DNA of 64,000 nt from positions 1 to 64,000 of the forward strand of contig JAKQEQ010000076.1 in NCBI GenBank assembly GCA_029556545.1. The letters run 5' to 3'. Made by a program: the position numbers and the translations under genes. Within the stretch, counting starts at the first letter, position 1. The number at the start of each line of letters is the position of its first letter. Below the pieces are notes generated by a model. It ran no database searches. It saw only the letters and a program-made list of their open reading frames with translations, and was not told the DNA's origin. The DNA is from Candidatus Hydrogenedentota bacterium (GTDB lineage Bacteria; Hydrogenedentota; Hydrogenedentia; Hydrogenedentales; JAGMZX01). This document shows positions 1 through 64,000 of the stretch, one piece after another.

Positions 1-255
1 CGGCTGGACGAGGAACTGGCTGAGCAGGGCATCGAAATGATCGCGCCAAACCGCAGCAACCGCAAGCCTGAGAACAGGACACAGGACGGACGGCCCCTGC
101 GGCGATACAAACGTCGATGGACCGTCGAGCGCACCATTGGCCGGATTCAAAACTTCCGACGCCTGTGCATTCGCTGGGAAAAATCCACGCAACTTTTTCA
201 AGGATACCTGCATCTCGGATGCGCCCTCTTGTTACTCAACCAGGTTTTGGGATAG
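1..255 (+). CDS. IS5-type transposase, C-terminal fragment
   Basis: The reading frame is open from the window edge, so the 5' part lies outside. The visible 84 codons end in RRYKRRWTVERTIGRIQNFR followed by a CIRWEKS..LFQGYLHLGCALLLLNQ tail. This is the usual C-terminus of IS5-group DDE transposases; the Glu of WTVERT is the likely third catalytic acid. Such enzymes cut and paste their own element. The stop at 253-255 lies almost at the element end. What cannot be seen is whether the N-terminal part is intact. Confidence in the family is high, in the exact IS subgroup low. Confidence 0.85.
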   Translation, partial: RLDEELAEQGIEMIAPNRSNRKPENRTQDGRPLRRYKRRWTVERTIGRIQNFRRLCIRWEKSTQLFQGYLHLGCALLLLNQVLG

Positions 256-270
256 CTTCTAGACACATGG
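1..270 (+). mobile_element. Right end of an IS5-family insertion sequence
   Basis: The transposase fragment stops at 255, and the next 15 or so bases (GGGATAGCTTCTAGAC from about 250) look like the terminal repeat of this IS group, where the stop codon sits inside the repeat. The left end is outside the window, so neither the repeat pairing nor a target duplication can be tested. The right boundary is an estimate. Confidence 0.5.
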
Positions 271-306
271 GGAGGAGTCAAGACGATCCATCGGATACGT
301 CTAAGT

Positions 307-666
307 GTGATTCATCACGATCCTCGCGGAAATTACATACCCTTGAGCAACGGGGAGGCAGCTGTGGCGTTCCTGGTGCTCGTGGGCACCGATGACCCTG
401 ACGCCGATGACATGCCGTACTACTATTCATCATTCAGTGAATTTCGTGAAGCATTCCAATCAATCGCGAATGCTTATGATGACGGCGATCTAGAAGAACT
501 CGATATTCAGGCCGGCTCACTCGAGGTGCAGGCAGATATTCTAAACCTCGAACGTCTCTTGCCGTCGTCGCCAAGGTCCGCGGTGTCGCATCCGATAGAA
601 TTCCGGGACTACGAGCAGCCGACTTATCGGCCACCTTGGCCCGCAGGACAGGGGCCCTTTGACTAG
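307..666 (+). CDS. Hypothetical protein, 119 aa
   Basis: This is an acidic, soluble-looking frame with no recognised family. It has a hydrophobic AVAFLVLVG stretch near residue 20, then an Asp/Glu/Tyr-rich middle (DDPDADDMPYYYSSF) and a Pro-rich tail. It lies between an IS end and a beta-helix gene and starts only 50 bases after the IS boundary, so it may be the remains of a gene cut by the insertion. No convincing ribosome binding site was seen. Composition is less GC-rich than the genes from 3 kb on. Being coding at all is only moderately likely. Confidence 0.35.
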   Translation: MIHHDPRGNYIPLSNGEAAVAFLVLVGTDDPDADDMPYYYSSFSEFREAFQSIANAYDDGDLEELDIQAGSLEVQADILNLERLLPSSPRSAVSHPIEFRDYEQPTYRPPWPAGQGPFD

Positions 667-735
667 TCGAGACTGCCCGCCGAGACTACACGGGAAGTAT
701 ACGGGCTGGCACCTGGGCTCCAAAAGTGAGGAAAT

Positions 736-2748
736 ATGCGCAGGATGTGTTGGACAGGCAACCTTGACCAAAGACTTTGTGCGCTGATCCTGATGCTCCC
801 GCTCGCAGAACACGCCGCCGCACTTATTATCCATGTACCTGCGGAGTACAGCACCGTCCAGGAGGCGGTTGAAGCAGCCGCTGACGGCGACGAAGTGATT
901 GTTGCGCCGGGTCGATACGTCGAAAACATTGATTTCGGTGGTAGGAGTATTATCTTGAGGTCCAGAGACCCGCTGGACGCGAACGTTGTCACCACCACGG
1001 TGTTGGATGGTGGAAGGAAGGGCAGCGTTGTAACCTTTACTGGAGATGAAGGCGAGGCCTGTGTCTTGGCCGGTTTCACCATCACTCGGGGTTCAGCTTT
1101 TCTCGGCGCAGGCATTCGTAGCCATGCATACCCCAAGGTTGCACGAGAGTGGCCGGTCATTGAATGTAATGTGATCATGGATAATCTCGCCAAACAAGGA
1201 GGGGGCATACACGGTTTTGCCGGCACCGTTCGTAGGAACGTCATTTCTCGCAACGGGGTAGCCGCTGAAGACTATCCGCTCCTGGGAGGGGCTGGGATGG
1301 ATTTCTGCGCCGGGATTATCGAATATAATGTGATCACCGAAAATCACAGTACGGAACGATTCGGGGTTGCATTGTCTTATTGCACGGGGTATATCCGTGG
1401 AAATATTATTATGTATCATAATGGCGACGCTTTGGCGGAATGCTATGGACCCATGATTAGCGACAACATAATTGCAGAAAATGATGGCCATGCAGTACAT
1501 AATTTCTATGGCTCTAGTACGCCAATATGTAACAATATAATATGGGGCTTTAGACTGGCGGCAATCGAGGGCCATCAAGGCCGTATTGTGAACAACGTAA
1601 TTCTTGACAGTAGCGGGAGGCGTGGTTATGCCCTTCGTGCGTGTGCTGGCCCTATTCAGGGAAACTTGTTCAGGGATATTTCTGGTCCCGGCTGGATTAT
1701 CTACGATACGGGCGACGTGGTATCCAACCTGTTTCTTGGATGTCGGGCGAACTACGGCATAGGCAGGGCATTTGACGGCAACGTTTTTGCCAACAATACG
1801 CTTTACGGCAATCAGGCCACGGACCCCGCCGCGACCGGCGTGGTGAGCGGGAGCATTACCAACTGTATCGTGTGGGGTAATGTGGACGCGAACGGGCAGC
1901 CGACAGGGGTCGAGGCCGGAAGCACAGCCACGTATAGCTGCATCGAGAACGACGTATCGGGCGAGCCGACGAATATCTCGCTCGATCCGAAGTTTGTGGA
2001 CCCGGAGAACGGGGATTTCAGCCTTCAACCGGACTCGCCGTGCATTGACGCGGGGGCGTATGTGCCCGAGGCGGCGCTCGATATCCTGGGCCGACCGCGC
2101 GGGTTCGACGGGAGCCCCGAGCCGCGCGGGGACGGGTCTGACTTCGATATCGGCGCGTTCGAGTTCTTCCGGCGCGTCGTCGGCGAGGGGGAGGGCGAAG
2201 GCGAGGCGGGCCTCCACAGCGCGGACCTCGACGGCAATTGGCGGATTTCGATGCACGAGTTGCTGCGGGTGATCCAGTTCTACAACGCGCACGGGTACGG
2301 TTGCGCCGAGGGGACCGAGGACGGCTATGCGCCGGGACGGGAAGCAGAATCACCACAGAGGCACAAAGAACACAGAGGAATCACAGAGGATACGGAACAA
2401 CGCGGCTGGGTCAACCCGTTGGAAGTGACTCGTTCGCCGTTGGTCGAGGCGTACATGAAGAAGCGCGGGATCAAGTTGCCCGAGATACCGGAGCAACACA
2501 TCAAACTCTGGCGCGCCTGGGTGACGCGGCAAGACAGCCTGAAGGCTGGACTACAAACGGGACTACGAACAGGACTACGAACAGAACCCCGCGCGGGCGA
2601 CGCTTGCGCGCCCCATTCCAGCGACTACGCGCCGCAGGATTGGCACATCAGCATCACGGAGTTGCTGCGGTCGATCCAATTCTTCAACGCGGGCGCGTAC
2701 CACCGCTGCGACTACGGCGAAGACGGCTTCTGCCCCGGCGCGGGGTAG
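736..2748 (+). CDS. Secreted right-handed beta-helix protein with two dockerin-like modules
   Basis: The start has a GAGGAA ribosome site 4 bases upstream. Residues 1-29 form a signal peptide (LILMLPLAEHAAA). Residues 30 to about 400 are parallel beta-helix repeats rich in N-x-I/V turns (SDNIIAEN, GNVFANN). Near 455-480 comes a choice-of-anchor-Q-type end (SPCIDAG ... DIGAFEF). A GEGEGEGE linker near 485-491 is followed by an EF-hand/dockerin-like module (ADLDGNWRISMHELLRVIQF ... TEDGYAPG), and a second copy closes the protein (DWHISITELLRSIQFFN). Between the two copies lie about 80 residues derived from dispersed DNA repeats. The N-terminal half is AT-richer than the C-terminal part. Likely exported and surface-attached; a polysaccharide ligand or substrate is possible but unproven. 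No catalytic residues can be named. Confidence 0.85.
   Translation: MRRMCWTGNLDQRLCALILMLPLAEHAAALIIHVPAEYSTVQEAVEAAADGDEVIVAPGRYVENIDFGGRSIILRSRDPLDANVVTTTVLDGGRKGSVVTFTGDEGEACVLAGFTITRGSAFLGAGIRSHAYPKVAREWPVIECNVIMDNLAKQGGGIHGFAGTVRRNVISRNGVAAEDYPLLGGAGMDFCAGIIEYNVITENHSTERFGVALSYCTGYIRGNIIMYHNGDALAECYGPMISDNIIAENDGHAVHNFYGSSTPICNNIIWGFRLAAIEGHQGRIVNNVILDSSGRRGYALRACAGPIQGNLFRDISGPGWIIYDTGDVVSNLFLGCRANYGIGRAFDGNVFANNTLYGNQATDPAATGVVSGSITNCIVWGNVDANGQPTGVEAGSTATYSCIENDVSGEPTNISLDPKFVDPENGDFSLQPDSPCIDAGAYVPEAALDILGRPRGFDGSPEPRGDGSDFDIGAFEFFRRVVGEGEGEGEAGLHSADLDGNWRISMHELLRVIQFYNAHGYGCAEGTEDGYAPGREAESPQRHKEHRGITEDTEQRGWVNPLEVTRSPLVEAYMKKRGIKLPEIPEQHIKLWRAWVTRQDSLKAGLQTGLRTGLRTEPRAGDACAPHSSDYAPQDWHISITELLRSIQFFNAGAYHRCDYGEDGFCPGAG
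2349..2394 (+). repeat. ACAGAGG-type dispersed repeat inside a coding gene
   Basis: The bases CACCACAGAGGCACAAAG followed by further CACAGAGG units match a short repeat common between genes in environmental bacterial genomes. Here it lies in frame inside the beta-helix gene and encodes the atypical stretch SPQRHKEHRGITEDTEQR between the two dockerin-like modules. Confidence 0.6.
2538..2588 (+). repeat. GGACTACGAAC repeat, three tandem partial copies, in frame
   Basis: GCCTGAAGGCTGGACTACA is followed by two more GGACTACGAACAG-type units. The same sequence ends the inverted-repeat element at 32533-32622. In this gene it encodes the low-complexity stretch GLQTGLRTGLRTEP. It is probably an old repeat insertion tolerated because it kept the frame. 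Confidence 0.6.
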
Positions 2749-2875
2749 CACGGGCGTCCCGCCCGTGATCTGGAACCCTCACCCCAACCCTCTCCCTCGG
2801 GGAGAGGGTGTTTCACGTGGCGCGGGCGTCCCGCCCGTGATCGAGGACCATGGGCAAGATGCCCGTGCCACGCGT
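2748..2875. repeat. Composite of short palindromic repeats after the beta-helix gene
   Basis: GGGCGTCCCGCCCGTGATC occurs at about 2751 and again at about 2824, and a related inverted unit (GGGCAAGATGCCCGTGCC) at about 2852. Between them, 2788-2813 holds a CCCTCTCC/GGAGAGGG hairpin followed by TGTTT, which could also act as a weak terminator for the beta-helix gene. A near-inverse of the hairpin unit recurs at 57980-58011. No gene is seen here. Confidence 0.6.
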
Positions 2876-2886
2876 GCTGGGGGCTC

Positions 2887-3015
2887 GGGGACAGGCACGT
2901 CTCGCCCTCCTTCGCCAAGGCTTCCTTCGTCGCTAGAGCTATGGACGACACGTCGGAGGACAGGCTCGAAGATTTATCCGCCGCAGGTGGACTCGCTCGC
3001 TTGTGGCAGTTCCCG
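2887..3015. repeat. Full-length GGGGACAGGCAC inverted-repeat element (about 129 bp)
   Basis: The element begins GGGGACAGGCACGTCTC and ends CTTGTGGCAGTTCCCG, so its ends are imperfect inverted repeats. The interior holds CCTCCTTCGCCAAGGCTTCC and CTATGGACGACACGTCGGAG. Copies or fragments recur at 15993-16051, 18780-18839, 19205-19260, 19270-19350 and 38219-38236. It is a MITE/REP-like non-autonomous repeat; no transposase for it is visible in the window. Confidence 0.7.
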
Positions 3016-3063
3016 TTTGCTCAGGAATGCCGGTTCGGGTGCGGCTGTTACCCCGGAAGTGCA

Positions 3064-5271
<2,208 letters not shown>

Positions 5272-5456
5272 CGCCTTTGGACTGCGGCAGCTTGCCGCCG
5301 CTTTCTCTTGGCGGCTGTTGGTTATTCCAGGAAAAGCGCAAGCAAGCTCGCGCAGTCCAGAGTCGTGCCTCAGCAAACAATTCACGGCGCTGCTTGCCGT
5401 ATCCGCCAAATGGCGGTATAATAGGCGCAGTTTGGCACTATATAAAGAAAGGCGCG

Positions 5457-6011
5457 ATGATCATGGCGAAACGGCGCGTGGTGCGAAGAGCGGGCGGGAC
5501 AATCGCGGGGACCGCGAAGGGCGCGGTCGTGCGGCGGACGGGCGTAGCGGCTCCGGCGCGGAAGACGCGGGGGACCGGTGCGGCCTCGCCGCCGCTGCGG
5601 CACGCACGCGGCGACAGTCTCGGCCTCAAGTTGAAGGGGCGGACGGATGCGGTGGCGGTGGTGAAACGGGGGATGCCGGTGGCGGCGGTGGCGCGGCTGG
5701 GCCGGAATCTCGGGGTGACGCTCGAGGCGCTCGGCAGGATCACGAATATCGCGGAGCGGACGCTGCAACGGCGGAAGCAGGATAACGCGGGCCGGTTGAA
5801 GGCGGACGAATCGGAGCGGGTATTGCGCGTCGGGTTGTTGCTCGACCGGGCGGTGGCGGTGCTCGGAAGCCTTGAGACGGCGCGGGCGTGGTTGCGCGCG
5901 CCGTGTCCGGCGCTGGGCGGAAAGGCGCCGCTCGCCTACGCGGACACGGAGCCGGGCGCGCGGGAGGTCGAGGACGTGCTTGGTCGCATCGAGCACGGGG
6001 TCTTCTCGTGA
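5457..6011 (+). CDS. Xre/MbcA/ParS-type antitoxin of a RES toxin
   Basis: The start is chosen at 5457; a second ATG at 5463 is also possible. The first 60 or so residues are a basic Arg/Ala/Gly-rich tail, longer than in most relatives. The core from about 65 has the antitoxin helix-turn-helix region (GRITNIAERTLQRRKQ), followed by the C-terminal toxin-binding domain (ESERVLRVGLLLDRAVAVLG ... ARAWL ... GKAPL). The stop overlaps the toxin GTG start by 4 bases, so translation is coupled. It probably neutralises the RES enzyme and represses its own promoter. Identification rests mainly on this core plus the adjacent RES gene. Confidence 0.82.
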   Translation: MIMAKRRVVRRAGGTIAGTAKGAVVRRTGVAAPARKTRGTGAASPPLRHARGDSLGLKLKGRTDAVAVVKRGMPVAAVARLGRNLGVTLEALGRITNIAERTLQRRKQDNAGRLKADESERVLRVGLLLDRAVAVLGSLETARAWLRAPCPALGGKAPLAYADTEPGAREVEDVLGRIEHGVFS

Positions 6012-6478
6012 AGGTGCGCGCGTGGCGCATCGTGCAGGCGCATCTGGCGGGCGCGGCGTTCACGGGTGAGGGCGCGCGGCTTTACGGGGGCCGCTGGAAT
6101 CCCGCCGGGACGCCGATGGTGTACGCGGCGGGCACGCGGTCGCTGGCGCTGCTCGAACTGCTCGCGCATCTCGGGGTGGCGCGGCGTGTGCCCGCGTATG
6201 TGTGCATCCCGGTCGACTTCGACGAGAGCCTGATGCGCGCGATCGAGCCGGCGTGGCTGCCGAAGGATTGGCGGGCGTATCCCGCGCGGGACGGCGCACG
6301 GCAACTCGGGCGGGCGTGGGCCGAGCGCATGGAGTCCGTCGTGCTTCGCGTGCCGTCGGTCATCGTGCCGGAGGAGCACAACTACCTGCTGAATCCGCGT
6401 CATCCGGACTTCCGGCGCGTCAAGACGGGCAAGCCCGCGCCGTTCGCGGTGGATCCGCGGCTTGTCCCCTCGGCGTGA
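6008..6478 (+). CDS. RES-domain toxin (NAD+-degrading type)
   Basis: The start is GTG at 6008, inside the GTGA overlap with the antitoxin. The 156-aa protein spans a single RES domain. Its conserved elements are visible: Arg in the GARLYGGRWNPAG motif near residues 22-34, Tyr in MVYAAGTRSLALLELLAH, and the Glu of that helix. RES toxins of this family degrade NAD+ and stop growth until the antitoxin binds. Length is normal and no residue appears lost, so the module looks functional. Activity itself is inferred from the family. Confidence 0.88.
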   Translation: MKVRAWRIVQAHLAGAAFTGEGARLYGGRWNPAGTPMVYAAGTRSLALLELLAHLGVARRVPAYVCIPVDFDESLMRAIEPAWLPKDWRAYPARDGARQLGRAWAERMESVVLRVPSVIVPEEHNYLLNPRHPDFRRVKTGKPAPFAVDPRLVPSA

Positions 6479-6495
6479 CCGCGCGCCGGGCCGCG

Positions 6496-7254
6496 TCACG
6501 GTTTCCGCCAGACGCCCATGAGGTAGGTGGTGGTCGCGCGAAGGCCGGGCAGGCGGACCTGCGCGCGTTCGAGGGCGCGGACGGCCTTCGCCAGCGGTGC
6601 GTTGAAAATGAAGAAGGTCCACATGCCGGGCAGCCACGCGAAACGTTCCTCGACGAACCCGAGGCCGCCGAGCAGGCGACGCAGCCGCCGCCGCGAGTTC
6701 GCGCGGTAATAGACGCGGAAGGTGTCTTCCTCGTGTACGCCGAACAAGCGCCCCTTGAAAACCTGCTTGAGCCGGAACGGAATGGCCCGCGACAGCACGG
6801 TAAACAGGCTGTTCGCGTTCGGCGTGAGCAGGCAGAGGGCGCCGCCCGGCTTGAGCACGCGCCGGCACTCGGCGAACTCGGTCTCGGGGCGTTCGAGGTG
6901 CTCCGCCACCCACTTGCAGACGATCACGTCCGCGGAGGCGTCCGCGAACGGCAGGCGTTGCATCGGCGCGAGGACGCGCGCGCCGGCCAGGGTATTCCCA
7001 CGCAGCCCCGGCAGGTCCATGTCGACGCCGACCCAGAGCCGCCCGCGGGCGAGCGACGGCAGGTCCGGGTCGCCGCGGCTGCACCCGATGTCGAGGACGA
7101 TGGCCTCGGCGTGCATGCACGCGCCGATGGCCGCGTCGAACGGCCCGTTCACCTCGCGAATCCACTGCTCGATAAGCGCGACCTTGACCGGCCCGAGACG
7201 GCGGCGCAATTCCGCCACATCCAGCGCCAGATTGTCCTTGGAAGGCTGCGTCAT
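6496..7254 (-). CDS. Class I SAM-dependent methyltransferase
   Basis: The protein has 252 aa. The SAM-binding core has motif I as VLDIGCSRGDPDLPSLA (around residue 54), an acidic post-I residue in WVGVDMDLPG, the LPFADASADVIVCKWVAEHL region, and RVLKPGGALCLLTPN. This is the Methyltransf_11 pattern. The C-terminal 80 residues are hydrophobic and basic (MWTFFIFNAPLAKAVRAL), suggesting membrane association, as in enzymes acting on lipid or glycan intermediates. The divergent glycosyltransferase at 7465 fits cell-surface polysaccharide work, but the substrate is unknown. A GAGTAC hexamer array sits in the leader. Confidence 0.8.
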   Translation of the reverse strand: MTQPSKDNLALDVAELRRRLGPVKVALIEQWIREVNGPFDAAIGACMHAEAIVLDIGCSRGDPDLPSLARGRLWVGVDMDLPGLRGNTLAGARVLAPMQRLPFADASADVIVCKWVAEHLERPETEFAECRRVLKPGGALCLLTPNANSLFTVLSRAIPFRLKQVFKGRLFGVHEEDTFRVYYRANSRRRLRRLLGGLGFVEERFAWLPGMWTFFIFNAPLAKAVRALERAQVRLPGLRATTTYLMGVWRKP

Positions 7255-7270
7255 ATGCTCCGCGCCACCT

Positions 7271-7294
7271 GTTCGTACCCGTACTCGTACTCGC
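7271..7294 (-). repeat. GAGTAC hexamer array in the methyltransferase leader
   Basis: Read on the minus strand the bases are GCGAGTACGAGTACGGGTAC and then GAAC, three to four copies of a GAGTAC-like hexamer. The array ends about 16 bases before the ATG at 7254 and is in the sense orientation. Similar arrays precede the genes at 32703 and 59786. Confidence 0.7.
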
Positions 7295-7464
7295 TCTGCC
7301 CCGACCCGCTCAATTTCGGCGCTTCCGGCCCGTCGAGTATACCGGCGCGCGGGGGGCTTTTCCCATGTGCGGCGTTTCTGTTAGGATGGAGGCGACGGGG
7401 AAGGCGCCACGGTTTCGGGCGGACGCGAAACACCGGATGGATAACCGGGGTACCGATGTAAGGC

Positions 7465-8598
7465 ATGCGCATCGCCATACTGGGAATACGCGGGGTTCCC
7501 GCCAAGTACGGCGGGCTCGAGACCTGCGCGGAGGAGATCGGCGCGCGTCTCGTGGCGCGCGGTCATGAAGTCATCTGCTATTGCCGCTACACCGGGACCG
7601 AGGACGATCGACTGCCGGAGTTCCGCGGGATCAAGCGGATTATGCTTCACAACCTCCGCTACACCATCACCGACACCTACACGCACTCGTTCCTGGCCTG
7701 CTGTCACGTGCTGGCCGTCAAGCCCGACGTGATCCTCGCCTTCAACCCGGCCATATCGAGCGTGTGTGCCATCCCGAGGGTCTTCGGGTACCCGGTGGTG
7801 CTGAACCCCGACGGATTCGACTGGCGTCGCGCGAAATGGGGCCCCTTTGCCAAGCGGTTCATCTATGTTTCGGCGTACATGGCGGCGAAAGTGTGTAATC
7901 AACTCATCATCGACGCGAAATCCGTCAGCGATTATTACGCGGGAGAGTTCGATTGCGCGCCGGTCTACATCCCGAACGGCGCGAACGTGGACACGGAATC
8001 CACGCGCCCGGAAATCCTGGCCCAATACGGCATCGAGAAGGACAATTACTTCCTGTTCCTGAGCCGGCACGTGCCGGAGAACAGTTGCCGCCACATCATC
8101 AAGGCGTTTGAGGCGCTCGATACGGACAAGAAACTGGTCATGGGCGGCGGTCAGGCCGAGGAAAGCTCCTATGCGGCGAGCCTCCGCGAAACGCGGGACC
8201 CGCGCATCCTGTTTCCGGGGCCCATCTACGACCCGGACCACGTGCGCGAGTTGCACCTCGGGTGCTACGCGCTGTTGCACGGCAACCAGCCCGGCGGCAC
8301 GAGCCTCGGCCTGCTGAAGGCGCTCGGCCACGGCTGCTGCGTCCTCACCCTCAACACGGTCGATAATGCTTACGCCGTGCAGGACGCCGCCGTCACGTAC
8401 AAACTCTCGGAGACCGATCTGCACGACAAGATGCGCTACGTGCTGGACCATCCCGAGGCGGTCGCCGAACTGCGACGGAAAGCCGTGGCGCGGTGCCGCG
8501 ACGCCTACAACTGGGACGTCCTCGCCGAGCAGTACGAGGAAATATTGCGGCGCGCGGCCCGCGGCGAGAAGTCTCCCACCTTCGACCCGGCGTCGTAG
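7465..8598 (+). CDS. GT4-family glycosyltransferase with DUF1972 N-terminal domain
   Basis: The N-terminus MRIAILGIRGVPAKYGGLET is the hallmark of DUF1972, the donor-independent half of a GT-B fold found in rhamnosyl- and related transferases of surface polysaccharides. The C-terminal half carries the nucleotide-sugar region (FLSRHVPENSCRHIIKAF, then the LLHGNQPGGTSLGLLKALGH segment with the family's acidic/glycine loop altered). It is 377 aa and cytosolic, probably at the inner membrane face. It transfers an activated sugar to a growing glycan; donor and acceptor cannot be read from sequence. It stands divergent to the methyltransferase. Confidence 0.85.
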   Translation: MRIAILGIRGVPAKYGGLETCAEEIGARLVARGHEVICYCRYTGTEDDRLPEFRGIKRIMLHNLRYTITDTYTHSFLACCHVLAVKPDVILAFNPAISSVCAIPRVFGYPVVLNPDGFDWRRAKWGPFAKRFIYVSAYMAAKVCNQLIIDAKSVSDYYAGEFDCAPVYIPNGANVDTESTRPEILAQYGIEKDNYFLFLSRHVPENSCRHIIKAFEALDTDKKLVMGGGQAEESSYAASLRETRDPRILFPGPIYDPDHVRELHLGCYALLHGNQPGGTSLGLLKALGHGCCVLTLNTVDNAYAVQDAAVTYKLSETDLHDKMRYVLDHPEAVAELRRKAVARCRDAYNWDVLAEQYEEILRRAARGEKSPTFDPAS

Positions 8599-8646
8599 CT
8601 CGTCTTCTTGCTTCCCGCCCGAGCGGAACCGCGCACGGACGCGCCG

Positions 8647-9672
8647 TCACATCCACAGATACTGTCTTTCGATGGTGTCATGGGGCCGGTACGCGCGCAC
8701 GTGGTCCGCGATCCGTTCCCCGAGCACCTCGATGCGGTCGAGGTCCGTTTCGCCGAGACCGGCGTCCGCGGCGAAGCTGAGATAGCCGATCTTGCGGTAA
8801 TCGAAGCCCATCAACTCCGCGCCCACCCGGTCCACGGCGAGCCAGTCCGTGCCCGCGACGGCGACGCGATGGTCCACGGGCGTTCCTTCGGTCGGGCCGT
8901 TGTGTTCCATGCCCTCGAAGCCGTCGAGCACGGTGAGGTGCGGCGGCGCCCGCCGCGCGAGCATGAACATGTTGTAGTGGATGCCTTGGTTCTCGGGGCC
9001 GCCGTGGATGAGGTGCTTGTCGGTCTTGCCGCGGCTGCCGGCTCCCCAGCGGAAGCCGCCGTCCTTGAGCAGCGCGCCCGCGGCGATGTTCTTCAGGCCG
9101 AGTGTGACCACGGCCCGGTCGTGTGTTTTCATTACCGCCGCGGAGATCAGGTACACGTCCGGATCAAGCACGAGGCTGGAGAACCGCACGGGCCGCACGT
9201 GATGCCGCTCGTTGACGAGGTATTCGGTCTGGAACGGTTCGGCGTCGAGGTCGACAAAACGCACGCGGTACGGCTTCGCGAGCCGCCGGTAATCGTAGTT
9301 GTCGTAGCCTTCGTGGGCGGGCCCGTTCGCGGGCGACTCCGCGATCAGGATGTCGTCCTTTACCAGCGGACTCAGGAATTCGAGGATACCCTCGATGCAC
9401 TCGGCGTGCGTGGCCGCCAACTGTTGGTTGACGGAAACCATGTTCGGCTTGATGACCACGGTCTTCTTGCGCGCCAGCCCTTCGCGCACCTGGGGCTCGA
9501 TCAGTTTCAACGCGTCGTAGACGTTGGCCGCGCGGCCGTTGCCGTGGGTCAGGGCGAGCCGCGTCGGCGCGGTCTCGGCGCGCGCCGTGCCCCAAGGCAT
9601 CAGGCCCGCCGCAATGCCGCAGGCCGCCCCCCGCAGGAACCCCCGCCGCGTCATCCCTTGTCGTGCATGCAT
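8647..9672 (-). CDS. DUF362 family protein with Tat signal
   Basis: The start at 9672 is chosen (9654 is an alternative), giving a Tat-type leader TRRGFLRGAACGIAAGL. The mature part has the DUF362 signature VVIKPNMVSVNQQLAATHAE near residue 70, DDILIAESPANGP, and the MKTHDRAVVTLGLKNIA segment. Some DUF362 proteins carry ferredoxin domains; here no Cys-rich cluster is seen, so it is the short form. The function of this form is unknown. Tat export suggests a folded, possibly cofactor-bearing periplasmic protein. It follows the EF-P gene by 47 bases on the same strand and may be read from the same message. Confidence 0.8.
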   Translation of the reverse strand: MHARQGMTRRGFLRGAACGIAAGLMPWGTARAETAPTRLALTHGNGRAANVYDALKLIEPQVREGLARKKTVVIKPNMVSVNQQLAATHAECIEGILEFLSPLVKDDILIAESPANGPAHEGYDNYDYRRLAKPYRVRFVDLDAEPFQTEYLVNERHHVRPVRFSSLVLDPDVYLISAAVMKTHDRAVVTLGLKNIAAGALLKDGGFRWGAGSRGKTDKHLIHGGPENQGIHYNMFMLARRAPPHLTVLDGFEGMEHNGPTEGTPVDHRVAVAGTDWLAVDRVGAELMGFDYRKIGYLSFAADAGLGETDLDRIEVLGERIADHVRAYRPHDTIERQYLWM

Positions 9673-9719
9673 GGCGCGACTCCTTGCTTGGGCCGCGTCG
9701 GCGCTTTTCCGTCGGCGCG

Positions 9720-10286
9720 CTACCCTTTGGACATGCGCTCGATATACTTGCCGGTCCGGGTATCGATTTTCAACGTATCCCCTTCCTTCACGAAAAGGGG
9801 GACCTGTACCTGGGCGCCGGTCTCTAGCACCGCGAACTTCATGATGTTTGTGGCGGAATCGCCGCGCACCGCGGGCTCGGCCTCCGCCACGACCAACTCG
9901 ACGAAGAGCGGGATTTCCGCCGAGATCGGGCGTCCCTCGAGGAACGAGATTGTACACGTGTTCCCTTCCTTGAGGAACTGCTTCTGATCCCCGAGCATTT
10001 CATCGGGAATCGAGAGTTGGTCATACGTTTCATTGTCCATGAAATGCAGGCTGCCGTCCGCCTCGTACAGGAACTGCATCGGCTTCGATTCGAGGCGGAT
10101 TTCCTCGATCTTGTCCGTCATACGGAACGTCACATCGATGACGCGGCCCGTCTTGAGGTTCTTCAGCTTGGTGCGGACCATCGCGCGCCAGTTACCGGGC
10201 GTGACGTGCTGAAATTCGGTGATGATCCAAATGTCGTTGTTGTGCCGGATGGCCATGCCGGTGCGAAAGTCGGAAATCGCCGCCAT
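9720..10286 (-). CDS. efp: Translation elongation factor P
   Basis: EF-P enters the ribosomal E site and relieves stalling at polyproline. All three domains are present over 188 aa: the KOW-like domain I (SDFRTGMAIRHNNDIWIITEF), domain II (MQFLYEADGSLHFMDNETYDQ), and the C-terminal OB domain ending DTLKIDTRTGKYIERM. The start MAAIS is chosen; an in-frame ATG lies 3 codons earlier. The domain I tip reads TPGNWRAMVR where E. coli has KPGKGQAFAR, so the Lys34 position is Asn32, with Arg two residues on. No EpmA/EpmB, EarP or deoxyhypusine-type modification gene is nearby. The neighbour DUF362 gene is downstream. Confidence 0.95.
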   Translation of the reverse strand: MAAISDFRTGMAIRHNNDIWIITEFQHVTPGNWRAMVRTKLKNLKTGRVIDVTFRMTDKIEEIRLESKPMQFLYEADGSLHFMDNETYDQLSIPDEMLGDQKQFLKEGNTCTISFLEGRPISAEIPLFVELVVAEAEPAVRGDSATNIMKFAVLETGAQVQVPLFVKEGDTLKIDTRTGKYIERMSKG

Positions 10287-10512
10287 AGGGTGCAAGAAAC
10301 TCCTCTATCTGTTGTTCGAGTTCGCGACCGCTTGGTCGCTCTTCGCCGACAAGGCAGGCCGGGCCATGCTGGGAAAAGTCTGTGTTCGCGCAGGCGGGCC
10401 CGCCATTGCGGCGAGAGGCGATCATAGCATTTTGGGGCCGGCGCGCGCATCTTGGGGCTGCGGCCGACCGCAAAGCACGAGATGGACAAGATGGGCTAAG
10501 CGAGGCGAGGCG

Positions 10513-11475
10513 CTAACGCGCCGACCGCGTAAATTGCGAACAAAACCCCCAGATGGCGGCGCTCGCGTCGAAATCCCGCGACACGCGGCCCCGCATGAAG
10601 AGGCCCTGCAACCAGCACGCGCCGGGCCAGGCGTGGCCGCCGCCCTCGACCGCGTAAAGCACGACGTAAGTATCGAGGAGTCCCGGACCGTAGGTGTATC
10701 GGCGGACGGTCGTGCAGTTGAAGGTTTCCAGGTTGGGCAGGGTTTCGACAACGGGCTCGGCCGGACACTGATTGAACGTGATCCAGTAGCCGACGGAGTC
10801 CGGCACGGACAATACGACGCCTTGCGGGTCCTGCGGCGTCAGGAGCCCGCCCTCCCAGGGAAGCAGACTGTCCTCGGTCCCGTTGATCATGCAGACCGGG
10901 ATGGGCACGGCGGGCGTCAACGCGTCGGTCACGTTCGCGGGGATCGCGCCGGCGACGCCCGCCATCGCCGCGTAGCGCTGCGGCTGCTCGAAGGCGATGC
11001 GTTGGCACATCATGGCCCCGTTCGAGAATCCGACCAGGTACGCGCGCGCGCTGTACAGGCTGCGCGTAAGCGCAATGCGTTCGAGCACCGCCCAGACAAA
11101 GCCGACGTCATCCACATTGAGGTCATACGCCGCGACGCCGGGCACGGCGCGCCCGTCGTTCCAGTTGTTGTCGTACGCCTCGGGATACACGACGACGAAG
11201 CCGTGCGCGTCCGCCAGGGCGTTGAAACGGGTTACGCGGCGGAGATCGTCGATACTCTGCTCCTTACCGTGCAGCGCGATGAGCACGGGCGCGGGAGCGG
11301 CGGGATCGGACGCGGGCGGGGCGTACATTTCATAGCGCCGCATCAGCCCGCCGTATTCAAAGGACTCGGCAAACGTATTCTCGGGCGGTTCGGGGCAGCA
11401 CGCCGCGCACAACGCGGCCAAGAGCGGCGCCGCCGCCAACCACACGCCGTATTGTGCATGCGTTCGTCCGTGCAT
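10513..11475 (-). CDS. Secreted PHB-depolymerase/LpqC-type esterase
   Basis: The signal region is AAAPLLAALCAAC, possibly a lipoprotein signal although the lipobox is not textbook. The alpha/beta-hydrolase core shows the oxyanion segment LIALHGKEQSIDD, the nucleophile motif GFSNG (within VGFSNGAMMCQRIAFE), the acid in CMINGTEDSLLPWEGG, and the His in GGGHAWPG. This order fits the family of feruloyl/acetyl esterases and PHB depolymerases. The protein is 320 aa with several Cys, consistent with an extracytoplasmic place. The natural substrate is unknown. No transport or polysaccharide genes are directly adjacent. Confidence 0.83.
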   Translation of the reverse strand: MHGRTHAQYGVWLAAAPLLAALCAACCPEPPENTFAESFEYGGLMRRYEMYAPPASDPAAPAPVLIALHGKEQSIDDLRRVTRFNALADAHGFVVVYPEAYDNNWNDGRAVPGVAAYDLNVDDVGFVWAVLERIALTRSLYSARAYLVGFSNGAMMCQRIAFEQPQRYAAMAGVAGAIPANVTDALTPAVPIPVCMINGTEDSLLPWEGGLLTPQDPQGVVLSVPDSVGYWITFNQCPAEPVVETLPNLETFNCTTVRRYTYGPGLLDTYVVLYAVEGGGHAWPGACWLQGLFMRGRVSRDFDASAAIWGFCSQFTRSAR

Positions 11476-11627
11476 AGCCGGATCCTCTCAATGCCGTCGC
11501 GCGCCGGGCCGCGGCAACGTCCTGCTCCATTTCTACCGGCGTCGCGCTCCCTCGTTACGGCGTTTGCCCCGGTTTTCTCAGCTGTATCTTCGCATGGTAT
11601 CATACCGTCTCCCTGGGAACCGCACTT

Positions 11628-12389
11628 ATGAACAACGGCAATTGGCTTAAGCAAATCATCGAAGAAACACGCCAACTTATCGAGCAAGCCGCGAGTGGCG
11701 CCCAGCGCACCATTGTGCTCTCCCCCGAAGTGGTCGCCATGCTCGAAAACGTGCGGCCGCAAGCGGCCCCATCGCCGCCGTTTTCCCGCGAGACGGTCTC
11801 GGAGGAGCCGGCGGACTACGAGACGGGTTCCGATCTCGCGGAATTGGAGCGGGAAGTAGCGCAGTGCACGAAGTGCGGCCTCGCCAAGTGCCGGACGCAG
11901 ACGGTCTTCGGCGACGGAAGCCCCGAGGCGAAACTGGTCTTCGTGGGGGAAGCGCCGGGCGCGGAAGAAGACCGCCAGGGCAGGCCCTTCGTAGGCAGGG
12001 CGGGACAACTGCTCACGGATATCATCGAGAAGGGCATGAAATTGCGCCGCCGGGACGTGTACATCTGCAACGTGCTGAAGTGCCGTCCGCCGGGAAACCG
12101 CAATCCGAGCCCGGAAGAAGTCTACTACTGTGAGCCGTATCTCATACGCCAACTCGAAATTATCCAGCCGAAGGTGATTTGCGCCCTGGGCAAGTATGCG
12201 GCCCAGACGTTATTGAAGAACACCGCGCCGGTAAGCAGACTGCGCGGCCGCTGGTGGGAATATCACGGTATTCCGTTGCGGGTCACGTACCATCCCGCGT
12301 ATCTCCTCCGCAATCCGAATGACAAGAAAGAATGTTGGGATGACGTTAAGGAGATCGTGAAAGTGCTCAAGGGCGAAGCCACGCCCTGA
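11628..12389 (+). CDS. Family 4 uracil-DNA glycosylase (Fe-S)
   Basis: This base-excision repair enzyme removes uracil left by cytosine deamination. After an 80-residue variable N-terminal part (coiled-coil-like, [15 protein letters not shown]), the iron-sulfur ligands begin in CTKCGLAKC (the C-x2-C pair) and continue in [13 protein letters not shown] and the later [10 protein letters not shown]. Motif A is [20 protein letters not shown] and the catalytic-loop His is in [11 protein letters not shown]. The family matches UdgA/Thermus UDGa. The N-terminal extension is as seen in many relatives of 230-260 aa. It stands alone, 15 bases before a histidine kinase gene. Confidence 0.92.
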
Positions 12390-12404
12390 TCGGTTGTCCG
12401 CGCC

Positions 12405-13802
12405 ATGAATTCAATGCCCGCGCCACAGGCCAAGACCTCCCCTCCACGACCGCCCGTGCGGTGGCGCAACTCGCTGTACATCCGTGTTGTGCTTCTGTGC
12501 GCGGTGTTGCTTCTGTGCCTGCTCGGGTCCGTGGTTACCATCACGCGCTTCTACTTCGAGGAGGCCGTCACCGAGGTCGAGGCGCAGGCCGCGCGCATCG
12601 CGGACCATGTCAGCGTCGTCTTCGACCAGAACCCGGATATCGACCTCGACATCCTCGAAGAGGAGTCGATACGCTTCAGCGAAGGCGTGGACCTCGAATT
12701 CGAGCCGTACACGGGCAGTCGATTCGGCGGGTCGATAACCCAGGAGCGGGACGCGGACGGGCGTATGGTCCGTGTGGCGCGGATGCCGCTGCCCCTGGGC
12801 GAGCGGCACGTGCTCATGACGTTGCGTGTCCCGGTCGAGCCCGGCGTCGAGGTGCTGCGGGCGCTGCGCAACCGCAACATGCTAGCCCTGCTCGGCGTCT
12901 TCGTGGTCACCTTGGCGTTGATGATCTATTTCATTTACCGGACGCTGCGGCCGCTGAAAGACCTTTCCGATTCGTGCGCCGCCATCTCGGGCGGCGACCT
13001 CCGACCCGTGGGCACGCGCCGTGCCGCCGGCGAAATCCGCGCGCTCGAGAACACGTTTAACGACATGGTCGCGGCGCTTCGCGAGAAGGAACTGGTCGAG
13101 GCCAAGCTGCGCCAGGCGCAGCGCCTCTCCGCGCTGGGCAACCTCGCGGCGGGCGTCGCGCACGACGTCCGCAACCCGCTCAACGCGATCAAGCTGCTTT
13201 CGAGCCATGCCTTGGACACCCTCGATGGCGCGGCCTCGGGTACGGCTGCGCGCGCACTGCAGACCATCCGCAACGAGGTGGGCAGGCTCGAGGAGATTGT
13301 GTCCAGTTTCCTGTCGTTGGCGCGGGAGAGCGAGTTGAACGCCGCGCCGTGCGCGGTGGACGCGCTGCTCGAGGAGTGTGTGCGGCTGATCCAGAAGGAC
13401 GCGGAGGCGCGACGCGTCCGCTTGATCACGGAACTGCGCGGCGGCGACACGACGCTGCTGCTGGACCCGAAACAATGGACGCGGGCGATCCTCAACGTGA
13501 TGCTCAACGCGCTCGAGGCGTGCCCGCCGGAGGGGCGGGTGCGTCTGTTTTCGCGCGTGAGCGGGGACGCCTTCGAGATCGAGATTCGCGACGACGGCCC
13601 CGGTCTCGCGAAGGAGGAGATCGATCGCGTGTTCGAGCCCTATTACAGTACGAAACCCGGCGGCACCGGCCTCGGCCTGTCGCTGACGCGCGGCATTATC
13701 GAGGAACACGGGGGCAGGATCGACCTGTACAGCGTCGAGGGACAGGGCTGTCAGGTCGTCATCAGCATGCCTCTCGAGAAGACCCAGGCCCATGAAAGCT
13801 GA
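12405..13802 (+). CDS. Membrane sensor histidine kinase of the NtrB/ZraS class
   Basis: The layout is a short cytosolic start, TM1 (IRVVLLCAVLLLCLLGSVVT), a periplasmic domain of about 105 aa with several acidic clusters, and TM2 (MLALLGVFVVTLALMIYFIY). A HAMP domain follows (TLRPLKDLSDSCAAISGGDL), then HisKA with the phospho-acceptor near residue 252 in AAGVAHDVRNPLNAIK, and HATPase_c with NVMLNALEA, DDGPG and GGTGLGL boxes. It should phosphorylate the sigma-54 regulator encoded next, which it overlaps by 11 bases. The signal it senses is unknown; the periplasmic domain does not look like the zinc-binding ZraS type. Confidence 0.9.
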   Translation: MNSMPAPQAKTSPPRPPVRWRNSLYIRVVLLCAVLLLCLLGSVVTITRFYFEEAVTEVEAQAARIADHVSVVFDQNPDIDLDILEEESIRFSEGVDLEFEPYTGSRFGGSITQERDADGRMVRVARMPLPLGERHVLMTLRVPVEPGVEVLRALRNRNMLALLGVFVVTLALMIYFIYRTLRPLKDLSDSCAAISGGDLRPVGTRRAAGEIRALENTFNDMVAALREKELVEAKLRQAQRLSALGNLAAGVAHDVRNPLNAIKLLSSHALDTLDGAASGTAARALQTIRNEVGRLEEIVSSFLSLARESELNAAPCAVDALLEECVRLIQKDAEARRVRLITELRGGDTTLLLDPKQWTRAILNVMLNALEACPPEGRVRLFSRVSGDAFEIEIRDDGPGLAKEEIDRVFEPYYSTKPGGTGLGLSLTRGIIEEHGGRIDLYSVEGQGCQVVISMPLEKTQAHES

Positions 13803-15156
13803 CATCATAGTTGCCGAAGACGATCTCGTGCAGCGCGATATCATCGCGGATATTCTCGCGCAGGCGGGGTACGCCGTGCGCGGGGCGGCGTCCGGCCCGG
13901 AAGCCGTCGAGGCCATGAAAGAAGCCCCCAGCGACCTTCTGCTGACCGACCTGAAGATGCCCGGCATGGACGGCCTCGAATTGCTCCGCGCGACGAAACG
14001 GCTTCGGCCCGACACCGAAGTGGTCGTCATGACGGCGCACGCCACGGTGCGGACGGCGGTCGCCGCGATGAAGGAGGGCGCCGTCGATTACTTGCAGAAG
14101 CCCTTCGACAAGGAGGAACTCTTGCTGGTCGTGGCGAACGCCCTCGAACGCGGCGAACTTCGCCGGCAGAACCGCGACCTGCGCCGCCTGGTCGCGGACG
14201 CGACGGCGCTCGGCAACATCGTGGGCGAATGCGAAGCCATGCGCCGGGTCTTCGACCGCATCGAGCGCGCGGTGCGCGTTACGAGCACGGTGCTGATCCT
14301 CGGCGAATCGGGCACGGGCAAGGAACTCGTGGCGCGGCATCTTCACTTCGCGGGCCCGCGCCGCAAAGCGCCCTTCGTCGTCGTCAATTGCGCGGCGGTC
14401 CCGGACAACCTCGTCGAGTCCGAATTGTTCGGCCATGAGAAGGGCGCCTTCACCGGCGCGGACGCCGCGCGCGCGGGCAAGTTCGAAGCCGCCGACGGCG
14501 GCACGCTCTTTCTGGACGAGATCGGCGACATGCACTTTTCGAGCCAGGCGAAGCTTCTCCGCGTGCTTCAGGACGGCTGCGTCGAGCGCGTCGGCGCGAC
14601 CCAGACGCGCCAGGTCGACGTGCGCGTCATCGTGGCGACCAACTGCGACCTCAAGAAGCGCGTCGAGGAAGGCGCGTTCCGCGAGGACCTCTACTTCCGC
14701 CTGGACGTGTTGACCATCGAGCTGCCGCCGCTGCGCGAACGCATCGAGGACCTCCCGCTGCTCGTGGCCCACTTGCGCGAGAAGCTCGGCAGGAAGCTGG
14801 GATTGAAAGCGCCGCCCCCCATCGACCCGGGGCTCCTCGAGGCGTTCCGCCGCTACCGCTGGCCCGGCAACGTTCGCGAACTCGAACACACCCTTGAAGA
14901 GTTGTTCATCCTCTCGGACGGCGGCCCGATAACCGCGGGGCATTTGCCGGCGAAATTCCACGAGCCGGCTCCGATGCCCTCCGAATGGACACTGCCGCCC
15001 GGCGGCATCGTGATGGAGAACCTCGAACAGGACCTGATCCGCCAGGCGCTCCAACGCTCCGGCGGTCGCATCAAGGAAGCCGCCGAACTGCTCGGCCTCA
15101 GCTATAAGACGCTGCAATACCGCCTGAAGAAGCACGAAATCGACCGGGGCGCGTAA
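13792..15156 (+). CDS. Sigma-54-dependent NtrC-family response regulator
   Basis: The receiver domain has Asp53 in [12 protein letters not shown]. The AAA+ domain has Walker A in [15 protein letters not shown], the sigma-54-contacting GAFTGA loop near 217-222, and Walker [13 protein letters not shown] Fis-type helix-turn-helix closes the protein ([20 protein letters not shown]). At 454 aa it is complete. Phosphorylated dimers oligomerise and remodel RNA polymerase-sigma-54. It forms one operon with the kinase. No sigma-54 promoter was noticed next to these two genes, so the target genes may lie outside the window. Confidence 0.93.
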
Positions 15157-15172
15157 GGTTCTCGCACGATCA

Positions 15173-15760
15173 ATGACCGAGAGCACCGCCATCAAGGATA
15201 TCTGCGTTTATGCGTCGTCGAGCGACGCGCTGGACGCCTGCTACTACGACGCGGCGCGGGCGTTCGGCGCGCTGTTGGGCCGGCGCGGCGGCACGCTCAT
15301 TATCGGGGGCGGCTGCATCGGGCTGATGGAGGAGGCGGCGCGGGCGGCGCATGCGGCGGGCGGGCGCGTCGTCGGCGTGATCCCGGACCGGCTGCGGCTT
15401 CCCGGCGTGGCGTATGAAAGCGCGGACGAACTCATCGTAACGCCCGACATGCGGACCCGGAAGGCCACGATGGAAGCGCGCGCCGACGCCTTCGTCGCGC
15501 TGCCGGGCGGCATCGGCACCCTCGAGGAAGTCCTCGAGGTGCTGGTGCTCAAGCAACTGCGGTATCATGCGAAGCCGGTGGTCTTCCTCAATGTGGCCGG
15601 GTTCTACGATCATCTGCTGGGTTTTTTCGATCATCAGATCGAGGCCCGGTTCGCCAAGCCCACGATGCGGAGTCTTTATCATGTCGCGGATACGCCGGAA
15701 GCGGTGTTCACAACCCTGGATGCGTATACGCCGCCGACCATCGAGGATAAGTGGTTTTGA
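15173..15760 (+). CDS. LOG family protein (nucleotide 5'-monophosphate phosphoribohydrolase-like)
   Basis: It is 195 aa with the Rossmann-like LOG fold. The signature PGGIGTLEEVLEVLVLKQL (PGGxGTxxE) is near residue 106, preceded by RKATMEARADAFVALPGG. Arg and Glu of the RKxxM and PGG motifs form the active site. Proteins of this family split cytokinin riboside monophosphate or related nucleotides into base and ribose 5-phosphate; many were misnamed lysine decarboxylases. The gene follows the sigma-54 regulator by 16 bases and could share its transcript. Its role in a bacterium of this kind is probably nucleotide clean-up, which is an inference. Confidence 0.88.
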   Translation: MTESTAIKDICVYASSSDALDACYYDAARAFGALLGRRGGTLIIGGGCIGLMEEAARAAHAAGGRVVGVIPDRLRLPGVAYESADELIVTPDMRTRKATMEARADAFVALPGGIGTLEEVLEVLVLKQLRYHAKPVVFLNVAGFYDHLLGFFDHQIEARFAKPTMRSLYHVADTPEAVFTTLDAYTPPTIEDKWF

Positions 15761-16970
15761 TGCTGTCACGCGCCGGGCGTGCCTTGTCCTGCTCGTCTTT
15801 GCCGCCGGTTGCCGCGCCGAGGAAACCCTCATGCCGGAAATCAGCAAGCTCCCCGTAATCCGCGAGTTCCCCGACCCGTTCCTGCGCGAAGACGGCAGCC
15901 GCGTCACGACGCCCGAGGAATGGCGCGCCCACCGCGCCACGCTCATCGAGGCGCTGCTTTACTGGCAATACGGCCACATGCCGCCGCCGCCTCCTCCTTC
16001 GCCAGGGCTTCCTCCGTCGCTAAAGCTATGGACGACAGGTCGGAGGACACGGGAGAACCTGCGCGCCGTCGAGGAAACCAGCGAGGCGGTGTGCGACGGC
16101 CTCGGCGTGATGCGCCGCGCGACGCTCGTCATGGGTCCCGAAGACCAGGTGCGCGTGCGGGTCGCCGTGTTCCTGCCGCGGGACGCCGCCGCGCCGTCGC
16201 CGGTCGTCCTCGCCGTCGAGCCGGTCTGGGAGGAACACCTGCGGCCGGTCGCGCGGCGGATGCTCGAACGCGGCTACGGCTTCGCCGGGTTCGATCGGCA
16301 CGACCTCGACGCGGATTCGCCCGACCGCACGGACGGCGTGCATCCGCTGTATCCCGACTATGACTGGGCGTCCTTGGCCGTCTGGGCGTGGGGATGCATG
16401 CGCGTCATGGACTTTCTCGAAACCGTTGACGGCGTCGACGCGGCGAAGGTCGCGCTGACCGGCCACTCGCGGGCGGGCAAGACCGCCCTGCTCGCGGGCG
16501 CGCTCGACGAGCGCTTCGCGGTGGTCGCGCCGCACGCTTCCGGGACCGGCGGCGCGGGCGCGTACCGCGTCATGGGGCGCGGCGCCGAGACCCTCGCGCT
16601 AATCACCTCGCCGGACCGCTTCCACTACTGGTTTCATTCGCGGCTCGCGCTATTCGCCGGTCACGAGGACCGACTGCCCTTCGATCAGCACTTCCTGAAG
16701 GCGCTGGTCGCGCCGCGCGCCCTCATTTGCATCGAGGGCCGGGATGACCTCTGGGCCAATCCCGTCGGGACCCAGGCCACGACCCGCGCCGCGCAACCGG
16801 TCTTCGATTTCCTCGGCACGTCGGGGAGGAACGGGCTGCACATCCGGCCCGGCGGCCACGACACCACCCCGGAGGACTGGGAAATCCTCCTCGATTTCGC
16901 GAACCACGTATTTCGCGGCGCGCCCGACGACCCGAAGTTCCACACGATGCCGTTCCCGCACGACGAGTAG
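15720..16970 (+). CDS. Secreted alpha/beta hydrolase, glucuronoyl/acetyl-esterase-like, with in-frame repeat
   Basis: The only ATG giving a signal peptide is at 15720, inside the end of the LOG gene. It yields MRIRRRPSR, then the hydrophobic ACLVLLVFAAGC with a lipobox, so a lipoprotein is likely; an internal ATG at 15831 would give a cytosolic form. The hydrolase domain shows the nucleophile motif GHSRAG (VALTGHSRAGKTALLAGALD), as in family CE15 and its relatives, and an active-site His in IRPGGHDTTPEDW. Residues of about 90-112 (SPGLPPSLKLWTTGRR) derive from a dispersed DNA repeat. It probably acts on plant-type polysaccharide esters; the substrate is not proven. Confidence 0.78.
   Translation: MRIRRRPSRISGFDAVTRRACLVLLVFAAGCRAEETLMPEISKLPVIREFPDPFLREDGSRVTTPEEWRAHRATLIEALLYWQYGHMPPPPPPSPGLPPSLKLWTTGRRTRENLRAVEETSEAVCDGLGVMRRATLVMGPEDQVRVRVAVFLPRDAAAPSPVVLAVEPVWEEHLRPVARRMLERGYGFAGFDRHDLDADSPDRTDGVHPLYPDYDWASLAVWAWGCMRVMDFLETVDGVDAAKVALTGHSRAGKTALLAGALDERFAVVAPHASGTGGAGAYRVMGRGAETLALITSPDRFHYWFHSRLALFAGHEDRLPFDQHFLKALVAPRALICIEGRDDLWANPVGTQATTRAAQPVFDFLGTSGRNGLHIRPGGHDTTPEDWEILLDFANHVFRGAPDDPKFHTMPFPHDE
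15993..16051 (+). repeat. Internal fragment of the GGGGACAGGCAC element inside a hydrolase gene
   Basis: CCTCCTTCGCCAGGGCTTCC and then CTATGGACGACAGGTCGGAG closely match the interior of the element at 2887-3015. The outer inverted ends are missing. The frame of the hydrolase is kept through it. Confidence 0.65.
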
Positions 16971-17063
16971 TATTCAACACAGACGCGCCAAGGGACTGCC
17001 CCCGAAGGGGCACGCCCCCGCCGCTGTCATACCTTGGCCGCGATCCAATTTGCACGCGCCCCC

Positions 17064-18374
17064 TCACTCGGCCGCAGCCGCCTGCTCCGCCTCGAGCGCG
17101 TCCAGGAATTCGAGCCACAGGCGCACGTAGGTGTCCGGGTCCTCATTGAAAACGTCTTGGGAGACCCAAGCACGGAGTTCCACATGGTCTTGAACGGTGG
17201 GATGGTTGTGGAACTTGACCCGCATCAACGACACCGCCGCATATTGCACCTGCCGGTCTGAGTCCTGCAAAGCCAAGCGCCACGTCCTAATCTGGGGTTC
17301 CTCATGGAATGCGCTCAACTGCTCTAGAGCTTGGCATCTTAGCCAAGACTCAAGTCTCGCGGTTTCCACGAGCCTCCTAAGCATCGGAATGGCCTCGGCA
17401 TATGTTGCCCCGGCGAGCGCGCGTGCTATCCATGCGCCAGGTAGGTTGTACGCATAGCGGTAGAAGCGGTTGCGGTCATCATCCGTTACCGTTCTCCCGT
17501 CCGCATCCAGAACCGTGACCTCATCGTCGTAATCGCCCGCTTCGGCGCGCCGAACCACGGTCTCAAGGGCCTGCTTATCCTTTGCCCAGAAGGCCAACAG
17601 ACACAAGGCATGGAGTGACAGCGTCGGGTCTGGCGACTTGGCCAAGTCTCGGAGTACGGGAATGGCTTCTTTAGAATAGAACTCCCTATCCTCCAGCGCG
17701 CCCATTATCTCGTGCGCAATGTAGGCGTCCGTGGAATAGAGTCCGTGGACCATTTCCGCATGGATCACATCTTGCGGGGATGCCGGCGCACGAGAAGCGG
17801 GCGCCGGTGTAGCGGCGAGCGATACCTTCAGATGCTGTTCCTGCCAAGGCAACATATACGAACCGTCCTCAGCGGGAGATTCGTCAAGAAACAGAAGTAC
17901 CCGGTCCCTGGGCTGTAGCAAGTACAACCGACCTATGGTTGCGCGCGTGGGGGCCGCAAGGTATTGGAGCGTAACAGCGGCGGGTACATCGCCTTTCAGG
18001 ATATGTTCGACGGCTACCTCGACCCGCAGCCATTTCTCGACGACGACACCAGCAGGGTGAGTGGCGCCGGGACGGGGAGCCTCGACGGCATCCAACTCCT
18101 TCGTCACGGTTCCGATCACGATTAGCGGGTAGCGGTCGGCTCGGGAGGGTGCCGTCTCGGGAAACGTGGCGGTCTGCTCGATAGATAGGGGATCAACTGG
18201 TAACGTCCCGTCGATCTGACGGGTTGGCGAATCCCCGGGCGGGAACGCGGCAAGACAAGGCAAGAAGCCCGCTCGCGCTTCAACGGTCTCACGTGCGTTC
18301 GCCGCCTGTTGCAACGCGAGCACCAGCAACACTGCCAATGTAGTCTGTCCCATAATGACAACTTGCTTTCTCAT
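17064..18374 (-). CDS. Secreted protein with HEAT-like repeats, function unknown
   Basis: The start at 18374 has a GGAG site 8 bases upstream and gives a signal peptide (TTLAVLLVLALQQAANA). The N-terminal half holds a beta-rich domain with VVVEKWLRVEVAVEHILKGD and LLQPRDRVLLFLD, resembling the extracytoplasmic domains that describe metalloprotease-inhibitor or OB-like folds. The second half is helical repeats of the HEAT kind (EAIPVLRDLAKSPDPTLSLH, IPMLRRLVETARLESWLRC, DRQVQYAAVSLMRVKF). HEAT arrays are protein-binding scaffolds; no enzyme motif is visible. It lies 41 bases after the truncated sigma-factor gene, so regulation by it was once possible. Confidence 0.72.
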   Translation of the reverse strand: MRKQVVIMGQTTLAVLLVLALQQAANARETVEARAGFLPCLAAFPPGDSPTRQIDGTLPVDPLSIEQTATFPETAPSRADRYPLIVIGTVTKELDAVEAPRPGATHPAGVVVEKWLRVEVAVEHILKGDVPAAVTLQYLAAPTRATIGRLYLLQPRDRVLLFLDESPAEDGSYMLPWQEQHLKVSLAATPAPASRAPASPQDVIHAEMVHGLYSTDAYIAHEIMGALEDREFYSKEAIPVLRDLAKSPDPTLSLHALCLLAFWAKDKQALETVVRRAEAGDYDDEVTVLDADGRTVTDDDRNRFYRYAYNLPGAWIARALAGATYAEAIPMLRRLVETARLESWLRCQALEQLSAFHEEPQIRTWRLALQDSDRQVQYAAVSLMRVKFHNHPTVQDHVELRAWVSQDVFNEDPDTYVRLWLEFLDALEAEQAAAAE

Positions 18375-18415
18375 GGTTATTTCTCCAGTCTGTCTCTTCC
18401 TCGCCTTAAGTGTGC

Positions 18416-18736
18416 TCACGAACGCCGCGCCTTACATATGTGGTAGTTCATGGTCTTCGGTGTTTCCAAAGATCTGCCGAAGCCGCTGCTGGCTCCGGCC
18501 CGCCTTCGGTATTCGTCCACCACCAGGTTATGGACCAGACGAAGCGCGTATGCGCGCAGCGACTCCCGGACCCGGCCCTCCGCCATTGCCCGCCATAATC
18601 GCAACGCCGCCTCCTGGGCGATATCCTCCGCCCCCTCCCCCATGGGCAACCGGCGCCGGGCACACCACTCGAGCGGCGATGCGAATTCCCCGCACGCCCG
18701 GCCAGACTCGTCCGCCGTCAGAATATCCCCGCCCAT
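18416..18736 (-). pseudogene. Truncated ECF-type sigma factor (region 2 only)
   Basis: Residues of about 30-75 match sigma-70 region 2: GEGAEDIAQEAALRLWRAM, then LRAYALRLVHNLVVDEYRRR (the NxxxDxxRR DNA-melting part). After this the frame runs into an unrelated tail (ETPKTMNYHICKARRS) and stops, and no region 4 follows before the next gene at 18374. Without region 4 it could not recognise a -35 element in the normal way. The frame extends upstream only through repeat DNA, so the start at 18736 is preferred. It is probably a decayed gene; a region-2-only regulator is the alternative. Confidence 0.6.
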
Positions 18737-18779
18737 GCGGCCCTCGTAGCCCCGGCCTCTCGGGATTCTCCTTGGGTTT

Positions 18780-18839
18780 GGGGACAGGCATCCGGCGAAG
18801 CGCGGGAGGAAGCGCGGGGTCGCTTGTGCGAGTCCCCGG
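18780..18839. repeat. Short GGGGACAGGCAC inverted-repeat element
   Basis: The ends are GGGGACAGGCAT and GCTTGTGCGAGTCCCCGG, a near-inverted pair 60 bp apart. The interior (GCGCGGGGTCGCTTGTGC) matches the copy at 19205. It lies between the truncated sigma gene and the PAP2 gene. Confidence 0.7.
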
Positions 18840-18854
18840 CGCCACACTTATAAT
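18824..18854 (+). promoter_or_regulatory. Possible sigma-70 promoter for the PAP2 gene
   Basis: A perfect TATAAT lies at 18849-18854. The only candidate -35 is TTGTGC at 18824, with a long 19-base spacer; it sits inside the repeat element's end, so the repeat may have supplied it. The call is weak. Confidence 0.3.
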
Positions 18855-18910
18855 AGACGAAATAGCGGCAAGAAGGTTACACCTCCACCAGGAGAGCTTC
18901 GCTTATTCCC

Positions 18911-20014
18911 ATGGTATTCCAAGAATGCTGTTGGGGCCGTCCGGTAGTCCGGACGATCATGCTTCGCGTGTTGTTGCTCGTCGCGGGTGTTGCCGCGATT
19001 AGCGGCGCGGTCTATGCCGCGGGACTATGGCTCGTGCCCGTCGTGGACGGCATCGACAAGGCGATTCTCGCCTGGGTGAACCCCGACGAGTACGTGCCGG
19101 TGCTCGACGAATTCCTTCGCGCGCTCACGGACTACTCGAACCTCGTGATTGCCGCGCCGCTGATCGCGTGGATGGTCGCCTTCGGGCTGTATCGCCTAGT
19201 TGTTGGGGACAGGCACGTCTCCCCCGCGCGGCGCGGGGTCGCTTGTGCCAGTCCCCGGGGTGTTGGTTTGGGGACAGGCACGTCTCGCCCTCCTTCGCCA
19301 AGGCTTCGGAGGACAGGCTCGATGACTCGCTCGCTTGTGCCAGTCCCCGGCGCCAAGCGGGTGTTCACGGTCCTGCTTGCGATGTCCGGCATCGTGATCG
19401 CCGTTTTCGCGGCATTGGGCAAGATTTGGCCGAACAGCACGTTGGTCGGCGCGAACATCCTCGAGGTCGTCGCGCTGGTCGCGGCATTCGCCGCGGCGAC
19501 CTGTGCCTTTCATCGGATGACGCCGGAGCAGATGCGCCGCTTCGCGCGGCTATTCTGGCTGATTCTTCTTTCGGTCTATCTGACGACGTTCCGCGCCACG
19601 GAGCCGATCAAGGAGGCGGTGGCGCGGCCCCGGCCCTTCAACGACGCCCACAAACCCTGGAACGAAGGGGTACGCCCCATACCGGACGAGTTCCTGCGCG
19701 GCGCGAATTCCTTTCCCTCGGGGCACGCCTCCGGGACCTTTTCCTTGCTCACGCCCCTCTTCTGGTACGTGCGCAATCGGAAGGGACGGACCGCGATCCT
19801 CGGGTGGGCCGGGCTTCAGGGCTTCGCCCGCGTCTATACCGCCGCCCATTTCCCGTTTTGCGTGATCATGGGCGGGCTGCTCGGGTTTACCATAGGCACG
19901 CTCGTCTTCTTCACGCTCGGCGGCCCCGCGCTCCGCGACCCACATCAATCGCGCGGCCTTAGCGATCCTGTGGGGCGTCCCGATCAATTTCGACACGAAA
20001 CCGGCGATTCATGA
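18911..20014 (+). CDS. PAP2-family membrane phosphatase, repeat-interrupted, motif 3 altered
   Basis: The start is uncertain (18911 or 18959). Several membrane helices are clear (LRVLLLVAGVAAISGAVYAA; FTVLLAMSGIVIAVFAALG; ILEVVALVAAFAAATCAF). PAP2 motif 1 is KEAVARPRP and motif 2 is FPSGHAS. Motif 3 should be SRxxxxxHxxxD; here it is ARVYTAAHFPFC, with Cys where Asp normally orients the nucleophilic His. Such enzymes dephosphorylate lipid phosphates such as undecaprenyl pyrophosphate at the periplasmic face. Residues of about 97-150 (GDRHVSPARRGVACASPR and following) come from two tandem dispersed repeats. Its 3' end overlaps the convergent SDR gene by 56 bases. Activity is doubtful. Confidence 0.8.
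   Translation: MVFQECCWGRPVVRTIMLRVLLLVAGVAAISGAVYAAGLWLVPVVDGIDKAILAWVNPDEYVPVLDEFLRALTDYSNLVIAAPLIAWMVAFGLYRLVVGDRHVSPARRGVACASPRGVGLGTGTSRPPSPRLRRTGSMTRSLVPVPGAKRVFTVLLAMSGIVIAVFAALGKIWPNSTLVGANILEVVALVAAFAAATCAFHRMTPEQMRRFARLFWLILLSVYLTTFRATEPIKEAVARPRPFNDAHKPWNEGVRPIPDEFLRGANSFPSGHASGTFSLLTPLFWYVRNRKGRTAILGWAGLQGFARVYTAAHFPFCVIMGGLLGFTIGTLVFFTLGGPALRDPHQSRGLSDPVGRPDQFRHETGDS
19205..19350 (+). repeat. Two tandem GGGGACAGGCAC elements inside the PAP2 gene
   Basis: Copy 1 is 19205-19260 (GGGGACAGGCACGTCTCCC to GTGCCAGTCCCCGGGG). Copy 2 is 19270-19350 (GGGGACAGGCACGTCTCGCC to GTGCCAGTCCCCGG). Each has near-perfect inverted ends. Together they add about 50 codons without shifting the frame, in a loop between two membrane helices. 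Confidence 0.8.
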
Positions 20015-20777
20015 GCCGTTCGTAAACGCCGGGGAAAAGGCTGGAGACCCAATAGGCCAGTTTTCCCGTCGGCGAGAGCACAAGAAGCCGTTTGCGCCTC
20101 CGCGCCGCCGTGACGATAGCGCGGGCGACGGCGTCCGGGTTCAGCGGTCTTCCCGTGGTGACGCGATCGAATTGCAGGACCGATCCGTTGCCCGCAAGGC
20201 CGGACCGCGCGAAATCCGTCGCGACGAAACTCGGGCATACCACCATGACGTGTACGCCACGGCCCCGCAATTCCGCGCGCGCCGCGTCGAAGAAGCCGTG
20301 CAGGGCGTGCTTGCTCGCGCAGTAACCCGTTCGCCCGGTCAACGGGGCGAATCCGGCGATGCTGCTGAGCACGATGATCTGGCCCCGACTCGCCAGCAGC
20401 AGCGGCAGCGCCGCCTGCGTGACGGCGACCGCGCCGAAGAAATTGACCTCCATGACGCGGCGGTAAACGTCGAGGTCTGTATTAACGAGCGGGCTTACCT
20501 GGGTGAGACCCGCGCAATGGATCAGGGTGTCCAACCGCCCGAACCGGTCTTTCACGCGCTGCACCGCCGCCCGGACCGCTTCCGGTTGCGTGATGTCGCA
20601 GGATAGGGCCAACACGGCGTCGGCTCGAGTCGCCGGCGCATCCACGGCGCGCTCCAGCGCCGCCGGGTCCCGGTCGACAAGCGCCACGCAAGCGCCTTCG
20701 CAGAGGTACCGCCGCGCAAGGGCCTTGCCGATGCCGCCCGCCCCGCCCGTGATCATCACCACCGGCCTGTCACTCAT
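19959..20777 (-). CDS. Short-chain dehydrogenase/reductase
   Basis: It is a classical SDR of 272 aa. The NAD(P)-binding motif is TGGAGGIGKALARRY, the NNAG-like segment is HCAGLTQ, and the catalytic residues are Ser in IVLSSIAGF and Tyr/Lys in TGYCASK. The C-terminus (KLAYWVSSLFPGVYERLMNR) is hydrophobic, as in lipid- or steroid-acting members. The start at 20777 forms an ATGA overlap with the transporter gene, so the two are translationally coupled, in an operon with the ThDP enzyme. Substrate unknown; a product of the ThDP enzyme is a reasonable guess. Its end overlaps the PAP2 gene on the other strand. Confidence 0.87.
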   Translation of the reverse strand: MSDRPVVMITGGAGGIGKALARRYLCEGACVALVDRDPAALERAVDAPATRADAVLALSCDITQPEAVRAAVQRVKDRFGRLDTLIHCAGLTQVSPLVNTDLDVYRRVMEVNFFGAVAVTQAALPLLLASRGQIIVLSSIAGFAPLTGRTGYCASKHALHGFFDAARAELRGRGVHVMVVCPSFVATDFARSGLAGNGSVLQFDRVTTGRPLNPDAVARAIVTAARRRKRLLVLSPTGKLAYWVSSLFPGVYERLMNRRFRVEIDRDAPQDR

Positions 20778-21694
20778 GGGACGGCCTCCGGCGTTGGTGG
20801 ACGCGGCGCGCGGCGCGCCCAGCACGCGGCCACGATAAGACCCGCGATAACGTGCCAGATGCCCCATGCCGCCGCCACGAGCGCCATGCCGCCCATGCCG
20901 TCGAAGAACGCGAAGATGAGGATCAGGCCGAGCGCCGAATTACGGATGCCGACCTCGATGGTGATTGCGCGCACGTCCGCGTCCGGCAGGCGGACCAGGC
21001 GCGCCGAGGCGTATCCGGTGAGCAGCCCCGTCGCGTTGTGGAGAAACACGGCCAGCGCCACCCAGTGGATGTAGTCGCGGAAGATATCGTAGTTGTTTAC
21101 GAACAGATACGCCACGAAACCGACGAAGAACACGATCGATCCGTACTTGAACGGTGTTTCCAGGACAGCCGCCCATCGAGGGAAACGCCGATTGAACATC
21201 ATGCCCGCCGCCAACGGTATGCCGAGAATCATCAACACCGTGAGAACCATCTCCACCGGGTCTATCCGAACGGTCCGCATGAGTGCGGCGGTGTCCGGGT
21301 GCAAGTAGGCCCATGCCGCGACGACCAGCGGCGTCATGATAATCGCCGCCAGGGTGGACACGGCCGTCATGGTGATCGAGAGGGCCGAGTTTCCTTTTGC
21401 CAGGTGGGTCAGGAAGTTCGAGAGATTGCCGCCGGGGCAGGCCGCCACGAGCAGCATGCCCAGCGCGATGCTGGGCATGGGACGCAGCAGGAGAATCAGG
21501 ACAAACGTGAGGGCGGGCAGAACGACGTACTGCGCGAATAGCCCGACGCCAACCGGTTTCGCCGAGCGGAGAACGCGCCTGAAGTCATCCACCTTCAGGT
21601 CCAGCGCGACGCCGAACATGATCAGGGCGATGACGGCGTTGAGCAACCACAGACCGCTGTCCTCGAAGCGCAGTCGTACGGCGTCGACGGGCAT
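20774..21694 (-). CDS. Bile acid:sodium symporter (BASS) family transporter
   Basis: It is 306 aa with nine to ten hydrophobic segments (LLNAVIALIMFGVALDL; FVLILLLRPMPSIALGMLLVA; VFFVGFVAYLFV). The sodium-site signatures are present: CPGGNLSNFLTHLAKGN and EVGIRNSALGLILIF. BASS proteins carry organic anions with sodium; bacterial members are linked to bile acids, pyruvate and pantoate-like oxo acids. The gene lies between the ThDP enzyme (7-base gap) and the SDR (4-base overlap), so it most likely moves a substrate or product of that pathway. The direction of transport is not evident. Confidence 0.88.
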   Translation of the reverse strand: MPVDAVRLRFEDSGLWLLNAVIALIMFGVALDLKVDDFRRVLRSAKPVGVGLFAQYVVLPALTFVLILLLRPMPSIALGMLLVAACPGGNLSNFLTHLAKGNSALSITMTAVSTLAAIIMTPLVVAAWAYLHPDTAALMRTVRIDPVEMVLTVLMILGIPLAAGMMFNRRFPRWAAVLETPFKYGSIVFFVGFVAYLFVNNYDIFRDYIHWVALAVFLHNATGLLTGYASARLVRLPDADVRAITIEVGIRNSALGLILIFAFFDGMGGMALVAAAWGIWHVIAGLIVAACWARRAPRPPTPEAVP

Positions 21695-21701
21695 GGGCGG
21701 C

Positions 21702-23462
21702 CTACTTTCCCTCGGGTTCCTGGTGCATCTTCTTGAACGTCATCAGATTCGGCGCCCACATGTGCTTGACGGGGTCCACGTCGACGTGAATCACCGCCGG
21801 TTTGCCCGAGGCCCGGCTGCGCTCGAGGGCGGGCCGCAACTCGCCCGGCTCGCGGACGCGCTCGCCGTGGGCGCCCATGCTCTCCGCCAGTTTGTCATAC
21901 GCGATCTCGTGCAGGTCCGCGTTAATCGTTTCGCCGGGCCCGAGCGACTTCATGATAAGGGTCTTCCACGGGCGGAACGCGAACTGCTGCGTCATCTTCA
22001 CCATGCCCCACTGCTTGTCGCAGCAGACCAGGTAGACGACCCGGAGACCGTTGCGGACCGCCGTCTCGATCTCCTGCTGGTTGAAGCCCATCGCACCGTC
22101 GCCGATGATGCAGTACACCTGTTTGTCCGGGCGCGCCACCGCCGCGCCCAGCGCCTGCGCCACGCCCGCGCCGAGCATGCCGAACTTCGGCGTTGACAGC
22201 AGCGTGTTCGGCGTGCGCGCCTCGTGGTAAAACATGCCCCAGATGGTCGTGTTCCCTCCGTCCACCACGAAGACCGCGTCATCGTCGAAGAATTCCTGGC
22301 ACGCCTTCGCCACGTGCGCCGTTACGAGCGGAGCGCTGAGGTCGTCGAGCGACTTGTCCAGCTTCGCCCGCTGTTTCGCCTTTGCCTCATTGTAGGCGGC
22401 CACGGCCCTGCGGCGTCCTTCGAGCGGCATCGTGTCCCGGCGCGCTTCGAGTGCCTCGATCAACTCGCCGAGGAACACCTTCGCATCGGCGAGGACGGTC
22501 ATCTCGGCGGGCTTGTTCAGGCCCAGTGTCTCCTCGTCGACGTCCACCTGGATTAGCTTCTGTTTCGGCGGCTGCGCCCAATTCGGCGCCTTGCCCCACC
22601 AGTCCGTTTCGCCGAACCGCGATCCCAGCGCCAGCACGACATCCGCCTCGTTTCGCACGCGATCGTTCAAGTCCACATAGACCATCGACACGGCGAGTTC
22701 GTGTTGCTCCGGCAGCGCGCCCCGCCCGCCCCAACTCGTACACACCGGCGCGTGCAGCAATTCCGCCACGCGCCGCAGCTCGTCAAACGCGCCCGCATGC
22801 ACCACGCCGCTTCCGGCATGGATGATCGGCAACGCCGCACCCGCCAAGAGCGCCGCCGCGCGCTCGACCTCGTCGCGGTCCGGGGTAATCGGCGCGACTC
22901 TCCGGTACGACACCGGCGCCGGGATCGCCCCCGTCGCGTTCTTGGCGTTCATGAAATTCTCCGGAATGTCCACGTGGACCACGCCGGGCCGGCCCTGGAA
23001 TGACTTGCGGAACGCGCGCTTCATAAATTCCGGAATGCGCGAAAAGGACGGTACGGCCCCGCTCCATTTCGACATCGGCTTGATGACCCCCACCTGATTG
23101 AAATACTGATACGCGCCGCCCCGGTCCGGATAGCCGATGCCGACGCGCCGCGTGCTCGTGATCAGGAGCACCCGGTTGCCTTCCCCGTTCTCGACCGCCA
23201 CCCCCGGCAACGCGTTCGCGACCCCCGGCCCGTTGCTCGCAATGGCTACGCCCAACCGTCCCGTAAGCCGCGCATAAGCCCCCGCCATGTGCACCGCGCA
23301 CGCCTCGTGCCGCGGCGTGACGAGGTCGATCCCGTGCTTGCGGAACGCCGCGAACAACCCCAAGTACGTGCCGTCCACGATGCCGAATACCTTTTCCACG
23401 CCCTCCTGCTTCAGCATAAGGGCCACTACCTCGCCCCCGGTCATCTTTACCATCGCGTCCAC
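21702..23462 (-). CDS. Thiamine-diphosphate-dependent enzyme of the acetolactate synthase family
   Basis: It is 586 aa with the three ThDP-enzyme domains in order. The N-terminal PYR domain has the catalytic Glu in TPRHEACAVHMAGAYARLTG; the central domain has PIIHAGSGVVHAGAF; the PP domain has the metal/ThDP motif GDGAMGFNQQEIETAVRNGL. It is closest in layout to IlvB-like large subunits, but no IlvH regulatory subunit gene follows. Relatives also include glyoxylate carboligase, sulfoacetaldehyde acetyltransferase and oxalyl-CoA decarboxylase, and sequence alone does not decide. It is the first gene of an operon with a BASS transporter and an SDR. Confidence 0.88.
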   Translation of the reverse strand: MDAMVKMTGGEVVALMLKQEGVEKVFGIVDGTYLGLFAAFRKHGIDLVTPRHEACAVHMAGAYARLTGRLGVAIASNGPGVANALPGVAVENGEGNRVLLITSTRRVGIGYPDRGGAYQYFNQVGVIKPMSKWSGAVPSFSRIPEFMKRAFRKSFQGRPGVVHVDIPENFMNAKNATGAIPAPVSYRRVAPITPDRDEVERAAALLAGAALPIIHAGSGVVHAGAFDELRRVAELLHAPVCTSWGGRGALPEQHELAVSMVYVDLNDRVRNEADVVLALGSRFGETDWWGKAPNWAQPPKQKLIQVDVDEETLGLNKPAEMTVLADAKVFLGELIEALEARRDTMPLEGRRRAVAAYNEAKAKQRAKLDKSLDDLSAPLVTAHVAKACQEFFDDDAVFVVDGGNTTIWGMFYHEARTPNTLLSTPKFGMLGAGVAQALGAAVARPDKQVYCIIGDGAMGFNQQEIETAVRNGLRVVYLVCCDKQWGMVKMTQQFAFRPWKTLIMKSLGPGETINADLHEIAYDKLAESMGAHGERVREPGELRPALERSRASGKPAVIHVDVDPVKHMWAPNLMTFKKMHQEPEGK

Positions 23463-23531
23463 CTCACGTTGAACTGCTTTCGTGAAACTGCGGACGCATT
23501 CTGGTCAGGACATCGGGGGATGTCAAACGGG

Positions 23532-23560
23532 GCCGGATACAGGGTTCAACCCTATCCGGC
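23532..23560 (-). other. Strong hairpin between the lipoprotein and ThDP-enzyme genes
   Basis: GCCGGATA at 23532-23539 pairs with TATCCGGC at 23553-23560, and GGGTT pairs with AACCC inside. It lies about 70 bases before the ThDP enzyme start and about 95 bases after the lipoprotein stop. No T-run follows on the minus strand, so a classical terminator is not supported; a leader structure is possible. The rest of 23463-23654 holds nothing recognised. Confidence 0.45.
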
Positions 23561-23654
23561 TGGGGAATCCGGTCATCGTCTGCGCCGGCCCTTACGCCAA
23601 GGGTGGACGGGTCGGCGGTATCGTGCCTGGATTCGCGGCGGCAATCAGCCTGGC

Positions 23655-24203
23655 TCAGCCATCCGTCTCGGGAGTGGTCGCGACAACGTCGAACGTGCCC
23701 GTGACGCCAAAGGGCTGGACGCCCGCAAGCAAGATCAAATACGCCCAACTTCCGGCGTAATGGTCCATGAGTGCGCCCCGCTCGATACTCTCGCCCTGGC
23801 CCGCGAGAGTCAAGACCACACAGATGCCCGGCGCGCATCCGCCGGAGACCAACGTCAGTTTGCCGTCGTCGCCGAGCAGTCCGCTCACGTTCACAGTTTG
23901 CGGCGGGACTTCATTTACCCACTCCGGAAGGGTGATGCAGGAATAATCGACGGTGACTGTGCCGGATACGGCATGATCGCCCGGGTAGGGCCGGGTAAGG
24001 TCTTGGACGAGGTTGATGGTGAGGGGGCACTCCTCGATGACTTGCTGCCGCTCCGCTTCCTCATTCGATCGTCCGGCCCATAGCCCGGCATACTGGCCCG
24101 TAACGTCGAACGGCGGTTTGGGCCAACCCTCCGGCGGCGGACATCCCGCCAGGAGCACGGTCGCCGCCAGGAAAAGGGCCGTATGAGAGAGTCGGTTTCT
24201 CAT
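23655..24203 (-). CDS. Putative lipoprotein, function unknown
   Basis: The signal region ALFLAATVLLAGCPPPEGWP contains the lipobox LAGC, so it is a likely lipid-anchored protein of about 160 mature residues. The ATG at 24203 has a GGAGA site 8 bases upstream. The mature part is beta-rich with alternating polar and hydrophobic residues (HAVSGTVTVDYSCITL, GKLTLVSGGCAPG, GVTGTFDVVATTP), suggesting a small beta-sandwich or lipocalin-like fold. Four Cys could form two disulfides. No family was recognised. It lies between the ThDP operon and a cNMP-binding gene, all on the minus strand. Confidence 0.75.
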   Translation of the reverse strand: MRNRLSHTALFLAATVLLAGCPPPEGWPKPPFDVTGQYAGLWAGRSNEEAERQQVIEECPLTINLVQDLTRPYPGDHAVSGTVTVDYSCITLPEWVNEVPPQTVNVSGLLGDDGKLTLVSGGCAPGICVVLTLAGQGESIERGALMDHYAGSWAYLILLAGVQPFGVTGTFDVVATTPETDG

Positions 24204-24294
24204 GTGATGCTCTCCTTGTGGTTGAGCCGGCCTTCGGGGAATAGTACCCTTCTGGGCGCGAAACGTAACAAGGAGTGCGTCTTCCGGGCGGGGG

Positions 24295-24732
24295 CTACTC
24301 CCCCGGCCGCGCGTTGGCTTCCTTGAGACGGCGGGAGAGCGTGCGCACCATGTTCAGCAGAATCTGGATTGCGACCTTCTTCGTGAGCAGACGATAAAAC
24401 GTAATCTCGTTCAGCACGAAGACATAGCCGTCGTCGAGCGCGCGCACCGTGGCGCTTCGCCGTTCGTGCGTCACCAACGCCATCTCCCCGAACATATCCC
24501 CCGTCCCCAACGTCGCGAGGCACTTATCTCCGTCGCCGTATACCCCCACCTTCCCGCCGAGCACGACAAACATCTGGTTGCCGACCGTGTCCCGGTAGAA
24601 CAGGACGTCGTCCTTGCGGAACGCCATGGTCAGGCCGTGCGCGAATATCTTCTCGACTTCCTCGTGCGTCAGCCCGTTGAACAATTCCACCCGCTGAATC
24701 AGGGACTCAATCTGCGCGCGTGTCATCGCCAT
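24295..24732 (-). CDS. Cyclic-nucleotide-binding domain protein
   Basis: The start at 24732 has a GAGGTG site 7 bases upstream. The 145-aa protein is a single cNMP-binding beta-roll: LFNGLTHEEVEKIFAHGLTM, then VGNQMFVVLGGKVGVYG, and the phosphate-binding cassette GDMFGEMALVTHERRSATVR (consensus FGExAL...RxA). No DNA-binding domain follows, only the helix KKVAIQILLNMVRTLSRRL. It may sense cAMP, c-di-GMP or simply act as a protein partner. It lies 84 bases downstream of the PtsN-like gene, and a shared role in carbon or nitrogen signalling is possible. Confidence 0.85.
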   Translation of the reverse strand: MAMTRAQIESLIQRVELFNGLTHEEVEKIFAHGLTMAFRKDDVLFYRDTVGNQMFVVLGGKVGVYGDGDKCLATLGTGDMFGEMALVTHERRSATVRALDDGYVFVLNEITFYRLLTKKVAIQILLNMVRTLSRRLKEANARPGE

Positions 24733-24816
24733 CTCTTGCACCTCTCTGCCGCGGGGACGCGCCAAACGCCCCTCCGAAGTTGTCTTTCCCAATACGCGTC
24801 CGCGTGCCGCGCCCGA

Positions 24817-25647
24817 TCAGACCATGTAAATGAACCGGCTGCAGTTCGAGCACGTGTGGATATGTTCCGCATCCTGCCGCACCTTCTGCGCGAACTGCGA
24901 GGGCAGCTTCATGAAGCAGCCCTGGCACGTGTCGCCCTCGACCGGCACCAGCGCCGGCGCCCGGCCTTTCATCAGACGGTCGAAATGCTTGAGGATGCGC
25001 GGGTCCACGAGCGCGCGGATATTTTCGATCCGATCCCGAATCTGGGTCTTGCCCGACTTGGCCGAATCGAGCATTTCCTGACACAGTTGAAGACGGGCCA
25101 GCAGAATCAGGTCCGCGTGCGCGTCGCGCGCCTTGAGCAGGTCCGGATCGGCCTTAAACTGTTTCGCGTAATGGTTTTCCGGCGCAACGAGATTCTCCGA
25201 CATCTCGTCCAGTACGGCGTACATCTCGTCGGCCGTTTCCGCGCGCAAGAGGGCGTTCAAGCGCTCGGGGTCGCGCAGCATCCGCGCGATCGTGGCAATG
25301 AAATTCAGATACGTTGTCTGCTGCGTCGGCGGATAACAGATCAGGAAAATCAGGTGCGCCGGTTTGCGGTCCACCGCCATGAAATCGATGCCTACCGTGC
25401 TGCGCCCCACGGCGCACACCAGCGTCTTCAACCCCGAGACGCGCGCGTGCGGCACGGCGATGCCTTGGCCGATGCCGGTGCTCTCGGTCGTCTCCCGCGC
25501 GATGATCTGGTCCAGGGCGGGCCCAACGCCCTTCAGCTTCTTCCGGTCAAAAAGCATATGCGCCAGTTCTTTAAGCGCGTCGGGCTTGGTTGCGGCCTCG
25601 ATTTCCGGGAGAATGCAGTTCTTCGTGATGAATTTGGTCAACAACAT
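24817..25647 (-). CDS. PtsN-like EIIA domain fused to a C4 zinc ribbon
   Basis: Residues 1-150 are a fructose/nitrogen-type PTS EIIA domain with the phospho-His67 in GIAVPHARV and the flanking STGIGQG. Residues of about 165-230 are helical, probably coiled-coil (LLKARDAHADLILLARLQL). The last 45 residues form a C4-type zinc ribbon: CQGC, a KLPSQFAQ helix and CSNC. In canonical bacteria PtsN is a separate 150-160-aa protein regulated by EINtr phosphorylation; the ribbon resembles the CT domain of DUF164-type proteins, which bind nucleic acid or ribosome-related partners. The fusion suggests PTS-dependent control of an RNA- or DNA-linked process. It lies just upstream of the cNMP-binding gene. 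Confidence 0.85.
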   Translation of the reverse strand: MLLTKFITKNCILPEIEAATKPDALKELAHMLFDRKKLKGVGPALDQIIARETTESTGIGQGIAVPHARVSGLKTLVCAVGRSTVGIDFMAVDRKPAHLIFLICYPPTQQTTYLNFIATIARMLRDPERLNALLRAETADEMYAVLDEMSENLVAPENHYAKQFKADPDLLKARDAHADLILLARLQLCQEMLDSAKSGKTQIRDRIENIRALVDPRILKHFDRLMKGRAPALVPVEGDTCQGCFMKLPSQFAQKVRQDAEHIHTCSNCSRFIYMV

Positions 25648-25776
25648 GCTACACCTTTCATAAGGGACCCTGGATGCCTGGAACGGGTAAACATCCCTGG
25701 CGAGACACGCGCACGAACGGCGTTATAGTAACATGACGCGCGGCCCGTCACAATTCCGCCGTGGAGCGCCCGCGTG

Positions 25777-25974
25777 CTATTCAACGGGTTCGTACCAGAG
25801 CGTGATCAGCAATACGGGCTCCTCGCGCCGTCCGTCGTGGTGCTTGTGCATCCCGAACGATTGGCAGATGTCCACCACCTTGACCGGGTGTTCCGCCAGC
25901 CACTCGTTGACGTGGCCTTCCATTTCGTGCAGCCCGTCAATGCTGACCTTGCCCATGAATGTGTGCACTTTCAT
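25777..25974 (-). CDS. Small protein of 65 aa coupled to aroE
   Basis: The ATG at 25974 overlaps the aroE stop by one base (TAATG), so it is translated with aroE. The sequence MKVHTFMGKVSIDGLHEMEG is followed by HVNEWLAEHPVKVVDICQSF and a strand LLITLWYEP. The alternation of a helix and final strands recalls the small Cse60-like sporulation proteins or other ferredoxin-like alpha/beta dimers, but the match is faint. Its position suggests a link with aroE expression only. Low GC deviation is not seen. Function unknown. Confidence 0.65.
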   Translation of the reverse strand: MKVHTFMGKVSIDGLHEMEGHVNEWLAEHPVKVVDICQSFGMHKHHDGRREEPVLLITLWYEPVE

Positions 25975-26867
25975 TACCTCTCCTCCGCGGTTGCCTCGTT
26001 TCCGGTTTCCGCTTTCTCCAGCCTGGCGACCAGCACATCGCGCATGACCGTCCGCGGCGCCGCGACCCCGGTCCAGGTCTCGAATTGCAGCGCCGCCTGG
26101 TTGACCAGCATCTCCAACCCGAGGATCGTCGTACAGCCGACGGCCTCCGCTTCCGCGATAAGCCGCGTTCGCGACGGCCGGTACACCATGTCGAATACGA
26201 CGTGTTCCGGGCGCAGGGATTCGCGCGCCACGCACGTCTCGTCCACACTGTGCGGATGCATCCCCACAGGGGTCCCCTGGATGATGACGTCATGCGCCGG
26301 CGCCGCCTCCGGCGCGTCCTCTTCGATACTCCCGCCCACGACCGGCACGCGCGCGTGCGCGCGCAAGTCGTCGACCAGCGTCGCCAGCCGTTCCGGATTG
26401 CGCCCAAGCACGGTGACGCATTCGGGACCGGCATGTTCCAGAATCGCGAACGCGACCGCCCGCACCGCCCCGCCCGACCCCAAGAACAGGACGCGCTTGC
26501 CTTCGAGCGATACGCCGGCCTCGTTGAAAGCGCGCAGCGTACCCAAGCCGTCCGTTACAGCGCCGATAAGCCGCCCGCCCTCATTCGTGACGGTGTTTAC
26601 GCAGCCGACCCGCGCCGCCATCGGGTCGATGTCATCGAGATATGGCATCACCGCCACTTTGTGCGGTATGGTCACACTCAACCCCCGCCAGGAAGGCAGG
26701 GCGCGCATTCCCGCCAGACACCCCGCCACGTCCTCGACCCGGAACGCCACATAGACGTAATTGAGCCCCGTGGCCTCGAATGCCGCGTTATGAATCAGCG
26801 GCGACAACGAGTGCTCGACGGGATTGCCGATGACGGCGCACACTTGCGTTCCGGCGTCGATTCTCAC
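25974..26867 (-). CDS. aroE: Shikimate dehydrogenase
   Basis: It reduces 3-dehydroshikimate to shikimate in aromatic amino acid synthesis, with NADPH. The substrate site shows SLSPLIHNAAF near residue 21, the catalytic Lys in VTIPHKVAV, and the Asp in GAVTDGLGTLRAF. The nucleotide-binding loop is FLGSGGAVRAVAFAIL. A GTG start at 26867, after a GGGGG-containing leader, gives 297 aa, typical of the family (270-290); the open frame further upstream is probably not translated. The next gene (25777) overlaps it. No other aro genes are near. Confidence 0.93.
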   Translation of the reverse strand: MRIDAGTQVCAVIGNPVEHSLSPLIHNAAFEATGLNYVYVAFRVEDVAGCLAGMRALPSWRGLSVTIPHKVAVMPYLDDIDPMAARVGCVNTVTNEGGRLIGAVTDGLGTLRAFNEAGVSLEGKRVLFLGSGGAVRAVAFAILEHAGPECVTVLGRNPERLATLVDDLRAHARVPVVGGSIEEDAPEAAPAHDVIIQGTPVGMHPHSVDETCVARESLRPEHVVFDMVYRPSRTRLIAEAEAVGCTTILGLEMLVNQAALQFETWTGVAAPRTVMRDVLVARLEKAETGNEATAEER

Positions 26868-26939
26868 TCTTACGTACCCCCTTCCAACACAGTGCTTCCT
26901 GGTTCCAAGTATAGCGAAGAATTCGTAGTCCTGCAATCA

Positions 26940-26961
26940 GGCGGCGGGTTCCAACTCCATC
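26940..26961 (+). repeat. Short dispersed motif, copy 1
   Basis: CGGGTTCCAACTCCATCCGG and a following GACC closely match GGTACCAACTCCGTCTGGGAC at about 60774-60796. Both lie in gene gaps. Only two copies are visible, so this is a weak repeat call. Confidence 0.35.
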
Positions 26962-27008
26962 CGGGACCGCACACGGGCTGAGGCCCGCACGCCGAACTGA
27001 GGGGGCGA

Positions 27009-27356
27009 TCAGCCCGGCGGCCAGCCCATCGGACGGCCCCCGAGGATGTGCATGTGTGCGTGGAAAATGATCTGGCCCGCGTCCTGGTTCGTATTGAAGA
27101 CATAACGCACGCCGTTTGCGGCGATGCCCTCGCGCTCGGCGACCGCGTTCGCGCCCAGCAGCATCTTGCCCAGGAGCACGGCATCCTCGGCGGTCGCATC
27201 CGTTACGCGGGGGAGATGCCGCTTCGGGATCAGGAGCACGTGCGTCGGCGCCTCGGGGTTTATATCGCGGAACGCGAGCACGTCGTCGTCTTCGTAGACC
27301 TTCTGCGCCGATATGTCCCCGCGCACGATCTTGCAGAACAGACAATCCTCAGCCAT
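27009..27356 (-). CDS. HIT family protein (HinT-like)
   Basis: It is a 115-aa histidine-triad protein. The N-terminal CLFCKIVRGDI carries the Cys residues used for zinc in many members. The triad is HAHMH at residues 99-103 (motif H-x-H-x-H, then ILGGRPMGWPPG). HinT enzymes are dimeric purine nucleotide phosphoramidases that cut AMP-amine bonds. The family is conserved and often not essential. The gene stands between aroE and an acyltransferase-like gene, all on the minus strand, with a 25-base gap to the latter. Confidence 0.93.
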   Translation of the reverse strand: MAEDCLFCKIVRGDISAQKVYEDDDVLAFRDINPEAPTHVLLIPKRHLPRVTDATAEDAVLLGKMLLGANAVAEREGIAANGVRYVFNTNQDAGQIIFHAHMHILGGRPMGWPPG

Positions 27357-27381
27357 GTTCCTCTCCTTCTTCCGGCGCGCA

Positions 27382-28668
27382 TCAGGCCGGGCATTGCCAG
27401 GGCGTGCCCGCCGCGCAGTCGCGATAGTAATGCGGGCCGCGCCCGAGGTCCTCGGGGAAGATTACGCCGAGCGCCGTACGCCATCGACCGCCCTGCCGCA
27501 TGTGCGCCACGATGTGCCGTTGCAGCGCCGTATCCCGCGGCGCCGTGTCCACGTCCTTGAACTTGCCGAAGAACACGCGGTCCAGCAACTGTTCGTCATC
27601 CGCGTCCGGCCCCGGCAAGACATAGAAGCGCTGTTGAAACCGCACGATATTCGACGACTCGGGGAGATAGGCGGCGTGCTGGCAGTCGAGAAGCCACGAA
27701 TCAGTCTCGAAGGCCTTGTAGTCGTGGTCGGGGAAGTACATCGCGAAGAAGCCCTCCGCATGCTCGAAGGCGTCCGTGCAGGCTTCCGGCGTCAACCGTT
27801 CTCCTTCCGGTATATGGACTCCGAGCGTGCGGTCTCCCCGTTTCAGCATCGGTTCCCATTCGACTGTGGGCAGCGACACGACCTCGGTCAGGGCGACGCC
27901 GTCCGGGCGCACGGGGTTCCCGCGGATGATTTTGTGGCCCGGCCGATACTGGGCGCTCGACGCCTGCGGGTCTCGAACGCCGTCCGCGCCGTCCCATTGC
28001 CCGTCGCGGCGGAACCGCGCCCCGTCAGGGCACATCGCCACCACGCGCTGAGTGAAGCGGTCGCGCAGAAACGTGAAGTCGAACGCCCACGTTCGCATTT
28101 CGAACTGGAGCCGTCCCAGTTGGAACAGGCGGCAAGTGAAGTGCAGCTCGAGCCAGCGGACCTTGTCGAAGCCGTAGACCCCGTGTCGTGCCCGATAGTC
28201 TTCCATCCAACGCTCGATGTCGCGCAGGGTCTCGACGGTAATCTCGTCCGGCACGCCCTTGAGGTGATGTTCCGCCTGCAGGGCGCGCACCCCTGCCAGC
28301 ACGACGTAGGCGTAGAATAGGTGCGCCGCATCTCCCAGCGTCGGCGGCAACGGCGGCCACGAGGCGGGCGGAGGATATCCCATGTCCGCGCGCCGGAAGA
28401 ACAAGGCGCGACAGTGCCAGGCGAGCCGCTTCAGGGCCGGCACCTTGTCAAACACGGTCCGATGCTCCGCCAGCGCCGCCTTCAGGTCCGGCGCCATGCG
28501 CAGGAACCGGCAGGCGTCCTCGAGGGTGGCCGCGTCCAGAAACCGCTCGCCCTCGCGGGCGTAGGACCCCTGGGACGCGGCCCAACCGGCCCGCCACACT
28601 TCCGCTTCGTCATTCAGGCCCAACGCGCGTTTTACGGCGTCGAAATCGGCAAGGTCCACTGCGTTCAT
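27382..28668 (-). CDS. Acyltransferase-like protein (NAT_N and GNAT-like C-terminal domains)
   Basis: I recognise the pattern of a bacterial family annotated as acyltransferase domain-containing (Pfam NAT_N plus GNAT_C). The helical N-terminal half is residues 1-190. The C-terminal half carries LGVHIPEGERLTPEACTDAF, HDYKAFETDSWLLDCQHAAY, LPESSNIVRFQQRFYVLPG and the final DTALQRHIVAHMRQGGRWR. No acyl-CoA loop of a classical GNAT is obvious, so function is inferred from the family name only. The start at 28668 is preferred (GGAGAGGGA about 11 bases upstream); 28722 and 28743 are alternatives. Head-to-head with the membrane protein at 28830. Confidence 0.75.
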   Translation of the reverse strand: MNAVDLADFDAVKRALGLNDEAEVWRAGWAASQGSYAREGERFLDAATLEDACRFLRMAPDLKAALAEHRTVFDKVPALKRLAWHCRALFFRRADMGYPPPASWPPLPPTLGDAAHLFYAYVVLAGVRALQAEHHLKGVPDEITVETLRDIERWMEDYRARHGVYGFDKVRWLELHFTCRLFQLGRLQFEMRTWAFDFTFLRDRFTQRVVAMCPDGARFRRDGQWDGADGVRDPQASSAQYRPGHKIIRGNPVRPDGVALTEVVSLPTVEWEPMLKRGDRTLGVHIPEGERLTPEACTDAFEHAEGFFAMYFPDHDYKAFETDSWLLDCQHAAYLPESSNIVRFQQRFYVLPGPDADDEQLLDRVFFGKFKDVDTAPRDTALQRHIVAHMRQGGRWRTALGVIFPEDLGRGPHYYRDCAAGTPWQCPA

Positions 28669-28829
28669 CCGCGACAGATCCCTCTCCGGATACTTCCTTA
28701 ACTCGCGCGACAATATTCGCATATTCCTTGGGCAAGACGCCACTGCGATGCGATCCGCGCAGCCGGCGGTGGCATGCCTTTTCGCGATATGGTAGACTCG
28801 TTCTCGACGATGGCAGAGGAGACCCCGCG

Positions 28830-29300
28830 ATGGACATCACACCCATCCTGGACCACTTGAAGGAGTATGCGGTTCTATACGCTCTCGGCGCGGTCTGCGT
28901 GATTCCAACGCTTGTCATTACGCGGCGCTGGTCCGTGCCGCTCATCCTGTACGCCGTCGAGATCGCCATTTACCTCGGGCTGATGCATGTCGGCGTCGGC
29001 GTGATCACGCGCGTGGCCGCGTGGTTCAAGGACCAGTCCTCCATGAAGCGCGCCTTCGACATTCGTGAGGCCAAGGCGCCCGGCTGGGCCACGCCGTGGA
29101 TCGAGTTCTGGGATATCGAACAGTACCATCCCGAAGCGTTGCTCTATGTTGAAATCGTCGTCGCCGTGATTATCGTGTTTCTTGTCTGGCGGATCCGTCC
29201 GTTGCGCGTAAAGCGCCGGCAGGCGCCGCCGTCGAAAAAAGCGGAGCAATACGTCCGAAGCAAAGGCGCTCCCATGCCGGGGCGCGGAGGGAATCGATGA
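28830..29300 (+). CDS. Small membrane protein, function unknown
   Basis: The start has an AGAGGAG site. The 156-aa protein has about three membrane helices (YAVLYALGAVCVIPTLVI; VPLILYAVEIAIYLGLMHVGV; LLYVEIVVAVIIVFLVWRI) and a basic cytosolic tail (RRQAPPSKKAEQYVRSKG). No family was recognised. It overlaps the DHDPS-family gene by 4 bases (ATGA), so they are co-translated. A loop between helices 2 and 3 holds IEFWDIEQYHPEA. A role as an assembly or signalling partner of the next enzyme would be guesswork. Confidence 0.8.
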   Translation: MDITPILDHLKEYAVLYALGAVCVIPTLVITRRWSVPLILYAVEIAIYLGLMHVGVGVITRVAAWFKDQSSMKRAFDIREAKAPGWATPWIEFWDIEQYHPEALLYVEIVVAVIIVFLVWRIRPLRVKRRQAPPSKKAEQYVRSKGAPMPGRGGNR

Positions 29301-30274
29301 CACCGGAATTCTTGCGCGGCTCGATCGCGCCTGTTTTCACGGCATTTAACGAAGACTTGTCGTTTGATGAAGAGGGCCAGCGCCGTTTGCTGGACTTTCT
29401 GCTGGATCGGGGCGGCATCAGCGCCTACTTCCTGCGTTCGGGGATGGGCCAGATGTATGCGTTTTCGTATGAGGAGGCGCAACAGATGGCGCGGGTCGGC
29501 TGCGCGCACCTGCGCGGGCGCGCGCCGGCGCTCATCGGCTGCGCGGGCATCTGGGACCGCAATCGCGACCGCCGCCCGGACCCCGAGGTGTACACGCGCC
29601 AGTCCATCGAGTTGGGAAAGTATGCGCAGGATCAGGGCGCGGACGGCGTCGTATTCACCATTCCCGAGGGGCTGGCCCCGAACACCGGGCAGACGCACCA
29701 CGAGGTCGTTCTGCGGTTCTTCGAGGCGATAACGGGCGCCCTGTCCGGGCCGATCCTCATCTATCAGCCGCCGGGCACCGATGAAGACTATTGCGTGACA
29801 CCCGACCTCATGCGTGCGCTCAGCGCCTTGCCCAACGTCTGCGGCATCAAGCTGTCCACCATGGACGCGGAGTACATGTGCGCGATTGGCGCGGCGCTCG
29901 AAGGCTCGGAGACTGTGTTTATCTGCGGTTGCGAGACGGTCTTCTACGCGGCGCTGCCGAGCGGCGCGCGGGCCGTCATCGGGCAAGGCGCCACGCTCAA
30001 CCCGCATGTGCTGAACGCCATTCAAACCCGCGTCGAGGCGGGCGACTGGGCGGGCGCGATGCAGGCGCAACGGGTCGCGAATCATCTCTGCCGCTCGGGG
30101 AGCAACCCGGTCGAGTTCTTCAAGCGCTATGCCGCGGAGCACGGGTACGCCGTCAAACCCTACGGGCGTCTCTACGAGGACAACCCGTATATCAAGTCGC
30201 CGACGCCGCTGTCGCCTGCGGACTATCTGCGATTCAAGGCCCTCTTCGAGGCCGAGTGCGCCCCTTACGGCTGA
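29297..30274 (+). CDS. Dihydrodipicolinate synthase family aldolase
   Basis: It is a class I Schiff-base aldolase of the DapA/NanA superfamily, 325 aa TIM barrel. Near the N-terminus, GSIAPVFTAFNEDLSFDEEG matches the family start. The Tyr that orients the Schiff base is in ILIYQPPG, and the Lys that forms it is in VCGIKLSTMD near residue 185. The usual GTTGE substrate loop near residue 45 is replaced by LRSGMGQMY. This points away from true DapA toward sugar-acid or N-acetylneuraminate-like substrates. Coupled to the membrane protein upstream; convergent with the sulfatase downstream. Confidence 0.85.
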   Translation: MTPEFLRGSIAPVFTAFNEDLSFDEEGQRRLLDFLLDRGGISAYFLRSGMGQMYAFSYEEAQQMARVGCAHLRGRAPALIGCAGIWDRNRDRRPDPEVYTRQSIELGKYAQDQGADGVVFTIPEGLAPNTGQTHHEVVLRFFEAITGALSGPILIYQPPGTDEDYCVTPDLMRALSALPNVCGIKLSTMDAEYMCAIGAALEGSETVFICGCETVFYAALPSGARAVIGQGATLNPHVLNAIQTRVEAGDWAGAMQAQRVANHLCRSGSNPVEFFKRYAAEHGYAVKPYGRLYEDNPYIKSPTPLSPADYLRFKALFEAECAPYG

Positions 30275-30294
30275 ACACGCCGCCGTAACGCCGC

Positions 30295-31731
30295 TCAGGT
30301 CGCGCGGGGAAGCTTTGCGCCGGTTTCGGCGAGCCACGCATCGAGCCGCGCCGACAGCGCGGCGCATTTTGCGGGCTGGTCCGCCGCTAGATCGCGGGTT
30401 TCGGACGGGTCCTCGTCCAGCCGGTACAGTTCGTGGTGCGGCCCCTCGTACCAACGGATAAGCTTCCAGTCCCCCGTGCGAACGATGCTGTACGGCCCCT
30501 GCTTCGCGTCCCGGTAATGGGGGAAATGCCAGAAAAGCGCATCGCGGTCCAGCCGCGCGCCGTCCGTCAAGACCGGCAGGAGATTCGTGCCGTCAATGAC
30601 GCGGCCCTCCGGCGGCGGTACGTTGACTGCGGCGCATACGGTCGGCAGCAAATCGATGCTCGACGCGGGCGTGTCGCACAGCGCGCCGGCGGGCACGCGT
30701 CCCGGCCAACGCACAAGCAGCGGTACGCGGACGCCGCCCTCGTAAGGCGTGCCCTTACCGGCGCGCAGCGGCGCGTTGCTCGTCTTGCCGATCAGGCCCC
30801 CGTTGTCCGACGTGAAGATCACGAGCGTATTGTCGGCGACCCCGGCGTCTTCGATCGCGTCCAGGACCGTTCCCACTGCTTCGTCCATGCTTTCGACCAT
30901 CGCGGCATAGACGGGATCGGTCTGGTGGGTCGGCGGCTTCTCGCGGTACTTTGCGATGGTCGCCTCCTTCGCCTGGATGGGCGTATGCACGGCGTAGTGG
31001 GCCATGTGGAGGAAGAAGGGACTTTCCGCGTGCTCGCGGATGAACCGCGCCGCCTCGTCCGCGAGCCGATCCGTCAAGTACTCGCCCTCCTTGCGCGGCG
31101 GCAGGTTGTGGATGCAGCCCTGGTGTTCGCTGCAATAGGGATCGAAATACGAGGGCGGGTGGCCGAAGTCGCAGCCGCCGATATTCACGTCGAACCCTTG
31201 CCGCTCGGGGAACCACGCCTCGTCGCCGAGGTGCCACTTGCCCGCGTGGCAGGTTACGTAGCCGCGCGCGCGCAGCACCTCCGCAAGCGTGACCTCGTCA
31301 AGCGCCATCCAATACGGGTTTCTCGGACACAGCAACGCGCGGCCGGGCGCGGCGACATAGCCGTCTTCGGTTTCCACCATTGCTAACTCCGCATCGCGCT
31401 GGTACCGCGCGCGAATCCAGTCCGTGACGCCGATCCGCGCGGGATAGCGTCCCGTAATCACGGCGGCGCGGGTCGGCGAGCAGACGGCGCACGCGGCGTA
31501 GCCGTCGGTGAAGCGCGTGCCTTCCCTCGCGAGGCGGTCGAGGCGCGGCGTCTCGTAATACGTGCTGCCGTAGCATCCCAGGTCCGCCCAGCCGAGATCA
31601 TCAATCAGAAACAAGACCACGTTTGGCGGAGCGCCCCCATTCTGGCGCCGCGCGCCTGTTGCACAGCCCGGAAACAGCGCCGCCGCGGCCCCGACGCCGG
31701 CGGCTTTGAGGAATTCGCGACGGTCCATGTT
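30295..31731 (-). CDS. Secreted type I sulfatase (FGly family)
   Basis: The start at 31731 gives a Tat-like leader DRREFLKAAGVGAAAALFPG followed by Cys, so it may be a lipoprotein or Tat substrate. The formylglycine motif CSPTRAAVITGRYP has its Cys at residue 83 (CxPxR). Metal ligands sit in NVVLFLIDDLGWAD and FTSDNGGLIGKTS, with the HYAVHTPIQAK stretch further in. The product hydrolyses sulfate esters, most likely on polysaccharides such as algal or host glycans. Maturation needs a formylglycine-generating enzyme or anSME, not seen here. About 480 aa, normal length. Confidence 0.92.
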   Translation of the reverse strand, partial: NMDRREFLKAAGVGAAAALFPGCATGARRQNGGAPPNVVLFLIDDLGWADLGCYGSTYYETPRLDRLAREGTRFTDGYAACAVCSPTRAAVITGRYPARIGVTDWIRARYQRDAELAMVETEDGYVAAPGRALLCPRNPYWMALDEVTLAEVLRARGYVTCHAGKWHLGDEAWFPERQGFDVNIGGCDFGHPPSYFDPYCSEHQGCIHNLPPRKEGEYLTDRLADEAARFIREHAESPFFLHMAHYAVHTPIQAKEATIAKYREKPPTHQTDPVYAAMVESMDEAVGTVLDAIEDAGVADNTLVIFTSDNGGLIGKTSNAPLRAGKGTPYEGGVRVPLLVRWPGRVPAGALCDTPASSIDLLPTVCAAVNVPPPEGRVIDGTNLLPVLTDGARLDRDALFWHFPHYRDAKQGPYSIVRTGDWKLIRWYEGPHHELYRLDEDPSETRDLAADQPAKCAALSARLDAWLAETGAKLPRAT

Positions 31732-31832
31732 CACGGCTTGACCCTCCCTGCGTTCATTTGCCCCTGGTTCCAGCATGATTATGGAACCTGCCTCGTATCG
31801 ATGTAAACCACTACGGACTCCGCCATCTCGTG

Positions 31833-31860
31833 GGTTCGTAGTACAGGCTTCAGCCTGCAC
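31833..31860 (+). repeat. TTCGTAGTACAG repeat, single copy
   Basis: GGTTCGTAGTACAGGCTTCA and then GCCTGCAC match the left end of the element at 32533. It lies in the gap 31732-31991 upstream of the sulfatase; the rest of that gap holds nothing recognised. Confidence 0.6.
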
Positions 31861-31991
31861 TTCACGGGATTGCACTTCAGAGGTACCACGAACACTTGGA
31901 GCTGTGGTCTGAACCCCGGCCTTGACCATACTGACGAATCGCCGTATCATCACGTCAAGCGGCGTGACGTCCGAAGAAGAAGGTCAACACT

Positions 31992-32234
31992 ATGACGACT
32001 GTTCCAAGCGACAAGGCGCGCGAGAACCTGTCCGGTCTTGTCGATGAGGTTGCCGCGTCTCATCAACCGGTCCAAATTGTCGGCGGCGACCATGCGGCGG
32101 TACTTGTTGCTGAGGAAGATTGGCGCGCGATTCAGGAAACCCTCCACCTCGTATCGATACCGGGTATGCGGGAATCCATTCGCGAGGGCATGGCCGCGCC
32201 CGCCGAGGAGTGCTCCGAGGAACCCGGTTGGTGA
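31992..32234 (+). CDS. Phd/YefM-type antitoxin
   Basis: It is an 80-aa protein with the PhdYeFM layout: SDKARENLSGLVDEVAASHQ, then PVQIVGGDHAAVLVAEEDW, and the toxin-neutralising tail ETLHLVSIPGMRESIREGMA. This tail fits YefM-like partners of YoeB. The domain would dimerise and repress its own promoter. The stop overlaps the toxin GTG by four bases. The frame is intact, but its toxin partner carries a stop, so the antitoxin may now be an orphan. Confidence 0.87.
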   Translation: MTTVPSDKARENLSGLVDEVAASHQPVQIVGGDHAAVLVAEEDWRAIQETLHLVSIPGMRESIREGMAAPAEECSEEPGW

Positions 32235-32494
32235 AGTGGAAACTCCTCTTCACCAGGCAGGCGCGGTGGGACGCGCGCAAGGTGGCCGCCGCCGGTCTGC
32301 GTCCAAATGCGCAGCGCCTTCTGAATATTCTTGTGGAGAACCCCTTCCAGACGCCGCCGTCTTTCGAAAAACTTGTGGGCGACCTGGCCGGCGCGTATTC
32401 GCGCCGGATCAACATTCAGCATCGCTTGGTCTAACAAGTGCTTGACAAGACGCACACGGTGAAGATTCTTCGTGTGTGGACCCACTACGAATGA
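32231..32494 (+). pseudogene. YoeB-type toxin gene with a premature TAA stop
   Basis: The frame starts with GTG at 32231 (GTGA overlap) and encodes KWKLLFTRQARWDARKVAA through GAYSRRINIQHRLV, then stops at TAA 32432-32434. The same frame continues without a break as QVLDKTHTVKILRVWTHYE to TGA at 32492, which is the expected YoeB C-terminus with its catalytic His-Tyr pair. At the stop, YoeB homologs have Tyr (HRLVY), so one base change from TAC or TAT to TAA explains it. YoeB cuts mRNA at the ribosomal A site; the truncated product would lack the catalytic end. Sequencing error is the alternative. Confidence 0.88.
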
Positions 32495-32532
32495 TCGGCA
32501 GCAAATAGGTAGTCCGAATACAACAAAGAACT

Positions 32533-32622
32533 TGGTTCGTAGTACAGCCTTTAGCTTTATCCGCCTCCGGCGGGCTGCAACTCTTTCCAAGACAAGCTGA
32601 AGCTTGGACTACGAACAGAGCG
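32533..32622. repeat. Inverted-repeat element, TTCGTAGTACAG ... GGACTACGAAC
   Basis: The left end GGTTCGTAGTACAGCCTTTA pairs with the right end GCTGAAGCTTGGACTACGAA over about 21 positions with a few mismatches. The interior is GC-rich (GCCTCCGGCGGGCTGC). It is about 90 bp, MITE-like, and related to the copies at 2538 and 31833. The flanks hold no gene of their own. Confidence 0.65.
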
Positions 32623-32654
32623 GGGGCGTTACGGCGGGTGCGTGGAAGGGATTC

Positions 32655-32698
32655 GAGTACGAGTACGAGCACGATTACGAACACGAGTACGAGCGGGA
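32655..32698 (+). repeat. GAGTAC hexamer array upstream of a sulfatase
   Basis: The hexamers are GAGTAC, GAGTAC, GAGCAC, GATTAC, GAACAC, GAGTAC, then GAGCGG. The array ends at the GGGAGG ribosome site of the gene at 32703, in sense orientation. No ORF need be invoked; an in-frame reading (EYEYEHDYEHEYE) would be an N-terminal extension of the sulfatase but is judged non-coding. Confidence 0.75.
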
Positions 32699-32702
32699 GG
32701 TT

Positions 32703-34028
32703 ATGGCGGCGCCCAACATCATATTGATTATGGCGGATGAACTGCGCTGGGATTGTCTCGGTTATGCCGGGAACCCGGACGTGCGCACGCCGAACCTCGA
32801 TGCGCTCGCGGCGCATGCCGTGAACTTCACGCAGGCCATCTGCCAGCAGCCGCTGTGCGTGCCTTCGCGGATGACCGTCCTGACGGGGCGGCATCCGCGC
32901 GAACACGGGGTTCGGGACAATCAAACACCGCTGCCGGACGGCGTGCCGACGTTTCCGCGCCTCTTGCGCGAGGCGGGCTATCACACCGCGGCGATCGGTA
33001 AGATGCACTTTGTTCCGCCGCGGGCGGACCACGGGTTCGACCTCATGCGCATTGCCGAGCAGGACGGCGACGGCCGCTACGAGGATGATTACCACGCCTG
33101 GCTCGCGGCGCAGGGCAAGGAAGACCGCATCGACTATTGGGACCAGGTGGAGCGCGCGGCCGCGCCGAAGACGTACTGGCTTAGTTTCGGGGCCATGCGC
33201 TCGAATCTTCCCGAGTCGCTGCATTCGAGCACCTGGATCGGCGACCAGGCCGTGCGCTTTCTCTCGGACACGGCGCGCGAACCGTTCTTCCTTTCGGTCG
33301 GGTTCATCAAACCGCATCATCCCTTCGACCCGCCCGCGCCGTGGGACCGCTTGTACGAACCGCGGGCGTTGCGTCTCCCCCCGGGCTTCGTCCTGCCCGT
33401 GCCCGAGGACGACGCGCGGCATGAAGCCTTCTTCGACATGCGCCAGATGACCGAGCCGCGCTTCCGACGCGTGCTCGCCCATTACTACGCGACCATCTCC
33501 CACATCGACGCGCAAATCGGGCGTATCCTCGCCACGCTCACCGCGCGCGGCCTCACCAACAACGTCATGGTCTTCACTGCGGACCACGGCGACTACATGG
33601 GCCAACACGGGATGATCCTGAAGAGCGGCGCGCGGCCGTACGACGCGCTGCTGCGCGTGCCGTTGCTGATCGCGGGGTTGTCCGGACAGCGGCGGGGCGT
33701 CGCCGATCCCGCGCTCGCGGAACTTACCGACCTCGCGCCGACGATCCTCGATATCGCCGGCGCGCCTCCGCTCACGGAATGTTCTGGCCGGGGCCTTGTG
33801 CCGCAATTGTTTTCGGAAGGCATATCTTTGCGCGCCGCCGCCCACGCCGAGCACGGGCGCGACATGCGCATCGTCCGCACCGCGACGCACAAGCTTATAG
33901 AATCGGCGGATCCAGCCATGCGCGCCTTCTACGACCTCGCCGCGGACCCCTACGAATTCGACAACCGCTACGACGACGCAACCCGCGTCGACGACCGCGA
34001 TGCGCTGCGCCGTCTTCTACACACATAA
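32703..34028 (+). CDS. Type I sulfatase (choline-sulfatase-like), cytosolic form
   Basis: The ATG at 32703 has GGGAGG 3 bases upstream. The formylglycine motif is LCVPSRMTVLTGRHP with Cys52 (CxPSR). Metal site residues are in ILIMADELRWDCLGYAG and VFTADHGDYMGQHG; the GFIKPHHPFDPP segment is typical of choline-sulfatase-like and N-sulfatase-like members. No signal peptide is seen, unlike the other sulfatase, so it may act inside the cell on imported fragments. It is 441 aa, short of the 500 typical for BetC. Substrate unproven. Confidence 0.9.
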   Translation: MAAPNIILIMADELRWDCLGYAGNPDVRTPNLDALAAHAVNFTQAICQQPLCVPSRMTVLTGRHPREHGVRDNQTPLPDGVPTFPRLLREAGYHTAAIGKMHFVPPRADHGFDLMRIAEQDGDGRYEDDYHAWLAAQGKEDRIDYWDQVERAAAPKTYWLSFGAMRSNLPESLHSSTWIGDQAVRFLSDTAREPFFLSVGFIKPHHPFDPPAPWDRLYEPRALRLPPGFVLPVPEDDARHEAFFDMRQMTEPRFRRVLAHYYATISHIDAQIGRILATLTARGLTNNVMVFTADHGDYMGQHGMILKSGARPYDALLRVPLLIAGLSGQRRGVADPALAELTDLAPTILDIAGAPPLTECSGRGLVPQLFSEGISLRAAAHAEHGRDMRIVRTATHKLIESADPAMRAFYDLAADPYEFDNRYDDATRVDDRDALRRLLHT

Positions 34029-34138
34029 TCTTGGCGTGGCGGCGCCTTGTTTCCACATATGACTTGGGAACGAGAAAAGACGAACCCGTATTGCTGTCAT
34101 AACGTGCTCCGCGAAGCGGTGTGAACGTCAGGGTTAGC

Positions 34139-35446
34139 TCACATGCCGTAGTCGCGGAGCTTGTAGATGAGATTACGGCGGCTGATACCAAGAAGTGCAG
34201 CCGCTCGCGTCTTGTTGCCGTTAGTCTTCGCGAGCGCCTCCAGAATAGCGCGCCGCTGGATTTCATCCATATCCCCCACGAGCACGCTGCCCGGCCTGGC
34301 CGTGAGGGGAGCCTTCTGGAGCTGAGGCGGGAGGTCGGTCGGCAATATAAGTGAGCCATGTGCGAGGATAGCCGCGCGTTCCATGGCATTCCGCAGCTCC
34401 CGCACGTTGCCCGGCCAGTCATACGCCCGCAGGAGACGTTCCGTGGCCGGGGCCAGGCGCAATTTGCGCTTTTTCAAGAATTGGTCCGCGAGCGGCAAGA
34501 TAGCGTCGGGCCGTTCGCGCAATGGCGGGACCTTGAGGGGGAACACGTTCAGCCGGTAATAGAGGTCCTCTCGAAACCGGCCCTCGCGCACGTCTTCCTC
34601 CAAGTCGCGGTTGGTGGCCGCAATCACGCGGATGTCCGTGCGAATTTCGCTATCACCGCCGACCCTGCGGAAGAGACCTGTTTCCAGCACGTTGAGGAAC
34701 TTGGGCTGAATTGACAACGGAAGATCGCCTATTTCGTCCAGGAACACAGTCCCGCCGTCGGCGATCTCGAATTGTCCTCTATGTTGGGCTTCCGCTCCCG
34801 TGAAGGCCCCTTTGTTGTGCCCGAACAACTCGCTTTCGACCAGATTTTCCGGTAACGTTCCGCAATCCACGCGCAACATGGGCATCGATCTGCGGCTGCT
34901 TCTGTCATGGATAAACCGGGCGATGACTTCCTTGCCCACACCGCTCTCGCCTAATATCAAGACTGTTACATCCGAGTCGGCGACACGGGCAGCTTGTTCC
35001 AGGACGCCGCGCATCGCGGCACTCTCCACGACGAGGTATGCCGGTATGTCCAGTCGCGCGCCTGATTGAGGCGCCAAATCGGAGTAGCCCAAGGCATCAT
35101 CTACTGCGGCAACCAGTTCATCGATATCAACGGGTTTCTCCAGATAGTCCAGCGCCCCAGCTTTGATGGCGGCTACGGCGTCCCGGACATCAATGTAGGC
35201 GGTCAACAAGATTACTGGAAGAGATGGCCATTCCGTCTTGACGCGGTCCAGCACCTCCAATCCGTTCATCCCCGGCATGCGTACATCCAACAGCATAAGG
35301 TTACAATGCGGCGCGGCCTCAATCGCCTCAAGCCCGTCAGCGCATAATACGGTTGCATATCCGGCCGAACGTAACGCCGCGGCCAACAAATCGCGTTGCG
35401 GCCGTTCATCATCCACTACGGCAATGCACGATGAGCCAATGGTCAT
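34139..35446 (-). CDS. Sigma-54-dependent response regulator, ZraR-like
   Basis: The receiver has Asp54 in LMLLDVRMPGMNG. The AAA+ domain shows ILGESGVGKEVIARFIH (Walker A), GHNKGAFTGAEAQ (GAFTGA loop) and VFLDEIGDLPL (Walker B). A Fis-type HTH ends it (NKTRAAALLGISRRNLIYKL). At 435 aa it is complete. Its start overlaps the kinase stop by 4 bases (ATGA). Two near-consensus sigma-54 promoters with an intervening palindrome lie upstream of this operon (38057-38286), so this regulator very probably activates its own operon and the divergent gene. The target assignment is inference. Confidence 0.93.
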   Translation of the reverse strand: MTIGSSCIAVVDDERPQRDLLAAALRSAGYATVLCADGLEAIEAAPHCNLMLLDVRMPGMNGLEVLDRVKTEWPSLPVILLTAYIDVRDAVAAIKAGALDYLEKPVDIDELVAAVDDALGYSDLAPQSGARLDIPAYLVVESAAMRGVLEQAARVADSDVTVLILGESGVGKEVIARFIHDRSSRRSMPMLRVDCGTLPENLVESELFGHNKGAFTGAEAQHRGQFEIADGGTVFLDEIGDLPLSIQPKFLNVLETGLFRRVGGDSEIRTDIRVIAATNRDLEEDVREGRFREDLYYRLNVFPLKVPPLRERPDAILPLADQFLKKRKLRLAPATERLLRAYDWPGNVRELRNAMERAAILAHGSLILPTDLPPQLQKAPLTARPGSVLVGDMDEIQRRAILEALAKTNGNKTRAAALLGISRRNLIYKLRDYGM

Positions 35447-36765
35447 GGTTTCCCCACGATGGAAATACCTTCCAGAATCGCTTCGGTGCCTTGTCCCAGG
35501 CGGGACTCAATGCGCAGCCGCCAGCCATGCGCGACTGCAATCTGGTCCACGATGGACAAACCGAGCCCGGAACCGCCCGAAAACCGCGTGAAATAGGGTT
35601 CCGTAACCCGCGGAAGATCCTCCGCGGCAATACCGCAGCCCGCATCCGATACGCCTAACGAGACCGTCGAATCAACCTGCTTCGTGAAGACGCGAACAGA
35701 CTGGCCCGGCTTCGACGCGCGCAATGCGTTGAGGATCAGGTTCAGCAGCGCGCGCCGCAGAAGGTCTTCGTCCGCTAGAACGCTTAGACCGCAGGGGACG
35801 TACAGCGTACCAACTTCCGCGGCTGAGGAATCCATTTGCAGCAGGGGCAGGAACGACTTGAAGAACGGGTCCAAATGAACGCATACCGGAACGGCTTCCT
35901 GCGGACGGGCCAGCAGGAGAAACGAGTTGATCCCGCCGATAACCCGATCCACCTCATCCACGATGTCTTTGGCCCGGTCTTTGATGGCGCAGCGGTGGTT
36001 TGTGCAGTCTCCTATGGACTGGGCAAGGCCGCGGACTATGCCGAGCGGATTCTTGGTCTCGTGCGCAAGCCCCGCGCCCAAGAGGGCGACTTGCTCCTGA
36101 CGCTGAGCGCGTTCGCGTTCCCGCGCCAGTGCGGCGGCCAGTTCGGCGCGCTTTATCAACAGTATGACCGCCAGTGTGCCCAAGCCTAACGCCAAGGTAA
36201 CGACCCCTGTGGCGATGGCAAGTTGGATCCGATGCCGCTTGATCGCCTGGTGAACCTCCGTCGCGTCCAAAGTCGCGGTCAGAGCGTAGAACCCCTTTGA
36301 GAAGGGAACCCAATCCTCCATGTCTTCTTGACCATGCAACCGTTGCCCGTCGCTGCTATGACCGCATTCCGCCAGCAGGTCCACATGGCTGGCCAACACC
36401 AGCCGGTTGCCTTCCCAGCGAGGCCGTTGCTGCGGCGCGTCGGAGATCTCCTCGCACTGACCTCCCGATGCGAGGGGCATGCCGTCGGGGCCGCGCAATT
36501 CAAGGGCCAGGATGCTCGGATTTCGCGCTAATTCTTCGAAAATGACTTTCAGGCGATCACCGCGATACTGCCCCATGCGACCATGCGCCAGAATGCCCGC
36601 CTTGAGCGCGTCCAGCACGGTCTGGCCTCTTTCCAAGAGCACGATACGGTGTGACCGAACTTCTGAGGCATATGAACTGACCAAAGAATAAATGCTGGCG
36701 GCCGCAATGAAGACGGCCACCAGCGCCAGCCAGAAGATGTTTCGATTACGTTTGCTGATCACCAC
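35443..36765 (-). CDS. Membrane sensor histidine kinase, ZraS-like
   Basis: A GTG at 36765 is chosen as start because it places RNRNIFWLALVAVFIAAASI (TM1) at the N-terminus and leaves the small gene at 36746 intact; the frame is open to 36945. The periplasmic domain (HRIVLLERGQTVLDALKAG ... IFEELARNPSILALELRG) resembles ZraS of enterobacteria, which responds to zinc and envelope stress. TM2 is AIATGVVTLALGLGTLAVIL. The kinase core has His in GAGLAHETKNPLGIVRGL, NLILNALRAS, DAGCGIA and GGSGLGLSIV. It should phosphorylate the regulator encoded next. Confidence 0.9.
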   Translation of the reverse strand: MVISKRNRNIFWLALVAVFIAAASIYSLVSSYASEVRSHRIVLLERGQTVLDALKAGILAHGRMGQYRGDRLKVIFEELARNPSILALELRGPDGMPLASGGQCEEISDAPQQRPRWEGNRLVLASHVDLLAECGHSSDGQRLHGQEDMEDWVPFSKGFYALTATLDATEVHQAIKRHRIQLAIATGVVTLALGLGTLAVILLIKRAELAAALARERERAQRQEQVALLGAGLAHETKNPLGIVRGLAQSIGDCTNHRCAIKDRAKDIVDEVDRVIGGINSFLLLARPQEAVPVCVHLDPFFKSFLPLLQMDSSAAEVGTLYVPCGLSVLADEDLLRRALLNLILNALRASKPGQSVRVFTKQVDSTVSLGVSDAGCGIAAEDLPRVTEPYFTRFSGGSGLGLSIVDQIAVAHGWRLRIESRLGQGTEAILEGISIVGKP

Positions 36766-37153
36766 TCGCTTTGTCCGCGTCCATGTAACCGCGCCGCACA
36801 CCGCATTGCCGGTTTCTTTCGCGGCGCGTCCCAGCGCCCTCATTATGCCAGACGCCGCCGCGGTTTGCCTCCGCGCACGAGCTCCGGGGGATTTGGCGCA
36901 CGCAACGCAAGGCCCGGTTGTCACAAACACCATCATCGTCAACATCGATGTACCTACGGCCGTGGACGACGTCCGGCGGGGCGTCCTGACCTGCTAGGGA
37001 CTTAGCGCCGGGCGGCGTGCCACTCGCATTCGGGCTTGCCGGCACCACCGTCACAGCGCCGAGGATCGCCGTTGCCGCGAGAGACAGCATCGCCATCGCC
37101 GCGGTAGCCGCGCTCAGTTGCTTCACCGTCTTCAGCAATCCAACTCCTCTCAT
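36746..37153 (-). CDS. Small secreted protein with a Ca/metal-type DVDDDGVCDN motif
   Basis: A 135-aa frame begins with a signal peptide (KTVKQLSAATAAMAMLSLAA, then TAILGA). One motif, DVDDDGVCDNR near residue 73, matches the repeat unit of the neighbouring lipoprotein (DEDGDGICDNR). Other Cys residues follow (RCVRQIPRSSC). The 3' end overlaps the kinase start by 20 bases. No strong ribosome site is visible, and part of the frame could be non-coding, so it is a tentative gene. It would be a second metal-binding exported product of the two-component operon. Confidence 0.5.
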   Translation of the reverse strand: MRGVGLLKTVKQLSAATAAMAMLSLAATAILGAVTVVPASPNASGTPPGAKSLAGQDAPPDVVHGRRYIDVDDDGVCDNRALRCVRQIPRSSCAEANRGGVWHNEGAGTRRERNRQCGVRRGYMDADKASGDQQT

Positions 37154-37196
37154 CAAGTAGTAGAGTAGCTCTGTTAAGGCCTTGCACGCCCGCAAG

Positions 37197-37973
37197 TCAG
37201 TTCCCGCCGCTGCCGTTCCCGCCGCCATTGCCGCCGCCGTTCCCATGTCCGTGTTGCTCATGCGAGTTTCCGCGGTCGCACAGGCCATCGCCATCCGCGT
37301 CCACAAAACTGTCGCATATGCCATCGCCGTTGCCGTCTTGTTCGCCGCAACGGTCGCAATGGCCGTCGCCATTGCCGTCTTGGAACTGGTAACCTTGAGG
37401 TCCCCATCCGAATCGCATGTGCGACCTGCTGTGGTCGCAGACGCCGTCGCCGTCTTCATCCACAAAGTTGTCGCACACGCCGTCGCCATCCGAATCATGG
37501 CCGTCACATAGGTCACACTGGCCGTCGCCGTTGGCGTCACGATACTGATAGCCGAATGGCCCCAACCCCAGGCGCATGTGCGATTGACGGTTGTCGCACA
37601 GGCTGTCACCGTCTTCGTCTACGAAGTTGCCGCATACGCCGTCGCCGTACGCGGCGCCGCTGCCGCACATGTCGCATAGACCATCGCCGTTGCCGTCCCG
37701 GAACTGGTATCCGCCGGGTCCCCAACCGAGGCGCGGATGCGACTGCCGATTGTCGCAGATGCCATCCCCATCCTCATCGACGAAGTTGTCGCAGGTGCCG
37801 TCGCCATCGAGATCAACTCCCTGACCGCAGGTATCGCAGATCGCGTCGCCGTCATCGTCAACGAATGCGTAAGCGGCCTTGGTGATTTCGGAGAGGTCAC
37901 AGGGGCATCCGGACAGGAAAACCATGCTGACCGCAGCCGTCAACGCCATCATCCATGTGTGTGTTTTTGTCAT
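37197..37973 (-). CDS. Cys/Asp-rich repeat lipoprotein, likely metal-binding sensor or buffer
   Basis: The ATG at 37973 has an AAGGACGG site. The signal MMALTAAVSMVFLSGC gives a lipobox (LSGC). The mature protein is nine or so short repeats of the type DxDGDGxCD (VDLDGDGTCDNFVDEDGDGI, then CDNRQSH), several extended with a second Cys (CDTCG, CDMCG, CDLCD, CDRCG). A linker LGWGPGGYQFRDGNGDG recurs three times. The tail is His/Gly-rich (NSHEQHGHGNGGG). Asp loops suggest calcium like thrombospondin type 3 repeats; Cys pairs and His suggest zinc or copper too. It precedes a ZraSR-like system and is driven from a sigma-54 promoter, the position ZraP holds in enterobacteria. Confidence 0.82.
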   Translation of the reverse strand: MTKTHTWMMALTAAVSMVFLSGCPCDLSEITKAAYAFVDDDGDAICDTCGQGVDLDGDGTCDNFVDEDGDGICDNRQSHPRLGWGPGGYQFRDGNGDGLCDMCGSGAAYGDGVCGNFVDEDGDSLCDNRQSHMRLGLGPFGYQYRDANGDGQCDLCDGHDSDGDGVCDNFVDEDGDGVCDHSRSHMRFGWGPQGYQFQDGNGDGHCDRCGEQDGNGDGICDSFVDADGDGLCDRGNSHEQHGHGNGGGNGGGNGSGGN

Positions 37974-38056
37974 TGTTACCGTCCTTTCTCGAACCGGTTT
38001 GAGAGCCAATCCTTCCGGTCCGCGTTTGTTGCCTGTCTCTCGGCGTGCATTAGGGA

Positions 38057-38072
38057 AGCAAGTTCGGTGCCA
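38057..38072 (-). promoter_or_regulatory. Sigma-54 promoter of the metal-binding lipoprotein operon
   Basis: On the minus strand the site reads TGGCACCGAACTTGCT, against the consensus TGGCACG-N4-TTGCW, with one mismatch and exact GG-N10-GC spacing. The predicted start of transcription is near 38046, about 72 bases before the ATG at 37973. It fits the sigma-54 activator encoded at the end of the same operon. Confidence 0.8.
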
Positions 38073-38132
38073 GGTTCTCTGGCGGCTGAGACCTGCGTCT
38101 TATGCAATATTAGCGCAACTGCGAAACAGATC

Positions 38133-38147
38133 ATGCAAAAATTGCAT
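38133..38147. promoter_or_regulatory. Palindromic operator ATGCAA-AAA-TTGCAT between two sigma-54 promoters
   Basis: A perfect 6-bp inverted repeat with a 3-base centre lies 61 bases upstream of the minus-strand promoter and 124 bases upstream of the plus-strand promoter, the right distance for an upstream activating site of an NtrC-type regulator. A related half site (ATGCAA) starts at 38102. Binding by the ZraR-like protein is inferred. Confidence 0.65.
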
Positions 38148-38270
38148 AGCCGCCAGAACAGAAGCGTGATCGGGGTATCGTGCCGTGGCAACACCGTAAC
38201 CATACGTTATTAACTTCGATGGGACAGGCACGCCTCTGATGCGGCCCGGCCGACTAGGCCAACTTGACCA

Positions 38271-38286
38271 TGGAACGGAACTTGCT
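38271..38286 (+). promoter_or_regulatory. Sigma-54 promoter of the divergent secreted-protein gene
   Basis: The site is TGGAACGGAACTTGCT, one mismatch from consensus, with exact GG-N10-GC spacing. The predicted start is near 38296, 25 bases before the ATG at 38321, with AGGAGG between. A partial GGGACAGGCACGCCTCTG repeat lies upstream at 38219-38236. Confidence 0.75.
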
Positions 38287-38320
38287 TCCAGGATTTCGGT
38301 GAACGACAAAACAGGAGGAC

Positions 38321-38716
38321 ATGAATATGAGAAAAATGCTGGCTGGTTTGCTTTTCGCGACGCTTGCGTTGGTGATTGGTGTCGCCTTAGTGAGTACGGG
38401 CGGCTACATATGGGCCGAAGTGGACGCGGAAATTACCGTGTCGCCGCGTACGCTTGTACTCTCGTCCAATTCCACCGCGTGGGTGACGGTTCACACCAAC
38501 CTGCCGTATGGCTCGGTAGAGTTCGCGTCCGTGACACTTGACGGCATCGCTATTGCCTGGTCCAAGTCGGACGCGCAAGGCAACTTTGTCGCCAAGTTTC
38601 AAATAGGCGAGATCAAAGGCATTGCGGCTCCGCCGTCCGTCGAGTTGACCCTCGCGGGAACCCTGAAGGACGGCGAAACGTTCTCCGGCACTGACACCGT
38701 GCCCGTTCTCCCGTAA
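38321..38716 (+). CDS. Secreted or membrane-anchored beta-sandwich protein under sigma-54 control
   Basis: The ATG at 38321 (or 38327) follows an AGGAGG site. An N-terminal hydrophobic segment (MLAGLLFATLALVIGVALVS) is a signal or anchor. The rest is one beta-sandwich-like domain of about 100 aa: ITVSPRTLVLSSNSTAWVTV, HTNLPYGSVEFASVTLDGIA, and GTLKDGETFSGTDTVPVLP. No enzyme motif is visible. The layout recalls small Ig-like periplasmic proteins. It is divergent from the metal-binding lipoprotein, and its own sigma-54 promoter implies joint control by the ZraSR-like pair. Function unknown. Confidence 0.82.
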   Translation: MNMRKMLAGLLFATLALVIGVALVSTGGYIWAEVDAEITVSPRTLVLSSNSTAWVTVHTNLPYGSVEFASVTLDGIAIAWSKSDAQGNFVAKFQIGEIKGIAAPPSVELTLAGTLKDGETFSGTDTVPVLP

Positions 38717-39068
38717 ACGCGGAGCGCGATTGGTATTCGGCAAGCGCTGCTTACGTGACAAGGTGCAAGACGCGGCCTATGGTGTCGCGCCGGCGTCTAT
38801 TCGTTGGTCAGTTGTGCAGGTCGGGTGAGATACGTAGCGCCGCGCTTCCCGCATCGCCTGTGTCTGCCTCATTGCCTTGTCCTGAAGTCCTACGTCGTCT
38901 TCGTCAAGTTCCCAAGCACAACTTGGGACGAGCGCCATCGTGTGCCCGCAGTTTCATGGGCTTGCATGAGCGGGTCTGATTTGGCAGGATAGGGGCGGAA
39001 AACACCTCACGACGCCGTTTCGGCGGATCAATGGGCGGGGCGGACCGCCCTCAGAAAGGAAGACACCA
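38717..39068. other. Gene-free gap of 352 bases before the metallophosphoesterase
   Basis: No convincing gene is present. Near the 3' end a GGGCGG/CCGCCC hairpin at about 39033-39050 lies just before the AGAAAGGAAG ribosome site at 39054, where it could affect translation. The rest has no recognised motif or terminator. Confidence 0.45.
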
Positions 39069-40949
39069 ATGAAGTATATGGGCTTTCGTTTCGCCATGCT
39101 TGTGCTGCTGGCGGCGGCGTTCGCGTTGCCGGCTGTGGCCCAGGACGCGGAGCAGGGATTCCACATCCGCCCGCACATGAACAACATCACCCGCGACGGC
39201 GCGACGCTTATCTGGGAGACGCGGCAGCCGGGCGAGAGCGTGGTCGAGTACGGGCGCGAGGGCGCGTTCGATCAGCGGGCGACTGGCGCGCCGGACGAAC
39301 ACAATATCCACCGGGTCCGCATCACGGGGCTCGAAGCGGAGACGGTCCACTCGTACCGGGTGCGCGCGGGCAATGACGTGCAGGAGAGCACGTTCAAGAC
39401 GGCGCCCGCCACGGACCGGCCCGTGACCTTCATCGTAGTCGGCGATTCGCGGCGCTGGAACGCTTCGTGGGAAAGCACGCGCATGGCGGCGCACGCCGCG
39501 CAATGGAACCCCGAGTTTTATATCAACAACGGCGACCTGGTCGTGAATGGGCACCAGAGAGACCTGTGGCCCGAGCACTTCGACCGCTTCCACGATCTGG
39601 CCCAGTCCCTCTGGATGGTGACGGCCCGGGGCAACCACGAAGGGTCGATGATCTTCGATGTTGAAAACGACTGGTTCGCGAAGTACCACGAGTTGCCGGG
39701 CGACGGCGAACCCTATGCCGTCTTCGATTGGGGCAACACGCATTTCGTACTCGTTTCGTTCGAGCAGACCCCCGGCGCCCCGGCCTTCCTCGACCAGCAC
39801 ATGCCCGGCGCGGACAAGCAATACACCGTCCTCGCGCAGCATTATCCCGTATATTGCAGCGGTTACTACGGCCCGACAGACAGCCGCAAGGAATTCGGCG
39901 ACCGGCAGATGAAGCCGCTCGCGGACGCCATAGACCGCCACGACATCGACCTCGACGTGGCCGGACACACCCACATCTACGAGCGCATGTTCGGCTGGCG
40001 CGAGGGAAAGCGCGACGATCGGAACGGCTGCATGTACATCGTGAACGGCGGCGACATCAACGCGAACTTCCCCGAGGCCTTCACCGCCATCCGCGACGAC
40101 CGGGAAGCGATGGAGAAGCCGACGTATACGGTCATACACATGGGCAACGACCGCATCTGGTTCCGCACCTTCGCCTGGGGCAAGGCGGAGCAGGACATCA
40201 TCGAGATCGACTACTGCGTGCGTTGGCGCGACGAGGCCCTGCCGCAGGCAGTCCTCGAACAACTGCCGGGCGCGACGGGCGCGGACCTGCTGAAGGCCAT
40301 CGAGGAATTGGGCGCCATGACCTACCAGCCCGCCGGCGAGGCATTGCTGCCGTACCTCGACGATGCGGACCCGGCGGTGCGTCGCACGGCGGCCACGGCC
40401 TTGCGGCGCATCGGCAGCGCGGAGATCGCGCCGCGGCTCCTGCCGCACCTCGCGTCCGAGGATGCGCACATCCAGCGCGAAATGGCGCGGGCGCTGGAAA
40501 TCGCGTCCGACGTCGCCCTCGCGCCCGCCGTCGCGGATGCCGCCAAGAACGCCGCGCTGGACGTGAAGGCCCGCGTTGCGCTGATCGGCGCACTCCAGTT
40601 TCATGCGCCGAAGGAGTTGGCCACGGCGACGGCGATAGCGGTGCTGCGTGACACGAGTACGCCCGCCCTGGTGCGGGAACGGGCCTCGTATGCGCTGGTG
40701 CGCACGGCCGGCGAGGCGGACATCGCGGCGATCATCGAAATGTTCGACCGCGAAACCGAGGAATACGTCATGCTGCGGCTCGCCTTCACGCTGAACGAAC
40801 TGTGCGGGCGGCGGCAGCCGGTGGACGGGAAGACCCCGATTGGCCAGTCCAAACCGGGCGAGCGCGGTGAATTCATCAAGAAGTGGGTCCAGGAAATCGA
40901 AAAGGACAAAGGTGCGCTTCCGGACGACCTGAAAAAGTGGGCGGCGTAG
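39069..40949 (+). CDS. Secreted purple-acid-phosphatase-like metallophosphoesterase with HEAT repeats
   Basis: The signal peptide is MLVLLAAAFALPAVAQ. Residues of about 30-105 are a fibronectin-like N-terminal domain of purple acid phosphatases (TRDGATLIWETRQPGESVVE). The metallophosphatase core follows: FIVVGDSRRW, YINNGDLVVNG, ARGNHEG, LAQHYPVYC and VAGHTHIYER, all the metal-ligand motifs. From residue 410 on there are HEAT repeats (LPYLDDADPAVRRTAATALR, LPHLASEDAHIQREMARAL). A phosphoesterase-HEAT fusion suggests a substrate or partner held by the helical array. It is 626 aa and extracytoplasmic. Substrate unknown. Confidence 0.9.
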   Translation: MKYMGFRFAMLVLLAAAFALPAVAQDAEQGFHIRPHMNNITRDGATLIWETRQPGESVVEYGREGAFDQRATGAPDEHNIHRVRITGLEAETVHSYRVRAGNDVQESTFKTAPATDRPVTFIVVGDSRRWNASWESTRMAAHAAQWNPEFYINNGDLVVNGHQRDLWPEHFDRFHDLAQSLWMVTARGNHEGSMIFDVENDWFAKYHELPGDGEPYAVFDWGNTHFVLVSFEQTPGAPAFLDQHMPGADKQYTVLAQHYPVYCSGYYGPTDSRKEFGDRQMKPLADAIDRHDIDLDVAGHTHIYERMFGWREGKRDDRNGCMYIVNGGDINANFPEAFTAIRDDREAMEKPTYTVIHMGNDRIWFRTFAWGKAEQDIIEIDYCVRWRDEALPQAVLEQLPGATGADLLKAIEELGAMTYQPAGEALLPYLDDADPAVRRTAATALRRIGSAEIAPRLLPHLASEDAHIQREMARALEIASDVALAPAVADAAKNAALDVKARVALIGALQFHAPKELATATAIAVLRDTSTPALVRERASYALVRTAGEADIAAIIEMFDRETEEYVMLRLAFTLNELCGRRQPVDGKTPIGQSKPGERGEFIKKWVQEIEKDKGALPDDLKKWAA

Positions 40950-41037
40950 GCAAGACTGGGTTCATTACAGGTTCGCCTTGTTTTGACACCCCGGACCGGG
41001 GAATGCGATCATAACCGGCGGTCGTTTTCTTCCATAG

Positions 41038-42942
<1,905 letters not shown>

Positions 42943-43014
42943 GAACCGCGACGGGGGCGGATCAACGGGGGTGGGGGAGAGCCACGAAGGCCCCCTGCGT
43001 GATCGGGAGAGCGG

Positions 43015-43929
43015 ATGGACAAGGTAATCGAGACCCGTGGACTGACCAAGTACTACGGTGCGGCCCTCGGAATCCGCGATGTTGATCTCGTGGTGCGACA
43101 GGGCGAAGTATTCGGTTTTCTTGGCCCCAACGGAGCGGGGAAGACCACAACGATTCGCCTGCTGCTCGGTTTGCTCCGCCCCACGCGCGGCGAGATTCGC
43201 CTGCTGGGACAGGACACGCGCCGCCGCTTCCAATCGCTCCTGCGGGATATCGGCTACCTTCCCGGCGACTTCGGACTGTATGGGGACTTGACCGGCGCAC
43301 AGTATCTCGAGTACCTCATGCGGTTGCGCGCGGGAAGGCCGACGCCCGAACAGAAAGCGGCGATGAACCGACTCATGCGCCGGTTCGAGATCGACTTCGC
43401 GAAGAAGATTCACGGCTACTCGAAAGGCATGAAGCAGGTTGTCGGCATCATTCAAGCGTTCATGCACCTGCCCCGGCTAACCATCCTGGACGAGCCCACC
43501 AGTGGGTTGGACCCCATCATGCAGGAGGCGTTCTATGAGCTTCTGGTCGAGGAAACCGGACGCGGGGCCGCCATCTTCTTTTCTTCGCATATTCTGCGCG
43601 AGGTGGAACGGGTTTGCGGCCGCGTGGGCATGATCAAGGAGGGCCGGCTACTGAATGTCGAGGCCATGAATGAGCGCGGGGCGCTGCTGGGAAAGAAAAT
43701 CGCCGTAAAGGCGCCGCGTGACGCCGCGGCAATGTTTCAACGCCTTAGCGAACTGGACGGCGTGCATGATGCGGCGCTGCGCGGCGGCACGCTGGAACTC
43801 CTGTTCACCGGGGACATGCGGCAATTCCTTCGTTTCCTCGCGCCATTCGAGATTCAGGATTTCACCTGCGAGCCTCCGAACACGGAAGACGTGTTTCTCC
43901 GGCTCTATCGGGCGGACCGCGATGTTTAA
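43015..43929 (+). CDS. ABC-2-type transporter ATP-binding protein
   Basis: It is 304 aa. Walker A is FLGPNGAGKTTTIRLLLG, the Q-loop is in DIGYLPGDFGLYGDLTG, Walker B is LTILDEPTSGLDPIMQEAF, and the switch His is in IFFSSHILREVERV. The signature is GYSKGMKQVVGI instead of LSGGQ, a form seen in this exporter group. It is an ATPase for a drug, lipid or antibiotic-like exporter, and it overlaps the permease gene by 8 bases. The C-terminal 90 residues resemble the DUF4162 regulatory part. The substrate is not predictable. Confidence 0.92.
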   Translation: MDKVIETRGLTKYYGAALGIRDVDLVVRQGEVFGFLGPNGAGKTTTIRLLLGLLRPTRGEIRLLGQDTRRRFQSLLRDIGYLPGDFGLYGDLTGAQYLEYLMRLRAGRPTPEQKAAMNRLMRRFEIDFAKKIHGYSKGMKQVVGIIQAFMHLPRLTILDEPTSGLDPIMQEAFYELLVEETGRGAAIFFSSHILREVERVCGRVGMIKEGRLLNVEAMNERGALLGKKIAVKAPRDAAAMFQRLSELDGVHDAALRGGTLELLFTGDMRQFLRFLAPFEIQDFTCEPPNTEDVFLRLYRADRDV

Positions 43930-44728
43930 CACCGCCTTGATTCGCATGTTTCTGTTGCGGCACACCAAGCTCGTCGCCATTGTCGCCGCCGCGGCCGGCC
44001 TCCTGTGCCTCTTTCTTACCCTCCTGTTCCCGAACATGCCGGACGACGAGGCCGGCGTCGTGTCGGCAAGCTGGCCGCCGATCGTGCGTGACCTTTTTGG
44101 CGACCCGCTCCTCGGGTTCTCGGACATCCATGCTTGGCTTCACTTGCAGATATTCAACATCACATTCTGGGCAATATACGGCGTGCTCGCCGCCATACTG
44201 GCGGCCGGGATCATCGCACGCGAGATTGAATGCAAGACGATGGATATTCTGCTCTCTTGTCCCATCCGGCGTAGGGACGTTCTGGCAAGCGAATTAGCGG
44301 CCATACTTATTCTGCTTGTGCTTGCGGTCCTGCCCGCACTTGCCGGATGCGCCGCCGGTCTGGCGGCGATGGGCGGCGAAATCCGGCTCGGGACGCTTGT
44401 CATGGTCGGAGCCGAAGGCGTGTTCCTCTCATTTTCTCTTGCATCCGCCACGCTCCTGATATCCGTCTTCGTGCCGAACCAAGTGCTCTCCGCCGCGTTG
44501 GCTGTAGCCGCGTATGGGTTGATGTTCTTCGTGGATTCCGTGCTTGTCCGGCTGGTGTCGGCGCTCGAACCCTGCGCCTTCCTCAATCCTTTCCATTTCT
44601 ACAACCCGGAAGCCGCGCTCATTCGTCAGGCGGCGCGGCCCGGGGACTTGATTGCGCTGTTCGCCTTTGGCGCGACCGGCGCGGTTGTCGCGGCCCTCGT
44701 CTTCGCCCGCCGCGATATTCGCTGTTGA
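43922..44728 (+). CDS. ABC-2-type transporter permease
   Basis: The ATG at 43922 gives 268 aa with about six hydrophobic segments (KLVAIVAAAAGLLCLFLTLL; ITFWAIYGVLAAILAAGIIA; LILLVLAVLPALAGCAAGL; VFLSFSLASATLLISVFV; ALFAFGATGAVVAALVFA). The cytosolic segment REIECKTMDILLSCPIRRRD is the coupling region of ABC-2 permeases. It pairs with the ATPase just upstream and probably forms a homodimeric exporter. Substrate unknown. No accessory gene is adjacent. Confidence 0.88.
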   Translation: MFNTALIRMFLLRHTKLVAIVAAAAGLLCLFLTLLFPNMPDDEAGVVSASWPPIVRDLFGDPLLGFSDIHAWLHLQIFNITFWAIYGVLAAILAAGIIAREIECKTMDILLSCPIRRRDVLASELAAILILLVLAVLPALAGCAAGLAAMGGEIRLGTLVMVGAEGVFLSFSLASATLLISVFVPNQVLSAALAVAAYGLMFFVDSVLVRLVSALEPCAFLNPFHFYNPEAALIRQAARPGDLIALFAFGATGAVVAALVFARRDIRC

Positions 44729-44893
44729 GCGCATCGCGACAGACCGGGCCGTTCGCCGCGCTTGGACGCCTGGACTCCGCGGTGGAGGCGTCCGGCGAAG
44801 CCGCCGTCTCTCTCGATGGCGTCGGCCCGGGCGCCAGGGTTATTTCTGGAATATGATAGAGTAGCGGCGAGTCCACCATCGGAGAGTATTCCT

Positions 44894-45394
44894 ATGTCAC
44901 GATCGAAGCGCGGCAAGAAAGCCAAGCACCGGCCCGGCGCGCGGAAGCCGGCGGCCCTTAAGCGGTTTTCGGTCAGGGTGCCGAAGGAATACCAGGACCT
45001 GAAGGTCGTCCGCTCGGAAATGCTGGGCCTTCGGAAGATTTCCGAGGTGTTGCTTGAATTCGCCGAACCGCACCTGGACTTGGACGGCGACCTGAATAGC
45101 GTGCGCGGATCAGTGGCTGTCGCCGCTTTGGCGTGGAACTTGAGCTTCTTCCCGCATAGTGAGCGGGCGCATGAACTGGAGGCCGCGCTGGAATCCACCT
45201 TGGGGGCGGTCCCCGCCGAGATGGTCGAGATGGCGCGATTGACGGTTCACGACCTGATGTTGCGCAAGGACACGTTCTACAGCGACGACAAGCGCTTCAT
45301 TGTCGGCTTCGACGTTACCGAAACCCGCGATGACTTCCACGTGAATGTGGCCTGTATTATCCCTTCCGAGACGGTCAGCGACGAGTTGTTATGA
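44894..45394 (+). CDS. Hypothetical protein, 166 aa, basic N-terminus
   Basis: The ATG at 44894 has a GGAGAG site. The first 30 residues are very basic (SRSKRGKKAKHRPGARKPAA), suggesting nucleic acid or ribosome contact. The rest is mixed alpha/beta: ISEVLLEFAEPHLDLDGDLN, SVRGSVAVAALAWNLSFFPH, MVEMARLTVHDLMLRKDTF, and KRFIVGFDVTETRDDFHVN. I could not place it in a family. It lies alone between an ABC exporter and the Nif3-like gene on the opposite strand. Coding is likely from a good ribosome site and a clean codon pattern. Confidence 0.75.
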   Translation: MSRSKRGKKAKHRPGARKPAALKRFSVRVPKEYQDLKVVRSEMLGLRKISEVLLEFAEPHLDLDGDLNSVRGSVAVAALAWNLSFFPHSERAHELEAALESTLGAVPAEMVEMARLTVHDLMLRKDTFYSDDKRFIVGFDVTETRDDFHVNVACIIPSETVSDELL

Positions 45395-45413
45395 CGGCGC
45401 CGAGGCGCGCCGG

Positions 45414-46523
45414 TCATCGGGGAACAATCGCGCGGAAGCGCTCGGGTTCGCGCCACGTCTCGATGCGGAGCTTCGGGAAGCGCCCGCGCAGGTATGCCGC
45501 GATGGCGGGCACGATGCAGGCTTCCGTGCCCGCGTGGCCCGCGTCGATGACGGCGAGGTCCCGCGCCGCCGCCGCGCACACTTGGTGGTAGTTCACGTCG
45601 CCGGTTACGTACACGTCGACGTCGGGCGGAACGGCCTCGATCTCGCCGCCGCCCGCCCCGCCGAGCACGGCGACCTCGCGCACGCGCCGGGACGCCTTAC
45701 CGGCTACGCGGACGTGCGCTAGGCCCAGCACCTGCCGCACGAACCCGGCGAAGTCGTCGAGTTTCATCGGCCGTTCGAGTTCGCCGCGCGCGCCGAGTCC
45801 GACGGCGGGATCGCGGTTTTCGAGCATAACCGCGTCGTAAGCCACCTCTTCGTAGGGATGCGCCGCCCGCAACGCGCGCAGCACGTCCTCGAGCCGGGCT
45901 TTCGGCGCAAGGACCTCGAACCGCATCTCGGGTTCTTCATTGACCCGGCGCTTCTTGCCGCTGAACGGGTTCGCCTTGTCGCCGGGCAGGAACGTGCCCG
46001 TGCCGGGCGCGCTGAACGAGCAGTGGGTATAGTCCCCGATGACGCCCGCGCCCGCCCCGCACACGGCGTCGCGCACCTGCCGCAGGTGGGATTCCGGCAC
46101 GAAAGTGACGAGCTTGACCTGGGCGGCCTGCGGCGCGGATTTCAGGGGGCGTACTCGTCGCAGCCCGAGGCGTTCCGCCAGGACATGGCTGACGCCGCCG
46201 GGGACGACGTCCAGATTCGTGTGCGCGGAAAACGCCGCGATGCCCGCCCGGGCGATGTCGAGGCAGAGGCGCGCGTGCGGGTGGTCCGCGCGCAAGTGTT
46301 TCAGCGGCTTCCAGATCAGCGGATGGTGCGAGACGATGAGTTGCGCGCGCTTCTTCCGGGCCTGATCGAACGCCTCGCGGCACACGGTGAGACATACCAG
46401 CACCCGCAAGACGGCGGCGTCCGGATCGCCGATGCTCAAACCGGCCCGGTCCCAGTCATACGCGAGCCCCGGCGGCGCCCAGGCGTCCATTGCGTCCATG
46501 ATCGCGCGGACCGTTACAGGCAT
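45414..46523 (-). CDS. Nif3-like dinuclear metal centre protein (DUF34/YbgI)
   Basis: It is a 369-aa member of the Nif3/DUF34 family, hexameric toroids with a two-metal site. The ligands are visible: LIVSHHPLIWKPL near residue 65, AAFSAHTNLDVVPGGV, and the C-terminal DAGHAGTEACIVPAIA. A PII-like insert domain occupies residues 130-250 (VKLVTFVPESHLRQVRDAV ... AAHPYEEVAYDAVML), as in the long bacterial form. The family's reaction is not firmly known; GTP cyclohydrolase-type or damage-repair roles have been proposed. The start is at 46523 (46538 also possible). It is 60 bases downstream of the MEMO gene. Confidence 0.92.
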   Translation of the reverse strand: MPVTVRAIMDAMDAWAPPGLAYDWDRAGLSIGDPDAAVLRVLVCLTVCREAFDQARKKRAQLIVSHHPLIWKPLKHLRADHPHARLCLDIARAGIAAFSAHTNLDVVPGGVSHVLAERLGLRRVRPLKSAPQAAQVKLVTFVPESHLRQVRDAVCGAGAGVIGDYTHCSFSAPGTGTFLPGDKANPFSGKKRRVNEEPEMRFEVLAPKARLEDVLRALRAAHPYEEVAYDAVMLENRDPAVGLGARGELERPMKLDDFAGFVRQVLGLAHVRVAGKASRRVREVAVLGGAGGGEIEAVPPDVDVYVTGDVNYHQVCAAAARDLAVIDAGHAGTEACIVPAIAAYLRGRFPKLRIETWREPERFRAIVPR

Positions 46524-46583
46524 TGGCGGTTCCTCCACGGATGAACAGGGTTCGGTGAAATCGTTCTCGGCGTTTGTCGCCGC

Positions 46584-47399
46584 CTACGCCGCCGTCTCCA
46601 TCGAAATCGCGCCGTAGCCCACCACGCGATGATAGTCGCCCGAGGCGTCGGCGCTGGTCCGGTAGTCCAGCAGCCGCCACGCGGCGGCGGCGCGGGCCAG
46701 TGCGTACGCCATCGTCGCGACGACGGCGGGCGCGCCGCACATCGCATAGCGATCCTCGCGGAAGCCGCGGCACATGGTTTCGCAATCCTGCTCGAGTACG
46801 GCGTCCAAGGTGGCCTTGTCGAGTCGGTTGGCCGCTTCCTGCGGATAGTAATGCGAGAGATCCGTCGAGGCCACCACGAGGTCCGAGGAATCGAGCATCG
46901 CGGCGAGCCGCCGCCCGAACGTGATGTGCGTATCGTCGGCGTCCGACCCGAAGAGCACGGGCACGATGGGGACCGTGCCGAACACGGCGTGGACGAACGG
47001 GAGTTGGACTTCGAGGCTGTGCTCCGCGTAGTGCGCCTCCTCGGAATCCGACGCGCCGGTTCCCGCCAGTTCCGCGGCGAACGTTTCGTCAATCGGAAAA
47101 TCCGCGACCGGCGTCTCGAAGACCCCTTGCGTGAAGACGGACGGGCCCTCGAAATGATAACGGTGCGACCGGCCAAGGAGGACGACGCGTGTCGGGCATT
47201 TGCCCCGCGCCCGCGCATAACTGAAACCCGCCGTGGCGCCGCTATACATGTAGCCCGCGTGCGGAACCACGAGCGCCCGGACCTGCTCGCCCGCGGGCGA
47301 GACCTGCGCCGCCTTGAGGCACTGGTCGACCTCGCGCCGTAAGGCCCCCGCGTCCGCCGGGTAGAACATCCCCGCGACCATGGCGTGTCGAATGCTCAT
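46584..47399 (-). CDS. MEMO family protein (AmmeMemoRadiSam system protein B)
   Basis: It is 271 aa. The MEMO fold, related to class III dioxygenases, has its characteristic His and Cys residues in RALVVPHAGYMYSGATAGF, VVLLGRSHRYHFEGP, AEHSLEVQLPFVHAVFG and VASTDLSHYYP. In many bacteria and archaea it is encoded with an AMMECR1 domain and a radical SAM protein; neither is in this window. The reaction is unknown. The gene is on the same strand as Nif3, 60 bases upstream, so they may share a transcript. Confidence 0.93.
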   Translation of the reverse strand: MSIRHAMVAGMFYPADAGALRREVDQCLKAAQVSPAGEQVRALVVPHAGYMYSGATAGFSYARARGKCPTRVVLLGRSHRYHFEGPSVFTQGVFETPVADFPIDETFAAELAGTGASDSEEAHYAEHSLEVQLPFVHAVFGTVPIVPVLFGSDADDTHITFGRRLAAMLDSSDLVVASTDLSHYYPQEAANRLDKATLDAVLEQDCETMCRGFREDRYAMCGAPAVVATMAYALARAAAAWRLLDYRTSADASGDYHRVVGYGAISMETAA

Positions 47400-47565
47400 G
47401 CTTACAGTCTAGCAGGGGCGACCCCGGACGTCAAAGGGAAAATGGGGAAACAGGTCCCGATTCGTCCGTGCTCGTCCATATCCCTCCGCGGCATGCAGGT
47501 TCCGCATTGCATTTCCGCAAATGGCCTCGTTATGCTCCCGCCGTTACGTCCGCGAGGTCTTCGTC

Positions 47566-48327
47566 ATGATCACCATACTCTCCTGGAACGTCAACGGCTT
47601 GCGCGCCGTGCTGCAAAACGGTTTTCTGCCGTGGGTCGAGAAGACGCGGCCGGATATCCTCTGCCTGCAGGAGACGCGGGTGCGCCCCGAGGAATTGCCG
47701 GAAGCCGCGCGCGCGCCGAAGGGCTACACGTCGTTATGGTTCCCCGCGCGCAAGCCGGGATACAGCGGCGTGGCGCTGTATACACGGACTGAGCCACTCT
47801 CGGTCGCGTCTATGGGGGTCGCGGAGTTCGACGAGGAAGGGCGGCTACAGGTCGTCGAATTCAAGGGTTTCACGATTCTCAACGGGTATTGGCCGAACAG
47901 CCAGGATGAGCGCAAGCGCCTTGACTACAAACTGCGGTATTGCCGCGCGATCACGCGCGTGGCGAACAAACTGGTTCGCGCGGGCCACAATGTCGTTTTG
48001 TGCGGCGATCTCAATATCGCCCACACGGAGATAGACTTGGCCCGCCCCAAGGAAAACGAGAACAGCGCGGGCTATTACATCGAGGAGCGCCAGGCCATGA
48101 CGCGCTTTCTCAAGAACGGCTACGTCGATACCTTCCGCCACTTCTGCAAGGAGCCCGGCCATTACACGTGGTGGTCGTACCGAACGCGCGCCCGGGAACG
48201 CAATATCGGATGGCGGCTCGATTATCACTGCGTCAACGAGGACTTCCTGCAGCGCGTCGCGCGTTCGTGGATGCTGTCGGACGTGATGGGTTCGGACCAT
48301 TGCCCCGTGGGTCTTCAACTGAGGTGA
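47566..48327 (+). CDS. xthA: Exodeoxyribonuclease III (AP endonuclease)
   Basis: The enzyme cuts the backbone at abasic sites, 3' to 5' exonuclease with Mg. At 253 aa it spans the full endonuclease/exonuclease/phosphatase fold: ILSWNVNGLRAVLQNGFLPW, Glu in CLQETRVRPEEL, the GYSGVALYTRTEPLSV strand, VVLCGDLNIAHTEIDL, and catalytic Asp/His in GSDHCPVGLQL. The Trp and hydrophobic residues for abasic-site binding are in GWRLDYHCVN. It stands 7 bases before the adenosyltransferase-like gene, so an operon is likely, although their roles are not related. Confidence 0.94.
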   Translation: MITILSWNVNGLRAVLQNGFLPWVEKTRPDILCLQETRVRPEELPEAARAPKGYTSLWFPARKPGYSGVALYTRTEPLSVASMGVAEFDEEGRLQVVEFKGFTILNGYWPNSQDERKRLDYKLRYCRAITRVANKLVRAGHNVVLCGDLNIAHTEIDLARPKENENSAGYYIEERQAMTRFLKNGYVDTFRHFCKEPGHYTWWSYRTRARERNIGWRLDYHCVNEDFLQRVARSWMLSDVMGSDHCPVGLQLR

Positions 48328-48334
48328 CGCCGAC

Positions 48335-48916
48335 ATGAAATCGCGGGTGACAACGAAACAGGGCGACGACGGCACAAGCCGCACGCTCGCCGGGGAAGTG
48401 CTTCCCAAGAGTCATGTCCTTTTCGAATGCTGCGGGTGGATCGACAGCCTCCGCGCTCATACCGCGCTGCTGCGGCTCGAACTTATCGAGCAACAACCCG
48501 AGGAATTCGAGGACCTGAGCCAGTTTCTCCTATGGGTGATGCACGCGTACTTTCTCATCGGCACGGCCTGTAACGACCCCTTGCGCACCCATCCCGAGTA
48601 TCGGAAAGGGGAGATTGGGCCGGATCACTTGCGGCGACTCGAAGAGGAACAAGAGCGCCTTGAGGCATCGCTTCGGTTGCCGAAGGCGTTTGTCGTGTCC
48701 GCGACCAACCGGCCGGCGGCACTGGCCGACCTCACCGCGACCGTCGCGCGGGCGCTGGAGCGGCAGGTCGTGCGCCTGAAGGAGGCGGAGCCGGGATTCG
48801 AGGCGGCCCATATCCTCGCCTTCGTGAACCGCCTGAGCGACTACTTCTACGTGCTGGCGCGGTATCTCGAGGAAGGCCGGCATCATGCGGTAAATTATGG
48901 CGTGCTCGAAGGTTGA
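48335..48916 (+). CDS. PduO-type cob(I)alamin adenosyltransferase-like protein, divergent
   Basis: PduO enzymes transfer adenosyl from ATP to cob(I)alamin. Motif 1 is TKQGDDGTSRTLAGEVLPK (consensus TxxGDxGxTxLxxG) near the N-terminus, and motif 3 is NRLSDYFYVLARYLEEG near residue 170. Motif 2, usually SAHLHVARTVCRRAER, is only loosely matched by LADLTATVARALERQVV, so the catalytic Arg pair is altered. It is 193 aa, family-like. The protein may have a modified or lost activity, or bind another corrinoid. The tight link to xthA is a shared transcript rather than a pathway. Confidence 0.72.
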   Translation: MKSRVTTKQGDDGTSRTLAGEVLPKSHVLFECCGWIDSLRAHTALLRLELIEQQPEEFEDLSQFLLWVMHAYFLIGTACNDPLRTHPEYRKGEIGPDHLRRLEEEQERLEASLRLPKAFVVSATNRPAALADLTATVARALERQVVRLKEAEPGFEAAHILAFVNRLSDYFYVLARYLEEGRHHAVNYGVLEG

Positions 48917-48937
48917 ACGCGTTACCGCGACCGCGCC

Positions 48938-49681
48938 TCAGGTTTCGCCGCACACCGCGCAGTCGCGCCGGCGCGCGAGCGGCAGCGTCCGCATGCGCAT
49001 CGTGCGCGTGTCGTAATAGAGCATCTTCCCCGCTAGCGACGGTCCCATACCCGAGAGCAGCTTGATGCCCTCCATGACGGCGATCGCGGCCGCGAGGCAC
49101 GGTACCGCGCCGAACACGGGGAACTGCCGCTTCCAGCCGGGGGGGCTTTCCGGGTAGATGCACGCGAGGCACGGCGTCTCGCCGGGGATGATCAGCGTGA
49201 CCTGCCCCTCCATCTCGAACATCGCGGCGTCCACCAGCGGCTTTCTATGCGCGACGCAGGCGCGATTCATCGCGAATCGTTCTTGGAACAGGGGCGCGCA
49301 GTCGAACACGATGTCCACGCCCGCCACAAGCGCGTCGGCGTTGGCGTCGCTGATATTTTCGGGCAGGGCCTCGATTTCGAGCCTCGGGTTGAACGCCTTG
49401 AGTCGCTGGACCGCTGACTCGATGCGCGGTTTGCCGATCCAGTCGTGGGTCATGAGGACTTGCCGGTTGAGATCGCTGGGGCGCAGGTCGCCGCCGTGGG
49501 CCAATACCAGTCTGCCGATGCCGGCCGCCGCCAGTTCGAGCGCCACCGGGCCGCCGAGGCCGCCGACACGTGAGACGAGCGCGCTCGCGTTCTTGAGGCG
49601 CGTCTGCCCGTCCTCGCCAAACCCGCGCACCCATAGCTGCCATTCGTAGACGGCCTTTTCCTCGTCCGTGAGGGGAATCAC
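48938..49681 (-). CDS. HesA/MoeB/ThiF family adenylyltransferase
   Basis: It is 247 aa. The ATP-binding loop is GLGGPVALELAAAGIGRL, with the DLNRQVL Arg and the GKPRIESAVQRLKAF Lys after it. Two CxxC pairs bind structural zinc: CLAC and the C-terminal CAVC. The segment between (QFPVFGAVPCLAAAIA) differs from the MoeB thioester-Cys loop, so the catalytic Cys is not evident. These E1-like enzymes activate the C-terminal Gly-Gly of ThiS/MoaD-type proteins. The MoaD-like gene lies 3 bases upstream and a second E1-like gene just beyond it. Confidence 0.87.
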   Translation of the reverse strand: MIPLTDEEKAVYEWQLWVRGFGEDGQTRLKNASALVSRVGGLGGPVALELAAAGIGRLVLAHGGDLRPSDLNRQVLMTHDWIGKPRIESAVQRLKAFNPRLEIEALPENISDANADALVAGVDIVFDCAPLFQERFAMNRACVAHRKPLVDAAMFEMEGQVTLIIPGETPCLACIYPESPPGWKRQFPVFGAVPCLAAAIAVMEGIKLLSGMGPSLAGKMLYYDTRTMRMRTLPLARRRDCAVCGET

Positions 49682-49684
49682 GCT

Positions 49685-49963
49685 TCATCCTCCCGCGATG
49701 GCGGTCAACAACGTAACCTGATCGCCTTCGCGCAGTCTCGGCGCGCTGGCCTTGTCGATCGGGATGTCATTGTGAAGCACCATCAGCGACGGGCGCAACG
49801 CACCCTGCGCATCGAGCACGATGGCCCGGAACGCTTCGTCGTATCCCGCCGCGACCTGCATCACGACATCGCGCACCGTCGCGCCTTCCCCAACCTCGAT
49901 CGACACACTGTCACGCGCCGCGAGGTGTCGCAATTGACCCAGCAAGTGAACCGTTATCCGCAT
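49685..49963 (-). CDS. MoaD/ThiS-like ubiquitin-fold sulfur carrier
   Basis: The 92-aa protein ends in LLTAIAGG, the Gly-Gly tail that is adenylated and then thiocarboxylated. The beta-grasp pattern is ITVHLLGQLRHLAARDSVSI, then VLHNDIPIDKASAPRLREGD. Length fits a MoaD rather than ThiS (66-70 aa). It is flanked by two E1-like genes. It probably donates sulfur for molybdopterin-type or tungsten cofactors, thiamine, or a less known product. No moaE is seen nearby. The target is undetermined. Confidence 0.88.
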   Translation of the reverse strand: MRITVHLLGQLRHLAARDSVSIEVGEGATVRDVVMQVAAGYDEAFRAIVLDAQGALRPSLMVLHNDIPIDKASAPRLREGDQVTLLTAIAGG

Positions 49964-49988
49964 GATGTCGCATCACTCCATTGCATCG

Positions 49989-50810
49989 TTAAGCCTCCGG
50001 GTCCTCGCCGAGCAACAATCGCAGGACGGCGTTGGCCTGATGGTGCGCGGCGACTCCGACGCGCGGCGCCATGAGGCCCGTGCCGGGGGCTGCCGCGGTG
50101 ACCAGGTCGCCGACCACCACGAGCGCGCGCCCGACCTTGCGCGTCGTGACCGTGTTGCTCGGCATGTGGCCGGCGAGGCCGGTCGCCACCACGAGCGGCA
50201 CGCCGGGCCGCGCCTTGCAGAAACTCTCGACGAGCATGGCCTTCTGGTCCGCCGCGTCGAATGCTTCGACCATGACGTCCACGTCGGCGAAGATTTCCGG
50301 CACGTTCTCCTTCGTCAAACGCACGGCGTGAGTCTCGATATTCACGTGGGGATTCACCCGTTCGAGGTTCGCGCGCAGGGCGTCCGTCTTGAGCAACCCG
50401 ATTTGATCGATGAAATACTGCTGCCGATTCAGATTGCTCGGCTCGACCACGTCGAAATCGGCCAGGACCAGCCGTCCCACGCCGATGCGCGCGAGCGCAA
50501 TCGCGATGGCCGAACCCAGTCCGCCAAGGCCCGCGATGCCCACGGCGGACCGCTTCAGCACGGCGTGTACGCCGGGCGTATGGCGCGCGGCCATGAGCGC
50601 CTCGAGTTCCTCTCTGCCCGGGACCTCGCCGCGCTTGATGAAGACCACGTCGTCGCCGGCCGTGAGCGCGCGGTCCTGGGGCATGGGCGCGCCGTTCAGG
50701 ACCACCACGTCCGCGTCGGGCTTATGCCGCTCCCGAAGCTGGTGCAGGGTCGTGCCCGCGTCAATTTCGACGGGGCGCTCCGCGAGTTTGATTACGATGC
50801 GGTCCGCCAT
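49989..50810 (-). CDS. ThiF-family protein with N-terminal ThiS-like domain
   Basis: The start at 50810 gives 273 aa. Residues 1-60 (IVIKLAERPVEIDAGTTLHQ, and VVVLNGAPMPQDRALTAGDD) form a ThiS-like beta-grasp domain without a Gly-Gly tail, as in the ThiF-N type of Clostridium-like proteins. From about 75, GIAGLGGLGSAIAIALARIG is the nucleotide loop, and LNRQQYFIDQIGLLKTDAL carries the Arg/Lys pair. No CxxC zinc pairs are seen. It adenylates a small carrier protein, probably the adjacent MoaD-like one. It forms one operon with that gene and the HesA/MoeB-like gene. Confidence 0.87.
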   Translation of the reverse strand: MADRIVIKLAERPVEIDAGTTLHQLRERHKPDADVVVLNGAPMPQDRALTAGDDVVFIKRGEVPGREELEALMAARHTPGVHAVLKRSAVGIAGLGGLGSAIAIALARIGVGRLVLADFDVVEPSNLNRQQYFIDQIGLLKTDALRANLERVNPHVNIETHAVRLTKENVPEIFADVDVMVEAFDAADQKAMLVESFCKARPGVPLVVATGLAGHMPSNTVTTRKVGRALVVVGDLVTAAAPGTGLMAPRVGVAAHHQANAVLRLLLGEDPEA

Positions 50811-50941
50811 CGTTCCGCGTCTCCCAGGGCCGCGTTTCTCCGTGATGCTTCCCGTATTGTATAAAGTGGCACGAGTGTACGCCACCAGGAACCCCGGTCG
50901 CGCAACCACGCGCACGCGCCGGATAAAAGGAGGGATTCGTC

Positions 50942-51724
50942 ATGGCCAAACCTGTCGTGATCTCCCGGGACGCCGCAATCGCGATCATTACGCTGAACCG
51001 GCCTGAAAGCTATAACGCTTTTGACCGGCCGACTATTCAGGCGCTGGCGGACGCGCTGGCGCGTGTCGTGACGGATGACGCCGTCGAGGCGGTCATCCTC
51101 ACCGGGGCGGGCAAGGCGTTCTGCGCGGGCGGCAACCTGAAGGCCATTCTCGGGCTGCCCGAGGGGCCCCGCGCCGGGTTTCACGCCATGGCCCCGGTGT
51201 TCCATCTCGCAATCACGGAAATGCGCCGCACGCCGAAGCCGGTCATCGCGGCGATCAACGGCGTGGCCGCGGGCGGCGGCTTCTCGTTGGCGCTTGCCGC
51301 CGATTTCCGGGTTATGGCGCGGTCCGCCACGCTGCGCTGCGCGTATGCGGCGGCGGGCTTGTGCCCGGACGGCGGCGGCACGTTCACGCTGCCGCGCCTG
51401 GTCGGGGCGGCCAAGGCCCTCGAGATCATGGCGCTTGATGAAACGATCACGGCGGCGCGCGCCCTCGAACTGGGCCTCATAACCCGGATTGCGGAGGATG
51501 ACCGGGTACTGGAGGAGGCGAAGGCGCTGGCCGGAGACCTGGCCGGGCGGTCGCTGCACGCCTTCGGCTGGACCAAGCGGCTGTTGCACGATGCCTTCAG
51601 CAATACCCTCGAGCACCACCTCGAATTGGAGCGCCAGGGCATCGCGGCGTGCGGCGGCCACCCGGACGGCATCGAGGGGTTGACCGCGTTCGCCGAAAAG
51701 CGGCGTCCGCGATTCCGGGCATAG
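50942..51724 (+). CDS. Enoyl-CoA hydratase/isomerase family protein
   Basis: It is 260 aa, crotonase fold. The oxyanion-hole segments are AFCAGGNLKAI and NGVAAGGGFSLALAADFRV. The active loop is AAAGLCPDGGGTFTLPRLVG with an Asp in place of the first catalytic Glu, like PaaG-type isomerases. The start follows a GGAG site and the reading is clean. The CoA substrate and pathway are unknown, since no other acyl-CoA genes are adjacent. The permease gene downstream starts 55 bases later. Confidence 0.9.
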   Translation: MAKPVVISRDAAIAIITLNRPESYNAFDRPTIQALADALARVVTDDAVEAVILTGAGKAFCAGGNLKAILGLPEGPRAGFHAMAPVFHLAITEMRRTPKPVIAAINGVAAGGGFSLALAADFRVMARSATLRCAYAAAGLCPDGGGTFTLPRLVGAAKALEIMALDETITAARALELGLITRIAEDDRVLEEAKALAGDLAGRSLHAFGWTKRLLHDAFSNTLEHHLELERQGIAACGGHPDGIEGLTAFAEKRRPRFRA

Positions 51725-51779
51725 ACGGGGACGCGGATTGACACGGGTTTCACGGATACCGTTCAATACCCGTCGCGAA

Positions 51780-52784
51780 ATGCCAAACGTCAGACAGAGC
51801 TACTATCGCCTCGTGTGGCGCCAGTTTCGGCGGAAGCGGCTGGCCTTGGTGGGGCTTGTCTCCGTATGCGCCATGGGGATCATGGCGCTGGCCGCGCCGT
51901 TTCTGGCGAACGACGTCCCGCTATACATGGTCAAGAACGGAAAATCCTACTGGTTTCCCAACGTTATTACGTACTCGGAACTGACCGCGCAGATGCTTTA
52001 CGCCAATTTCGACCGTTGGGAGCCGGGTCCCGGCGAGTACGCGCTGCGGCCCCCGATTCCCATCTCGCCGCTGCGGCAGGACCCGCGCGCCGAGAAACAG
52101 CCGCCCACTCGTAAGCACTGGCTCGGCACGGACGACCGCGGGCGCGACGTGCTCAGCCGCATGATCTGGGGCGCGCGCGTTTCCATGGCCGTCGGCTTTG
52201 TCGCGGAGGGCATCGCCGTGGTTATCGGGGTGTTGCTCGGCGCGGTGGCGGGCTATTATGGCGGGCGCATCGACGCCATCGTCCTGCGGCTCGTCGAAGT
52301 GATGCTCGTGTTTCCCACGTTCTTCTTCATCATCACCGTGATGGCGTTTCTCGAACCGAGTATCTGGAACATCATGGTGGTGCTCGGCCTGACCGGCTGG
52401 CCCGGGATCGCGCGGCTGGTCCGCGGCGAGTTCCTCAGATTGCGCGAGCAGGACTACGCGATGGCCGCCCGCGCCACCGGCCTCGGCGACCTGCGCATCA
52501 TGGTCCGGCACCTGCTGCCCAACGCGATGGCGCCGATATTTGTCAGCGCCACCTTCGGCGTCGCGGGGGCAATCCTCGTCGAGTCCGGCCTCAGTTTTCT
52601 CGGCTTCGGCGTGCCCCCGCCGACCGCGAGTTGGGGCGAGATACTCAAGCAATCCCAGAGCTACGTCGATTTCGCCTGGTGGCTCGTAGTGTTTCCCGGC
52701 GCGGCCATCTTCATTACTGTCACGGCGTTCAATCTCGTGGGAGACGGCCTCCGCGACGCGATGGATCCCCGCCTCCGCCAGTGA
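51780..52784 (+). CDS. OppC/DppC-type ABC transporter permease, orphan
   Basis: It is 334 aa. After TM1 (ALVGLVSVCAMGIMALAAPF) comes the extended periplasmic loop of OppC proteins, then HWLGTDDRGRDVLSRMIWGA, and five further helices. The EAA-like coupling motif is EQDYAMAARATGLGDLRIMV. It belongs to peptide or oligosaccharide importers. No OppB, ATPase or solute-binding protein is in the window. It may work with partners encoded elsewhere. The start at 51780 is chosen from the ATG; 51738 would add a charged tail. Confidence 0.88.
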   Translation: MPNVRQSYYRLVWRQFRRKRLALVGLVSVCAMGIMALAAPFLANDVPLYMVKNGKSYWFPNVITYSELTAQMLYANFDRWEPGPGEYALRPPIPISPLRQDPRAEKQPPTRKHWLGTDDRGRDVLSRMIWGARVSMAVGFVAEGIAVVIGVLLGAVAGYYGGRIDAIVLRLVEVMLVFPTFFFIITVMAFLEPSIWNIMVVLGLTGWPGIARLVRGEFLRLREQDYAMAARATGLGDLRIMVRHLLPNAMAPIFVSATFGVAGAILVESGLSFLGFGVPPPTASWGEILKQSQSYVDFAWWLVVFPGAAIFITVTAFNLVGDGLRDAMDPRLRQ

Positions 52785-52818
52785 ATTCAGGCTCGCGAAT
52801 CACCTGGTGTAGTCGAGT

Positions 52819-53514
52819 TCACGGCTCTCTTGCCGACTCTTCAGCGGCGGCCGGCGGCGGAACGACAAACGCCGCGGGGTTCAATGTCGGGCCGATCTCG
52901 ATTCCGGTAATCGAGATCGTTACGGCGGCGGCCTCGTCGTTCGCCGCGAACTCGAAACGCAGGGCCAGGCCGGTTTCCTTATCGCAGGACAGTCTCAGCG
53001 GTTGGGCGCGCGACGCCGTGTCTTTCGGCGTGCAGTCGATGTCCCACACTCCGCGGCCCGCGAGTTCCCCATCCTCGACCGCGGTCACTGTGTATTGCGA
53101 TCGCAGCCACTCGAAGAGCAGCGGCCCGCCCGGCGGAGGCGGCGCGTCCTCGAGGCCGGGTTCTGTCTGGATCGCCTGCTTCTCATCCAGCATGGCGCGT
53201 GTGAGATGCAGGGACTCGCCGTCGAAGACAGCCTGTAACGCGGCTTCGATAGCCATGGGCTCCGGGATGCGCAGCGTGAGTTCTTGACGGTACTTGTCCA
53301 TGCCGTCGGCGCGCATGACCGCGACCTGCCCCTCGCCCGACACCAGGATGCCCATGATTTCGGTTTCGAGGCGGATCGCCGCTCGCAGGGTCGTCTGACG
53401 GTTCCACGCCTCGATTGCCTGCACCTCGATATCCGCGAAGACCGGCGCGGAGAAGGCCAGGCGCGCCCCCGAGAACAGGAGCGGCAGCATCCAGATACGG
53501 GATCGGGTCTTCAT
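52819..53514 (-). CDS. LolA-like secreted protein, paralog 3
   Basis: The start at 53514 is chosen (MLPLLFSGARLAFSAPVFA gives a signal peptide); the frame is open to 53559, whose ATGA overlaps the previous gene. The 231-aa protein has the beta-half-barrel pattern of the LolA/LolB fold: AIEAWNRQTTLRAAIRLETE, KYRQELTLRIPEPMAIEAAL, FDGESLHLTRAMLDEKQA, PPPPGGPLLFEWLRSQY, and TGIEIGPTLNPAAFVVPPP. It is the most diverged of three tandem paralogs. No lipid-carrier role is proven. Confidence 0.8.
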   Translation of the reverse strand: MKTRSRIWMLPLLFSGARLAFSAPVFADIEVQAIEAWNRQTTLRAAIRLETEIMGILVSGEGQVAVMRADGMDKYRQELTLRIPEPMAIEAALQAVFDGESLHLTRAMLDEKQAIQTEPGLEDAPPPPGGPLLFEWLRSQYTVTAVEDGELAGRGVWDIDCTPKDTASRAQPLRLSCDKETGLALRFEFAANDEAAAVTISITGIEIGPTLNPAAFVVPPPAAAEESAREP

Positions 53515-53555
53515 GCGATTCGCTCGCGCTGTGCGCGCCGCCCGCTGCTCGATGG

Positions 53556-54563
53556 TCACCAGTTCCCGGCGTCAAGATCGACGGCGTCTTCGCCTTCGCT
53601 CTCGAACAACTGGTCGCCGCGCAGCCGCAGCCGGTTTTCGGTCCGCGGCGGCGCCTCTTCCGGTTCCTCGACCACCACCACGCCTTCTGTCTTGTCAACC
53701 GACGGCGCGGCGGCAGGCGGCGCTTCTTCCGGTTCCTCGACGGGCGCGGCGGCAGGCGGCGCTTGGTCCGTTTCCTCGACGGGCGCGGCGGCGGGCGGCG
53801 CTTCTTCCGGTTCCTCGACGGGCGCGGCAGGCGGCGTTTCTTGCTGTTCCGCGACGGGCGCGGCGGCCGGGGTTTCTTCCGCAATCGCGACGCCTTCCGG
53901 GGCCGTGAAAACAAACTGCGCCGGATCGACGTCAGAGTTGATTCTCACGTTGGTGTATCGGACCATAATCGGCGCGCCGACCTCGGGGTAGATTTCCATC
54001 CCGGCGGCGACACCGGTCTTCTTATTCATGAAGACGAGTAGCCGCGCGATGCCCTCCGCCGGGTTTTTCGGGACGCATTCGAGCACGTAACAGCGCGCGG
54101 CGCCGACTTTGCGGTCTTCGCCCACCGACACCGTGAAGTCCTCCTTCACGCGATCGAGGAGTATCTTGCCGCCCGGCGGCGGGATGTCCTCGCCGGCGCC
54201 CGGCTGCGTCTTTAGCAACGTTTTCTGCCCCAGGACCTCGTTGACGATGTACAATTCCTGGCCGTCATAGACACTGTCCATCGTCATATCGAGGGCCATC
54301 GGGCCTTCGATCTTCATCGTAATCCGTTGTCGGTACTTCGCGGCGTCGCCGACGACCAACATGGTCACGTCGCCGGTCGCGGTCATCGTGCTCTCCTCCT
54401 CGATCATCGTCTCGAGCGCGAGGTCGGCCTTCAGCGTCCTGACCTTGCTCCACGCATCGAGAATATCGGCCTCGACCTCCTCGAACGCGGCGGCGTGGGC
54501 GATTGACGCCGTCGCGACGAGAAGGATTAGACAACACATGAAGACAGGCGACCAACGAATCAT
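53556..54563 (-). CDS. LolA-like secreted protein, paralog 2, with Pro/Ala/Glu repeat tail
   Basis: The start at 54563 follows GAGGAAA and gives the signal CCLILLVATASIAHA. The N-terminal 220 residues are the LolA-like domain (DILDAWSKVRTLKADLALET, KYRQRITMKIEGPMALDMTM, DIPPPGGKILLDRVKEDF, NVRINSDVDPAQFVFTAPEG). The tail holds about four repeats of VEEPEEAPPAAAP, encoded by tandem 39-bp units, and may span the periplasm or bind peptidoglycan. The gene ends inside the next start (ATGA) and begins just after paralog 1. Confidence 0.83.
   Translation of the reverse strand: MIRWSPVFMCCLILLVATASIAHAAAFEEVEADILDAWSKVRTLKADLALETMIEEESTMTATGDVTMLVVGDAAKYRQRITMKIEGPMALDMTMDSVYDGQELYIVNEVLGQKTLLKTQPGAGEDIPPPGGKILLDRVKEDFTVSVGEDRKVGAARCYVLECVPKNPAEGIARLLVFMNKKTGVAAGMEIYPEVGAPIMVRYTNVRINSDVDPAQFVFTAPEGVAIAEETPAAAPVAEQQETPPAAPVEEPEEAPPAAAPVEETDQAPPAAAPVEEPEEAPPAAAPSVDKTEGVVVVEEPEEAPPRTENRLRLRGDQLFESEGEDAVDLDAGNW
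53704..53856. repeat. Tandem 39-bp repeat in the LolA-like paralog 2 gene
   Basis: About four units of GGCGCGGCGGCAGGCGGCGC followed by TTCTTCCGGTTCCTCGACG, the last one shorter by 3 bases. The units are whole codons, so changes in number keep the frame. Confidence 0.75.
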
Positions 54564-54631
54564 CGGTATTTCCTCATGCTTGAGAACCTCGGGCGTCCCG
54601 GCAATCTCCCGCGCGCACCGCCCGCCGCGCT

Positions 54632-55423
54632 TCACGGCGCGTCCGGCGCGTCCGGGGTTTCCTCCACGGGCGCCGGTTCCACATTCATTTCGATGGTGGG
54701 CGGCGGCGGCGCCTGGGTCGTGTCGATCACTTCGACCCCGTCCGGCGCGACAAACACGAATCGGGCCGGGTCGATCTCGGGATTGATGCGGATATTCTCG
54801 TAACGGAGCGTGGCCGGCTTCGCGCCTTCCTCCGGCTGCATCACCATCTGCACCGGCGCGCCCGTTTCCTTGTCAAAGTAGACGAGAAGCTTGTTGGCGG
54901 CCGCCCCGCTCTCGTCGAGGGACCCCTGAATGACGTAACAGGCCTTGCCGTCCGCTTCCCGGTTCTCGAGCGCGTCCAGTTTCGCGAAATCCCGCTTCAG
55001 TGCTTGGAGGAGCAGCTTGCCGCCCGGCGGCGGAAAATCGAGGATGTCTTCGATACGACTCTTCACCGCGCGCTGTTCGTCCCCGGAATGCGTGAGGACG
55101 TATAAGGACTCGCCGTCGCACACCATCTTCAACGTCATCTCCCGCAGGCCGTCGGGAAGTTCCATCTTCATGGCGAGTTCCTGCGTGAATTTCGTAATCT
55201 CCCCGTCCGCGAGGTAGGCGAGATTGCCCCCCGCGCTGACCTGGGGCCCCTGAGCCTCGCTGTCGGCGGGCACGTCCATTACGATGTCCGCCGTCATGGT
55301 CTTTACCTTGGCGAAAGCCTCGAGAATCTTGGCTTCCGTTTCTTCAAGCGTAGCCGCGAGGGCGAGCGCCGGCGCGATCGCGAACAGGACCGCTCCCAAT
55401 GCGGCAATGCGTATCGACTTCAT
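54632..55423 (-). CDS. LolA-like secreted protein, paralog 1
   Basis: The start has AAGGAG 8 bases upstream and a signal AALGAVLFAIAPALALAA. The mature part shares the three-paralog pattern: KILEAFAKVKTMTADIVMDV, GEITKFTQELAMKMELPDGL, CDGESLYVLTHSGDEQRAV, DFPPPGGKLLLQALKRDFAK, and NIRINPEIDPARFVFVAPDG, ending in a short PAPVEETPDAPDAP tail. This resembles LolA-type and DUF2092-like carriers of lipids across the periplasm. It is first in a tight three-gene operon. No LolB or Lol ABC genes are adjacent. Confidence 0.83.
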   Translation of the reverse strand: MKSIRIAALGAVLFAIAPALALAATLEETEAKILEAFAKVKTMTADIVMDVPADSEAQGPQVSAGGNLAYLADGEITKFTQELAMKMELPDGLREMTLKMVCDGESLYVLTHSGDEQRAVKSRIEDILDFPPPGGKLLLQALKRDFAKLDALENREADGKACYVIQGSLDESGAAANKLLVYFDKETGAPVQMVMQPEEGAKPATLRYENIRINPEIDPARFVFVAPDGVEVIDTTQAPPPPTIEMNVEPAPVEETPDAPDAP

Positions 55424-55740
55424 CTGGGGCTCCTTTTGCAGGGTACCGGGCCGGTCGGGTCCGGCGGGTTGCGTGCGGGGCGGCGAAACGCATCGGCGTT
55501 TCCGAGCAGCGCCTCACACCCGACCCATAACTCTACCTTTCACCGGGGAATCGAGTCAACAGGAGCGCCGCGCGCGTGCTCGACAACGAGCGTCGGTCAA
55601 GGTCCGCATCGGCCGTTTACCGGCACGCACACAAGAACGCACCCGTGGAGAATATTGATCGAGGCTTCGAGCCATAACCGCGGGCAAGCAAGACTGGTCG
55701 GAGTCCGCGTTCTCGCGCAACACCCCGGTGCGCGGCCCAA
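55424..55740. other. Gene-free gap of 317 bases upstream of the LolA-like operon
   Basis: It should hold the promoter of the three-paralog operon. No credible -35/-10 pair, terminator hairpin or repeat was recognised. Frames in it are short and shadow-like. Confidence 0.4.
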
Positions 55741-56712
55741 CTAATCGGCTTCCTGGGCGGTCTTTTCGGCGGGATTCGACAAGAGCAGCGCTATCCAATA
55801 CACCGAGTCCAGCCGTCGCATGGCCGCGGCGTCCCAAACCCATTCGAGTGTGCATTTCGAGCAACTGAGGTCATAATAACTAAAGGAACCGGAAGACAAA
55901 AAGGGCATAGCCGTGCTATCCATCCAACGGCTGCTCACGATGGAAGCATAGAACACCTCCAAATCGTCCCCGGAAGCGATATAGGCGTCACGAAGCTCGC
56001 ACAAGTCAAAGATCATCCACCAAGCCACATCAACCCGTACAGGAAGGTCCGGGTGCGTCCAGAAGCAATCGCTTCCCTGCGTCATGCACGCGCACGGCGC
56101 GCATTCCGTTACATCGAGCAATTCAGGGCCAGGGTATTCACAGTCGCCCAGGGGACATTGCGGGAGCCCCATCCACGCCTCCGCGCAGCGGGCAGCCAAG
56201 ACCCGTCCGTCCGGGAGGCCGTCGCCATTCTCGTCCGCGTCATTCGGGTCCATTCCAAGCGCCGCTTCCTCGACGTCCGTCAGGCCGTCCCCATCCGTAT
56301 CCCCCTCGACGGGAACATGCCACGGGTTCACGTCATAGCCGTCTTCCGTGTCGGGCCTATAGACAAAACCACGGACGTTATACAGTTGAATCGTGCGCAA
56401 CAACTCGGCCATTTCGATTCGCCAGTCTTGGGGAACGTAATCACTGCTGTGATACGCGCCGGAGCGGTCTCCGTCGCCCGGGGCGAAGCCGTCCTCGGTG
56501 CCGGACGCCACGTGGTACCCATCACTATTATAGAATTGAATGACCCTGAGCAACTCAGTGAGACCTATGCGCCAGTCCCTGTCCGTATCGGCGGCGTGAA
56601 AAAACGTTGCGCCTATCGCCTCGCATGAAAAGCCGACAATCGCCGCGATTGCCGTCAAAGCGCGCGCCGCCGCACATCGTCCCCAAAATGGCTTCGTCCG
56701 CCGCGTGAACAT
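55741..56712 (-). CDS. Secreted protein with two dockerin-like modules
   Basis: The start at 56712 has AGGAG 8 bases upstream; 56739 is an alternative. The signal is ALTAIAAIVGFSCEAIGA. Two modules of about 40 residues follow: AADTDRDWRIGLTELLRVIQ with GTEDGFAPG, and SSDYVPQDWRIEMAELLRTI with DTEDGYDV. A calcium-loop repeat follows (DTDGDGLTDVEEAALGMDPN, DADENGDGLPDG). The Cys-rich rest (CPLGDCEYPGPELLDVTEC, CTLEWVWDAAAMRRLDS) is unknown. It is the same module as in the beta-helix protein at 736, here at the N-terminus. Probably a surface or matrix protein. Confidence 0.85.
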   Translation of the reverse strand: MFTRRTKPFWGRCAAARALTAIAAIVGFSCEAIGATFFHAADTDRDWRIGLTELLRVIQFYNSDGYHVASGTEDGFAPGDGDRSGAYHSSDYVPQDWRIEMAELLRTIQLYNVRGFVYRPDTEDGYDVNPWHVPVEGDTDGDGLTDVEEAALGMDPNDADENGDGLPDGRVLAARCAEAWMGLPQCPLGDCEYPGPELLDVTECAPCACMTQGSDCFWTHPDLPVRVDVAWWMIFDLCELRDAYIASGDDLEVFYASIVSSRWMDSTAMPFLSSGSFSYYDLSCSKCTLEWVWDAAAMRRLDSVYWIALLLSNPAEKTAQEAD

Positions 56713-56987
56713 GGTGTCGCTCCTGTCGTCCGTATTCATCCACCCTTACAGTGACAGGTCCCCGCGTTTATGGGCGGCCCCAAGTTCTTGATCGTGGGGC
56801 CGTTTACCCCGCGTTGGCCAATTCTTTCCACCTAGACAGGCGTCTAACAGAATTCTAGCATATGTCGCCTGTTGCGACAAGGCCCATTTGTCTTGGACGG
56901 CATGACGCGCGACATCACAGGAGATGCTGGTGGAGAGGTTTATATGGCCGAGCCGGTTGCGGAAATCTCCGCCTGGGAGTTCGCGCC

Positions 56988-57902
56988 CTACGCCGGTTCG
57001 CCCTGCGGCGCAACGCGGATGGTCGACATGTAGCCCCGGTGGTCGCTGAGGCGCAGCCCGTTGTGGCGGCTCCATTCGGTGAATCCCGTTACCTCGAAAG
57101 TGTATGCGGGGGCGACCATGCCGAAGATGTTGTCGATGCGCGTGCCGCCGTCCATCAGGTGGGCCATGCCGATTTCGCTGACCAGGTGCTCGAACTCGGG
57201 GTCGCCCGGGCGGCAATTGAAGTCGCCGACGAGGAAGGCGGGCGCGGTTCCCGTGCGCGTGCTGTTCACGAACAGCGCGGCCTCGCGCATCTGGTGCATC
57301 CGCACGACCTTGTTCGCGGCGCGCCCATAGCCGGCCTGGGCGTGGGTGTTGTAGAAGTCGATGATGCCAGCGGGGTGATCGATCCGGGCGAGGGCCACGC
57401 CCTTGCCGCCCCACCAGTCGCCTTCCCACAGGCGGAACCATTCGTTGCTGGCGGTGTAACGGTGAAAGAAAGCCTCGCGGATGGGCCATGCGCTCATAAT
57501 CAACAGCCCACTGCCGACTGTGCCGCTCGGGAAATACTCGTGATAGCGCAGGCGCGACCCCTGCAGCGCGTCGATCAGGACGCGCCGGTCCTTGGCGACG
57601 AAGACTTCCTGGAATCCCACGATGTCCGGGTCCAGTTGGGTGAGGTATTCGCCGATGGCGCGCATGCGCGCGGGCCGGTTTCTACCGACGACCCAGAGGT
57701 TCTGCACATTGTACGTGATGATCTTGAGTTCGGCGGGCGCATCGAGCGGCGGCGGCGGGGCTTGCAGCAGCGCGCTCTTCGAGAAGTCCGTTTCCGCGCC
57801 GGTCCGGCCATTCACGAAGACCGCGGCAAACGCCACGATGCCGAACAGGACCGCGATTCCCGCCAATGGTACGATGCTGCACCCGATCATCCATTTGCGC
57901 AT
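56988..57902 (-). CDS. Membrane-anchored endonuclease/exonuclease/phosphatase-fold protein
   Basis: One N-terminal helix (IGCSIVPLAGIAVLFGIVAF) anchors or exports the 304-aa protein. The catalytic fold shows KIITYNVQNLWVV, VGFQEVFVAKDRR (Glu), GIIDFYNTHAQAGYG, FLVGDFNCRPGDPE (DxN) and the final LSDHRGYMS (Asp-His). Related proteins are neutral sphingomyelinase-like enzymes, nucleases or inositol phosphatases. Placement outside the cytoplasm favours a phospholipid- or nucleic-acid-degrading role. The substrate is not certain. It is 120 bases downstream of the GH-like gene. Confidence 0.85.
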   Translation of the reverse strand: MRKWMIGCSIVPLAGIAVLFGIVAFAAVFVNGRTGAETDFSKSALLQAPPPPLDAPAELKIITYNVQNLWVVGRNRPARMRAIGEYLTQLDPDIVGFQEVFVAKDRRVLIDALQGSRLRYHEYFPSGTVGSGLLIMSAWPIREAFFHRYTASNEWFRLWEGDWWGGKGVALARIDHPAGIIDFYNTHAQAGYGRAANKVVRMHQMREAALFVNSTRTGTAPAFLVGDFNCRPGDPEFEHLVSEIGMAHLMDGGTRIDNIFGMVAPAYTFEVTGFTEWSRHNGLRLSDHRGYMSTIRVAPQGEPA

Positions 57903-57979
57903 GAGCCCGCTCCCTGAGTTGGTGGACCATGGGACACGCGCACACTAGACCGGGGAAGCGGCGCGCCGGTTGCGCCCGC

Positions 57980-58011
57980 TCTCTTCCCGAGGGAGAGGGT
58001 TGGGGGGAGGG
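57980..58011. repeat. CTCTTCCC-GAGGGAGAGGG hairpin repeat
   Basis: The unit is a near-inverse of the one at 2775-2810. The stem is CTCTTCCC/GGGAGAGG. It lies in the gap between the GH-like gene end and the phosphatase-fold gene start, with a GTTGGGGG run after it. Confidence 0.5.
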
Positions 58012-58022
58012 CTCCCCTACCC

Positions 58023-59786
58023 TTACTCGAAGTATCGGTAGTTGAAGCGGCCAGGCGGGGCGGCGTCGCCGTTGACGCTGAACTCGACGATACTGCCCTC
58101 GCGCATGATGTTGTCGGCCCACTTGAACTCGATATCGAGGGGCGCGTCGGCGCTCAGCCCGAGGATTTCGCGCGGGATCGCCAGTTCGAGTTCCTTCTCG
58201 AAAGCTCGATAGGGAATCTTCGCGACGGGGTTGGGCTTCCAGTCGCTCGACAGGCGTTCGAGGAGCGCGCCGTCCGGCTTTGGCGTCAAGCGGTTCAACA
58301 CGAAATCGTAGCCTTCCCAACCGGTGTCCTTGCTGCGATCCACATCAATAAACAGCATCATCCAGTGCGGCTCGACGCTCAGGCTGATGTAGCCGCGCGT
58401 CCGGGCGTAGAAGTAGAGGAACTTCTCGTCGCGCGCGACCTTCAGCGTCGTGAAATCGTTGCGGCCCGACCGGTTCAGGAACCGGCCCGCCTCGCCCCAC
58501 GCGGGATGATCGCGGAAGACCGGATCGCCAACGTGGTCCCGGAACTCGGGGGTCACGTCCCGCCAGTCGCTGAAATCGCCGTTGACGGTGATGGATTTGG
58601 GCGGTCCCGCCGCAGGCTGGGGGCGGGCGCCCTTGAACCGGCGGATATTCGCGATCATCTGGTAGTAGTAGTTGTCGCCGTGGCCGCCGCGCATCGGCTC
58701 GATGTCGCGGCTGTGTTCCTGGTCGAACTGATCGACGAACATGACCGGGGCCTTGACGTTGTTGAATTCGTCGAACCGGCACGCGACCCATTCGTTCCAT
58801 CCGGTGATGAAGATGAACTTCGGGTCCACTTCGAGGGCGCGCCGCCACTGTTCCGCGAAGTTGTGGCCGTGCAGGACCGCGTCGGTCTCCGTCGCCTGGC
58901 GGCCCCCGTGAAAGCTGCGCCCACGCGCGCCAGCCTCGCTCATCGCGGCGAGGCGGTCCCCGACGGCGTTTTGCGCCACGCCGACGGTCATCTGCTCGGC
59001 CTCGCCCGCGCCGTTCTTGAACACGTGCTGCGGGAAGACCTCGAGCCAGCCCCATTGATCCGGTCCGTCGGGCCCGGTGAAGTAGGACGCTATGGGCTTG
59101 CGGAAGGTGAAGAACGCGCGGAGCGTCTCATCGTCGACCCGCCCTGGGTCCGCCAGGATGAGCGGTTTCCCCTCCCAGAGGAACCACAAGTCCGGGTGCA
59201 GGTTCGGCCCGTACAGGTCGCCGTGGAGTTCGCCCACCACGCGGGCCGGGTCCCAGAACGGGCATAGAAACGCGATTCGCGGCGTCGCGTGGCCGGCGGC
59301 GCGGACCTCGGCGAAGGCCTTGCACAAGGCGAGGTAGTTGTCCTTGTACGTGGCCTGGTTCGTCACGTCGAAGATCACCACCTCCACGCCCGCGTCCGCC
59401 AACATGCGCGCGTGCTGCTTGAAGACGTAGGGATCATCGGACAAGTAATACCCGAGCAGCGGCTCGCCCCAGTGATGGAAGGCGTGCATCGGGCCCCACG
59501 CCGGGTGGTCCGACGCCTCCATCGCGTCCGGGTGTTCCTTGAGAATCTTCGTGATGTCATGCGGCCCGGACTGGCCGTGCGCGCCAAGCCAAAGGAAATA
59601 AAAGATGCCGACGTACTTGCCCTCGCGCGGGTCGCCGACCTCGGCGTGCGTCGGCAGCCTGCGCCCGAGCGCGTCCACCGCCTCCCACGTGTCGCTGAAC
59701 GTGTCCCACTTCAGTTCATCGCACCACGCGCCCGCGCTCAGCGCGAAGAGACTCGCGAAAACGAATCTGAAACAGCCCTGCCGCAC
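58023..59786 (-). CDS. Secreted GH71/99-like protein with C-terminal CBM9-like domain
   Basis: The GTG at 59786 follows GAGGAGG, with signal FRFVFASLFALSAGAWC. Residues of about 40-370 look like a TIM barrel of the GH71/GH99 group: KYVGIFYFLWLGAHGQSGPH, GVEVVIFDVTNQATYKDNYL, RIAFLCPFWDPARVVGELHG and FITGWNEWVACRFDEFNN. The last 190 residues (ITVNGDFSDWRDVTPEFRDH; FLYFYARTRGYISLSVEPHW) match a CBM9-like beta-sandwich often fused to such enzymes. The likely substrate is an alpha-mannan or related glycan, by analogy. It is preceded by a hexamer array. Confidence 0.75.
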   Translation of the reverse strand: MRQGCFRFVFASLFALSAGAWCDELKWDTFSDTWEAVDALGRRLPTHAEVGDPREGKYVGIFYFLWLGAHGQSGPHDITKILKEHPDAMEASDHPAWGPMHAFHHWGEPLLGYYLSDDPYVFKQHARMLADAGVEVVIFDVTNQATYKDNYLALCKAFAEVRAAGHATPRIAFLCPFWDPARVVGELHGDLYGPNLHPDLWFLWEGKPLILADPGRVDDETLRAFFTFRKPIASYFTGPDGPDQWGWLEVFPQHVFKNGAGEAEQMTVGVAQNAVGDRLAAMSEAGARGRSFHGGRQATETDAVLHGHNFAEQWRRALEVDPKFIFITGWNEWVACRFDEFNNVKAPVMFVDQFDQEHSRDIEPMRGGHGDNYYYQMIANIRRFKGARPQPAAGPPKSITVNGDFSDWRDVTPEFRDHVGDPVFRDHPAWGEAGRFLNRSGRNDFTTLKVARDEKFLYFYARTRGYISLSVEPHWMMLFIDVDRSKDTGWEGYDFVLNRLTPKPDGALLERLSSDWKPNPVAKIPYRAFEKELELAIPREILGLSADAPLDIEFKWADNIMREGSIVEFSVNGDAAPPGRFNYRYFE

Positions 59787-59804
59787 GCCTTTGCCTCCTC
59801 AGAT

Positions 59805-59869
59805 ACTCGTGCTCGTGCTCGTGCTCGTGCTCGTACTCGTGCTCGTACTCGTGCTCGTACTCGTGCTCG
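59805..59869 (-). repeat. GAGTAC/GAGCAC hexamer array upstream of the GH-like gene
   Basis: On the minus strand about eleven hexamers (GAGCAC and GAGTAC alternating, then GAGCAC only) end 19 bases before the GTG at 59786. This is the longest of three arrays, all in sense orientation upstream of a start codon. Confidence 0.8.
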
Positions 59870-59875
59870 CCATCT

Positions 59876-60706
59876 TCAGTTTTTCGCACCCGCTTCCCGG
59901 GCCGACCTGCGTTGATCGAAGAGCCACCGGATGGCTTCCTCATGGGCGTATGCCTTGTCCCACGAATTGTGCCCGGTATCCTCGAATTCCGTATAGCGCA
60001 CATCGCCGCCCGCGGCGTTGACCGCCTCGACCATCTGGCGGCTGCACCGCGGCGGGACCGTGTCATCGTCCGCGCCGTGGAAGGTCCAGATGGGAATGGT
60101 CGCGAGCTTCTTCACGCGGCTATCGAACGACCCGAAGCGCCTGCCGATGGGTTTCTTCGATATGAGCGAGATATCGAGCACGTGCCCGCCGCCGCAGATG
60201 GGCATGAGCGCCGCGAACGTGTCGGTCTTCGTCGCGCCCCACAGCCACGTCCCGTAACCGCCCATGGAAATCCCCGTCAGGTAGACCCGGTCCGGGTCGA
60301 TGTTATAGTCCTCCATCGCCCGCGCCATCGCCGCCTCGATATGCTCGATCACCACGTTCCAGAACAGGTCGCGCGGGCACTGCGGCAGCAGCACAATCGC
60401 CGGAAACTGCTCGGGCCGGTCCCGCAGCGCGGGGCCGATGCCCACCTCCGTCTGGTGCAGGCCATCGTCGCCCCGCTCGCCGGACCCGTGCAGGAACACG
60501 ATCAGCGGCCACGCCTTCTCCGGCGTATACCCCGGCGGCACGAACACGGCGTAGGGACAGATCGTGCCGTTCACTTCGATGCTCTTGCTGATGAATACCG
60601 TCGCGGTCTCGTTCATGGTCGTGGCGCCGTCCTCTCCCGTTGCCGCAGCGGCGCACAGCGCCAGCGCGATGCCCCAACCGCAGAATCCGACACGATACGC
60701 TTGCAT
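59876..60706 (-). CDS. Secreted prolyl-oligopeptidase-like alpha/beta hydrolase (esterase)
   Basis: The start at 60706 (alternative 60715) follows a GAGG site. The signal is RVGFCGWGIALALCAAAATG. Core motifs: VFVPPGYTPEKAWPLIVFLH, GSGERGDDG, the nucleophile GISMGGYGTWLWGATK, the acid in IPIWTFHGADDDTVPPRCS, and His in FEDTGHNSWDKAYAHEEAIR. This pattern is common in secreted feruloyl esterase-like or peptidase-like proteins of the PVC group. It is 276 aa and shares strand with the GH-like gene. The substrate is not known. Confidence 0.87.
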   Translation of the reverse strand: MQAYRVGFCGWGIALALCAAAATGEDGATTMNETATVFISKSIEVNGTICPYAVFVPPGYTPEKAWPLIVFLHGSGERGDDGLHQTEVGIGPALRDRPEQFPAIVLLPQCPRDLFWNVVIEHIEAAMARAMEDYNIDPDRVYLTGISMGGYGTWLWGATKTDTFAALMPICGGGHVLDISLISKKPIGRRFGSFDSRVKKLATIPIWTFHGADDDTVPPRCSRQMVEAVNAAGGDVRYTEFEDTGHNSWDKAYAHEEAIRWLFDQRRSAREAGAKN

Positions 60707-61369
60707 GCGACACATCCTCTTTGCTCGATGGGGTAACAATACCGACGCACTCCCCCGTTTGCAACGCGCGGGTCGGTACCAACTCCGTCTGGGACCTGCT
60801 CCAACAAAACCTTGCATCTACCCCATTGCTCCTGGCGAGACCTGGGACCTACCGGCTTCTGGGTCATCAACCCGGTAGTCGGTTAGGACGTCAGGGCTCC
60901 GCCGCCGGATTTCCTCGAGTACCCTCGTGACACGTAGTACCCCTCTGCCACGGTAGCTGCAGGTCGCTTGTCGGAGCCGACGAATACGACAGCATCCACG
61001 GCTGTATCGAGGGCATGCTGGCAATGTCGGGACACACCACACAAACAGTCTACCCTGTTCTGATACGGGATAGGGAATTCGTCCTCGGCTCCAAAGACAA
61101 AGCCAGCTGTACCCGCAACTGGCTTGCCACCCTTGGTCTCTTCACACTTGCCCGTAGCCCCTTAAAAATCGCCGCTCGACGCGTTCGCGAAAGTGAAGTC
61201 CTTCTGGAATTCTCGTGGGGCATTCCCGCGGACTGGCTCACCTACTTCTCCTCTTCCTAAGCTATATTCCGAGAACTGAGACCTCTCCATACACTATACA
61301 ATTCATTAGCATCCGATGAGCCCCGTGTGTATTATACAAGAGCATAATATCACTTAATCGCACGGCAAC
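60707..61369. other. 663-base gap with a possible ORF and a falling GC content
   Basis: A motif resembling the one at 26940 occurs at about 60774 (GGTACCAACTCCGTCTGGGA). A plus-strand frame of 81 aa at 61015-61260 (MLAMSGHTTQTVYPVLIRDR ... EFSWGIPADWLTYFSSS) reads like protein and extends in frame upstream to a TGA near 60931, so it could be a gene remnant; I do not recognise it. From about 61260 on the sequence turns AT-rich. No tRNA-like sequence was seen at the boundary. Confidence 0.35.
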
Positions 61370-63043
61370 TCATTTGTTTTTCTGATCAAGCAAACACAGT
61401 TGTTGCGCACTAGCATCCGACGTTACGAAACGGCGAAGCACAGATGCCGTGCAAGCACTGATGAGCTGCTTTTCCATCTCCCTTGGCTCAATCTTCATGA
61501 GTCCGTCACGATATTCCCGTCCTGGTTTACCTTCCTCAAACCACCGCTGCGCTTCCTTATTAAGGCATTCAAGGACAGTTAGCTTCTCCGTCCTTGTCCT
61601 GACGGGTTTTCTAAACCATCCGCCCAGAATATTTGTAAGGTGTAGTAGATGCGCACTGTTCAAAATGAACCGCGGGGCACCGCGAAAGAGATACGTAACA
61701 AACAGATCGGCTGGCTGGTCCGGGATCGGGAGCGAGTACCAATGCTTTAGACGCCGAGCCGTTGCTGTCATATGAAGCCCTTCACGTACCCCCTCCCGTA
61801 AGTACTCCTGAACTGCAGGATGCAACTTCTCGATACTGACGCCCGGCAACGACAGCAGCCAACATGCGTGGCCGGAATCGCGAAGCACATTCCAGTTCAC
61901 TTTGGAAAACTCGCAACCGTCTATAGGGATACGTGTAGGCATGACCGGTTTGAGATAGCTTTCCGGAATCTGACGTCTTTTCACGTCATCATCTGATAAA
62001 ACAAAAAACGCATTGCAGCCAGTCGAGATCCCTCGTCTAATTCGGAGGGCTTGACCAAGACTGTTGCGCCCAGAAGGTCTTATTTCGGCAATGCTGGCAG
62101 TGGAGTCCGGACGATCAAGAACGTACAACAATGCTAAGGCCTTCGATCGGGGCGTACGCAGTTTGACGGGGATGACGTGTTGCGTTGATCGCCATCCGTG
62201 CCTCAAGAGAAGATCCGCTCGAAGGTGCCGGGAGTGCGCTGAGCCTGCAGCCTCCATTGGGAGAAGGAACAGGATGCGCCCGTTGTCGAAAGTCCTCCTG
62301 TGCTTCTGCGCGGCAACCCGCAGAATGTCCACAGCTTTGCATAGAAAGTAGTTTCCGGCACCCGATAGCGGCGAAATATCTATTCCCAAGCTCGACCTGA
62401 GCCGCTCAAGCACGCTGTCGCGCGCCCGAAGGTTGTGAGACCGGACGTAGGGTGGATTGGACACAAACATATTTGGAGGCGGCAACCCCTTCTGCTCAAA
62501 TCTATCTTGACCCAAGGTCAAGAAGTTTCCATACCACACCCTGAAACTGGCAGGCGCATGGATTATCTCCAGCACATGGGCCGTACTCAGTGCTAGAATT
62601 GGGTCGCTTTCAACCCCGATATACCCCTTGATGTCGATACCACGACGCAATACCGTTTCAGCGAAGATACCCGTACCTGCACCAGCATCACATAACACGT
62701 CATTCGTGTCCGGCACGCAAACTGACAAGGCCCACTCGGCGATTTGTGCTGGCGTAAAGTACTGCCCTTTGTGCTTTCGGTACTCAAGACTAAATGCTGC
62801 GCAATACAATTCTGCGAACACCTCAGCGTGATATTTCCCCTCAGCGCTGAGCGCCATTCGGAGCTTCTCCAAGGCGTCTGGAAGGTCTCCAGTAAGTGTC
62901 GCTACCGGATAGGTTGGGCAGTTCTCTATGCGTCTGTATGTCGCTTTTCCAGCAAGAGCTACGAGGAGCTGCAGCAGAGTGACTGGTGAGCCCTTAACAA
63001 GACTACTCAACCTATGAATTGGTGCTCTAACCACGGCGATCAC
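61370..63043 (-). CDS. N6-adenine DNA methyltransferase (Eco57I-type)
   Basis: The SAM site is CDAGAGTGIFAETVL and the catalytic motif is VSNPPYVRSHNLRARDSV (NPPY). The family start KGQYFTPAQIAEWAL comes before it. The C-terminal 250 residues (GISTGCNAFFVLSDDDVKRR, FSKVNWNVLRDSGHACWLLS, YLFRGAPRFILNSAHLLHLT) look like the target recognition half of type II methylases. It is 557 aa, with no nuclease motif visible, so it is a methylase subunit or a stand-alone enzyme. Its start overlaps the HD-like gene stop by 4 bases. The codon use is AT-richer than the rest of the window. Confidence 0.88.
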   Translation of the reverse strand: MIAVVRAPIHRLSSLVKGSPVTLLQLLVALAGKATYRRIENCPTYPVATLTGDLPDALEKLRMALSAEGKYHAEVFAELYCAAFSLEYRKHKGQYFTPAQIAEWALSVCVPDTNDVLCDAGAGTGIFAETVLRRGIDIKGYIGVESDPILALSTAHVLEIIHAPASFRVWYGNFLTLGQDRFEQKGLPPPNMFVSNPPYVRSHNLRARDSVLERLRSSLGIDISPLSGAGNYFLCKAVDILRVAAQKHRRTFDNGRILFLLPMEAAGSAHSRHLRADLLLRHGWRSTQHVIPVKLRTPRSKALALLYVLDRPDSTASIAEIRPSGRNSLGQALRIRRGISTGCNAFFVLSDDDVKRRQIPESYLKPVMPTRIPIDGCEFSKVNWNVLRDSGHACWLLSLPGVSIEKLHPAVQEYLREGVREGLHMTATARRLKHWYSLPIPDQPADLFVTYLFRGAPRFILNSAHLLHLTNILGGWFRKPVRTRTEKLTVLECLNKEAQRWFEEGKPGREYRDGLMKIEPREMEKQLISACTASVLRRFVTSDASAQQLCLLDQKNK

Positions 63044-64000
63044 ACTTCCGCAATGACACCTTCTAGTTCCTTGACAAGGGAATGCTCGGACTGTTCGTAG
63101 GCCAGACTAACCAGATTGGCAACTTGAGGATGACATAGAATACGCACGGGTGCTATGGCTTCGATCATGCTCTGCATCGTCTTCTTCCATCTCTTGTCCT
63201 CCGTTGCCAATCGTGCGTCTTGATGATATGACCGTTCCTTCAGTTCGGGTACTACTCCAAGCGGTCGTTCATATCCCACTTTGTTGGACGGGCGAGGCAC
63301 ATCGACCAAGATCAGCAGATTATGTTCGCATAGGGCGCTGAACTCGTCCTGCTTCAATAAAGACCTTGTTTGTAAATCCCCCCAATCCTGTTCCAAGCGT
63401 TCCTGCACGCGTCTGTGGAGATTCTCGCATAGTGCAATGCATTTCGGCCAGTCCAATCCATCAAGCTTGCCGATTACTGATTCATGTGTCCCGCCGCGAT
63501 TCAGCGTAGCAACCCGCTTATAAAGCTGTCGGCTTTGGATGCCCGTGATCAGATTGCGACTCTTCTGATCGGCTTGTGGAAGATTGGCAATCCACCGCAG
63601 CATGAGCCAATCCGTCCAGGCTACCCCCGGGTACCACATTGCCTCTCCGCACATCTCTGATGCAGCATGTGGCTCCTGTATGTCGGCCAGTGGAAGCTCA
63701 GCAACAACGCTCTCCGACGGTTCCCCCATCATGTCCAAGGGCGACAGAGGGCGGTCGTCTGGCTGCCCTGCCTCACGACCAATTTCGAATGGCGGCACAA
63801 GAGCCTTGACAAATACGACAAGTTTCTCGCGAATCTGTGCCTCCAGAGCCGAGCCTCTCCGAGACGATGACCAGAAGACTTCGGGAGGTAGGCCCATTGC
63901 TGTCGCGTATTGAAGCATTGCTTTTGCGATTCTGGATGTATGATGCCAATACACTGTTGCCAAGAGCTGATAGCGTGCCTGTCCGAATGCGTGTGCGCTT
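63040..64000 (-). CDS. HD-domain-like phosphohydrolase, 5' part outside the window
   Basis: The frame stays open from the window edge: upstream of the first apparent start (TTG at 63963) it reads AFGQARYQLLATVYWHHTSR with no stop. The YWHHT.R..KAML pattern resembles the end of the HD core in dNTPase-like HD proteins. The visible 320 residues continue with helical segments (TDWLMLRWIANLPQADQKSR; CENLHRRVQERLEQDWGD) and a beta-rich end (VRILCHPQVANLV). The HD residues are probably outside the window. It is translationally coupled to the N6 methylase, suggesting a methylase-linked defence unit. The identification is tentative. Confidence 0.6.
   Translation of the reverse strand, partial: SAHAFGQARYQLLATVYWHHTSRIAKAMLQYATAMGLPPEVFWSSSRRGSALEAQIREKLVVFVKALVPPFEIGREAGQPDDRPLSPLDMMGEPSESVVAELPLADIQEPHAASEMCGEAMWYPGVAWTDWLMLRWIANLPQADQKSRNLITGIQSRQLYKRVATLNRGGTHESVIGKLDGLDWPKCIALCENLHRRVQERLEQDWGDLQTRSLLKQDEFSALCEHNLLILVDVPRPSNKVGYERPLGVVPELKERSYHQDARLATEDKRWKKTMQSMIEAIAPVRILCHPQVANLVSLAYEQSEHSLVKELEGVIAEV

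Follow-up and report, generated by a model that had tools for sequence, protein, structure and literature searches.

The analysed stretch of DNA (64,000 nucleotides of a Hydrogenedentota genome, below called the window) contains a minus-strand operon with genes for a repeat lipoprotein, a small secreted protein, a sensor histidine kinase and a response regulator, next to a divergently oriented gene for another secreted protein. The respective coordinates are listed in Table 1. All of these genes had been named in the original prediction and all are present. The same holds for the sequence elements in the intergenic region: both sigma-54 promoter motifs lie exactly where they had been placed, each departs by a single base from TGGCACG-N4-TTGCW and has GG-N10-GC spacing, and the perfect inverted repeat is located between them. 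Its core (TGCAA-N3-TTGCA) is separated from the start of the -24 TGG by 74 bp for the minus-strand and by 137 bp for the plus-strand promoter, the latter carrying an A at a -24 position that is strongly conserved among loci. Together with RpoN, which is encoded in the genome, the -24/-12 elements with GG-N10-GC and the upstream operator are what is expected of sigma-54 promoters.

Table 1. Genes, promoters and putative operator sites of the studied locus (positions within the window).
Feature	Position	Strand	Remarks
NtrC-class response regulator, sigma-54 activator	34139..35446	-	Response_reg, Sigma54_activat, HTH_8
Sensor histidine kinase, ZraS-like	35443..36765	-	GTG start near 36765, uncertain
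Small secreted protein	36746..37153	-	single DDDGVCD motif; uncertain start (ATG 37153 or TTG 37138)
Secreted lipoprotein, 258 aa	37197..37973	-	lipobox LSGC; ten DxDGDGxCD-type loops, 18 Cys, 44 Asp
Operon sigma-54 (-24/-12) promoter TGGCACCGAACTTGCT	38057..38072	-	most orthologous loci have a counterpart 5' of the operon
Probable operator site 2 CGCTAATATTGCA	38103..38115	-	right half TTGCA conserved; weaker half-site
Putative regulator operator / upstream activating site 1 ATGCAAAAATTGCAT	38133..38147	strandless	perfect inverted repeat ATGCAA-AAA-TTGCAT
Divergent sigma-54 promoter TGGAACGGAACTTGCT	38271..38286	+	counterparts in G001, G021, G015, 125-138 bp from palindrome
Divergent secreted protein, 131 aa, predicted Ig-like beta sandwich	38321..38716	+	orthologues at matching position

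The regulator is an NtrC-class sigma-54 activator by its Pfam domains, its Walker motifs and an intact GAFTGA; we also find DVRMPG, GESGVGKE, LDEIGD and the recognition helix GISRRNLIYKLR. That is, the operon does encode an activator for its own class of promoter, as had been proposed. Among NCBIfam models, AtoC scores best (431 bits), followed by NtrC and ZraR (367 bits; equivalog cut-off 760), all of them below their cut-offs. The kinase shows the Pfam domains HATPase_c (3.8e-21) and HisKA, and its best NCBIfam model is ZraS with 161 bits, under the equivalog cut-off of 479. Matches of the ZraS model to the sensor domains are weak, i.e., they are seen in 16/22 orthologues with a best E-value of 9.6e-6 and 0.011 for the window's own copy. 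A fold search with the sensor domain likewise returned weak matches alone, including the sensor domains of KinD, WalK and CusS as well as Roadblock proteins. The earlier label "ZraS/ZraR-like" is thus appropriate as a resemblance but not as a family assignment, since both proteins score far under the equivalog cut-offs and no ZraP-type (PF13801) protein is found in the window genome by a search that detected the E. coli control.

In many orthologous kinases (several loci among L036-L057), the sensor domain is interrupted by a GPGxGRGRG-like, Gly/Arg-rich insertion; secreted proteins of these operons have similar Gly/Arg-rich tails. The window holds a second pair of histidine kinase (12405-13802) and NtrC-class regulator (13792-15156) on the plus strand (12405-15156), the latter with 49% identity to the regulator studied here, as well as a large plus-strand ORF (41068-42942) that is thiC-like (thiamine biosynthesis) as judged by sequence alone.

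The secreted proteins of the operon, including the lipoprotein, match no Pfam or NCBIfam family above cut-off. Counterparts of the small protein with a DGxCD motif are located between lipoprotein and kinase in L032-L035. For the divergent protein, orthologues show 84% (G001) and 73% (G021) identity; its AlphaFold2 model has a pLDDT of 84.6, and Foldseek matches to Ig-like domains, CopC among them, are weak.

We then considered how many such motifs are expected by chance. When up to one mismatch to TGGCACNNNNNTTGCW is allowed, 1.44 sites are expected in the 64-kb window and two or more were obtained in 43/100 shuffles; genome-wide, a reversed control pattern is even more common than the real promoter pattern (218 vs. 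105). With the window count at chance level and the reversed pattern the commoner one, the promoter motifs alone are no proof, and their significance comes from the comparison across genomes. The palindrome core, on the other hand, is found at only 2 places in the 6.1-Mb genome, one being the intergenic region of the window, while the second copy has no sigma-54 site nearby.

For the comparison, we used regulator orthologues and their surroundings from 26 other genomes of the order. The orthologues show 51-88% identity across the order and are well separated from paralogues (949 vs. 339 bits in the own genome). On the operon side, a common unit emerges: the palindrome starts 73-76 bp 5' of the -24 TGG and a second half-site follows about 30 bp further. 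A palindrome with at most one mismatch at this distance is present in 13/18 testable orthologous loci vs. 0.002 expected from a shuffle test, where the loci share ancestry, so that this is not a tally of independent events. The palindrome-promoter unit is kept down to 52% regulator identity. Per-base conservation is highest at both operator sites and at the -24/-12 boxes and is at background level in between. The resulting operator consensus is TGCAA-N3-TTGCA-YAGTT, and the second peak (TTTTGCA) is 30-31 bp or so away from the corresponding half of site 1, which places the tandem half-sites roughly three helical turns apart. When 68 genomes were searched blind for the composite pattern, 18 hits in 17 genomes were obtained vs. 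2 for the reversed control; 16 of these hits are located 5' of either the operon or a secreted-protein gene of matching type and 2 are apparently due to chance. The nearest regulators from other phyla, none of which exceeds 46% identity, are accompanied neither by DGDGxCD genes nor by a matching promoter-palindrome unit.

Considering individual loci, the palindrome is found 74-76 bp 5' of the -24 TGG in L032, L034-L038, L040, L041, L043 (two copies), L046, L048 and L055-L058; further loci with a distance of 73-76 bp come from G038, G026, G060 and G054. L045 keeps the palindrome at 74 bp next to a degraded promoter. The site is at other distances in L033, L042, L044, L052 and L053, and no clear site is seen in the orthologue-set loci L047, L049, L051 and L054 (L039 is truncated), so that the geometry is not universal. 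Sigma-54 enhancers are generally regarded as tolerant of distance, which is why the near-fixed spacing in the other loci is notable. On the sequence level, the arrangement is conserved across the order beyond what chance can explain.

Two of the loci show rearrangements. In L033 (G055, C398, 1842-2790), some 930 bp separate the palindrome and its second half-site from the operon promoter, and transposase-like ORFs are found in this interval as well as around it. An insertion may have displaced the enhancer, although a search for terminal inverted repeats found none. L043 (G046:C353) contains three copies of TGGCATGGCGGTTGCT, the sigma-54 sites being at 5409, 7077 and 7723 in coordinates oriented by the regulator. 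Those at 7077 and 7723 are each preceded, at 74 bp, by the palindrome and followed by genes for short secreted proteins that closely resemble each other, which suggests a tandem duplication of the output unit.

The genes behind the promoters vary. While the first operon gene of many relatives encodes a homologous DGDGxCD-repeat protein, it is DUF2202-like in G014, G026 and G037 and Gly/Arg-rich in others (e.g., G044, G046). Among relatives, secreted members of the DUF2202 family (MJ0754, PDB 3q4n) are found in place of the output genes or in addition to them. All five DUF2202 matches found in the order are located beside such sites (that of G037 adjoins a degraded promoter), and the window's own genome has none. 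In G015, one DUF2202 gene takes the divergent position and another is found elsewhere, i.e., as a target in trans, each with the same palindrome and promoter, that of the trans target being of consensus type. The regulon had been described as self-contained, which applies to the window genome at the level of exact palindromes but not to the sibling G015 with its one extra target. The divergent position is not fixed either: it holds the Ig-like secreted protein in three genomes and the DUF2202 protein in G015; judged by this gene content, the divergent gene is interchangeable.

From the motifs, the conserved spacing, the gene content, the motifs of regulator and kinase and the presence of RpoN, we consider it highly probable that the locus forms a two-component, sigma-54-dependent, autoregulated circuit of ZraPSR type. 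In this circuit, the membrane kinase would sense an envelope signal and phosphorylate the regulator, which would bind the palindrome as well as the weaker half-site about 30 bp away and contact RNA polymerase with sigma-54 at the operon promoter and probably also at the divergent one. Activation would then drive the whole operon, including kinase and regulator themselves, together with the divergent gene. The recognition of the palindrome by the regulator and the RpoN dependence of both promoters are predicted features, and the outputs would be secreted DGDGxCD-repeat proteins, in relatives also DUF2202 or Gly/Arg-rich proteins.

This reading has to be weighed against others. That we are looking at chance motifs within a GC-rich intergenic region would fit the two promoter counts, which are not above expectation, and the more common reversed pattern; the conservation of both sequence and spacing across the order, however, refutes this explanation, and we give it practically no credence. 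The palindrome could also belong to another regulator, e.g., a repressor, while the adjacent NtrC-class protein acts elsewhere, as several regulator orthologues are without a clear palindrome nearby. But a near-fixed distance to a sigma-54 promoter, tandem half-sites at a spacing of about three helical turns, and a near-unique genomic position adjoining the regulator's own operon all point to the regulator itself, and its recognition helix is near-invariant in the palindrome-carrying loci. We thus regard a different regulator as the owner of the palindrome as very unlikely. A covariation of the recognition helix (SRRN vs. SRRS) with the operator (TGCAA vs. CGCAA in L050/L052) was dropped as a candidate, since the remaining loci with SRRS either carry TGCAA or are without a site.

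The divergent promoter is less widely conserved than the operon-side one. The pair of promoters with the palindrome, which was to be sought in sibling genomes, is found in G001, G021 and G015; that is, it is known from 4 genomes of 2 families when including the window genome. The absence of both promoter motifs or of the palindrome from homologous regions had been named as counter-evidence. The original interpretation withstands this test and is supported by the sibling genomes: the operon-side half recurs across the order, and order-wide conservation is limited to this half. One may therefore suppose that the operon-side promoter alone is functional, the plus-strand motif being incidental and the divergent gene using another sigma factor. 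The A at the conserved -24 position fits this, and so do distant paralogues of the divergent protein that are located elsewhere without a scored sigma-54 site. Nevertheless, all four genomes with the divergent layout (4/4) keep a good -24/-12 element at 125-138 bp from the palindrome, the divergent promoter of G015 precedes the unrelated DUF2202 gene, and the second DUF2202 gene of that genome has a palindrome and promoter of its own. We consider a one-sided arrangement unlikely.

The best reading is an autoregulated ZraPSR-type circuit without ZraP that would respond to envelope stress or metal. It is the resemblance to known systems that suggests metal or envelope sensing. For the secreted acidic, Cys-containing repeat proteins, a role in protecting the envelope or buffering metal ions is an evenly balanced proposal. 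More tentatively, one might see here an order-wide, ZraSR-related envelope-stress circuit in which secreted, metal-binding effectors of a new class, with DGDGxCD repeats, replace ZraP, with the enhancer-promoter distance held at 73-76 bp and output genes freely swapped. For an uncultured phylum, the results provide a sequence-defined candidate regulon with operator and promoter, and predict the secreted proteins that would respond to the signal. ZraPSR-like circuits could be rewired in this way, with output genes being exchanged while the switch itself is conserved.

With regard to known systems, ZraSR two-component genes are already on record for MAGs of the Hydrogenedentota, with a link to resistance against zinc and lead, where the parts of that report available to us describe no promoter, operator or target gene (PMC10866078). 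The NtrC/AtoC class shares with the window regulator the receiver-AAA+-Fis domain order, GAFTGA and the top NCBIfam score (AtoC), and the best PDB match is an NtrC-family regulator; partner genes and operator are different. The closest counterpart is ZraPSR of E. coli and Salmonella, with zraP divergent from zraSR. In Salmonella, ZraR controls the divergent sigma-54 promoters of zraSR and zraP (PMC4987338), and the main binding site of ZraR in E. coli is the spacer separating the two (PMC8249747, PMC7657598). Both systems combine an NtrC-class regulator with a membrane kinase and divergent sigma-54 promoters that share a single intergenic control region (here by sequence and conservation in four genomes). 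They would further be alike in that the circuit regulates itself, that its main output is a secreted accessory protein and that the regulon has close to a single target (PMC4987338, PMC8249747, PMC7657598). Unlike in ZraPSR, kinase and regulator are far from equivalog level, and the accessory proteins are of DGDGxCD-repeat type (in relatives also DUF2202 or Gly/Arg-rich) and encoded first in the kinase operon. Layout and probable logic match those of ZraPSR, while the accessory proteins differ.
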